Source: Methanosarcina sp. KYL-1
Lineage (GTDB): Archaea > Halobacteriota > Methanosarcinia > Methanosarcinales > Methanosarcinaceae
Length of the DNA stretch: 41,113 nt
Direction: 5' to 3'
Assembly (NCBI RefSeq): GCF_024372725.1
Contig: NZ_VOUA01000034.1
Coordinates: 1 to 41,113, forward strand
The first letter of the stretch is position 1. Each line of letters opens with the position of its first letter. Shown here one piece after another: positions 1 through 41,113 of this stretch. The position numbers and the translations under genes were made by a program. The notes below the pieces were generated by a model. It was not told the origin of the DNA. It searched no databases and saw only the letters and a list, made by a program, of their open reading frames with translations.

Positions 1-160
1 AAATTCAGAAATCAGTAAATTCAGAAATCAGTAAATTCAGAAATCAGTAAATTCAGAAATCAGTAAATTCAGAAATCAGTAAATTCAGAAATCAGTAAAT
101 TCAGAAATCAGTAAATTCAGAAATCAGCAAATTCAGAAATCAGTAAATTCAGAAAGCAAC
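1..160. repeat. 16-bp tandem repeat, 10 units
   Basis: Ten head-to-tail copies of the unit AAATTCAGAAATCAGT. The first seven are exact, the eighth ends in C, and the tenth has decayed to AAATTCAGAAAGCAAC. The array starts at the window edge and may continue to the left. It has no spacers, so it is not a CRISPR. It lies in non-coding DNA next to no recognisable gene. The last unit runs into unique sequence at about 161. Confidence 0.97.
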
Positions 161-921
161 AAAAAAGTTCTGGAACTGCTCTACAGGACCGGGTTGGTGG
201 ATGTGGTAGATGGTGGATCGGTGGTGTTTGGGCGTTATGTGCCCGGTCCTGTATGCAGTTTTCGGTTCCAGGCGTTTGCTGTTTCTGTTCGCATCTGGTG
301 TTTGTTTTACGGCCCCCCTGGCATGGCCTTCCCCTTTACAGGAAAAGTGGTGCAGTTGCACTAAATGCACTCTTACTCAGGGCGTTACTGAGTTTACTTT
401 TGCTGACTTCGAAGACTGCCTCAAAGTCTTCGAACTTTTTAGGGGTTATCAGTTTAAAGGCGTTTTCGGATTTATGGGGTTTTTTGGAACCGAAGTACTG
501 GTGTGAGGGTGCCTGGATGCTACGCCTCATCAAACAAATGTAGGTATCTGGCGGTTTTAACTCCCACTAAACAGGATAATTTCGGAATACTTATATATTA
601 GGAAAATGGAATCCCCAGATTCCGGATGAAAAACAATTTTCATCCATATTTTGTGTTTCCGGGCCTTTCGGCTCAAATCGCTATGTCTATCCTGTTTTTT
701 GGTGATGGACCAAAAAATGAGTATAGATAAATATATATATAAGATTTTTTGAAATGAAATTTGTTTTCAGAGTGTTGCCCAAATCTGCAGGAAAATCACT
801 CTCTTCTTTTTCTTTCTGGGCCCGGGGATTTTTGAAGGCTGTTTAATTTTGATATTTAAATATTTCTGTTGGTCCGGATGAAAAACTTCCTGCAGGGCCG
901 TTTTTCCGGACCATCTCTGCT
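161..921. other. Non-coding stretch, no convincing gene
   Basis: The short frames on both strands (at 149-543) overlap each other, have low-complexity or biased composition, and match no family I recognise. On the minus strand a frame near 495-540 reads TARYLHLFDEA and then stops at a TAG. It could be a worn fragment of a transposon-encoded protein, but the frame breaks repeatedly downstream. The part from about 560 to 900 is AT-rich, lies 3' of the PAS/GAF gene, and contains the hairpin listed separately. Confidence 0.6.
687..726. terminator. Hairpin in non-coding DNA
   Basis: TTTTTTGGT (695-703) and ACCAAAAAA (709-717) form a perfect 9-bp stem around a 5-nt loop. Outer CTAT and ATAG can extend it. 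It lies 3' of the minus-strand PAS/GAF gene, whose stop is at 922, about 200 nt beyond the stop. It could help end that transcript or belong to an unannotated RNA. The role is inferred only from the fold and position. Confidence 0.35.
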
Positions 922-2919
922 TTACACTACAGGCTCAGGGCGTGCCAGGGCGATCAGGACTTCCTGTCCCCTCCAGGAACCCCTGCTGAACCAGGTTTCG
1001 GCCGGGACTTCAAGCCCCTCTTTGTCCACGAAGGGCATGGAGTAAAGGGAGGTTTTTCCGTCCAGGATTTCCGAAAAGTTTTTTGCAGCTTCGAGGACTT
1101 TCCGGTGGGGGTGGAGGGAGAGGATGTTTTTCCCCCTGAGTTCTTTTTCGGGGTAGCCCAGGCGCTTCCTGAAAGCAGGGTTGGAGTGGACTATGCAGCC
1201 TTCCTGGTCCACTATGAGGATGAAGTCTTTTAAGCTGTTGAAGAGCCCCTGGAGGTCGCTACTGGTCTGCCGGAGCTCGGTCTTTTCCCCGATCCTGCCG
1301 ATTGCGGTTCCCAGCTCGAAGGCGATGGTCTCAAGCTGGTTCCTGGCCGTTTCCGGGAGTTCATCCGCCAGATGGGAGGTCAGCTGCAGGACCCCCTGGA
1401 CCCGGTTCCTGTATGTGAGGGGGATGAAAGCCGCTGCCCGGAGCTTTTCTCCAGGTGGGGCCTTCAAACCGGCCATGGTGCTCAGTTCGGAAAAATGCCT
1501 GTAGACGGGTTTGCCTATCTGGAGCAGGCGGGCCATTCCCGAGTTTTTCTCAAAGCCCGATGCCGCTTTTGCAAAGCCCGGAGAAAGCCCTTTGTAGAGT
1601 TTCAGCTTCATCTCCCCGCTGTCCCAGTCCAGGATGTAGAGGCAGCCCGAGTCCAGGGGCTCGATTTCAAGGGCCATGTCCAGGAGCTGCCGTAAGGTCT
1701 CGTTGAGCTCGTCCCCGGAGGCAAGGGCGCTTCCGAAATCGAAGCGGAGGCGCAGGAAGTCTGCGTTCTGCCTCCTGTCCGTAACGTCCATGATGAACCC
1801 GTAGAGGTATTCGATGTCCCCGTCCTCATCGAGCTCTATGAAAGTCCTCTCCTCGACCCAGCGCACGTCTCCTGCCCCCGTCAGGACCCTGTACTCCTCG
1901 GTGAAATCCGTGCGCCCCTCTTTATAGCTCCTGAAAAAGGTGTCCCTGACCTTCTCAAGGTCAAGGGGGTGGACGATATCCGCATACGCCAGCTTTCCGG
2001 AGCTGAAGTCCTCCGCAGGGTACCCAAACTGGCTTATGTTCTCGGAAATGAACTCCATAGGCCTCTGCTCTGAAGGCCCGCTCAAAAAGACGATGACAGG
2101 GCTGTTGTTCACCACGGTTTCCAGGACTTTTTTGACCCTCAGGGCATGGAGCAGGTCCTCCAGAGCCTGTTTCTTTTCACTGATGTCCTTTACCACCGCA
2201 AGGACTGCAGTTTTTCCCTCATATTCCATGATGCAGGCGTTTACTTCAATCGAGACTGCAGAGCCGTCTCTTCGCGTGTGGACGGCTGAAAATACGGCTT
2301 TTCCTTCCTGGTAGATCTTCTTCATCAGCTTCGGGACATAGTTTCCGTACCTTCTGTCCACGTCTGAGGCGCTGAGCTTCAGGATTTCCTCCCGGCTGTA
2401 CCCGAAAAGCCTGCAGCTTTCCTCGTTTGCTTCCAGAATATTCCCGTCCCTGTCGTGGATTATGACGGCGTCTACCCCTGAATCAAGCAGGTACCTGAAC
2501 TTCTTTTTCTCCTGGTCCAGCCTCTGTTCCAGTTCCCGGCGCTTCGTAACGTCCGAAACGATCCCAAGGTACCGGCTTATCCTCCCGTTTTTCCCGTACC
2601 TGATAAGCGTCCGGTCCGCGACCCAGCGCAGTTCCCCGCCCTTAGTCAGGACCCGGTACTCCAGGGTATAGTCCCTGATTCCCCTTTCTGAATTGCTTAT
2701 GACCGCAAAGTTGAACGCTTCCAGGTCCTCAGGGTGGACGATGTCCGCATACAGGATTTTCCCATCCCTGAAATCTGCTGCCTCGTACCCAAAAACGGAA
2801 ACATTTGCCGTTGCAAATTCCACCGGGAACCCGGCCTCGGCTTTCCGCACGAAGATGACCGACGGAATTCTGTCCAGGAACGCCTTCAGCTCCTCATCAG
2901 TTTCAAAAAAATCAGGCAA
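922..2919 (-). CDS. PAS/GAF multi-domain sensor protein without kinase domain
   Basis: A 665-residue soluble sensory protein with no membrane segment. Visible domains are PAS+PAC (about 12-128), PAS (140-248), a second PAS+PAC closely similar to the first (268-382; both carry YADIVHP and EYRVLT motifs), GAF (390-540) and a final PAS (555-660). The chain ends at residue 665 with no HisKA or HATPase region. It is therefore either a stand-alone ligand or redox sensor that must pass its signal to a partner, or a kinase that lost its C-terminus. The start is TTG, preceded by AGGGAAAGAT; no ATG lies nearby. No kinase-like sequence follows the stop. Many Methanosarcina kinases share this PAS/GAF build. 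The ligand is unknown. Confidence 0.85.
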   Translation of the reverse strand: MPDFFETDEELKAFLDRIPSVIFVRKAEAGFPVEFATANVSVFGYEAADFRDGKILYADIVHPEDLEAFNFAVISNSERGIRDYTLEYRVLTKGGELRWVADRTLIRYGKNGRISRYLGIVSDVTKRRELEQRLDQEKKKFRYLLDSGVDAVIIHDRDGNILEANEESCRLFGYSREEILKLSASDVDRRYGNYVPKLMKKIYQEGKAVFSAVHTRRDGSAVSIEVNACIMEYEGKTAVLAVVKDISEKKQALEDLLHALRVKKVLETVVNNSPVIVFLSGPSEQRPMEFISENISQFGYPAEDFSSGKLAYADIVHPLDLEKVRDTFFRSYKEGRTDFTEEYRVLTGAGDVRWVEERTFIELDEDGDIEYLYGFIMDVTDRRQNADFLRLRFDFGSALASGDELNETLRQLLDMALEIEPLDSGCLYILDWDSGEMKLKLYKGLSPGFAKAASGFEKNSGMARLLQIGKPVYRHFSELSTMAGLKAPPGEKLRAAAFIPLTYRNRVQGVLQLTSHLADELPETARNQLETIAFELGTAIGRIGEKTELRQTSSDLQGLFNSLKDFILIVDQEGCIVHSNPAFRKRLGYPEKELRGKNILSLHPHRKVLEAAKNFSEILDGKTSLYSMPFVDKEGLEVPAETWFSRGSWRGQEVLIALARPEPVV

Positions 2920-3399
2920 ATCTTTCCCTGAACGCCCTTTTCCGGGAAACCTGTCCTGATAATCTCTTCCAGTACTTCTGTCAGTAATGCTGATCCCCTG
3001 TTAAAGTTTATACTGATTAATAACCGCTAACTGATAACCACTTACTGATAACCACTTACTGATAACCACTTACTGATAACCACTTACTGATAACCACTTA
3101 CTGATAACCGCTAAATGATAACCGCTAAATGATAACCACTGGCTGGTAATTTCTAACCGATTTCCAATATCCGATATTTCTATTCTTGAGTACTTATTAC
3201 TTATATCTTCAATTTGTTAATTATAAAAAAGAAGTTTATTTAATAAAAACATTCTTTTTTGTTACAATAAAAGTTCCCTGCCCACGACAAACTCACTTCC
3301 TGGTTGAAAGCCGAATTAGCCTGTTTCAGGCGCCAGATTTTATATGAAATGCTTTATAATTCAATCTAGCTTATAATAAGCTGAAAAGGGGAGTGAAAT
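2920..3399. other. Intergenic region between PAS/GAF gene and ferredoxin
   Basis: Divergent promoter region of about 480 bp. It holds the 14-bp tandem array (3031-3142) and an AT-rich tract (about 3180-3270). Immediately before the ferredoxin is a probable promoter/leader, with TATA-like TTTATATG around 3340 and the ribosome site at 3389-3394. No gene is seen. Confidence 0.6.
3031..3142. repeat. 14-bp tandem repeat, about 8 units
   Basis: Units of CTGATAACCACTTA. The first five are exact, followed by two variants ending CCGCTAA and one ending CCACTGG. A diverged copy precedes the array at about 3013. It is non-coding, upstream of the TTG start of the PAS/GAF gene. No dyad inside the unit suggests an operator. 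Confidence 0.95.
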
Positions 3400-3630
3400 A
3401 TGGCAGATAAGACAAAAAAAGTTTGTGACAATGTTCCCGGGGTTTACTACGTTGATGAGGAATGTATTGCATGCAACCTGTGCGCGGATACTGCGCCTGA
3501 AAATTTTAAAATGACTCACGACGGTTCTAATGCTTATGTCCATAAGCAGCCGGAAAACGATAAAGAAAAGGAAGCCTGTGAGGAAGCATTAGCAGATTGC
3601 CCGGTTGAAGCAATAGGAAACGACGGGTGA
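3400..3630 (+). CDS. Single-cluster ferredoxin
   Basis: A 76-residue acidic electron carrier. The motif CIACNLC supplies Cys22, Cys25 and Cys28, and Cys67 in CPVEAI supplies the fourth ligand, giving one [4Fe-4S] cluster as in short monocluster ferredoxins. Cys9 and Cys60 are extra and could form a disulfide or a conditional ligand. The second CxxCxxC motif of clostridial-type 2[4Fe-4S] ferredoxins is absent. The start is ATG with a strong GGGGAG site six bases upstream. It stands alone, convergent with the HTH regulator, so its redox partner cannot be told from context. A hairpin and T-rich tract follow the stop. Confidence 0.93.
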   Translation: MADKTKKVCDNVPGVYYVDEECIACNLCADTAPENFKMTHDGSNAYVHKQPENDKEKEACEEALADCPVEAIGNDG

Positions 3631-3633
3631 AAT

Positions 3634-3666
3634 GTCCTCCAGCCGCCTATGGCGGACAGGGAGGAG
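3634..3666 (+). terminator. GC-rich hairpin after ferredoxin
   Basis: CCGCC (3643-3647) pairs with GGCGG (3651-3655) across a TAT loop. Flanking CCTCC and GGAGG can extend the stem. It begins four bases after the ferredoxin stop. A long T-rich run at about 3808-3836 could then provide archaeal-type termination for this gene, which converges on the minus-strand regulator. Confidence 0.5.
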
Positions 3667-3836
3667 GCTTTCCGGTTGACTTTCTGATTGACTTCCCGGT
3701 TGACTTTCGGTTGACTTTAGGTCAAACCCAGGCTTGGTCAACTTTTGGCCACCTTTTGGCCACCTTTTGGTAAATTTTTAGGTGATTTTCCACAATTAGC
3801 TATCAAATTTTTCTTTTTTTTCTTTTTTGTCCTTTT

Positions 3837-4601
3837 TCACACTTCCCCGATTTCCGAGTAGATCCTGGAAAGCCCCTGCAGGGTCGAGTATCCTTTCGGC
3901 GTGATTATGTAGTCTCCGCGCTCGCTTCTCTGGAGGACCATTCCGGTGTCGAGCAGCTTCTGGAGGTGGAAGAGCAGGTTTCCGCCCCTGAGGCCAGTCA
4001 GTTTCGAAAGCTCGGAAAAGGTCTTGCTCTCCCCGGAAAGCGCTTTAAGCATCAGGAGGCGCTGCTTGTTTGCCACAGGCTCGCAGACCTCGGGGACTAT
4101 TTTATCAGGCTCGATTTCACTGATGTCGCCCTTTTCGCTTCCTTCTCCTTTGTCCTCGTAGATCCGGAGGGAGCTCATGAGCTTGACCTGTTTTTCAAAA
4201 AGGCCGGTTGCTTCGGAGAAGCACCTGCTGCACTGGGGGGTTTTTGCTTCTTTCCGGAGCTCTTCGAGTTTGCTCCTGTACTGCTTAACGGTCTCAGCCC
4301 CGACCTTTCCCCTGCCGACGAGCCCGGCAGTTTCCTGCAGTAAGTCCCGGAAGGCCGTCTCGCAAAACTCCCGCATCCCGCATTCCCTGTCCATGTTGTT
4401 GTGCATCCGCTCGTTTGCGTCCTCACAGAGGTAGTCCACCATGGGCTTCATGAAGTTCTTCCTCATCTCTGCCAGCATCCCGTCAATGTGCTGCTGGTTT
4501 GCCCGCTGCAAAAACCGGGAGAATTCGTTCCGGAGAGAAGTTACCTCTTCCTTTATGGAATGAAGTTCATCTTTGTAATAAATCTCAGTATTTCCTTGCA
4601 T
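3837..4601 (-). CDS. Winged-helix (ArsR-like) transcriptional regulator
   Basis: A 254-residue protein. The C-terminal part (about residues 180-250) reads as a winged helix: LKALSGESKTFSELSKLTGL, then a recognition helix with GGNLLFHLQKLLDTG and a wing around RGDYIITPKG, as in ArsR-type regulators. The N-terminal 170 residues are helical and charged with scattered Cys (including CSRCF), and could be a sensor or dimerisation part. I chose ATG at 4601, which has GGAG just upstream; a longer TTG frame to 4649 has no ribosome site. The gene is divergent from a small Cys-rich protein at 4775 and shares its roughly 170-bp promoter region, so control of that gene or self-control is a reasonable inference. 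The ligand is unknown. Confidence 0.8.
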   Translation of the reverse strand: MQGNTEIYYKDELHSIKEEVTSLRNEFSRFLQRANQQHIDGMLAEMRKNFMKPMVDYLCEDANERMHNNMDRECGMREFCETAFRDLLQETAGLVGRGKVGAETVKQYRSKLEELRKEAKTPQCSRCFSEATGLFEKQVKLMSSLRIYEDKGEGSEKGDISEIEPDKIVPEVCEPVANKQRLLMLKALSGESKTFSELSKLTGLRGGNLLFHLQKLLDTGMVLQRSERGDYIITPKGYSTLQGLSRIYSEIGEV

Positions 4602-4774
4602 CGTCTCCAATTTTATCCGCCTCGAAACCTCTAAACCTGGAAAGCTCAAAATCAGCTCATAAACTGGAACTAATTTTATTTAAGGTTATTTTTCTGTACA
4701 ATCTGAAATTTGTACACAATTATGACGCTCAAGTATATAAATATATACAGCCTTCCTGATACCGGTGATAATTC
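4602..4774. promoter_or_regulatory. Divergent promoter region, HTH regulator / Cys-rich small protein
   Basis: An AT-rich divergent spacer. TATA-like tracts occur at about 4674-4690 (TTTTATTTAAGG) and 4733-4748 (AAGTATATAAATATATACAG). The second sits about 30 bp before the small gene and is palindrome-like (TATATAAATATATA). GGTGAT at 4764-4769 is the ribosome site for the gene at 4775. An operator for the adjacent regulator is plausible but not shown. Confidence 0.45.
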
Positions 4775-4975
4775 ATGGAATTAGGAGATATCAACAACTT
4801 CGTACAGAACGCAAATGAAGAACAGCTCAAAGCCTTCGGCTTCCTTGGCCAGTGGATGATGGAAAACGTCCCCAAGTACTGCACATGTGCCTCTAAATGC
4901 AACCAGAACTGTGAGATCGCAAAAGCCCTTGGCGGGGCACTCCAGGCTGCCGGGCAGAGGCTCCAGGGCCAGTAA
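4775..4975 (+). CDS. Small Cys-rich protein, unknown function
   Basis: A 66-residue protein with four cysteines in a tight cluster, CTCASKCNQNC (Cys36, 38, 42, 46), between two helical segments. The spacing C-x-C-x3-C-x3-C could bind a metal or an Fe-S cluster. I do not recognise the family. The start is ATG with a good GGTGAT site. The gene is divergent from the HTH regulator at 3837-4601, which suggests a regulator-target pair. T-runs after the stop (about 5006-5020) look like a terminator. Confidence 0.75.
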   Translation: MELGDINNFVQNANEEQLKAFGFLGQWMMENVPKYCTCASKCNQNCEIAKALGGALQAAGQRLQGQ

Positions 4976-5005
4976 CCGGAACTCCCCTCCGGCACTGCCC
5001 CTTCA

Positions 5006-5020
5006 TTTTTTATTTTTTAT
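5006..5020 (+). terminator. Oligo-T terminator after the Cys-rich small gene
   Basis: ATTTTTTATTTTTTATG gives two adjacent runs of six T about 30 bases after the stop codon. This is the usual form of an archaeal intrinsic terminator. A weak CCGG...CCGG dyad precedes it. Confidence 0.45.
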
Positions 5021-5186
5021 GCTCTGAAATTTTGGGTCCTTTTTCGATAACCCATTAAAAATTTACATTCGATTTTCTGAAATAAACCAAAAACATAAAT
5101 TATCGAGTTTATTGAATGGACCATTCATTTACGAGAGTATAAAACTGAAAATCGGAAGCGTAAAACAGCCGGAAAAAGGTTTTCAC

Positions 5187-6086
5187 ATGCCCGTACTGAG
5201 TATTATCGCCTGCAGGATGTTTGAGGATGAACTTGCACATATCCTTTCGGGGGATAGGGAACTGGAGCAGTTGATTGTGGTTGAAGGCAGGGATAGTTTC
5301 GGGCTGCTCCGGAAACTCAGGTCCGAAAACTGCCTGCCCCGAACAGCGCCCCTGGACAGAGTCCCTTTTCTCCTGGGAAAAGGACACGGCTCTGGCTCCG
5401 GCTCCGGCTCCGGCTTCACGGCGCTTGCAAAACCTCTGCTCAAGCTTCCTTTTTTCAGGGAAATTCACGAGAAGCTGAAGCTCAAAGCGGCTCACAGGGT
5501 AACGGTGGTCGTAAACCCGCTCAGGCTGGGGCTTCATGACGATCTCGATCTCCTCAAGTCCGAAGTCTACGGGCAGATCAGGGAGATGGCAGCGTTCTCG
5601 GACGGAATCCTCATCTTTTACTGCAGCTGCGGAGAAGCCTTTGAGAATCTGGAAGAGGACTTTTCGGGATTTGAGTGCCCCCTTTACTGCCTGAAAGACG
5701 GGAACGGGGAAGTCGTTGCCGACTGCATAAGCGCCGCCCTCGGGGGAAACGCCGCCTACGACGAAATCATGTACGCCTGCAGGGGAACTGGCGCCCTCTA
5801 CTTCACGCCCATGTGGGCTTCGAGCTGGAAAGAAATGGGAGAAAAAAGGAAGAAATCCCGGAATTTCGACGAGAGTTACCTGAAGGACCCGAGATACTCA
5901 CAAGTTGTAAAACTCAATACCGGCCTCTCATACGACCCTGATTTCCATAAAAACGTCCAGGATTTTGCCCGCACCTTCAACATGGAAATTGTGGAAATAA
6001 AGGGAAGTGCGGAACTTGCAGAGAAGTCCTACAGGGCTGCCAAAAAAGGTGTTATACAGCATAACCTACAGCATAATCCGGTATGA
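5187..6086 (+). CDS. DUF1638 family protein
   Basis: A roughly 299-residue protein starting MPVLSIIACRMFEDELAHIL, the typical opening of DUF1638 proteins. These are common in methylotrophic methanogens and often lie near corrinoid methyltransferase genes, though none is present here. Conserved-looking features are VVVNPLRLG, a Cys pair (YCSCGE) and a C-terminal YFTPMWASSWKEMG segment. ATG at 5187 (AAAAAGG upstream) is preferred over a TTG at 5112 whose extra residues look non-coding. Oddity: a Gly-Ser run (GHGSGSGSGSGF) encoded by GGCTCC-type repeats at about 5388-5416 interrupts the fold and may be a strain-variable linker. The biochemical role is unknown. Confidence 0.8.
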   Translation: MPVLSIIACRMFEDELAHILSGDRELEQLIVVEGRDSFGLLRKLRSENCLPRTAPLDRVPFLLGKGHGSGSGSGSGFTALAKPLLKLPFFREIHEKLKLKAAHRVTVVVNPLRLGLHDDLDLLKSEVYGQIREMAAFSDGILIFYCSCGEAFENLEEDFSGFECPLYCLKDGNGEVVADCISAALGGNAAYDEIMYACRGTGALYFTPMWASSWKEMGEKRKKSRNFDESYLKDPRYSQVVKLNTGLSYDPDFHKNVQDFARTFNMEIVEIKGSAELAEKSYRAAKKGVIQHNLQHNPV

Positions 6087-6223
6087 TTTTTCCGGAACCC
6101 TTTCCAGAACTCTTTCCAGAATCCTTTCCAAAAATTCATTCTTTTGCCGCTCAGAGCGGCACATCATCGTTTTTATACAAACAAGACGAATGTTTATCCA
6201 GGAATCAATAGGGGGAATTCAAG

Positions 6224-6661
6224 ATGGAACCACAAAAATCCGAACGAGAAAGCTACTGGGACGCCAAAACTTTTGCATTCATCACCGACAAAACAAAGCC
6301 CGCAATGAAATGGGCCATATCCGAACTCAAAAACCGGGGCAAAAACGTCTACGTCGTGGACCTGTCCGACTCCCCGGAACCCGGCTCCTTAAAAAGCGCA
6401 TCAGACCTGCCCGTGGGCATCGACCACGTCGTGATCGGCATAACAAAAACCGAACCTGCAGACCTCATCCCTGCCCTGAAAGGCAAAGGCGTAAAAAAAA
6501 TCTGGTTCCACTGGAAAACCGAAACCGAAAAAGCCCTCGCCGCCTGCAAGACCCAGGGCCTCGACTGCATGACAGAACACTGCCCCATGATGTATCTCGG
6601 AGGCGACATCAGCATACACGGGGTCCACAGGGCGATTGCGAAGATGACGGGGAAGTATTGA
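6224..6661 (+). CDS. CoA-binding (Rossmann) domain protein
   Basis: A 145-residue single-domain protein resembling the CoA-binding family of YccU type. It has FAFITDKTKPAMKWAISELK as the first strand-turn-helix, then VYVVDLS, DHVVIGI and KKIWFHW as following strands. These families bind nucleotide-type ligands through a Rossmann fold. The cellular role is not established. There are two Cys near the C-terminus (LDCMTEHCPM). The ATG has GGGGG seven bases upstream. The gene is 137 bp from the DUF1638 gene and in the same direction, so joint transcription is possible but not shown. Confidence 0.8.
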   Translation: MEPQKSERESYWDAKTFAFITDKTKPAMKWAISELKNRGKNVYVVDLSDSPEPGSLKSASDLPVGIDHVVIGITKTEPADLIPALKGKGVKKIWFHWKTETEKALAACKTQGLDCMTEHCPMMYLGGDISIHGVHRAIAKMTGKY

Positions 6662-6680
6662 AGGAGAGGGTGGATTCTAT

Positions 6681-6720
6681 AATTGAGTCTGTATTAATTG
6701 AGTCTGTATTAATTGAGTCT
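6681..6720. repeat. 15-bp tandem repeat, about 2.7 units
   Basis: AATTGAGTCTGTATT is repeated twice plus a ten-base partial, just after the CoA-binding gene and before the convergent TPR gene. It is short, but of the same kind as the other intergenic arrays in the window. Confidence 0.9.
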
Positions 6721-6743
6721 AAAGCTGGCAGAAATTAATCAGA

Positions 6744-8426
6744 TCAGAATATGTGTTTATCTCTTTCCATTTTCTCATAAAGAGCTATGAGGTTATTCAT
6801 GGTTTTTCCACAGTAAGGATGATTAGGACCTAGTTTTCTTTCGATTATTTCAATGGCTCTTTCAAATAGTTGGAGAGCTTCATCATATTTCCCCATTTCA
6901 CTATAGAGCCCTGCTACATTATTCAAGGTTATTGCAACATCAACGTGTTCTGGCCCCAAAGCTTTTTCTTGAGTATTGAGCGCTCGCTGATAAAGTTGTA
7001 AAGCTTTTTCGTATTCTCTCATCTGACGATAGAGTCCTGCTAGATTGCTAAATGTTGTTGCAGCATTTGGGTTTTTCTGCCCTAGTTTTTTTTCCTGAGT
7101 ATTAAGTGCTCGCTGATAAAGTTGTAAAGCTTTTTCGTATTCTCCCATCTGACTATAGAGTCCTGCTAGATTGCTTATTGTTGTTACAACACCAATGTGT
7201 TCTGGCCCCCAAACTTTTTCCTGAGTAATAAGTGCTCGCTGATAAAGTTGTAGAGCTTTTTCGTATTCTCCCATCTGAGTATAGAGTCCTGCTAGATTGC
7301 TAAGTGTTGTTGCAACACCAATGTGTTCTGGCCCCCAAACTTTTTCCTGAGTAATGAGTGCTCGGTGATAAAGTTGTAGAGCTTCTTCGTATTCTCCCAT
7401 CTGACTATAGAGTCCTGCTAGATTGCTAAGTGTTGTTGCAACATCAATGTGTTCTAGTCCTAATTCCCTTTCCTGAGTATTTAGTGCTCGCTGATAAAGT
7501 TGTAGTGATTTTTCATATTCTCCGATCTGACGATAGAGTCCTGCTAGATTGCTAAGTGTTGTTGCAACATGTGGATGTTCCTGTCCTAATTCCCTTTCCT
7601 GAGTATCAAGTGCCCACTGATAAAATGAAAGTGCTTTTTTATATTCACCCATCTGACGATATAACCCTGCTAGATTGTTCAGTGCTTTTGAAACAGAAGC
7701 GTATTCTTTACCTACGTCTTTTCCCTTGATTTTAAGTACTTGATAATAAAGACACAGCACTTTTTCATATTCTCCTGCACTGTATAAATACTCCGTTAAA
7801 TTTTCTACAATTTCCAAAATTTCTGAATAACTTGAGTTTGAATTGTGTACCAATATATCCAAGGCACACTGGGAGAGTGTTACAAATTCTTCATACGGTT
7901 CTTTTGTATAGCGACCGGTTATAAAATTTTTCACGCCGTCTCTAACACTTATATTTCGTGAATAAACACAATCTAGATTGCTATTTTTAAGCATATTGAT
8001 CCAAGAAATGCTTAAATCTTGACTAATTTCGGTTGTATTTAAAGTGGTAACAGGATATTTTTCGATCAACCAACTATCTAAATTTTCATACCCGATAAAG
8101 TATTTTCTGGCAAACTCTTCATTTTTTTCGAGATCTATTATATTTTTATCTTCAATTATCTTACTTACTTTTTTACCTTCAACTGTGTCATTCATATAAT
8201 ATAAGAATACTAAATAATAGTTCCATTGTAAATATCCTTGATTTGAATAATAATCCTCAGTGAATAAAGACATTAAGTATTCCCTTATATCAAAATTTTT
8301 GCTCAACCATTTATTAGAAAAGTCAAAGTAAAATATTTGGTAAGGAATGCTTCTGTATTGTTTTTCACATCTTAAAACATCATTAAAGTCTGGGACATCA
8401 TCAATCTTGTCAAAATATTTCTGCAA
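6744..8426 (-). CDS. TPR protein with unknown N-terminal domain (third gene of the STAND operon)
   Basis: A 560-residue protein. Residues 1-195 form an unrecognised domain rich in aromatic residues, including ARKYFIGYENLDSWL around 106-120. This recalls accessory proteins of ABC-ATPase conflict systems, but only weakly. Residues about 200-555 are eight or nine kinesin-light-chain-type TPRs of 42 residues with the core NLAGLYxQMGEYEKALQLY, suited to protein binding. No good ATG exists. The frame opens at TTG (8426), and an in-frame ATT nine codons upstream would add INPNNLREI, so the true start is uncertain and may depend on reinitiation after the upstream stop at 8449. It is the last gene of the operon at 10239 and 8449, and probably a sensor or adaptor partner of those proteins. 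Confidence 0.8.
   Translation of the reverse strand: MQKYFDKIDDVPDFNDVLRCEKQYRSIPYQIFYFDFSNKWLSKNFDIREYLMSLFTEDYYSNQGYLQWNYYLVFLYYMNDTVEGKKVSKIIEDKNIIDLEKNEEFARKYFIGYENLDSWLIEKYPVTTLNTTEISQDLSISWINMLKNSNLDCVYSRNISVRDGVKNFITGRYTKEPYEEFVTLSQCALDILVHNSNSSYSEILEIVENLTEYLYSAGEYEKVLCLYYQVLKIKGKDVGKEYASVSKALNNLAGLYRQMGEYKKALSFYQWALDTQERELGQEHPHVATTLSNLAGLYRQIGEYEKSLQLYQRALNTQERELGLEHIDVATTLSNLAGLYSQMGEYEEALQLYHRALITQEKVWGPEHIGVATTLSNLAGLYTQMGEYEKALQLYQRALITQEKVWGPEHIGVVTTISNLAGLYSQMGEYEKALQLYQRALNTQEKKLGQKNPNAATTFSNLAGLYRQMREYEKALQLYQRALNTQEKALGPEHVDVAITLNNVAGLYSEMGKYDEALQLFERAIEIIERKLGPNHPYCGKTMNNLIALYEKMERDKHIF
6760..7720 (-). repeat. 126-bp tandem coding repeats (TPR array)
   Basis: The TPRs are also repeats at DNA level. 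A unit of about 126 bp carrying the plus-strand phrase GAGTCCTGCTAGATTGCTAA recurs with few changes. Some neighbours, such as those around 7200 and 7320 with TGTTCTGGCCCCCAAAC, are almost identical. Such similarity indicates recent duplication or gene conversion. Confidence 0.85.
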
Positions 8427-8448
8427 TATTTCGCGTAAATTATTTGGA

Positions 8449-10242
8449 TTAATTTAACTCACCACCTTTAAAAATAGAATTTAATGGGCGGTTTGTATTT
8501 CTTTTATAAGTGGGGATGTCTCCTGAAATATTTTTTGCTCGGTTTGCCTCCCCATACCACACAACAACTCTTGGCTGTTGGTCTATAAACAACTTAGACA
8601 TTTCAACGAAGACTGAATTTGCAAGTGCTTCTGTTTCATCCCCTATGTAAGAGACAGAAGCTTTTGCTCTACTATTTTTTGAATATAAGTTGTACATATA
8701 ACTTTCAAAACTGGCATTTGGTTCGTATTTTACAAGGCAATCTTTTGATAAATCGCAAAGAATCTCTGGAAAACTGCTCTTGCTGTCGATTATATTGTAT
8801 AATTTAAGAAAATCTCTCATTGTTTGACGCTTTAAACTTTTTACTTCTTCATCTGGATCTTGTAAGAAAGTTAGTCTTCTGTTGACTTCATTACTTCGAT
8901 TATTCCTGACTGTTTTAAAAAATGTAATATTCTTGGGCTTTATCCAGTTGGGAGAAATTGCTTTTCCGGTTGACAGTGCGATTAATCTTTCTTTATTAAT
9001 TGGTGTCAAATTTGTATTTTTCAGCGGGCAGTAGTTAACACAATGTTCACATAATAATACACAGTTTTCATCCATCAAATGATTTACTTCTTCCCATCCA
9101 TTGCCATTTGTATCATTCCATTTATAAGCTCTCTTCATTTGTGGGCCACTATTTCCTTGGTTTTGAATTGTGTCTCCTTCTTGAAGAGCTTTTGTGTTTT
9201 TATATTCAAAAACGTATTCGTCATAATTAAAGAAAAAAATGTGTGCATGAGCAGGTGGCCAATGTGAGTAATATAAACCTAAATTATGGTTTTTGCATAT
9301 CCTTTCATCTTGTAGGTCTATTTCATCTGATTTTGTGTATAGCGCACTTCCTCCATATAAGCTGAACAACTCTCTGTTCATAATTGAGTTTCTAGCCCAA
9401 TTCAAACAGAGAAATTCTCTTTTTTTACTCCCTAGTTGATAATATCTAATTCGATGTCCTGAAAATAAATCATGAAATGGTTTTTTATTTAGTTGTATGT
9501 GCATCACTAAGTAGGTCATGTTCAATTCGCATGGAAGAGTATCCATTTTGAAAATTAGTGTATCTGAGCAAATAAGAGTAATCAGATAAATCGAATCTTG
9601 ATCGTTCCTTAATATGTATATTTTTTTTCCTAATATTAATCGATCTCTTTCAAAAGAACCGCTCATCGGATGAGTTTTAAATTGAACAAGCACAACATTT
9701 GCCAATAAGCTTGTCCTTATGTTCCTTGTTTTAAAAAAATAGCACACAGGGTCCAAAAACATATCTTCTTCTTCTGTTTGCAAGATATCTTCTTCAAAAA
9801 TCCAGACAATATCCTTATATCTTCTCATCAGTTCTTTCAATTCTTTTTGCTTTATGGATTCACAACCAATTATCCATAAATTGTGCTCTTGTGGAAAAAT
9901 ATTATTTTCAACTAAACTTTCAATAACTTTCCATGGACAAGAATATTCAGGAGTTATGGCAAGATTTACATTATTTCGAATCGCTAATTCAAAAAAAGAT
10001 TCAAACTTTTTCTTTGATATATTTGTGTCTAGGTTTCTTACAAAATAATCGCCGAATTCAATTTCTCCACATGGCTGAAAAAGTAAGGTTTTATACAATT
10101 GAGATCCAGGTTTTAATAATTCTAAGTCTGGATTTTTCAATTCTTTGTTTGATAGATAGTTATCAATAAACTCAAAATTTTGAGGATTCCCAGACACTTT
10201 TACCACCATATATAAAATAGTTGTGAGATTCTTTCTTTTCAC
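8449..10242 (-). CDS. Nitrilase-fold (carbon-nitrogen hydrolase-like) protein with extra C-terminal domain
   Basis: A 597-residue protein. The first ~290 residues carry what appears to be the nitrilase-superfamily triad: Glu99 in AITPEYS, Lys189 in VQFKTHP and Cys225 in LICSDTL. The Lys-to-Cys spacing of 36 is usual for the family, and MHIQLNKKP follows. The C-terminal half is unrecognised and has a Cys cluster, CVLLCEHCVNYC (394-405), that could hold a metal. Nitrilase-fold enzymes cleave amide or nitrile C-N bonds, and as an effector this one might attack a metabolite, cofactor or protein amide; that is inference. The GTG start overlaps the upstream TGA (GTGA), so it is translationally coupled to the STAND-ABC gene. 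Overall similarity to characterised nitrilases is low, so the call rests on motifs and order. Confidence 0.65.
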   Translation of the reverse strand: MKRKNLTTILYMVVKVSGNPQNFEFIDNYLSNKELKNPDLELLKPGSQLYKTLLFQPCGEIEFGDYFVRNLDTNISKKKFESFFELAIRNNVNLAITPEYSCPWKVIESLVENNIFPQEHNLWIIGCESIKQKELKELMRRYKDIVWIFEEDILQTEEEDMFLDPVCYFFKTRNIRTSLLANVVLVQFKTHPMSGSFERDRLILGKKIYILRNDQDSIYLITLICSDTLIFKMDTLPCELNMTYLVMHIQLNKKPFHDLFSGHRIRYYQLGSKKREFLCLNWARNSIMNRELFSLYGGSALYTKSDEIDLQDERICKNHNLGLYYSHWPPAHAHIFFFNYDEYVFEYKNTKALQEGDTIQNQGNSGPQMKRAYKWNDTNGNGWEEVNHLMDENCVLLCEHCVNYCPLKNTNLTPINKERLIALSTGKAISPNWIKPKNITFFKTVRNNRSNEVNRRLTFLQDPDEEVKSLKRQTMRDFLKLYNIIDSKSSFPEILCDLSKDCLVKYEPNASFESYMYNLYSKNSRAKASVSYIGDETEALANSVFVEMSKLFIDQQPRVVVWYGEANRAKNISGDIPTYKRNTNRPLNSIFKGGELN

Positions 10243-13200
10243 CTTGATAGGTTATATCTCTTAAATTCTAGTTCCCCTAAAAATTTAAACTTCTGAGATA
10301 TTAAGAATGCCAAATTTTCGTTTGCAGTGGCAAAAAATACTTGCCTATCTGTATTAATTACTATTTCTCTCAAATAATCAATAAATTCCAATACATTTAG
10401 ATCATCTATAAAGGATATTGGATCATCAAAAATTAAGTAAGGGGGACCATTTTGTAACTTTTTGTTTAAACTAAGAAAAATGGCCAATGCAAGTGCAGAT
10501 CTTTGACCAGTACTCATTGTGGATAATTCTGCATATTCTGAGGACTTGATTCTTTTCAATATAATATTAGAATCGAGATCAAAATCAATATTTTCGAATT
10601 CTTTCGGTGAATGTATTGCATTAAATATTTTAAAGATTTCTTCCTTATTTTTCTGAATGAAATTATGCAAGTAATTTTCTTTACTTTCACTAGTTAAAAT
10701 GTTTTTAATTGAAAAATGGCCTTTGTTGACAATTTCTTTCCTTTCAGTAACTTCTTTTATTTTACCTTCAATTCTCTTAATTTTTGTTTTGTAACTACAT
10801 TCGATTATATCATTTTTGTTCACTATATTTTTTTCCGCCTTTAAATTTTCAAAGAAATTGTTAATACGATCAAGTCTAAATTCTATATCTCTTAGCGGAT
10901 CATTATCCGAGACGAATATTATCTCCGATAGCTCTTCTACTAATTTTATAGAATTGTTTATTTTTTCCATTCTGTTTTGAATTAAAATTTGAAACGTATT
11001 TTGCTTCGAATTTGTGGAAATTACTTCATCGCTGTTTAGTTCTTTTGAGTAACTTCCTATAAAAATATCCTTCATTTTATAAGTTTTATTTATTTTATTT
11101 TCAATTTGTAAAGTTTTTTTCTCTAAAATTCTTTGCTTAGTTTTTTCGCAATCGTCGTTAAGCAAGCTATAAATTTTTTCTAATTCTTCCAGTGAATTTT
11201 CTATATCTAAATCTATCAAATCGATTTGACTTTTAATTTTTTTCAGTCTATTTTTTTCTGTCTTTAATGAACTTAACGTTAAATTTGGAATCCAATTAGT
11301 GTTTTTCAAAATGTAGTCTAAGCACATTTTTGCTTTATTGTAATCATTTTCAAACTCGATATAAGAATCTTCCAAACTTTGAGGAAGTATACCTTTCCAC
11401 ATTATTTTATCTGCTTCTTCAATAAATTGGGGGATTGAACTTCCTATAATGTTTTTATTAACAGTAATCTCTTTCATTATATCTTTTTCAATGTTTATAT
11501 CTTCCTCATATTCAGCAATGTAGTCTTCACATCTTTTTAATTCTGCTCTAAATTCCGATAAAAAATCTTTGAGCCTTTTTTCTACATAATTTACGTTTTC
11601 ACCTAGAGATATGTCTTCAAAAGCTTTTCTTATTTGGCCAGAAGAGTTTTCGTTTAATAGTCTAAATGCAGCATCTGTATTGTAAAAATTAAATTTATTG
11701 AAGCTTATACATAAATTGTTACTGTATTCGTTTTGTTCATAAGGATTATTATACCAATAAGAATCTCTTAAGTTGTATCTCTTGTTATTTTTAAGATCTA
11801 AGCTGTTGAACTCATTTCTTCCTTCATAAAGAATTTCAATTTCATAGTCAACTATTTGATTTCGACTTCTATAATTATTGCCACACATAAATAGTTCAAT
11901 TGCTTCCAGAAGAGATGTTTTTCCACTTCCATTTTGACCATAGAATAGATTAACTCTTCCGAGATCAAATTCCCTCTTTATAGGGTAATTTCGATATTTT
12001 TTCAATTTGATTTTCTTGATGTTAACTATTTTTTCTTCTTTTATTTCTAAATGCTTTAAATTTTCATTTGAGCTCCCCATTTCTTTATATACACTTGCCA
12101 AATTTAGCAATATTTTAGCTACCTTAGGATTTTTTTCTCCAAAGGTATTTTCACTAATTTGAAGTGCTCTTTGATAAAGTGGTAGTGCTTTTTCATAGTC
12201 CTTTAACTGCCGATAGAGTCCTGCAAGATTATTTAGTGTTGCTGCAACATCTGGGTGTTCTGGTCCCAGTACTTTTTCAACTATTTTGTATGCTTGGTTA
12301 TACAGCTGAAGTGCTTTTTCGTATTCTCCTATACTTTCATGTAGCCCTGCTAAATTGCTTATCGTTGTTGCAACATCAGGGTGTTCCGGACCCAGAGTTT
12401 TTTCAACTATTTTAAGTGTTTTTTGGTAAAGTGGTAACGCTCTTTCATGCTCCCCCATATTTTCATAAAGTCCTGCAAGATTGTTGAGAGTTGTTGCAAC
12501 ATCAGGATGTTCCGGTCCTAAAACATCTTCAGTTATTTCTAGATCCCGCTGGTAAAGTGGTAGTGCTTTTTCGTAGTCCTTTAACTGCCGATAGAGCCCT
12601 GCAAGATTGTTTAGTGTTTTTGCAACGATTGGGTGCTTCGGTCCAAGTGCATTTTCAACTATTTTAAGTGCTTCTTGGTAAAGTGGTAATGCTTTTTCGT
12701 AGTCCTTTAACTGCCGATAAAGTCCTGCAAGATTGTTTAGTGTTGTTGCAACATCAGGATGTTCTGGTCCTAGCACTTTTTCTTTAATTTTCACCGCTTG
12801 ATTATAAGATTGCAGTGCTTTTTCATATTCTCCCATGTGCCCATAGAGTCCTGCAAGATTGCTTAGTGTTGTTGCAACATCAGGGTGTTCTGGTCCTAGC
12901 ACTTTTTCTCTAATTTTAAGCGCTTGTTTATAAAGTTGCAGTGCTTTTTCGTATTCCCCCATGCTTTCGCACAATCTTGCTAGATTGTTTATTGTTGTTG
13001 CAACATCTGGGTGTTCTGGCCCCAGCACTTTTTCAACTATTTTAAGTGCTTGCTGACAACATGAAAGTGCTTTTTCGTACTCTCCCATCTGATTATAGAG
13101 TCCTGCTAGATTGTTCAGTATTTTTGCAACATCAGGGTGTTCTGGTCCTAGCACTTTTTCTCTAATTTTAAGCGCTTGCAGACAAGATGGAAGTGCTTTT

Positions 13201-15302
13201 TCATACTCTCCCATGCTTTCATAGAGTCCTGCTAGATTGTTCAGTATTTTTGCAACATCAGGGTGTTCTGGTCCTAGCACTTTTTCAACTATTTTTTGTG
13301 CTTCTTGATAAAGTTGCAGTGCTTTCTCGTACTCTCCCATGCTTTCATAGAGTCCTGCTAGATTGTTCAGTGTTATTGCAACATCAGGGTGTTCTGGCCC
13401 CAGTACTTTTTCAACTATTTTTTGTGCTTCTTGATAAAGTTGCAGTGCTTTCTCGTACTCTCCCATACTTTCATAGAGTCCTGCCAGATTGTTCAGTGTT
13501 GTTGCAACATCAGGGTGCTCTGGCCCCAGTACTTTTTCTCTAATTTTAGTCGCTTGCTTATAATGTTTCAGCGCTTTTTCGTATTCTCCCATGCTTTCAT
13601 GCAATCTTGCTAGATTGTTTAGTGTTGTTGCAACTTCAGGATGTTCAAGTCCAAGTTCTTCCTCATTATTTGTGAGTTTTTTCTCATACATTTTTAGGGA
13701 TTCTTCATACTTGCCCACATTCGCATAAAGAGTTGCAAGTGCATCCAAAGTTTTTCCATACTCGGGCTTTTTACATTCATTCTTTTCTTCTAAATATTCC
13801 AACATTTCTTGATATAGTGATATAATCAAAGTCCAGAATGCTGCTCTAAAAAAAGGATCTGAAAAATCGATAAACCATTTGAAAAATCTATCTACATCAA
13901 GGGCGGTTTTTGCATGATAAAAACCTTCAATCAAAGAAGTCTCATGTTTAGTGGTAATTTCTTTAATATCAATATCTTTTAATTGATTACTGTAATACTC
14001 AAGCATGAAAAGATGAACTTCTTTCTTTAATTTTTCTTCTTGATATTCCTGAAGACTATTTCTCATTAACTGATGCATGTACATTCTGCCTTCAGTATCA
14101 TGAAGAAATGAAAACCGGTGTAATTCTAAGTATTCATGTATAGGGTAGCCTGTACTAAAATTCGTGACTAACAATTTGAATATATCGTAATCCCAGAAGC
14201 GAGGAGTTGATAATACTTTAAAGGTTTTGATCTCTATATGAGTAAGATATTTTAAAAAACTATTATTAATTTCTTCTGGCATTTGCGCAAAATCAGATGG
14301 GTTTGGTTGCCTTTTTTTTTTAATTTTAGAGTAAGAATCAACAGTTAAAGCTAGATAATGGGGAACCCCTTCGCTTTTTGTAAGTAAAGTCTGTTGTATC
14401 TCTTTTTCTCTAACTCCACATGAATTTAGAAAATTAATCACATCTTTATCTGGTAGTTTTTCAAGGGGATACTGCTCAAGATATTTTTCCCAGTCTGGAT
14501 CAACTTCTTCCCAAAAAAGAGGCCTTCTTCCGAAGATCACCCATAAGCAATTTTCTGGCAGATTTGTTATTAATTCTCTTATCCACTCGTCTTTAGAATG
14601 GATGTTTACGAGACTTCGTTGATTTTCCCAAAGATTTTCATATGTATCTATGAAGAAAACTGCAGATTTCGAGTTTTTCTGCAAATAATCGATTAAGTCA
14701 AAAGCCCAATAAATTGGAAGTAGTTTTTCTAATTGAGCAATGTTCATATCAAATAACTTTAAAATTTCTTTGTTTCTTCTTAAAAACCATTCATCTGAAC
14801 AATCTGGATATTCTTCAATTGTTTTTTTGATACTCCTGGAATTTATCTGGACAAAACCGCCGAAGACATCAATTAACTTTTCAACGATGCTATTTTTGGA
14901 GTAACTTTCTTTTTGTAGAGGGATATTGGGATTTATTTTCTTCCAATAGACAGCGTTTGCAATGTCAAAAGAATTGAATTTAATATCATATTTTTCCTGC
15001 AGTTGATTCCTTAGAAATTCTAAGAATTTATCAACCCGTCTATGAGATTCTATTCTGAGATCCACAAATGCCCATAGTGTAATAGGATTCTGGTATAATT
15101 GGTTGTGTATATCAATCCGCTTCGCAAGTTCTTTTAGCAAGCTTGTTTTTCCTATACCCGCAATCCCATGATATACTAAAACATTATAGTTTTTTTTGCC
15201 AATAATATTCAATGAATTTTCAAAAACTTCAATAAATTCTGTTCTATTAACAAATAGGCGCTCTCCTCTATAAATAAGAGAACTAGTGGGAGATATTACC
15301 AT
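10239..15302 (-). CDS. STAND NTPase - TPR - ABC/SMC-like ATPase fusion protein
   Basis: A 1687-residue protein with two separate ATPase modules. Residues 1-430 are a STAND NTPase: Walker A GIAGIGKT (46-53), Walker B AVFFIDT (214-220), an Arg-containing strand WVIFGRR, a GVPHYLAL motif (312-319) and a winged-helix-like region. Residues 430-510 form a linker. Residues about 517-1085 are 13 full TPRs plus a partial one (core NLAGLYESMGEYEKALQLY). Residues about 1090-1687 are an ABC/SMC-type ATPase: Walker A GQNGSGKT (1122-1129), a long coiled-coil-like insert, signature STMSTGQRSALAL (from 1594) and Walker B YLIFDDP. The ATG has AGAGGA six bases upstream. It is first gene of a three-gene operon. 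STAND-TPR proteins sense a trigger and oligomerise; SMC-like ATPases act in DNA-linked defence. Fusion of both in one chain is unusual. Codon use is more AT-rich than in flanking genes. Confidence 0.9.
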   Translation of the reverse strand: MVISPTSSLIYRGERLFVNRTEFIEVFENSLNIIGKKNYNVLVYHGIAGIGKTSLLKELAKRIDIHNQLYQNPITLWAFVDLRIESHRRVDKFLEFLRNQLQEKYDIKFNSFDIANAVYWKKINPNIPLQKESYSKNSIVEKLIDVFGGFVQINSRSIKKTIEEYPDCSDEWFLRRNKEILKLFDMNIAQLEKLLPIYWAFDLIDYLQKNSKSAVFFIDTYENLWENQRSLVNIHSKDEWIRELITNLPENCLWVIFGRRPLFWEEVDPDWEKYLEQYPLEKLPDKDVINFLNSCGVREKEIQQTLLTKSEGVPHYLALTVDSYSKIKKKRQPNPSDFAQMPEEINNSFLKYLTHIEIKTFKVLSTPRFWDYDIFKLLVTNFSTGYPIHEYLELHRFSFLHDTEGRMYMHQLMRNSLQEYQEEKLKKEVHLFMLEYYSNQLKDIDIKEITTKHETSLIEGFYHAKTALDVDRFFKWFIDFSDPFFRAAFWTLIISLYQEMLEYLEEKNECKKPEYGKTLDALATLYANVGKYEESLKMYEKKLTNNEEELGLEHPEVATTLNNLARLHESMGEYEKALKHYKQATKIREKVLGPEHPDVATTLNNLAGLYESMGEYEKALQLYQEAQKIVEKVLGPEHPDVAITLNNLAGLYESMGEYEKALQLYQEAQKIVEKVLGPEHPDVAKILNNLAGLYESMGEYEKALPSCLQALKIREKVLGPEHPDVAKILNNLAGLYNQMGEYEKALSCCQQALKIVEKVLGPEHPDVATTINNLARLCESMGEYEKALQLYKQALKIREKVLGPEHPDVATTLSNLAGLYGHMGEYEKALQSYNQAVKIKEKVLGPEHPDVATTLNNLAGLYRQLKDYEKALPLYQEALKIVENALGPKHPIVAKTLNNLAGLYRQLKDYEKALPLYQRDLEITEDVLGPEHPDVATTLNNLAGLYENMGEHERALPLYQKTLKIVEKTLGPEHPDVATTISNLAGLHESIGEYEKALQLYNQAYKIVEKVLGPEHPDVAATLNNLAGLYRQLKDYEKALPLYQRALQISENTFGEKNPKVAKILLNLASVYKEMGSSNENLKHLEIKEEKIVNIKKIKLKKYRNYPIKREFDLGRVNLFYGQNGSGKTSLLEAIELFMCGNNYRSRNQIVDYEIEILYEGRNEFNSLDLKNNKRYNLRDSYWYNNPYEQNEYSNNLCISFNKFNFYNTDAAFRLLNENSSGQIRKAFEDISLGENVNYVEKRLKDFLSEFRAELKRCEDYIAEYEEDINIEKDIMKEITVNKNIIGSSIPQFIEEADKIMWKGILPQSLEDSYIEFENDYNKAKMCLDYILKNTNWIPNLTLSSLKTEKNRLKKIKSQIDLIDLDIENSLEELEKIYSLLNDDCEKTKQRILEKKTLQIENKINKTYKMKDIFIGSYSKELNSDEVISTNSKQNTFQILIQNRMEKINNSIKLVEELSEIIFVSDNDPLRDIEFRLDRINNFFENLKAEKNIVNKNDIIECSYKTKIKRIEGKIKEVTERKEIVNKGHFSIKNILTSESKENYLHNFIQKNKEEIFKIFNAIHSPKEFENIDFDLDSNIILKRIKSSEYAELSTMSTGQRSALALAIFLSLNKKLQNGPPYLIFDDPISFIDDLNVLEFIDYLREIVINTDRQVFFATANENLAFLISQKFKFLGELEFKRYNLSR
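12050..13750 (-). repeat. 126-bp tandem coding repeats, about 13 units
   Basis: The TPR block of the STAND-ABC gene is an array of 126-bp units that stay very similar at DNA level. On the plus strand GGTGTTCTGGTCCTAGCACT recurs in several units, and CATGCTTTCATAGAGTCCTG is present at both about 13212 and 13338. High nucleotide identity beyond what the protein needs points to recent expansion or ongoing recombination. Confidence 0.9.
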
Positions 15303-15526
15303 GAAATTCCTCTACCTGTCAAACCTATCTTATGTTAAAATATTTTAAGTATGGTGCGTCAGGTTTGAAAATTACTCTATATAAAAGTATCTAAAATTGA
15401 CCAAATATTAATATATATATTCAAATTTAATTATAATTTTCATATGTCATTGGTTGTACATTCAGAATTTTTTATCAAACTTTTTCGAATTTGTAACTTT
15501 TCCTATATTTAAATACTCACCCTTTT
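15303..15526 (-). promoter_or_regulatory. Promoter region of the STAND operon
   Basis: A 224-bp AT-rich spacer. Read on the minus strand, CTTTTATATAGAG (about 15379-15391) is a TATA-box candidate. A start site about 25 bp downstream would leave a leader of roughly 50-60 nt ending in the AGAGGA ribosome site before ATG 15302. A second AT-rich tract (TATATATATT, about 15410-15420) is further upstream. No clear operator is seen. Confidence 0.4.
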
Positions 15527-17167
15527 TCACGCTTCCCGCCAGCTTCTCTCGATCTTCTCATACAGTGCCAGCAAATTGTTCCGCGTGATTTTGAAGTAGG
15601 GGTGGTCGATGCCGAAGGCGGCTTCGATGATGTCGAGGGCTTTTTCGTAGAGGTCGATTGCGGTTTCGTATTCGCCCATGCTTTCGTGGAGGCCGGCGAG
15701 GTTGTTGAGGGTGGTGCCGACGTCGGGGTGGGTCGGGCCGAGGGTGGTTTCGTAGATCTTGAGGGCGCGTTCGTAGAGGGGGAGGGCTTTTTTGTGTTCG
15801 CCCATGGAGCGGTAGAGTTCGGCAAGGTTGTTGAGGGTCTTGGCAACGTCGGGGTGGGATTCGCCCAGGGTCTTTTCCCGGATGGCGAGGGCTTTTTCGT
15901 AGAGTTTTAGGGCTTCTCTGCACCTGCGCTTCTGGACGTAGACGCCGGCAAGGTTGTTGAGGGTGTTTGCATAGCCGGAGTGGTCGGTTTTTCCCAGGTT
16001 TTCGAAGATTTCGAGGGCGCGGGTGTAGAGGGCGAGGGCTTTTTCGGGGCTTCCGGTATCGAAGTAGAGGAGGCCGAGGTTGTTTAAGGTCTGGGCTAGC
16101 TGGGGGTGGGTCGGGCCGTAGGCTTTTTCCTGGAGCTTGAGGGCTTTTCCGTAGGCTTCTGCGGCTTCTTCTGTCCTGCCCATTTCCGAGAGGAGGACAC
16201 CCAGGTTGTTGAGGGTGCCTGCGGTGTAGGCCTGGAGTTTCGGGTTTTCGGGCCTTTTCTTCCGGAGGTTGTCGAGGAGGTCGAGGGCCCGGGTGAAGAG
16301 TTCGACTGCTTTTTCAGGCTCTTCCATTCCCTGGTAGAAAAAGGCCGTCCTGTTCAGGGTCCGGACAGAGCCCAGGTTTTCGGGGGAGAGGAACTTTTCC
16401 TGGATTTCCAGGGCCCTGGTGTAGCATTCCAGGGCTTCTTCGGGCTCTTCCGTGAAGTAATAGAGGGCTCCGAGTTCGCTTAAGGTGTCTCCTACTTCCG
16501 GGCTGTCCGGGCCGAGGGTCTTTTCCCGGATTGCAAGCGCCCGGGAAAACAGGCTTAAGGCTTCGTCGTACCTGCCCAGGTACCTGTGTATTCCGGCAAG
16601 CCCGTTTGCGGCAGCCGCAGTTGCCGGGTGGTCCGGGCCCAGGTCCTTTTCTGCGAGCTCAAGCAGTTCCCCGTATATGGGAAAAAGCAGCTCCCAGGAT
16701 GCTGACCTGTAAAAGGGCTCGGCTCTTGAGGAAAACCAGCCGACCAGCTCTTCGGGTCCGAGCACTTCTTTTGCATGCCCGAAAGCCTCTTTCAGGGCAG
16801 TCTCATCGTCAGTGGTGAGCAGTTCGGGGTCCAGGTCTTTCAGCCGCCTGCTGTAGCTTTCAAACAGGGCCATGTGTTTTTCGGAAGCCTTCAGTTTTTC
16901 ACCCCTTCCTGCAGTCTCGTTTCCGGCAGGTCCATTCCCTGTGGGTTCATTCCTGGCAGCTTCATTCCTGGCAGCTTCATTCCTGGCAGTTTCATTCCTG
17001 GCAGTTTTATTTTCGGCAGTTCCATTCCCTTCGGGTCCATTGCCGGCGGATTTATTCTCAGCAGATTTATTCCCGGCAGACTCGCTTCCCGGAGAAAGCT
17101 CCTCTTTATATAAGCTTTTAATTAAATTGACCGTATTCAAACCCTCCTGAACGAAAAAACGGGACAA
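15527..17167 (-). CDS. TPR protein related to the STAND protein's linker and repeats
   Basis: A 546-residue protein. Residues 29-87 are a low-complexity run of five-residue units (ARNEA, AGNGP, AENKT types). Residues about 100-172 align without large gaps to residues 433-505 of the neighbouring STAND protein (LLTTDDETALKEAFGHAK against ITTKHETSLIEGFYHAK, and so on). About eight or nine kinesin-light-chain-type TPRs follow. It has no NTPase or ABC part, so it is a free-standing homologue of the sensor portion, possibly a decoy, adaptor or remnant. Codon use is GC-rich like the host genes, unlike the AT-rich operon just downstream. The start is probably TTG at 17167 with AGGA seven bases upstream; an AGGAGG site lies inside the frame shortly after, so the start is uncertain. 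Confidence 0.85.
   Translation of the reverse strand: MSRFFVQEGLNTVNLIKSLYKEELSPGSESAGNKSAENKSAGNGPEGNGTAENKTARNETARNEAARNEAARNEPTGNGPAGNETAGRGEKLKASEKHMALFESYSRRLKDLDPELLTTDDETALKEAFGHAKEVLGPEELVGWFSSRAEPFYRSASWELLFPIYGELLELAEKDLGPDHPATAAAANGLAGIHRYLGRYDEALSLFSRALAIREKTLGPDSPEVGDTLSELGALYYFTEEPEEALECYTRALEIQEKFLSPENLGSVRTLNRTAFFYQGMEEPEKAVELFTRALDLLDNLRKKRPENPKLQAYTAGTLNNLGVLLSEMGRTEEAAEAYGKALKLQEKAYGPTHPQLAQTLNNLGLLYFDTGSPEKALALYTRALEIFENLGKTDHSGYANTLNNLAGVYVQKRRCREALKLYEKALAIREKTLGESHPDVAKTLNNLAELYRSMGEHKKALPLYERALKIYETTLGPTHPDVGTTLNNLAGLHESMGEYETAIDLYEKALDIIEAAFGIDHPYFKITRNNLLALYEKIERSWREA
16907..17083 (-). repeat. 15-bp in-frame coding repeats
   Basis: Repeats of about 15 bp such as CTGGCAGCTTCATTC (plus strand) encode the Asn/Ala/Glu/Gly-rich five-residue units near the N-terminus of the TPR protein. 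The unit length is a multiple of three, so gain or loss of copies keeps the frame. Confidence 0.85.
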
Positions 17168-17293
17168 TAAAATTTCCTATTGTAAATATTTCAGGGTGCC
17201 CCTATATTATAGTATCATACTCAGAAAATGAATTCAGGGAAAAGGAAGGCAGAGAGCCCCTTTTTCCGTAAAAAGAACTTGAAATTAATATTT

Positions 17294-17473
17294 TTACATA
17301 ATTTCTTTAAGCGACTTTTCGATTACCTTCCTGGCCATGGTTTTGCTTGCCATGTCTGTTGCAATCGTGTCTACAAAGTTGAGTCGGTCGAAATAGACGC
17401 ACAGGATTTTTACCTCCTGACTTTCTTATTCCTGGACCTCTGCCTGTTCGGCCTCGACAAACTTAATATACAT
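17294..17473 (-). pseudogene. 59-codon frame interrupted by a TAA
   Basis: Reading the minus strand from ATG 17473 gives MYIKFVEAEQAEVQE, a TAA stop (17426-17428), and then in the same frame ESQEVKILCVYFDRLNFVDT and a regular helix-like tail ending KSLKEIM. The composition of both halves is protein-like, and the second half follows a GGAGG (about 17411-17415) eight bases before an in-frame CTG. It is either a small gene broken by a nonsense mutation or a shorter gene starting at a non-standard codon. I do not recognise the family. TAA is not a recoded codon in methanogens. Confidence 0.45.
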
Positions 17474-17716
17474 GATATTGCCATTTTTATTTATCATAAA
17501 TTATTTAAGTGTCCCTCAATTTTTGTGGGGAAAAAGGAGAGGGCACACTGTACAGCGCACACGTTCAATTTTTATTTTTATGAAAATACAGAATCTGTAT
17601 GGAATACAGGACTTTGTACAGTACCCGGTACAGGTTTCCGTGAGCAGAATCTGCATCAAATGAACCATATACGCCAGTACATAAAGCTTTATTATACAGC
17701 CACGGGGGAGTGAAAA
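17474..17716. other. Intergenic region before the first YscW lipoprotein
   Basis: AT-rich divergent spacer. TTTATTATACAG near 17690-17700 and TTTATTTATCATAAATTATTTAAG near 17490-17515 are promoter-like. A plus-strand frame over 17228-17713 is a shadow with unlikely composition. The strong GGGGGAG at 17704-17710 is the ribosome site of the gene at 17717. Confidence 0.45.
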
Positions 17717-18253
17717 GTGGATCTTATGAACACAAAATTCTTAAAAAGATTACTTGTCTTATTCCTCATCCTGATGCTGCTTCCGTTAAGCGGATGCGTT
17801 AGCAGCGACGAGGGAAATGAAACCGATTCCGGCTATTCCGTAGATGAAGGCATGGCCGAATCTTCTTCAGAGTCAGGTGCCGGAAATTCCGAAGAGGCCG
17901 GGACTTACGGGACTATTCAGGGAAATATCCTTTTCGAGAGTTTGGAAACACCTGTAGAGAGTGCAACTGTCTACATCAGGCTTAACGACGTAAGCCTTGC
18001 GGATGCCCCTTCGACCGTGATTGCCGAAACCTCAATTGAGGGCGTTTCCGTGGGGCTCGAGGGGGAAGGTTCGATACCTTACACCCTGGGTTTCCCGGAA
18101 CTCGTTGATAACAGGAGTTATTCGCTCTATGTGCACGTAGACGTTGACGGCGACGGCAGCGTCTCAAAGGGAGACTATGTGACAACCTGGCACAACGATG
18201 TGCCTGCGGGCCAGGAAGAGGTCCTGCTGGACGTAACAGTAAGTCAGGTGTGA
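17717..18253 (+). CDS. YscW/YbaY-domain lipoprotein
   Basis: A 178-residue exported lipoprotein. A signal peptide with hydrophobic core LLVLFLILMLLPL ends in the lipobox LSGC (lipidated Cys about residue 27). A Ser/Glu/Gly-rich spacer follows, then a domain (about 65-178) with TVYIRLNDVSLADAPSTVIA, typical of the YscW/YbaY family. A DVDGDGSVSKGD loop resembles a calcium-binding EF-hand loop. GTG at 17717 fits GGGGGAG six bases upstream; ATG at 17726 is the alternative and matches the paralogue's start. The second half is near-identical in DNA to the gene at 19168. The partner or substrate in an archaeal envelope is unknown. Confidence 0.85.
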   Translation: MDLMNTKFLKRLLVLFLILMLLPLSGCVSSDEGNETDSGYSVDEGMAESSSESGAGNSEEAGTYGTIQGNILFESLETPVESATVYIRLNDVSLADAPSTVIAETSIEGVSVGLEGEGSIPYTLGFPELVDNRSYSLYVHVDVDGDGSVSKGDYVTTWHNDVPAGQEEVLLDVTVSQV

Positions 18254-18509
18254 TCTTTAAAGGAGTGTTCTCAATAAGTTGAAATGCCTGAAACTTTCCA
18301 ATAGCAAGGCTGGATGGCAGGTGCTGGACGGCAGGTGCTGGGTGGCTGGAAAGAAAAACAGCAGCTTTAGGGGCGAATGTAGATGGAAAAGTGTCCTTCC
18401 CATGCCCCTGTATGTCTTTCCATGCTCGTGTCATACCTAACATTGTTCCTCACCACGTGTTCCCTACCTACCGAAAGGCAGATTTACCACAAAAACAAAG
18501 ACAGTTCCC
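18254..18509. other. Spacer before csaA
   Basis: 256 bp between the YscW lipoprotein and csaA. It contains a short imperfect direct repeat GGCAGGTGCTGG (about 18315-18340). A reverse-strand frame here is a shadow. No ribosome site is obvious before csaA, so that mRNA may be translated with a weak or no leader. Confidence 0.4.
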
Positions 18510-18845
18510 ATGCAGGAAATAAGCTGGGACGATTTTGAAAAAGTTGAACTGAGGGTCGGGACTATAGTTGAAGTTGAAGACTTCCCTGAAGCCCGAAAAC
18601 CTGCCTACAGACTGAAAATCGACCTTGGGGGCCTGGGCCTCAAAAAGTCCAGTGCCCAGATCACCAGACTTTACTCAAAAGAGGAACTTGTAGGAAAGCA
18701 GGTCATCTGCGTTGTAAATTTCCCGCCGAGGCAGATAGGGAAGTTCATGTCCGAAGTCCTCACCACAGGTTTTGTGGGAGAAGACGGGGAAGTTGTGCTG
18801 GCAGTGCCTGAAAGGGCTGTGAAAAACGGGGTCAAACTGGCTTAA
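18510..18845 (+). CDS. csaA: CsaA-like tRNA-binding domain protein
   Basis: A 111-residue protein that is entirely one tRNA-binding (OB-fold) domain. It starts [20 protein letters not shown], followed by [33 protein letters not shown] and a GLxG-like VLAVPER end. This is the full length and motif order of CsaA, a dimeric protein described as a chaperone and RNA-binding protein and related to the C-terminal part of some aminoacyl-tRNA synthetases. The ATG is clear, but the upstream region lacks a good Shine-Dalgarno. It lies between two related lipoprotein genes without evident functional link. Confidence 0.9.
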
Positions 18846-19167
18846 GAGAATTTTTAATGGATTTTCAAATCCGGGTTTTTAACTTTTTTCATAGCTTTTT
18901 CCATGCCTTTTTTCACAGCTTTCTCATACTTTTTTCATAAATTTATTCATAGCTTCTTATAGCTTCAATATTTTTTTCGTAACGATTCAGGTAGCCTGTA
19001 AAAGGCTACGATTTTTCCTATTTTCGAGGTAAAATTGCATATAACCGGCAGAAAGAAGGTTACCATTCCACCCGGGCTGAATAGAACTTGATAACTACGA
19101 ATCAGATTAAAGTTAAAGTAAAAAATATATTTAATGTAGGCTACTGGGGGAGTGTAGAAGTGATCTC
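18846..19167. other. Spacer with T-rich imperfect repeats
   Basis: Following csaA are several imperfect copies of TTTTTTCATAGCTTT (about 18884-18960). They give repeated T-runs that could terminate transcription. A similar sequence recurs after the second lipoprotein (about 20085-20130). A promoter-like AAAAAATATATTTAATG precedes the lipoprotein gene at about 19118-19135. Confidence 0.5.
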
Positions 19168-20016
19168 ATGAACCCAAAATTCCTGAATAAAGTACTGAGT
19201 TTAGCTCTTATCCTGCTGCTGCTGCCGTTAAGCGGTTGTGTTGACAGCAGCAAAGAGGACGTAGCGGAACCCGGCGGTTCCGGGAATGAGAGCCTTTCCG
19301 GAGAGGGGCTTATAAATGAGCAGGTTTCCGAAGAATATATTGCCGGAAAAGCTGCTGTAGAAAACGTAACTATAATTATGACTCGCTCAATTCCGCCGCA
19401 GGTCAGGGCTGTAGCCTTCGGGATGCTCGGCGGGAGCTGTGAAAAACTTGACAGGGAGAACATAAGCGTGAAAAGGGAGGGTAAGTTGATCCTCGTGGAC
19501 ATCCCTACCCTGATCCAGTCTGGAGTGCCCTGTACCCTTAACCTGGTCCCCTTTGAAGAATACGTGCCTATTGACATAGAAGGGCTTGAGCCAGGAGAGT
19601 ACACGGTTTCGGTCAACGGGGTAAACGCAAGCTTCGTGCTGGGAGATTACGCCGCCTCCTCCAAAACCTGCGGGATTATTCAGGGAAATATCCTCTTTGA
19701 AAGTCTGGAAACACCTGTTGAGGATGCAACTGTCTATATCCGGCTTGATGACGTCAGCCTTGCTGACGCTCCTTCAACCGTGATTGCCGAAACCTCAATT
19801 GAGGGCGTGTCCGTAGGACCTGAAGGAAAGGATTCGATACCTTTCACCCTCGTTTTCCAGGAACTCGTTGATAACAGGACGTATTCTCTCTATGTTCACA
19901 TAGACGCCGACGGCAACGGCAGAGTCTCAAAAGGGGATTACGTGACAACCTGGCACAACGATGTGCCCGCAGGCCAGGAAGAAGTCCGGCTGGACGTAAC
20001 GGTAAGCCCGGTGTGA
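19168..20016 (+). CDS. YscW-domain lipoprotein with added N-terminal domain
   Basis: A 282-residue paralogue of the gene at 17717. A signal peptide with lipobox LSGC is followed by an inserted domain of about 110 residues (roughly 60-168). This contains TIIMTRSIPPQVRAVAFGML and ends EYVPIDIEGLEPGEYTVSVN, an all-beta-looking segment I cannot assign. It then has the YscW/YbaY domain with TVYIRLDDVSLADAPSTVIA and an EF-hand-like DADGNGRVSKGD loop. From about 19670 the DNA is very close to 17910-18253. The ATG follows GGGGGAG at a distance of about 15 bases, as in the paralogue. Duplication with gain or loss of the middle domain is the simplest history. Confidence 0.85.
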   Translation: MNPKFLNKVLSLALILLLLPLSGCVDSSKEDVAEPGGSGNESLSGEGLINEQVSEEYIAGKAAVENVTIIMTRSIPPQVRAVAFGMLGGSCEKLDRENISVKREGKLILVDIPTLIQSGVPCTLNLVPFEEYVPIDIEGLEPGEYTVSVNGVNASFVLGDYAASSKTCGIIQGNILFESLETPVEDATVYIRLDDVSLADAPSTVIAETSIEGVSVGPEGKDSIPFTLVFQELVDNRTYSLYVHIDADGNGRVSKGDYVTTWHNDVPAGQEEVRLDVTVSPV

Positions 20017-20340
20017 TCCGAACAAGCGGCATGGTTCAATAAGCTGAAAAATGCCGCAGGTTTAATTTTTCTTATGCCTTTCCTTAGCTTTCCTCATAAA
20101 CTTTTTTCATAGCTTTCCTCATAACTTTCATTTTTTCTTTTTATCTTCCTCAAGTAGGTTTAACAAACTTAATATATTGATTTTTCACATTTTTATACAC
20201 TCAATAATTATAGTGAAACACTTTTTATCGGAAAAAAGGCCGATTTTTAGAAAATACTTTGTCAAGTGTATCAATATTCCTTAATACTTCCTGATGCCGG
20301 AAATTCTGCCGGTGTCCGGGATTTGAGATAGAGGTCGATC
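20017..20340. other. Spacer before the nuclease-like lipoprotein
   Basis: T-rich tracts follow the lipoprotein (TTTTTTCATAGCTTTCCTCAT repeats), probably terminators. Promoter-like AT runs follow (TTAATATATTGATTTTTC about 20169-20186, TTTTTATACACTC about 20190-20203). GAGGTCGATC just before ATG 20341 is the ribosome site. Confidence 0.5.
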
Positions 20341-21435
20341 ATGGATTTAAAAACTTTTTGGAAGGGAATTATCCCTCTTGCAGTCCTACTTGTGCTTTTT
20401 TCCGGATGTATCGATTCTCCGGGCCAGGGTGAAACCGTGGATGAGACCGTTAATGAAGGAATCTCCGATGCGGACCTGCCTTCTCCGGAGGTTTCTGACG
20501 GGGAAGCAGCCTCACAGCAGCCGCTTGATGAAACCGGGGGCGCAGAGGGTGGGGACTTAGAAAGCAGCAGGGACGCGGATGAAGGAGAAGGAACCGATCT
20601 GCGTGAGGTGCGTGGGGAGTCTTCCCCTGCTTCCGATGCCGGGCAGCCGGCAGAAACCCTGAGGGTCGGGGCTTTTAACATCCAGGTCTTTGGGGTCAGC
20701 AAGGCTTCGGACCCTGAGGTCATGGAGGTCCTTGCGGAAATCATCCGCACGTACGACGTCGTTGCGGTCCAGGAGATCAGGGATAAGTCCCAGACGGCCC
20801 TTCCGCAGCTTGTCGATGCCGTAAACAGCGAAGGGGCACAGTATTCTTTTGCGGTAAGCGAAAGGCTTGGCAGGACAACAAGCAAGGAACAGTATGCCTA
20901 CGTGTACGACAGCACGAGGGTCAGGCTTGCGGAGGAGCCCGGCACCTATCCCGAACCTGAGGGCACTGACCCGTTCCACCGTGAGCCTTACATTGCGCTG
21001 TTCGAGCTCCCGGCTGAAGACTTCAGTTTTGCCCTTGTCACGGTCCACACCGACCCTGATGAGGCAACGGAAGAAATTAACTCCCTCGATGACGTTATCG
21101 CCTATGCCCGGGAAAGGTACCCTGAAGAAGACGACTTCATTTTAATGGGAGACCTTAACGCAGACGGCTCGTATTTCGATGAAGATTCGGCAAATTCCCT
21201 GAGCGGCGAGGAATATTCCTGGCTGATAAACAACAGCCTGGATACCACAACCGGAAGCACCGACTGTACCTATGACAGGATAATCGCCACCGGTGATGCG
21301 GAATCCCATTTCACCGGCGATGCCGGAGTTTTCAGGTACGACCTGGTGTACAACCTGAGCTCTGAAAAAACAGAAGCCGTTTCGGACCACTACCCCGTAT
21401 ATGCTGAGTTTCTGGCAAGTGGAGACGGAGTTTGA
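20341..21435 (+). CDS. DNase I-like (endonuclease/exonuclease/phosphatase fold) lipoprotein
   Basis: A 364-residue exported protein with a signal peptide and lipobox LFSGC (Cys about 22), then an acidic Ser/Glu/Asp spacer to about residue 103. The catalytic domain shows the EEP-superfamily motifs in order: RVGAFNIQVFG, VVAVQEIRD (metal-binding Glu), VTVHTDP (His), LMGDLNADG (Asp/Asn) and VSDHYPVYAEF (Asp-His). CTYDRI matches the region before the last motif. By family it should be a metal-dependent phosphodiesterase, with DNase I-type nucleases the closest pattern. On the outer face it might degrade environmental DNA for nutrients or remodel biofilm DNA; the substrate is inferred. The start has GAGG six bases upstream. 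Confidence 0.9.
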   Translation: MDLKTFWKGIIPLAVLLVLFSGCIDSPGQGETVDETVNEGISDADLPSPEVSDGEAASQQPLDETGGAEGGDLESSRDADEGEGTDLREVRGESSPASDAGQPAETLRVGAFNIQVFGVSKASDPEVMEVLAEIIRTYDVVAVQEIRDKSQTALPQLVDAVNSEGAQYSFAVSERLGRTTSKEQYAYVYDSTRVRLAEEPGTYPEPEGTDPFHREPYIALFELPAEDFSFALVTVHTDPDEATEEINSLDDVIAYARERYPEEDDFILMGDLNADGSYFDEDSANSLSGEEYSWLINNSLDTTTGSTDCTYDRIIATGDAESHFTGDAGVFRYDLVYNLSSEKTEAVSDHYPVYAEFLASGDGV

Positions 21436-21866
21436 GGTTTGGTTTTATGAAAGGTCCCCTTTTTGGGTTCCCTTCCATTTTTTCCTTTTCAGGTTATTTT
21501 TCCAGGCTTCCTTTCAAACCGGGTTATATTCGAAACAAGAATCAAAATTTTTATATGTGTTGAGTGCACATTTAGTAGTAACTTAATAAATTTTATGATA
21601 TTTGGGGAATGGGTGGTGACGTACTGAACCGGTGATGTACTGTTGTATATAACGTTAAGGCATCTATTGGAATTTTTTTATTAGTTTGTCAGTGTTTTTG
21701 GGGCTTGCCCTGAAAATTTGAGAACTAATGGCAAGATTTGTGGGGTGCGGTCTGTTCTCAGGTTCCGATTCTTTTCGGCTCCGATTCTTTTCGGGCTTTG
21801 GTTCTTTTCGGGTTTCTGGGGTTTACAGGTGCATAAATAATACAGTGTGCAACAAGAGTCGGTAAA
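21436..21866. other. Spacer with short imperfect repeats
   Basis: About 430 bp. T-rich stretches follow the nuclease stop. TTTTATATGTGTTG (about 21549-21562) is promoter-like. Three imperfect copies of CCGATTCTTTTCGG occur at about 21773-21812, each with self-complementary ends, so they could be binding sites upstream of the response regulator. No gene is seen. Confidence 0.45.
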
Positions 21867-22229
21867 ATGAAAACCATACTTGTGGTTGAGGATCACCCAG
21901 TTATCCTTGAGCTCATAATAACTATGCTGCTGTCTTTCGGATATAATGCCGCAGAGGCTGTGGACGGGTCCGAAGCCTTAAAAAAGGTCCAGGAAGATGA
22001 TTTCGGACTCATACTCATGGATATTCAGCTTCCCGGGATTGACGGGCTTGAGGTCCTTAAGGAGCTCAAAAAAGATCCGGAAACCAGGGAAATTCCTGTT
22101 ATTGCCCTGACAGCCCATGCAATGGAGGGATATGAAGAAAGATGTTTGCAGGCGGGGTTCAGCGGCTATGTTTCCAAGCCTATAGACATCAGGAAATTCA
22201 AATCGCTGCTGGAGCAGTTTAATAGCTGA
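21867..22229 (+). CDS. Single-domain response regulator (CheY-like)
   Basis: A 120-residue receiver domain and nothing else. The acidic pocket is Glu8-Asp9, the phosphoacceptor is Asp52 (LILMDIQLPG), with Thr82 (ALTAHA) and Lys104 (VSKPID) completing the set. It has the DivK/PleD-like IPVIALTAHAM signature of stand-alone regulators. It lies 30 bp before a hybrid histidine kinase in the same direction, so the two very likely form one operon and a phosphorelay in which this protein receives or shuttles phosphate. With no output domain, it must act through protein contacts. Confidence 0.93.
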   Translation: MKTILVVEDHPVILELIITMLLSFGYNAAEAVDGSEALKKVQEDDFGLILMDIQLPGIDGLEVLKELKKDPETREIPVIALTAHAMEGYEERCLQAGFSGYVSKPIDIRKFKSLLEQFNS

Positions 22230-22259
22230 TGCAGAAAGGTACAAAATTTCAGGGGGAAA

Positions 22260-25043
22260 ATGTTTTTCTGTCCGGGGGGATGGGAAATGGAAAATGTTTC
22301 AAAATTCAGGTTCACAAAAGTATCCAGCGAGTTAATGGTTATCTTAGCTCTGGGTTTCATACTTACCCTTGTAGCCTCCAATTATGACCTTTTTGAAGCA
22401 GTATTACTGTTTGTCGAACGCTACGACAGATGGAAACTCGGGATGCTGCTCACTCTTTCAATATACCTCTCCTTCGGGCTCGGATTTTTCTCCCTGAGCC
22501 GCTGGATTGAGACGGAGAAAGCCCTGGCTCTTCAAAAAATCGCGGAAGCAAACCTGAGGGAAAATGAAGAAAAATACAGGGTTCTTTTTGAGCAGTCCAA
22601 TGATATGGTCATCATTTCGAACGAAAAAAAGGTCCTGGACATCAATAAAAAAGGCCGTGAAATTCTCGGGTGCAGAGAGTTTTGTCCGGGAAAGCTTTCA
22701 CTCCTTTCCCTCATCCCCCCCGAATATCTCCCTGAGGCACAGCAGGCCCTGAAAGAAACTTTTGAGAAAGGTCACGCTTGTTTTGAGATGAATCTCCGGA
22801 AAGAAGACCTGGAAACCATCTATTTTGAAGTCAGTTCGTCCGTTGTCGATATAGATAGGAGAATAATTCAGGTTGTTGCCCAGGACATAACTTCACGTAA
22901 AAAAGCTGAAAGGCTGGAGCAGGAGAGCAGGGAGAGGTTAAAAACCCTTATAGACAACGCTCTCTGCGGGATCCTGCTGATTGAAGCTTCTACCAGAAAG
23001 ATAATGGATGCAAATCCTGTTGCTTTAAAAACCATAGGGATTTCCGAAAAAGAGCTCCTTGGAAAGGTCTGCCAGCAGTTCATCTGTCCGCCTGAAGAGG
23101 AAAAATGCATCTCTTTTGAAATGGGACTGCCTGGGGATGTGTCCGAGAGCGTACTCCTCATAGCCGGCGGAGAAAAGATTCCCATCATCAAGAGTGTAGT
23201 GCCCGTGTCAATCGGAGGGAATGCTTACTTTGTTGAAAGTTTTATTGACCTGTCCGAACGTAAAAAGGTTGAAGAGGAACTGTTCAAGGCGAAAATAGCA
23301 GCTGAAGGCGCAAACAGGTCCATGAGTGAATTCCTTACCACCATGAGCCATGAATTGAGGACCCCGCTCACGGCAATCATCGGGTTTTCTGACCTCCTGA
23401 TTGAAGACATGGCAGGGGAATTCAGTATCCAGAGCCGTAAGTTCCTCACCAATATATCCAGCAGCGGCAAGCACCTCCTTTCGCTCATAAACAACATTCT
23501 GGACCTCTCGAAAATCGAAGCCGAGGAAATGCACCTGGAAATGGAAATTTTTGCCCTTTCCGAGGTATTTGCCGACACAAAGAACGTGACTACTCCCCTC
23601 TCCTTTAAGAAAAATATTACCACCATTTTCGAGGTAGATAGAAATCTCTTAGTCAGTGCCGACAGGACGCGCTTCAAGCAGATCCTCTACAACCTGGTCA
23701 GCAATGCTATCAAATTCACGCCTTCCGGAGGTTCCGTGAAAATTTCGGCATCCAGGTCAGGAGAAGGGATAAGAGTTACGGTTTCGGACACAGGCATAGG
23801 GATCTCGAAAAAGGATCAGGAACAGCTTTTCAAACCTTTCAAGCAGATTGACTCTGCCCTCAACCGCCAGTACGAAGGCACAGGCCTCGGCCTTGCCCTG
23901 GTCAAGAAGTTTGTGGAAATGCAGGGAGGCAGGGTCTGGGTCGAAAGTGAACTTGGAACTGGCTCTACATTCATTTTTGAAATGCCCGTACTCGCCGGGT
24001 ATGAAGGGGATATGAGAGGGGGACAGGAAGGCGCTCGGGAAAAGGAAACCGGAACAGTCCAAACCCTGAAAGGGGGAGCAGGATGTGCAGTCCGTGAGGC
24101 GGGGGGATTTTCGCCTGAGGGCCGGGATTCGGGGTGTGACCCCGATTCCTTCGAGCTCCCGGAGATTATCGAACCTGTGGGGTCTGACGGTTCCGAACCC
24201 CTGGTCCTGGTAGTGGAAGATGACGAGCTCTCCAGGGAACTTCTAATCCTCACCCTGACCGAAGCAGGGTTCAGGGTTGCCCAGGCTTCCAGCGGGAAAC
24301 AGGCCCTTTTGTTTGCCCACCGGCTCAAACCTTTTGTAATCACCCTGGACCTCATGCTGCCCGGGATGAACGGCTGGGACGTCCTGAAAAACCTTAAAAA
24401 AGATTCCGAAACTGCCGAGATTCCGGTGCTTATTATTTCCATAGATGATGACAGGGAATGCAGCATCCTCTGGGGCGCTTTTGACCATATCGTAAAACCG
24501 ATCGAAAAACACACGTTTGTTGCACTGCTGGACCGTATAAAAGCAAAGACGAAAAAAGATGAACCCAGGATCCTGATTGTAGATGACCAGGCTCCCGTAG
24601 TTGAACTTATGGCTTCCATGATTGAGAACAACGGGTACAAAGTCAGCTGTGCATACGGCGGGCAAGAAGCAATTGAAAAGGCGCTGAAAGAGCTTCCTGA
24701 TGCCCTAATCCTTGACCTGATGATGCCGGGCTTTTCCGGCTTTGATGTGATAAGGGTCCTGAAAAGAAACCCGAAGACTGTAGACATTCCTATTATCGTA
24801 TGCACCTCAAAGAGCCTCAGTCTTGAAGAAAAGGAGCTTCTCAACCGCAATGTTTCCTTCGTGATGAAAAAAGGCGATTTGAGCCGGGAAAACCTTATAA
24901 GAATTTTAAATAACATTGGAAACCGCGGAAAAAGTCATGTTGAAGCAAAGAGTCATCTTAAAACAAAATGTTCTGCTGATACTTTAGGTTTCATTCCCTC
25001 GGGGGAGTCCGTTTCCAGCTTTCTGCCAGCCCCTCAGGAATAA
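22260..25043 (+). CDS. Membrane hybrid histidine kinase with two receiver domains
   Basis: A 927-residue protein. Two membrane segments (about 24-40 and 58-80) with a short outer loop lead to a PAS domain (about 102-215), a second PAS (222-335), HisKA with His364 in MSHELRTPL, and HATPase (about 465-577). The HATPase shows N-box NLVSNAIKF, SDTGIGIS and GTGLGLALV. A Gly/Glu-rich linker follows, then REC1 (646-760, Asp697 in TLDLMLPG) and REC2 (769-885, Asp819 in LDLMMPG). REC2 has MKKGD in place of the usual KP. The kinase is intact and should autophosphorylate. ATG 22260 has GGGGG close upstream; ATG 22287 with GGGGGGATGGGAA is an alternative start. It is 30 bp after the single-domain regulator. 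The tail past 890 is unstructured. Confidence 0.93.
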   Translation: MFFCPGGWEMENVSKFRFTKVSSELMVILALGFILTLVASNYDLFEAVLLFVERYDRWKLGMLLTLSIYLSFGLGFFSLSRWIETEKALALQKIAEANLRENEEKYRVLFEQSNDMVIISNEKKVLDINKKGREILGCREFCPGKLSLLSLIPPEYLPEAQQALKETFEKGHACFEMNLRKEDLETIYFEVSSSVVDIDRRIIQVVAQDITSRKKAERLEQESRERLKTLIDNALCGILLIEASTRKIMDANPVALKTIGISEKELLGKVCQQFICPPEEEKCISFEMGLPGDVSESVLLIAGGEKIPIIKSVVPVSIGGNAYFVESFIDLSERKKVEEELFKAKIAAEGANRSMSEFLTTMSHELRTPLTAIIGFSDLLIEDMAGEFSIQSRKFLTNISSSGKHLLSLINNILDLSKIEAEEMHLEMEIFALSEVFADTKNVTTPLSFKKNITTIFEVDRNLLVSADRTRFKQILYNLVSNAIKFTPSGGSVKISASRSGEGIRVTVSDTGIGISKKDQEQLFKPFKQIDSALNRQYEGTGLGLALVKKFVEMQGGRVWVESELGTGSTFIFEMPVLAGYEGDMRGGQEGAREKETGTVQTLKGGAGCAVREAGGFSPEGRDSGCDPDSFELPEIIEPVGSDGSEPLVLVVEDDELSRELLILTLTEAGFRVAQASSGKQALLFAHRLKPFVITLDLMLPGMNGWDVLKNLKKDSETAEIPVLIISIDDDRECSILWGAFDHIVKPIEKHTFVALLDRIKAKTKKDEPRILIVDDQAPVVELMASMIENNGYKVSCAYGGQEAIEKALKELPDALILDLMMPGFSGFDVIRVLKRNPKTVDIPIIVCTSKSLSLEEKELLNRNVSFVMKKGDLSRENLIRILNNIGNRGKSHVEAKSHLKTKCSADTLGFIPSGESVSSFLPAPQE

Positions 25044-25307
25044 AGAAGCTTGAAGCTACGGCGGAAGTGCAGGCTGTCTGAAGCTAAAAAAATTCTTCAT
25101 GTTCATTCTATTTTAAATCCAACTTATTCATCAATAAATTAAATTTTTAATATTCCTATTATGCTAATAATATTTTATTTATATTTTTTAAATTAATATT
25201 CATTTATAAATATCTATATTTTAATATTAATTATAAAATTTGACTTTTTTTAAGCATGTTTTTTTATAGAATAAGTATAATAGGTCTTATACGAGTAAAA
25301 AGGGGAA
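25044..25307. promoter_or_regulatory. AT-rich promoter region of the cytochrome gene
   Basis: A very AT-rich spacer (about 25085-25290) with several TATA-like tracts such as TTTATATATT-type runs near 25180-25215. AAAAGGGGAA before the ATG at 25308 gives the ribosome site. A GGAGG also lies just after that ATG (about 25312-25316), but no ATG, GTG or TTG start follows it in frame. Confidence 0.45.
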
Positions 25308-27665
25308 ATGTTGGAGGGATCTACAATCAATAAACCGCTTGCGATTTCAATCGCAATTGTATTTTTATTTTGCTATGCTGCTCTTGCAGCCGATGTTGTA
25401 CCTACTGATATTATGCAGCCGGGTACGCAGCCAAATGAAGTGAATTTTCTGGAATCTCCTGACAAATGTGATAACTGCCATGGGGGATATGACAAAGCCG
25501 TTGAACCTGCTTTCAACTGGCGTGGCACCATGATGGCAAACGCGGGCCGTGACCCGATTTTTTGGGCCACCCTTGCAGTTGCGGAACAGGACTTTGATGG
25601 AGCGGGGGGCCTCTGCATACGCTGCCACAGCCCCGGCGGGTGGCTTGCAGGGCATTCCGTTCCCACAGACGGGTCAGGACTGACAGCAGCGGATTCCGAT
25701 GGTGTGGAGTGTGATTTTTGCCATAAGGTAACAAATCCGGACAACTCCGACCCTGTACTTATTGGCGTGCAGAATGACCCGTTTTTGGCAAATGACTTCG
25801 GAGACCCGGGTTCGGATCCTGGAAATATTACCGGATATTACGGAACCGGAATGTATGTCATGTGGAACAATCCTGACAAACTGGGACCCTATAGCGATGC
25901 CATGGCAAAGCATCGGTTTATTCAGTCCGAATTCCACCGTTCCGTTGATTTCTGCGGCACATGCCACGACGTCTCCAACCCGGCTGTGGGGGACCTTGCC
26001 CATAATAACGGGGTGCCTTTACCTCTTGCGGATGGTACTTTTAACGGGACTCCTGGCTCAGAGGTCGAAAGTAAGGCAGCTTTCAACAACTTCCCGTATG
26101 AGTACGGGATTGTGGAGAGGACCCAGAGTGAGTATAAATCAGGGCTTCTGTCCAGGACAGCGGTTTCGGATTACGAAACCCTTCCTGATGACCTCCAGGC
26201 AGGTGGTGCGATCAAGGCTGCCTATGAAAGCGCTCTTGTGGCAGGTACCGATGGAAACTATTCGGATGGCACTGTAAGATACTTCAGCTGTCAGAGCTGC
26301 CACGAGCCTCCAGTAACCGGTTACGGCGCCAATAAAGCCAGAACTCCTCTCAGGTCAGACCTGCCGCTTCATGACATGACAGGTGGCAATTACTGGGTAC
26401 CGGATGTGATCCAGTATCTGGATGGCCAGGGACAGCTCAGGCTCGGTGGAGGGCTTACAAGTACCCAGAACGAAGCAATAAATGCCGGGAAGATCAGGGC
26501 TGAGGAACAGCTCAAAAAGGCAGCCGTCCTGGAAGTGACCGACGATACCCTGAAAGTCATAAACACTGCAGGGCACAAACTCATCACCGGTTATCCCGAA
26601 GGGCGCCGGATGTGGGTGAATATCAAGTGGTATGATGCGGACGATAAAATTGTGGGGGAAGACGGAGAATACGGTCCTGTCCAGCTCGAGATGGACATTA
26701 ATGGCGACGGGGAAATCAACGAGATGGACAAAGTTGATACCATCCTGAACCTCAAGGGTGAAAACACCAAAATATACGAGAGTCACCCCGCCATGACAAA
26801 GGAATGGGCTGTACAACTCATAGCTCTTGGTTATCCAGGAACTCTGCCATTGAGCTACGACCGTCTTACGGGTGCTCCGTATAAGACACTAGGATGGCTT
26901 GCTAACGAATCTGATGGAACCACCTACAAGACATTCCACTTTGTCCTGAACAATGCAATGGAGATGGATAACCGCATCCCACCCTACGGGATGAGCTACA
27001 ATGAGACAAAACTCAGAAATGCGCTTCCGGTCCCGGAAGATCAGTATGGAAACCCCGGACCTGGAGGGGAGTACAATTACTGGGACGAGATAACCCTGAA
27101 CCCTCCGGCTGATGCTGTAAGAGCGGATATACAACTCCTTTACCAGCCCACCAGCTGGGAGTATGTCCAGTTCCTTTATCTTGCCAATGACGGATCAAAT
27201 AATTTCCTGGGCGGTGAAGGAAAGAAGCTACTGGATGCCTGGTTGAATAACGGTATGGCAGAGCCCTATGAGATGGCAAATGCAACGTGGACCGCTTCGC
27301 CATTACCTCCGGTTTCCGGGCTCGTGGTCAGTGAGCTGGTGACGTTATCCGTTGACAGGAAGGGCAATCCTGCCGAGCAAAGCGATACTTTTGCTCTAAA
27401 GGATACTGTGGGCATAAGAGTTGAGATAGAGGATTCTACAGGCTCGCCAATTTCAGGTTCCGCCGTTTTCCTGAGCATCCTTGACCCTGAAGGCAAAGAA
27501 GTAGCTTCGCTCCAGGGGCTTACTGATGAAAACGGGCAGGTTGTTATTACGTGGAAAACTTCAAATAAACAGGGGGCAGGTGAGTACACCGTTGATGTGA
27601 CCGATGTGGTTATGGACGGATACGAGTATAATTCAGAGAAAATTGCGACCTTTAATATCCGGTGA
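25308..27665 (+). CDS. Exported five-haem cytochrome c with C-terminal Ig-like domain
   Basis: A 785-residue protein. A signal peptide (hydrophobic 10-28, AALA before the cut) precedes five CxxCH haem sites: CDNCH (54-58), CIRCH (103-107), CDFCH (135-139), CGTCH (216-220) and CQSCH (328-332). Many further His in this region could be distal ligands. A calcium-loop-like DINGDGEINEMDK occurs at about 465. The last ~110 residues (from about 675) look like a bacterial Ig-like or carboxypeptidase-regulatory beta domain (TDENGQVVITWKTSN). No C-terminal membrane anchor is seen. Multihaem cytochromes in Methanosarcina move electrons at the cell surface, so a role in respiration or extracellular electron transfer is plausible, but this is not the seven-haem MmcA. 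Monocistronic, followed by a terminator hairpin. Confidence 0.88.
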   Translation: MLEGSTINKPLAISIAIVFLFCYAALAADVVPTDIMQPGTQPNEVNFLESPDKCDNCHGGYDKAVEPAFNWRGTMMANAGRDPIFWATLAVAEQDFDGAGGLCIRCHSPGGWLAGHSVPTDGSGLTAADSDGVECDFCHKVTNPDNSDPVLIGVQNDPFLANDFGDPGSDPGNITGYYGTGMYVMWNNPDKLGPYSDAMAKHRFIQSEFHRSVDFCGTCHDVSNPAVGDLAHNNGVPLPLADGTFNGTPGSEVESKAAFNNFPYEYGIVERTQSEYKSGLLSRTAVSDYETLPDDLQAGGAIKAAYESALVAGTDGNYSDGTVRYFSCQSCHEPPVTGYGANKARTPLRSDLPLHDMTGGNYWVPDVIQYLDGQGQLRLGGGLTSTQNEAINAGKIRAEEQLKKAAVLEVTDDTLKVINTAGHKLITGYPEGRRMWVNIKWYDADDKIVGEDGEYGPVQLEMDINGDGEINEMDKVDTILNLKGENTKIYESHPAMTKEWAVQLIALGYPGTLPLSYDRLTGAPYKTLGWLANESDGTTYKTFHFVLNNAMEMDNRIPPYGMSYNETKLRNALPVPEDQYGNPGPGGEYNYWDEITLNPPADAVRADIQLLYQPTSWEYVQFLYLANDGSNNFLGGEGKKLLDAWLNNGMAEPYEMANATWTASPLPPVSGLVVSELVTLSVDRKGNPAEQSDTFALKDTVGIRVEIEDSTGSPISGSAVFLSILDPEGKEVASLQGLTDENGQVVITWKTSNKQGAGEYTVDVTDVVMDGYEYNSEKIATFNIR

Positions 27666-27713
27666 CAAGCTCTCTTAAAAACAGGATTTTGACTGAAAAA
27701 GAACCATGGTAAA

Positions 27714-27746
27714 GAGGGGAAATTTTTCCCCTCCTCTCTCTTTTTT
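27714..27746 (+). terminator. Terminator hairpin after the cytochrome gene
   Basis: GAGGGGAAA (27714-27722) and TTTCCCCTC (27725-27733) form a perfect stem, followed by CTCTCT and a run of six T at 27741-27746. It starts about 50 bp after the cytochrome stop, between convergent genes. Confidence 0.7.
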
Positions 27747-27820
27747 GAAACGTAATTCTTAGGAATTCGGTCTTTTTTCCAGTAAGAAGGCAATATCGAA
27801 TGATGTGTTTTTTTCTTTGT

Positions 27821-28903
27821 TTACCAGGCCCCGTTGTTTTTCAGGGTAGCCAGGATATTCGTGAACTCGTTGTTGAACTTGCATTTCCTGAAATCAGGGG
27901 CATCCAGGATGTTTTTCTGTATTGCCTGCAGGGCGATCATGAGGCTCATGTCGTTGCTGTATTCGAATTCATCTTCGGGCAGGGTGATGTTCTCTACAAG
28001 AATTTCCAGGAACTTCGGGTCAAGGTCTTTTGTGAGGTAGATATCGAGGATAAGGAGGTCTGCTATTCGTTTGTAGAAGTCGATCAGGTTCTGGTAGCAG
28101 GGCAGGGAACAGACACTTGTCGTTTGCTTCTGACCGTTCAGGTAAATGAGGTAGCGGGAGATTGTGCTTATCAGGGTTTCCGTGGTCGCGTCTGCCGGGA
28201 AGGTGATCGGGAACCTTTTGAGCATTTTAGGGTAAAGCCCTCCGTTGTTCCTCATTTTTTCCCGGGTCCAGATCTCGGGAAAAACCCTTGAAACGGAGGA
28301 GTTGAGGACGGCAGTGACATAATGGTACATTGCCGGGTCCCCGAGGACGACTCCTACGCCTTCCGCAAACACATGGTTTCCGGCTGCATCGTATGAAGCC
28401 TGCAGGCGGTAGTGGTCAGTAACGACGATTTTAGGCGTGTTGATGTACTCCAGGAACTTTTCTTCTTCCAGGCGGTAACAATCAGCTGAATCGAGCTCTT
28501 CATCCCCGGACTGGTGCCTGGTTTTTATTTCCAGAAGCCTTTTGTAAGCCAGCGGAAACCTTGCTTCCAGGTCCCCGGGCTGGATAATCCGGTACTCTTT
28601 TCGGATGCCGGTGCCAGGGATATCATAAGGCAGCATGAAGCGGTATTGAGTGGGGCGGATGGCGAATTCGTTGGAAAGGGCTCCGTCCATATAAGGGTAC
28701 ATCAATTCATGCTCGATGTTCACGTTTCTATACAGCTTCCTGCAGACATAGGTTGCTTCAGAGTTGCTGTCCCTTGAAAGGTTCACCCGGTGCAAAAAAT
28801 CGTTTGTTGATGGTACGCCTTTGAAGATCTCTACTGAGATGTCCTCCAGTGTGCGCGGGATTTTGGCGAGCCTTTCTACAATGTCGTCCTTGCTCCAGAA
28901 CAT
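27821..28903 (-). CDS. Orphan TaqI-like/Eco57I-type target-recognition domain protein
   Basis: A 360-residue protein that resembles only the C-terminal specificity part of Eco57I/TaqI-type restriction-modification enzymes. It begins with an LEDISVEIFKGVPSTNDFLH segment and continues with YRFMLPYD and IIQPGDLEARFPLAYKRLLE. Then come KIVVTDHYRLQ, VTAVLNSSVSRVFPE and LYPKMLKRFPI. There is no methyltransferase core (no NPPY or FxGxG) and no nuclease motif. It has its own ATG with GGGA upstream, so it may be expressed alone. It is either the remnant of a deleted enzyme or a free DNA-recognition subunit. No partner modification gene is in the window. Usual full-length relatives are about three times longer. 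Confidence 0.65.
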   Translation of the reverse strand: MFWSKDDIVERLAKIPRTLEDISVEIFKGVPSTNDFLHRVNLSRDSNSEATYVCRKLYRNVNIEHELMYPYMDGALSNEFAIRPTQYRFMLPYDIPGTGIRKEYRIIQPGDLEARFPLAYKRLLEIKTRHQSGDEELDSADCYRLEEEKFLEYINTPKIVVTDHYRLQASYDAAGNHVFAEGVGVVLGDPAMYHYVTAVLNSSVSRVFPEIWTREKMRNNGGLYPKMLKRFPITFPADATTETLISTISRYLIYLNGQKQTTSVCSLPCYQNLIDFYKRIADLLILDIYLTKDLDPKFLEILVENITLPEDEFEYSNDMSLMIALQAIQKNILDAPDFRKCKFNNEFTNILATLKNNGAW

Positions 28904-29209
28904 GTTTTTCCCACTCTTGATTTATATATATTATAAGTTATTTTTTGTGGACTCTCCGCCATGAACTTAATTTTGAAAAAATTCCAGTTCAGGCTCTTGC
29001 AAGTTGAATTTTGACCTGTAAAGTCCCCATGTCAATTGTGAATTGATATTCTTAATATAATAATCTTTTTATGGTTAGGGGTTTACACTTGCAGAATACC
29101 CTTTAAGTTGTTTGATAAAAACCTGAGCAAGCTGCCATGCATCCTGGATATAAAAAATCCCTGAAGCGGATTTTTAAGTCTGGAAAAAGCCCACACTCAA
29201 GTTGACAAT
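28904..29209. other. Spacer between DUF72 gene and the specificity-domain gene
   Basis: About 306 bp. AT-rich promoter-like DNA for the minus-strand gene at 28903 includes TTTATATATATTATAAG at 28921-28937 on the plus strand, TATA-like on both strands. No trace of a methyltransferase reading frame is visible upstream of the specificity-domain gene. Confidence 0.5.
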
Positions 29210-29887
29210 TCAGCCCAGGACCTCGAGCATCAGTCTTGCATTTTCAAGCATGTTGTGGTCGTTATTGAAATAGACATAGGTCTTTTCAGGCCTGGAATCA
29301 AGTATTTTTCCGGCTGTTGCTTCCAGTTCATCCCTTGAATAGTTGTAGCGGTACCAGTCTTTTCTCCCATGCATCCTCAGGTATACAATTTTTCCGGGAA
29401 AGACCCGGTCCCGGTAATCGGGGGAGTCCACGGATACGAGTGTTACTTTTTCAGCAAGTCCGGAGCACAGCCCGTCGTTTCCAAGCATCTCCCTGTTCCT
29501 TATTTCAAACGCAAACCTCTCCCCGAGGCCCGCAGCTTCCGCAAACTGCAGTACCTTTTCTACATCATCAAATCCGGGCGGCGCCTGGAAGAGGTAGAAA
29601 TCGATGAGTGGGTCCAGGGGTTCGAAACGTTCCCTGAAATTTTTCCAGATCTCAAAGGCCCTTTCATTAAATCTGTGCCTGTGGGTTATTGCCCTGTGGA
29701 CCTTGACACTCCACCGCAGCCCGGCTCCTTTTACTGCCCAGCTCTTTACCTGGTCTGGGAAGGGAAAACGGTAAAAGCTTGCATTAAGTTCAACGGTATT
29801 CAGTCCGGAATTCCTTGTGAACCAGTCCAGGTTTTTCTCCTCGTTCCACTCGTAGTACCAGCCGCATGTACCGACAAAAACTTCCAT
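29210..29887 (-). CDS. DUF72 (YecE-like) family protein
   Basis: A 225-residue protein with the DUF72 pattern: VGTCGWYYEWNE at the N-terminus, NTVELNASFYRFP, KVHRAITH, FYLFQAPP, FAFEIRN and VYLRMHGR, then YVYFNNDHN near the C-terminus. It has the TIM-barrel-like order of conserved polar residues seen across the family, whose reaction is unknown. The length is normal. ATG 29887 has GGGGA upstream. It stands alone between spacers on the minus strand. No regulatory site is seen other than AT-rich DNA upstream. Confidence 0.9.
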   Translation of the reverse strand: MEVFVGTCGWYYEWNEEKNLDWFTRNSGLNTVELNASFYRFPFPDQVKSWAVKGAGLRWSVKVHRAITHRHRFNERAFEIWKNFRERFEPLDPLIDFYLFQAPPGFDDVEKVLQFAEAAGLGERFAFEIRNREMLGNDGLCSGLAEKVTLVSVDSPDYRDRVFPGKIVYLRMHGRKDWYRYNYSRDELEATAGKILDSRPEKTYVYFNNDHNMLENARLMLEVLG

Positions 29888-30122
29888 TGAATTGTCCCCA
29901 CATATTATTGTCCCTTATTGTCCCTTTCTACCCTGTTATTGCCTCAAACCGCTTTATTGTTGTCCCCTCCTCACCATTGTCTTCATCTACCCATTGTTAG
30001 TCCCATTCCTGCCTCTCCGTAAATAGTAACAATTTTTGATTACGTGAAAGGCTTCAAGTTTTTCAATTTCCGCACCTACTGCAGATAATATTTCAGGCAG
30101 TCTTTTGTGGCAGTTACCAGTA

Positions 30123-30578
30123 TTATTCTTGCCAGTTATAGAAAGGACTGCGTCTCCTGCTCCATCCTTCCAGTCCACGTTCCCTTATTTCCTTCAGGTT
30201 GTGCATCACTGCGTCTCCACAGCGGGGTTTCAGGAACTCGAATTTCTCACAGTTTTTAAAATCGCCACATTCCCAGCAGCCCTCGTACCCTTTCTCCTTG
30301 CAGCATACGATAACCCGGCAGGGCTCTGCACTGCATCCCCCTCCAGTTCTGCAGCCTTCAGAGCAGGAATGCCGGATAAGGGCTTCCAGTACTTCCATAA
30401 ATGCATCATAGTGCTGAAACTCAGAGCCAAAAGGGCTTTTTACGCTTGTGTAGCTCTGAAAATCCGCCTTTTCAAGTTCCTCTTTCAACTGTCCCGCAAG
30501 CTTGCTGTGCCTGTTCCGGAAATGGATGCAATCGGCGCAGTAGAGTCCGCAGTAAGCTGTGAGTTCCTTTTCCTGCAT
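30123..30578 (-). CDS. DUF3795 Cys-rich protein
   Basis: A 151-residue protein with the DUF3795 opening LTAYCGLYCADCIHF and 14 cysteines in all. Later clusters are CSEGCRTGGGCSAEPC, VCCKEKGYEGCWECGDFKNC and PRCGDAV. The spacing suggests two or more metal or Fe-S sites. The family is common in methanogens and clostridia and has no assigned function. ATG 30578 has only a weak ribosome site. It could share a transcript with the DUF72 gene 235 bp downstream, but the spacer makes this doubtful. Confidence 0.85.
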   Translation of the reverse strand: MQEKELTAYCGLYCADCIHFRNRHSKLAGQLKEELEKADFQSYTSVKSPFGSEFQHYDAFMEVLEALIRHSCSEGCRTGGGCSAEPCRVIVCCKEKGYEGCWECGDFKNCEKFEFLKPRCGDAVMHNLKEIRERGLEGWSRRRSPFYNWQE

Positions 30579-30647
30579 GGGAAAAAATTTGATTTCTTTT
30601 TATAAATAGTTCATTGATTCCGGATTTATACAGCAAAGCATATTGAA

Positions 30648-30714
30648 ATTTCAATCCTTATGGCATTTCAATCCTTATGGATTTCAATCCTTATGGCATT
30701 TCAATCCTTATGGA
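30648..30714. repeat. Short repeats of ATTTCAATCCTTATGG, four copies
   Basis: Four copies in tandem with 0-2 bases between them. The phrase resembles the start of common archaeal CRISPR repeats (TTTCAATCC), but there are no spacers of 30-40 bp and no repeat of 30 or more bases, so it is listed as a plain tandem repeat. Confidence 0.85.
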
Positions 30715-31243
30715 TGGGTTTAACCATAGAATGCAGCTGTAATCCTTTCATTCATCCAAAAAAACCTTTTTTCGATTTTATTTTCCATAAAGTATATTGA
30801 TATGACTAAAAAAGTTATTTTCGTGAACGAAAAAATGTATTTTCATGTTTAAAAAGGGCATTCTGATAACTAATATTCATGTATGTCAAAAAAATCAATC
30901 CTGATCTGTGAAATTTTCAGGGTTTGTGTTGTATAATATACACATTTGAAATCATATTATTTAATAATTTGAATACATTTATTTAATGTTTCCTTCTTCG
31001 TAGATGGTACACTATTTGACACAAAAACCATTAAAAACACATAGCAGAAACTGTCAAAATATATTTATCAAATTTATGTAAAATTTTAGAATACTTTTTG
31101 AAATATTTTATAGGTCCTGCGTTTTTCCGGACTTTTCCTTCCATTTGTGAATAAATGATAAGTGTCCTGGGAATTTGCATATGAAAATCCCGGATTTTTC
31201 CTGCAGCTTTCCGCAAAATGACCAAAAATCAGTTAAATGGATT

Positions 31244-31320
31244 AAATCGGAAAAACAATAAATCAGGAAAACAATAAATCGGGAAAACAATAAATCGGGA
31301 AAACAATAAATCGGGAAAAG
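31244..31320. repeat. 16-bp tandem repeat, about 4.8 units
   Basis: Units of AAATCGGGAAAACAAT. The first two are variants, the next two exact, and the last is partial. It ends 13 bp before the stop codon of the M23-like gene on the minus strand, so it is in that gene's 3' region. Confidence 0.93.
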
Positions 31321-31333
31321 GACCCTTGCTTTC

Positions 31334-32017
31334 TTAAGATTTGCTCTCCGGACCGCCGCTGTCCGTTCCTTTCTTAACCTTTTTTCCCGCCTTCTGTGTA
31401 CCGGATTCCGTCTGTGTACTGGACACCGTAATCGATTCTGTAGTCGATTCTGTGGTAGATTCTGTACCGTACTCCGTAATGTACTCCAGATATTCTGTCG
31501 GGTCCAGCAGGTTTTCGGGCTTTTCTTCGGAAAACCAGTTGCCTCCCAGGTATTTTTCGTATGAGGTGATGGGCTTTTCTCTCCATAATTCAAAATGGAG
31601 CATGCACGGGTTTTTGTTTTTCAATTTCCGGATGTAGGGGGGACAGGACTCGTCTATTTTCCTGCAGTTGAGGACCGTTCCCACGTACCCGATAAGCTGT
31701 CCGGCCTCGATTCGATCCCCCTGCTGAACTGCATATTTTCCAAGTTCCCCATATTTGCAGAAGAGCCCGGAAAGGTTTTCAATGATCACATAGTATGTTT
31801 GGTTCCAGTAGGGCAGGATTTCCGGGGAGGTCATGAGGCCGGTTTCCATGACTGTTCCTGCTTCAATTGAAACGACCCCGGTGTTTTCCGGGGCATAAAG
31901 GTCGACTCCGCAGTGCCTTCTATCGTCCCTCTCTTCCCAGAAGGAACCGGGTTCGCCTTTTCCCGGAACTTTCTCCCTGTATGCCGTATCAGAAATATTC
32001 AAAGGCCATTTTTTCAT
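31334..32017 (-). CDS. M23 (LytM-like) peptidase-fold protein, probably inactive, no signal peptide
   Basis: A 227-residue protein. Residues about 30-150 have the M23 zinc-peptidase order: HCGVDLYAP (His35 and Asp39 as zinc ligands), VVSIEAGTV, YYVIIENLSGLFCKYGEL, GDRIEAGQLIGYVG and MLHFELW (His141). The usual HLHFE motif reads MLHFE, so the catalytic first His is Met139 while the metal-binding His is kept. Activity is therefore doubtful. No signal peptide or membrane segment is seen, although the known targets are cell-wall peptides, which Methanosarcina lacks as murein. The C-terminal ~55 residues are Thr/Glu/Ser repeats (TESTTESTTES) encoded by 12-bp repeats at about 31425-31470, ending in Lys-rich sequence. 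The ribosome site is weak. Confidence 0.8.
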   Translation of the reverse strand: MKKWPLNISDTAYREKVPGKGEPGSFWEERDDRRHCGVDLYAPENTGVVSIEAGTVMETGLMTSPEILPYWNQTYYVIIENLSGLFCKYGELGKYAVQQGDRIEAGQLIGYVGTVLNCRKIDESCPPYIRKLKNKNPCMLHFELWREKPITSYEKYLGGNWFSEEKPENLLDPTEYLEYITEYGTESTTESTTESITVSSTQTESGTQKAGKKVKKGTDSGGPESKS

Positions 32018-32390
32018 CAGGTTTCAGTCTGCGGGGGAGTTAAAAAAGCTTTCTTTGCACGCCGGGAATTTCAAATATTTTTCCAATATATCCATAAGTT
32101 GGACATTATACTGCAGTATTTTTTTGTCGACATTTCCCGGGAAAAATTAAAAAATTTATTTATGTATTTAAAAAGAGTATTTTCTGAAAATTGATCCGTT
32201 CGGGTTTCGAAGGGTAAAAAGAAGATTACATCGTCGAACAAAACTTAGTATTTCTAAAATGAGGCGATCAATCCCTTTTAGTCAAAATTTTTTGTGAGTA
32301 TACTTGCAAAGTTTATATCCTTATTTGTGACATATCCATCTAAGTTATTAAAAATAATTAAAAAAATTATTTGAAAAATGGTGGAGAAAA
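32018..32390. promoter_or_regulatory. Divergent spacer, M23-like gene / metalloprotease gene
   Basis: About 373 bp, AT-rich. GCAAAGTTTATATCC (about 32307-32321) is a good archaeal TATA-box candidate about 70 bp before the metalloprotease. GGTGGAGAAAA at 32380-32390 is its ribosome site. No other gene is seen. Confidence 0.5.
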
Positions 32391-35300
32391 ATGAAAAAGT
32401 TCCTTGTTTCACTTTTGTTATTTATTTTACTTTCATCTCCTGCAGCAGCCGAGGACAGGGTCAGGATCGAGATGCCTGACAATGTAGCTTCGGGAGAGGC
32501 TTTCAAGGTTGTGCTTGTGATTGATGACCCCCAGATGAGGGAGCTTGCAAATACGGTTGTGGTCCGGACCGAAGGGAGAGGGGACATTACCCTCAGGAGG
32601 CCCGGGGATGAGTACGAGCCTTTCGAGATCCCTTATTCGGGAGAAGAACGGATCACCTTTGATGCCGTCATGTTTTCAGGCATGTTTGACGGGGACGAGG
32701 AGTGCACGCTCAGCTTCCAGTTCCTGGGAGATGTAGATAAGATGATGGAAAAGTACCCGGGGCTGAACACCTATACTTCCGACCTCGGGAGGGTCTCCAA
32801 AAAAATAAGGGCATCTCCCGTGAGTTTCTCGGTTGAGCTTCCGGAAACTCCGGAAGGGAAGTTTGAGTTCGAGCACTGGGACAAGGTGACTTTCGTTCCG
32901 GTCTTCAGGTATATCGATATGAGCAGCGACTATTATGCCTAGCTCAAGGGCTATCGGGGCGACATAGGAAGGAGCATATGTTATGTCCCTGAGCCGAACG
33001 CCCTTATAGCCAGGTCTATCCCGAAAGATTACCTTGACAACCCTCCTGAAGGCACGGAAGTCCATAAGCACGGCTACGGCACCTTCGGGGCAGAGGGCAG
33101 TTCCGAGGGGTATTACATGCTCACAACGACAAAGGGGATTGCCTGGCAGGAATCGGACTCAGAGACCGGGGAGAAAATCAATATCTACGACCTTACGGTT
33201 TCCTACAGTTACGAGGTCCTTGTAAACGATTTCCAGTATTATGCCGGAACGATCTTCAAGACCATGCGGGTCAAGGAGTCAGAGCTCGATTCCCGGATAG
33301 AAGATACCGTGGAGGAATTCCACAAAATCGTGCTGAGCCAGAAGTACACTCCCATCTCCATGGGAAGCGGCTCTTACCCCTCGGTCTATGAACCCCAGCT
33401 GCCTGCTTCTGACCAGCAGACTATCTACATCTGGGGAACGGTTGCCGATGCCGACGGAAACCCCATGCCCTTTGTCGAGCTGCAGGCAAATATCAAAGGG
33501 GAGGAGCTCAAGGGCAGGACCGATGAGAACGGGGACTTCCGGATTCCAGTAACCCTAGAACTGAAAGAGGACGAAAACGACGTCAAGGTCGATTTCTGGG
33601 TCATTTTCTCCTACGAAAGGAACGGGAAGAACTATTTCAGGGTACATGACAGGGCGAGCGGAAATGGGATGAATGGAAATGACTACAAAATGGTCTGGTT
33701 TTACAGCGAACTGAGGCTGCTTGATAAGCAGAACGTGGAAGTGCACCTTGTGCTTGACGGCTCCCAGAACCCGAAGCATGCGAGCAGCACGGGGCAGCTG
33801 GCTGACATAAAGAGCCTCTCGGTCATATATTCCCACATGCACGAGGCTGTGGACTTTGCCCTTACAGTTCTTGAGACCGACCCCGACTACAAGCTGCCTG
33901 TGGATGTCTATGTGGGGAACACCAACGATGACACTCTTTACTCCCCTGGCAGCTCCCATATCCTTATTTCGGAAAACGACGCCGGTTATTCAAACTCCAA
34001 CCGCCCGAAGAACCGGGAGTACCATGAGTTTGCTCACCACATAATGTACGCCACTTACGGGGGCTGGTCTAAGGGGAGCAGCGCGGCAGGTACGGTTAAC
34101 CACGACGGTTTCCTGAATCCGAATACGGGTGACTCCTATGAGGAAGGGTTTGCCGAGTTCATGGCCCTTGCGATGTCCGACAGGTACGGAGACACCAACC
34201 CTGCCGACGGCAGAGGGACAAAAACCGACATCTACGCCTCTTTCGGGAGCCTTGAAAACAACTATCACCCCTGGGACTCCAGAGGCTATGCCGAGGAATT
34301 CGCCGTCGCATCCCTGCTCTGGGACATGTACGACAGCGACAACGACAACGGCGACTCCCTTACCATGTCCATAGACGACATCTGGGCGGTCCTCAAGGTC
34401 CAGCGCTCCGATTTCTACGAGTATTACCTGGCTTTCAGGCAGGCAAACTCGAGAAAAGCTTCCGATATTGACAAACTCTTCATCGAACACGGCTTCTATG
34501 CCGACACCACGGAAGGCAACAAACAGCGTGACCTTTTCGAAGGCTTCAGGGACGCAAACAACAACCGGCGCTACGACCGGGGAGAGTTCTACTTCGACCT
34601 TGGCTGCCTGAACGGCACAAACGAGCTCAAGTACAAACCCGGAATGACCGTAGGAAAAGCCGCAAACTACGAGCGGACAAACCGGACCTCCGCAGGCAGG
34701 ATCGACGGAGCCTACCTCAAGGTCAAGGACGACGAAGTCCCCCAGTACCTGGTCAGGATCCACTACACCGAACCCGGTGCAGGCACGGACTACGAGTACG
34801 TTGTCGACGTGCGGGATGGCCTCCTCTACGTCCAGCCCCTTCCCTACGGCACCCCTGCCGAGCTCACAGTCGTGCCCTACTCGGTTGAGTACGGCGCAGA
34901 GTCCCCCTACACCATCACCAGCGAAGAACTCAATACGAAGCTGGAAGAGCCCGAGGAATACTTTGCAGCTCACGAGTTCGACCTGAAAAAGACAGGAGTG
35001 ACCGGAGACACCCCCTACGTCACCTACAAGGGCGTCGAGCCCACCTACGCCTATGAAGGTGACCTGGGAACGGAAGTTGACATAAACACCGGTGACAGTG
35101 AAGAGCTCGATCTTGAAAGCAAAAGCAGCAGCGACAAGTCTCCCTTCCTCTGGCTGCTCATGCTCCCGGTCCTGGGCGGCGGAGCCTTCCTAGTCCTTAA
35201 AAAGAAAATAAACGGAAAGTCCACTGCAAAAGGTCCCGGGGGTTCCGGCAAATCCGGAGGAGCCGGTTCCGTCAGCAATTCCGGCAGCAGTAACGGCAAC

Positions 35301-35567
35301 AAAATTGGCTCCGCTAAAAATTCCTTTAAGGCAGCCTCCATGGGAGCCGATACCTTTGCCCGCAAAGAAGCCCGCGACCTCAAGGAAAAAGGCGTCCCCG
35401 TCCTGAAGGAAGCCGGTAAAATGGCTGCAGAGTTAACCGCCAAAGGCGCAGATACTCTCATTCAGAAGACCGGAGAAGGCATCGAAAAAGCAAAACCGCA
35501 CCTGAAAAAGGCACAGGAAGATATGGTTAAGAAGATTGAAGATGTGAAGGAGAAAAAGGGGAAGTGA
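32391..35567 (+). CDS. Exported membrane-anchored HExxH metalloprotease with in-frame UAG (possible pyrrolysine)
   Basis: A single frame of 1059 codons broken only by TAG at 32940-32942 (codon 184, ...SSDYYA-UAG-LKGYRGD...). Frame, codon use and composition continue without change on both sides, and the 58 codons between the UAG and the next Met (33117) look coding. With UAG read as pyrrolysine the product has 1058 residues. It has a signal peptide (1-21, LLSSPAAA), beta-rich N-terminal domains, a carboxypeptidase-regulatory-like segment (ADADGNPMPFVELQANIKG) and a gluzincin-type zinc site EYHEFAHHIMY (HEFAH 34023-34037, residues 545-549). SYEEGFAEF supplies the third ligand about 36 residues on. 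A C-terminal membrane helix (LWLLMLPVLGGGAFLVL) and a Lys/Ala-rich cytoplasmic tail complete it. Start ATG with GGAG. Alternatives: a 183-residue truncated product, or a nonsense mutation. Confidence 0.85.
32940..32942 (+). other. In-frame UAG codon, candidate pyrrolysine site
   Basis: TAG lies in frame 183 codons into the metalloprotease gene, with 874 further sense codons before the real TGA stop at 35565-35567. None of the other intact genes in the window ends in TAG; they end in TAA or TGA. That fits the known avoidance of UAG stops in Methanosarcina, where tRNA-Pyl decodes UAG. Confidence 0.7.
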
Positions 35568-35708
35568 AAATTCCCTTCTCCTCAAATTTTTCCCTTCAAA
35601 CTTTTTCCTTTAACTTTTTCCTTTCCGGAATACCGGGTAATCTTACAGAAACGGGATGATACAAGCCCTCATTTTTTAATTTGCTTCTATCTGGTCCCCG
35701 CGCTCTCA

Positions 35709-35737
35709 CCGGACGCCGAAGGCGTCCGGCCTTTTCA
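35709..35737 (+). terminator. Perfect GC-rich terminator hairpin
   Basis: CCGGACGCC (35709-35717) and GGCGTCCGG (35721-35729) form a perfect 9-bp stem with a GAA loop, followed by CCTTTTC. It lies about 140 bp after the metalloprotease stop and is the clearest terminator-type hairpin in the region. Confidence 0.65.
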
Positions 35738-36340
35738 AAAATAAATTAAAAACAGATGAAAGAGAAAACATGATGACAAAATACCAGATTACTCGCTTAT
35801 AGGCATTGGTGAAAACAAATTTCTGCACCTTATTTCGGCCCTTTCTAAGTCTTTTTTATCGGCTATCGCTAGCTCTAAACCCCTTTTTGTCTTTGATTCC
35901 TCTTCTTTTAGATTTCAATCAAGGAAAGGCCGCCCGCTTCGCTACGCTCGCGGTCGTGAGTACGCCGGGTTCTGAGATAATCGGATTCAAAAACCCCAGT
36001 ATTTCCTTTATACAAAAACAGGGAAAAGCTGGGCTGGTTAAGTGGTCGATTTTCAAAAATGAGTTCGTATATCCGTTCAGTGGACTGCAAAGGGTTACTG
36101 TTCAAACCACAGTACTGCTAAAAAATAAGTTTTCTATCGCTGTTTTTTTATACCATTACTTACATATATATAATTGGTCCATAGGGTCAGTCCCGGATGT
36201 ATGAAGAAGACGTACAAAGAAGGTATGTAACTTAAATAAGGAGTAACTTAAGTAAGTAGTAACTTAACTGAGTAATGACTTAAGTAAGTATTAACTAACT
36301 GAGTACAGAACTAAACTACATTAAATTGGACCTTAAGTAA

Positions 36341-36442
36341 GTGAAGTAAGTAAATTAGTGAAGTAAGTAAATTAGTGAAGTAAGTAAATTAGTGAAGTAA
36401 GTAAATTAGTGAAGTAAGTAAATTAGTGAAGTAAGTAAATTA
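36341..36442. repeat. 17-bp tandem repeat, 6 units
   Basis: Six exact copies of GTGAAGTAAGTAAATTA. They are preceded by a zone of diverged related units (TAAGTAAGTAGTAACTTAACTGAG types) from about 36225. It is non-coding. Confidence 0.95.
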
Positions 36443-36984
36443 ACTGAGTAAAAGAAATGACTACATTCAAAACTACATTAAATTTGGACCAGGCCCTATG
36501 GATCACCCTTAATGGGTTTTCAGTGCATTGATTCTTGGTTAAATATTTGGTTTTGGATATAATTTCTTCAATGTATATTTCTTCAGATTACCTGTTTTTC
36601 CTGTCAGTTTTATCCCGCCGGAGCTAGCGGTTTATTTTCGGTTTTCAACTCCCTTCTGCTTTACTCTCATCTTTTTTCTCCGCTTTCAAAGGTTGCATGC
36701 AGCCGCTGGTCGCATCTTGCCTGTAATTTCCGATTTTCAAGTTTTCAATTTCCTTTTTTTAATTTGATATATTTATATAATATTGTGCAAATCCTTTTAA
36801 TTGCTTTATACGGAAATCAGGTTCACAGGAACTGTTATTTCACGGAACTATTTTTTGCACCTGTGGAATAGGAAAATGAGCCTGTGGACATGTGAACAGC
36901 AGTTCAAAGAATGAATTAGTAAGCCGTGAACTTTAGTTCGCAGGCAGTTACCGGTATATACCGAATTTAGTTGGGGGGAAATAT

Positions 36985-37335
36985 ATGAACAGAAAAGAGT
37001 GCAACCTATCGTTAGATGAGCTTCTGAAATTTGACGGTGTAGCAGCAGCCGGGATTTTCAGCCAGGAAGGAAAACTTGTGGAGTACAAATCAAAGACTGA
37101 AATGCCTAAAGAGATGGCTGAAATGACCGCCAAGTTTTGCGGAACCGTGAACATGGTGTTCGATACCCTGGCCAGTGCTTACACGCTGCTTTACAAGATG
37201 AATTGGGTACCTCAGCATAACTGGATGTACAGCGGCGGGGATTGGACCGTTATGATCTCAGGTACAAGGGGGATCTTTGTCGAGAGCTCAAAGGCAGATA
37301 TAGAGAAACTCCTTAAGGCCCTGGGAATGTGTTAA
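36985..37335 (+). CDS. DUF2173 (roadblock-like) small protein
   Basis: A 116-residue soluble protein, all one domain: LSLDELLKFDGVAAAGIFSQEGKLVEYK, then MAEMTAKFCGTVNMVFDTLA, and strands WTVMISGTRGIFVES. The order of two central strands and helices resembles the roadblock/profilin-like fold used by small sensory or adaptor proteins. The family is found in archaea and sulfur- or CO2-metabolising bacteria without a known biochemical function. The ATG has a strong GGGGGG site. It is convergent with the kinase gene at 37548 and not in an operon. Cys49 and Cys116 are the only cysteines away from the N-terminus. Confidence 0.85.
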   Translation: MNRKECNLSLDELLKFDGVAAAGIFSQEGKLVEYKSKTEMPKEMAEMTAKFCGTVNMVFDTLASAYTLLYKMNWVPQHNWMYSGGDWTVMISGTRGIFVESSKADIEKLLKALGMC

Positions 37336-37340
37336 TACCC

Positions 37341-37416
37341 GCAATAGCAGCACCTGCAATAGCCAGCACCTGCAATAGCAAAACCTGTAATAGCAACACC
37401 TGTGATATAAACACCT
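37341..37416. repeat. 15-bp tandem repeat, 5 units
   Basis: Five imperfect copies of GCAATAGCAGCACCT directly after the DUF2173 stop, in the convergent spacer with the kinase gene. The second copy has one extra base. Confidence 0.9.
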
Positions 37417-37547
37417 GAAGCTGGCTATCCATTCCCGGGTAGCCAATCATTTTCAGGTAGACCTTCCCTTAAGAAAGGAACAGTTTTTACAACGGGAAAA
37501 GGGTTTCTGCAGAAACAATGGAAATTCAACTCCGGGATTAATGAAAC

Positions 37548-39530
37548 TCACACCGTATCCTTTCCAGCGGCTTCCCTGAAACTTATCCTGAACTCCGTTC
37601 CTGCTGCCCCTCTTTTGAGTTCGATACTGCCCTCGATCTGCTCAACAAGGGTGTTTACGAGCTGGAGCCCGAGGGAGGAGGTGTTCCTGAAATCGATATC
37701 TTCCGGAAGGCCCACGCCGTCATCCGAAATAACCAGCAGGTACCGGGGGGTCTTGTCCTCAGGGGTGCCCTTCTCTTTCCGGTGGAGTTTGACCCGGATT
37801 TCCCCGTTTCTGCCACGTGGAAAGGCGTGTTTTAAGGAGTTGGAAATAAGTTCGTTGATGATGATCCCGAGGGGGATTGCGGTGTCCATTCCAAGGAACA
37901 CTTTCTCAAGGTCCAGGCTTAAGCGGATGTCATCAGGCCCTATTTTATAGGAGTGGAGAAGTTCCGTTGCCAGTTTTCGGAGGTAGGCTGTAAAGTCAAG
38001 GGCTTCCACGTCTTCAATTCCCTCATTTTTGTACAGTTCCTCGTGGATCAGGGACATTGAAATGACGCGGTTCTGGCTGTCCTGGAAAGCCTCTTTTACC
38101 TTTTCGTCACTGAAATGTTCGGCCTGAAGGCTGAGCAGGGAGGAAATCACCTGCAGGTTGTTCTTGATCCTGTGGTGGATTTCTTTTTTGCGGATTTTCT
38201 CGGTTTTCAGGAGGGCTTTTTCTGCTTTTTTTCGTTCGGTGATATCGAGCAGTACGCCTACTATTCCTATTATGTCCCCGGCAACATTGGTATATGTGGC
38301 CTTGTGGATAAGAAAATCCCTGACTTTGCCGTCTTCGGCACACCTTATCTTTACTTCATGGGGCAGGCTTTTTCCTTCTTTTATGAGAATCCTATCAAAA
38401 TGCTCCGAGGCCTTCACCATTTCCTCAGAAAACTCTTCCCTGAAATCGTACATTGAATGTCCTATTACTTTATTTTTCGGAAGGCCGAGGACGTGGCCGG
38501 CAAACTTCTCATTGCAGCCCTGATAGATGTATTCCAGGTTCCTGTAAAATACGGGAGCAGGGATTGCATCGAGAAATGCTTCCAGGAAATTTACGTTGTT
38601 TTGAAGAGCCCTCTCAACCTGCTTGCGCCCGGAAATTTCCCTGGAGAGCCTTTCGTTTGTTTTCGTAAGTTCGGAGGTCCTTTCCCTGACAAGCTCTTCA
38701 AGGTGCTCGCGGTGCTGCTTCAACTCTTCTTCTGCACGTATACGCTCTATTTTTTCTGCAAGTAAAAATGCCACGGAATTAAGAAAGTAGGCATCATCCC
38801 CGGTAAACTTCCTTTTCTTTATGCTGTGGGCTCCCAGTACCCCGAAGGGTTTTTCCAGGCTGCCTATAAGGACACTCATCCCGCTTGTCACGTCGTGTTC
38901 TTCCAAAAGTTCGGGGGCTTTGAACCGTGTTTCCTTTTCAAGGTCCTCAACGATTACGGGGACCTTTGAAAGCAGGGTATACCCGGCCTGGGATTCCTTT
39001 TTTCCCTCCACAGAGGCTTTTCCCACAAGTCCGGGTTTCCAGCCGACCCCGGCCCTGAGCAGAAAATTTCCATCGGGCAGGAGCTCAAGGATTTTGCAGT
39101 ATTCGATTTTCAGGGTCCGTGCGACCAGCTTTACGGTTTCGTCCATGAAGACCTGGAGGTCCTCACAGACGAGGGCCATTCTTCCCAGCTGGTATAAAAC
39201 GTCATTTTGTCTTTCCTTGATGCGGAGCTTTTCTTCCAGCTCTTTTTGCCCGCTTATATCGAATCCGTAAATGTTTACGTACCCTTCTTCCGGAAGGGGG
39301 TGAAACGTGACCAGATATGCTCTCCTTCCCACTTTAAGTTCCATTTTCTCTGGGACGTTTTGGGAAATAACTCTCTGCACAAGGTTCCCTATAACTACCG
39401 GCAGTTTTTCCCCTACATCCGCGCCCCACGTCTGAAGCAGGGGTTCACCTGCCAGGTTTGCGTAAATTACCCTTCCGTCTTTTTCCGCCCGGAGCACGGG
39501 ATTTGGGTTCTTTGCCGGAAACTGTTCCAT
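37548..39530 (-). CDS. PAS-GAF-PAS sensor histidine kinase (HisKA_2 type)
   Basis: A 660-residue soluble kinase. An N-terminal PAS-like domain (about 5-95) and GAF (about 115-265) lead to a coiled coil (270-310). A PAS (about 310-435) precedes the HisKA_2 dimerisation domain with the phosphoacceptor His in EIHHRIKNNLQVISSLL (about 450-455), followed by HATPase with NELISNSLKHAFP, SDDGVGLPE and SLGLQLV. This class is common in Methanosarcina and usually soluble. ATG 39530 is chosen because GGGGAG lies five bases upstream; an upstream TTG at 39563 would place that site inside the gene. No receiver-protein gene is adjacent, so the output partner is unknown. There are no membrane segments, so the signal is probably cytoplasmic. 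Confidence 0.93.
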   Translation of the reverse strand: MEQFPAKNPNPVLRAEKDGRVIYANLAGEPLLQTWGADVGEKLPVVIGNLVQRVISQNVPEKMELKVGRRAYLVTFHPLPEEGYVNIYGFDISGQKELEEKLRIKERQNDVLYQLGRMALVCEDLQVFMDETVKLVARTLKIEYCKILELLPDGNFLLRAGVGWKPGLVGKASVEGKKESQAGYTLLSKVPVIVEDLEKETRFKAPELLEEHDVTSGMSVLIGSLEKPFGVLGAHSIKKRKFTGDDAYFLNSVAFLLAEKIERIRAEEELKQHREHLEELVRERTSELTKTNERLSREISGRKQVERALQNNVNFLEAFLDAIPAPVFYRNLEYIYQGCNEKFAGHVLGLPKNKVIGHSMYDFREEFSEEMVKASEHFDRILIKEGKSLPHEVKIRCAEDGKVRDFLIHKATYTNVAGDIIGIVGVLLDITERKKAEKALLKTEKIRKKEIHHRIKNNLQVISSLLSLQAEHFSDEKVKEAFQDSQNRVISMSLIHEELYKNEGIEDVEALDFTAYLRKLATELLHSYKIGPDDIRLSLDLEKVFLGMDTAIPLGIIINELISNSLKHAFPRGRNGEIRVKLHRKEKGTPEDKTPRYLLVISDDGVGLPEDIDFRNTSSLGLQLVNTLVEQIEGSIELKRGAAGTEFRISFREAAGKDTV

Positions 39531-39952
39531 TTTTGCTCCCCCATCAAGTTGCTTCCGCTTCAATGCCGCTCACATCCCTAAGGGTAACGGTTGCAGGCCA
39601 GAATCCCATATTCTTAAATCAAGAACTTTCCTCAAACCCGCCCCTGCCTTAATAATCAGTATGAATTTAATAATCAGTATGAATAAATTATTTTCTTAAA
39701 TCTGTCGGCTTCCTTCTTATCCCTATTCCTTTTATATATATTTTCACAATTATAATTTTTCACATAAGGGGCCTGAACACCTTTTCCCACCTCTACTTTA
39801 GGAAATAGGTGATTCTGAAAATTGGAGATCCTGTTTCCTCTTTGCCGGGGGTTCACCGACAGCCAGCAGAGCGTTAGCAGGAGAAAGATGTGTAAGTACA
39901 GGCGCTAAAATCCCATAGGGGATTCAGGACAGATTCAGCGGAGGGTAAAGAG
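39531..39952. promoter_or_regulatory. Divergent spacer, kinase / radical SAM remnant
   Basis: About 420 bp. A duplicated TTTAATAATCAGTATGAA occurs at about 39648-39683. An AT-rich TATA-like tract, CTTTTATATATATTTTC, is at 39728-39744. GGAGGGTAAAGAG directly before ATG 39953 is a strong ribosome site, showing that the truncated gene behind it once had, and may keep, translation signals. No gene is seen here. Confidence 0.5.
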
Positions 39953-40390
39953 ATGTATCAGCGGTTTCTTTCCCCGGATTTCAAACCTTATGATCTCCTG
40001 GAACTGGCCATGGTAACCGAAAAAATCGTGACCAGGGAGGGGCCGGAAGGCCAGGAGCGAAAGTACACCGGCTTTTATTCGGTCCTGGCTTACGGAGGTG
40101 TAGCCACTGGCTTTGCCGCAGGCTGCTGTCTGCGCTGTTTCTATTGCTGGTCGAACTGGTCCGGGGACTTTCCGGAGAAGCAGGGAGAATTTTATTCTCC
40201 CGGAGAGGCTGCAAGCCGGCTTTTCAGGGCTGCCGAAGAAGGCCTTGTCCGGTACAAACGCCTAAGAAAAAGCATCCCACAGGTAAACAAGCTCCGGATC
40301 TCCGGAAGCGAGCCCACGATAGGAAAGGAGCACCTGCTGGCTGTCCTTGAGCTCGTGCAGGCTTCGGAATACCCTCTCTTTATCTCTTAA
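39953..40390 (+). pseudogene. N-terminal fragment of a radical SAM protein
   Basis: 145 residues covering the start of a radical SAM enzyme. The cluster motif CCLRCFYC gives C-x3-C-x2-C (about residues 59-66), which would hold the [4Fe-4S] cluster that cleaves S-adenosylmethionine. KLRISGSEPTIGKEHLLAVLE is the usual SAM-binding GxEPT/GGEP-type segment. The frame stops at TAA right after YPLFI, where members of this group normally continue (LFI-LETNG). The missing ~150 or more residues complete the barrel, so the product should be inactive. The break is 10 bp before the hairpin element at 40401, which suggests an insertion caused it. The start and GGAGG site are intact, so the loss is probably recent. 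Confidence 0.8.
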
Positions 40391-40400
40391 GGCGAAAAGA

Positions 40401-40460
40401 CCCCTTCCTCAAAACCTGAGCCGCAAGGCAAAGGTTTTAGGGAGGGGTAGTTCACAGAAT
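40401..40460 (+). mobile_element. Possible IS200/IS605-type right end or TnpB guide-RNA scaffold remnant
   Basis: CCCCTTCCTCAAAACCT (40401-40417) pairs with AGGTTTTAGGGAGGGG (40432-40447) with one bulge. Inside, GCC-GCAA-GGC forms a small stem with a GNRA tetraloop. GTAGTTCAC follows directly. A long hairpin followed by a TTCAC-type end is what right ends of IS200/IS605 elements, and the 3' part of TnpB-associated RNA, often look like. No tnpA or tnpB frame is present. It could instead be a plain terminator. Confidence 0.4.
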
Positions 40461-40650
40461 CGGTTGTACACTCACATGTATATCCTCCTCATATTCTACC
40501 GAGTCTGACAGGAGGTTGAATTCCGTATTCAGGAGCTACTAATTTGGGCTATATATTAAATGAATACCTATATACACTATGGAGGAAATCTATATAATTA
40601 AGGTATTTACTACTATTAATTAGCAGAAAACAACATACTGCTAAAAACAC

Positions 40651-40693
40651 CATAAAAATACAATAAAAATACAATAAAAATACAATAAAAACA
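40651..40693. repeat. 11-bp tandem repeat, about 4 units
   Basis: AATAAAAATAC is repeated about four times (the first starting CAT, the last ending CAC), just upstream of the ribosome site of the small gene at 40716. In the mRNA it would be an A-rich leader. Confidence 0.85.
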
Positions 40694-40715
40694 CAAAAAG
40701 AGGTATAAGAACAAC

Positions 40716-40928
40716 ATGGAAAAACTTAGAAGCTTGATTGTAGAAAACGTATCAATATTCAACGAAGCATTTCCGAACAGGTTTTGCCCCAGCCCGGATG
40801 TAATTTCCGCAATATCACACGACCATCCCTTCACTTACTGCCAGGTAGAAAACGAGATCGAAAAACTGGTCCATGAAGGGGTCCTTGAACCGGAACTTTC
40901 CGATTGTTACAGGATAAAGCTTCCGTAA
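40716..40928 (+). CDS. Small protein, winged-helix-like, unknown function
   Basis: A 70-residue protein: MEKLRSLIVENVSIFNEAFP, then SPDVISAISHDHPFTYCQVE, NEIEKLVHEGVLEPELSD and YRIKLP. The pattern helix, helix, helix (VENEIEKLVHEGVL) and a short beta end (CYRIKL) looks like a minimal winged helix of about 70 residues. That could make it a DNA-binding or protein-binding module, but I do not recognise the family. The ribosome site AGAGG is about 12 bases before the ATG. It stands alone. Confidence 0.7.
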   Translation: MEKLRSLIVENVSIFNEAFPNRFCPSPDVISAISHDHPFTYCQVENEIEKLVHEGVLEPELSDCYRIKLP

Positions 40929-40987
40929 AAAATTACTCGAAAGTCATGTAAAGGAATTTCTTAAAACAGAATTTTCGGATTGCTCCG

Positions 40988-41113
40988 AATTGAATAACGT
41001 TTGAATTGAATAACGTTTGAATTGAATAACGTTTGAATTGAATAACGTTTGAATTGAATAACGTTTGAATTGAATAACGTTTGAATTGAATAACGTTTGA
41101 ATTGAATAACGTT
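40988..41113. repeat. 16-bp tandem repeat, about 8 units, cut by the window end
   Basis: Exact copies of AATTGAATAACGTTTG run to the last base, so the array continues beyond the window. It lies about 60 bp after the small gene's stop. Confidence 0.97.

Follow-up and report, generated by a model that had tools for sequence, protein, structure and literature searches.

Architecture of the interrupted gene

The window comprises the entire contig C34 (41,113 nt) of the KYL-1 genome, which amounts to 4.04 Mb in 66 contigs. Its forward strand carries one frame of 1058 codons (32391-35567), interrupted once, by the TAG of codon 184 (32940-32942). The frame is preceded by GGTGGAG, opens with ATG, and runs for 183 sense codons up to the TAG and for another 874 sense codons to a terminal TGA. 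The original prediction had described this frame as uniform in composition, and the codon statistics downstream of the TAG match those of genes. It had also noted that no other intact gene ends in TAG, and this holds for the other larger ORFs listed for the window. Ordinary ORF calling divides the gene into products of 183 and 816 amino acids, which is the split that had been foreseen for automatic annotation.

The whole frame, read through translation and with homologues open across the UAG, is predicted to encode an exported, membrane-anchored HEXXH protein. Its hydrophobic N-terminus (residues 1-22, 32391-32456; MKKFLVSLLLFILLSSPAAAED) is a likely signal peptide, as evident from sequence and hydropathy. 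On the other side of the TAG lie HEFAH (residues 545-549, 34023-34037; motif wording taken from the window sequence) and EEGFAEF (residues 584-590, 34140-34160), the latter a candidate third zinc ligand helix. The only other hydrophobic segment revealed by hydropathy (about residues 917-937, 35139-35201) is a likely membrane anchor. The distribution of these elements around the TAG is as originally predicted. The gene is flanked on the reverse strand by a Peptidase M23 domain gene (31334-32017) and a histidine kinase gene (37548-39563).

Elsewhere in the window, three adjacent reverse-strand genes with long TPR arrays (6744-15302) display a low GC3 (0.25-0.27, against 0.42-0.72 in the others), and are likely foreign or defence-like.

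Homologues and the residue at codon 184

When 112 genomes of the family were searched, the protease-like gene was found in 11 genomes other than KYL-1, one of the same genus (G097, the MAG Methanosarcina sp. STD2_179) and ten of a second genus, mostly Methanolobus. A genome-contig scan with the single protein had returned no relatives, and it was the alignment-based scan that recovered them; none were found in plasmid and viral collections. Ten of the 11 copies are open across the UAG site and none has a stop there. The copy of Methanolobus psychrotolerans (G045:C81:218326-221321, loci L012 and L013) is disrupted by an independent frame break around residue 339, which indicates that the gene can be lost.

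The closest orthologue, that of G097, shares 77% identity with the protease-like protein and is syntenic, with an M23 peptidase gene and a histidine kinase gene beside it as in KYL-1. It has GAG (Glu) at the UAG position, as have two Methanolobus copies. Other homologues have Arg (AGA or AGG), Thr (ACC) or Pro (CCT) there, and Ala is found in a Nanoarchaeota MAG copy. Conservation extends over both sides of the codon, which refutes a one-sided homology, and includes the stretch of 58 codons that leads from the TAG to the ATG at 33117, which is conserved at the protein level. Among the homologues compared, UAG at codon 184 is confined to the KYL-1 genome, and a single GAG-to-TAG change in the KYL-1 lineage would be the parsimonious history.

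Selection on either side of the TAG was elucidated by comparing the KYL-1 gene with its G097 orthologue. The dN/dS values, 0.14 before the TAG and 0.17 after it, fall within the range of sister pairs inside Methanolobus. After the TAG, 42 lineage-assignable amino-acid changes were recorded in KYL-1 as compared to 53 in G097, and alignment columns that never vary among the other copies are violated in 15 of 304 cases in KYL-1 and 19 of 308 in G097; the comparison thus revealed no excess of changes in the KYL-1 lineage after the TAG. Given the similar constraint and violation counts, selection has acted on the downstream part over most of the period after the two lineages split, a pattern that would fit continued translation and a very young TAG alike. 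The TAG-interrupted conserved frame is more than a product of chance, because homologues in 11 genomes lack a stop at the site, and because the downstream codon statistics match those of genes and purifying selection is strong.

Protein family and fold

The residues of HEFAH and of EGFAEF (E585 to E589 and the following F) are invariant in 16 aligned sequences, including copies from Altiarchaeota and Nanoarchaeota MAGs. The HEXXH motif and the downstream Glu helix motif that mark gluzincins are therefore present and invariant in the family. The arrangement, with EEGFAEF following HEFAH after 35 residues, resembles that of gluzincin HEXXH metallopeptidases (thermolysin, M1-like folds), but the region differs from them in that Pfam, NCBIfam and PDB sequences gave no match to it and its models are of low confidence.

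For the whole protein, AlphaFold gave a model (pLDDT 42) of insufficient quality to locate residue 184. The catalytic-region model (pLDDT 47), likewise of low confidence, puts both motifs in helices and does not decide the fold. Its best fold match is aureolysin (E=0.016, TM 0.28), with nothing at E<=0.001, and leukotriene A4 hydrolase is also among the best, likewise non-significant, matches. The motifs and topology of the secreted zinc metalloprotease originally proposed have stood, and its identity as such is kept putative because the catalytic region matches no family and the fold matches are non-significant.

Homologues of the protease region also occur in MAGs labelled Nanoarchaeota and Altiarchaeota (L198-L201), suggesting a wider archaeal family that has no Pfam name.

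Pyrrolysine machinery

KYL-1 groups with Methanosarcina, and the pyl genes on which decoding of the UAG would depend are all present in the genome. Contig C47 carries a complete pylTSBCD set, with tRNA-Pyl (anticodon CUA), pylS, pylB, pylC and pylD; ramA, mtbA and a gene for a corrinoid protein lie close by. The PylC-like N-terminal Pfam model found no match in the genome; the NCBIfam PylC model matched strongly, indicating that the Pfam miss reflects the sensitivity of the model. At least eight methylamine methyltransferase genes have an in-frame UAG (two mtmB, both truncated at contig ends, three mtbB and three mttB). Pfam confirmed four of them, and PYLIS matches confirmed the full set of eight.

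No PYLIS match was obtained near the UAG of the protease-like gene, and a fold check of the RNA downstream of it revealed no unusual structure. A PYLIS element is not required for Pyl insertion, which likely results from competition between Pyl-tRNA and release factor (review, PMC9499178). UAG serves as both sense and stop in such archaea, and uidA with an introduced amber codon showed an apparent readthrough of 20-30% in M. acetivorans (PMC2933860).

The pylB gene of KYL-1 (C47, L028:9711-10772, reverse strand) itself ends in TAG, and readthrough would add 23 codons up to a TGA; the pylB genes of M. mazei and M. acetivorans likewise have a TAG stop (PMC2933860).

TAG usage across the genome

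The codon survey covered 2.79 Mb, or 69% of the genome, in which TAG terminates 37 of 1656 gene-like ORFs. Methyltransferases aside, three conserved genes in this portion are interrupted by TAG, namely the protease-like gene and two others. A HEAT-repeat protein gene (C3:175571-176794, forward strand; L095:15571-16794) is interrupted in frame by a TAG at codon 370, a position at which five homologues of the genus, all continuous, have Lys. A fumarate-reductase/succinate-dehydrogenase-type flavoprotein gene (C11:75378-77216, forward strand; L147:15378-17216) has its TAG at codon 471, between two Pfam domains, and four homologues, again all continuous, have Ser there. Two further ORFs ending in TAG, each with an extension beyond it, were set aside as not interrupted: a PspC-domain ORF is directly followed by an ATG of its own, and in an Endo_dU gene the domain stops before the TAG.

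For comparison, 58 ORFs ending in TAA or TGA with an in-frame coding-like stretch of at least 60 codons downstream were collected. A Pfam scan of about 50 of these 58 junctions found no domain across the stop, and the scanned junctions were mostly, and clearly, two neighbouring genes. Counted by ORF ends, the contrast is 3 of 29 against 0 of 1619 (p = 5e-6), a value that rests on an incomplete check and on the wrong null for mutation. Among random nonsense mutations or errors, a TAG share of 0.385-0.47 is expected, so that three out of three would be TAG with a chance of 0.06-0.10. The TAG excess among interrupted conserved genes is, under this null, suggestive and not conclusive.

In another Pyl-decoding genome (G095), the frame of a HEAT-repeat homologue (G095:C4:21756-22967, reverse strand; L173) continues past its end as short KPA-TAG repeat units, a curious array with a TAG in each unit.

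Probable origin and decoding of the UAG

The observations are probably best explained by a recent, near-neutral drift of a sense codon to UAG, which would be decoded as Pyl at partial efficiency to give a full-length protein together with a 183-aa stub. The gene would specify one full-length product, a HEXXH-type protein predicted to be secreted and anchored in the membrane, and in the KYL-1 lineage its codon 184 would have passed from a sense codon, most probably GAG (Glu), to TAG. Since KYL-1 produces both pyrrolysine and tRNA-Pyl(CUA), the UAG would be contested between release factor and Pyl-tRNA; some ribosomes would insert Pyl at the variable, non-critical position 184 and complete the protein, and others would terminate there and leave an exported stub of 183 aa. 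Such a change would have been tolerated because few genes of KYL-1 end in UAG, which is partly sense there. We infer that the UAG in the protease-like mRNA is decoded and yields a functional Pyl-containing protein.

The continuous homologues, the variable site, the syntenic GAG orthologue and the equal constraint on both sides, with no excess of changes after the TAG, argue for this drift. So do the pyl genes, the small share of ORFs that end in TAG, and the two further TAG-interrupted genes as compared to none with TAA or TGA in about 50 of 58 junctions checked, together with the published amber readthrough and the Thg1 case in M. acetivorans. The lack of a PYLIS element at the UAG counts against it, as do the only suggestive TAG excess (0.06-0.10 under the random-nonsense null) and the fact that a very young TAG would look identical. 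A rival reading is a freshly broken pseudogene, in which the TAG would terminate, the 183-aa stub would be useless and the downstream part would not yet have decayed. The occurrence of UAG in one genome, the loss of the whole catalytic region and the broken frame in Methanolobus psychrotolerans, which shows the gene to be dispensable at times, are in keeping with such decay; nevertheless, we regard it as unlikely, as 874 codons carry no second defect, the lineage has no excess of changes, KYL-1 decodes UAG, and similar TAA- or TGA-broken genes were not found in about 50 junctions checked. The draft state of the assembly (66 contigs) and the restriction of the UAG to this genome would also suit an artefact of sequencing or assembly that put TAG in place of GAG or a different sense codon; errors would not favour TAG, however, and with three conserved genes interrupted by TAG and none of those checked by TAA or TGA, an error appears very unlikely.

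The original prediction of a candidate pyrrolysine protein, either with Pyl in an extracellular enzyme or with a short and a long product, is supported as to machinery and continuous homologues, but not as to a specific use of Pyl, the site being variable, devoid of PYLIS and restricted to one genome. A functional Pyl at residue 184, or readthrough as a regulated switch between short and long exported products, would accord with a stub holding the signal peptide and first domain while the catalytic part lies beyond the UAG; the variability of the position, the absence of UAG from every homologue and the lack of PYLIS or an unusual RNA fold leave it only a slim chance. It is scarcely credible that the cell makes two proteins, the stub and, from ATG 33117, an independent one of 816 aa: GAGGGG does occur a few bases upstream of this ATG, but it sits inside a conserved coding stretch, the 58 codons from TAG to ATG are conserved as protein, and the 816-aa product would have no export signal.

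Extended beyond this gene, the favoured drift would make UAG a near-ordinary sense codon in KYL-1, present, besides the methyltransferases, in three or more conserved genes that are unrelated to one another, where it took the place of Glu, Lys and Ser, and would place a Pyl protein on the cell surface; this wider reading is possible but rather doubtful. If it were true, the amount of full-length protein would be set by the supply of Pyl-tRNA.

Relation to known UAG-containing genes

The nearest parallel is Thg1 (tRNA-His guanylyltransferase) of M. acetivorans, whose in-frame UAG is described (Heinemann et al. 2009, as summarised in PMC2933860) as arising by neutral evolution and as not needed for activity. 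Each UAG is confined to a single species, a Pyl-decoding Methanosarcina, with homologues that have none, and stands at a residue that is not essential in Thg1 and appears non-essential in the KYL-1 protein. However, Thg1 is a cytosolic tRNA enzyme whose activity has been tested, whereas the exported KYL-1 protein is a prediction from sequence. The protease-like gene also resembles the MtmB, MtbB and MttB genes of the same genome in having an in-frame UAG in a frame that is open and conserved on both sides; the methyltransferase UAG is conserved, catalytic and accompanied by a PYLIS match, in contrast to the lineage-specific UAG described here, which lies at a variable site and has none.

Together with its two companions in the same genome, the gene offers a clean natural case of sense codons drifting to UAG in a Pyl-decoding archaeon, and to our knowledge it would be the first in a predicted exported surface protein. 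Papers of 2025 reportedly describe ambiguous or wholesale decoding of UAG as Pyl in archaea, which would further reduce the novelty of the KYL-1 case. The three-gene set permits a direct test of the freedom of UAG to act as a Pyl codon without PYLIS, and of the passage of this codon from stop to sense. In practice, genes interrupted by UAG are divided or dropped by annotation.
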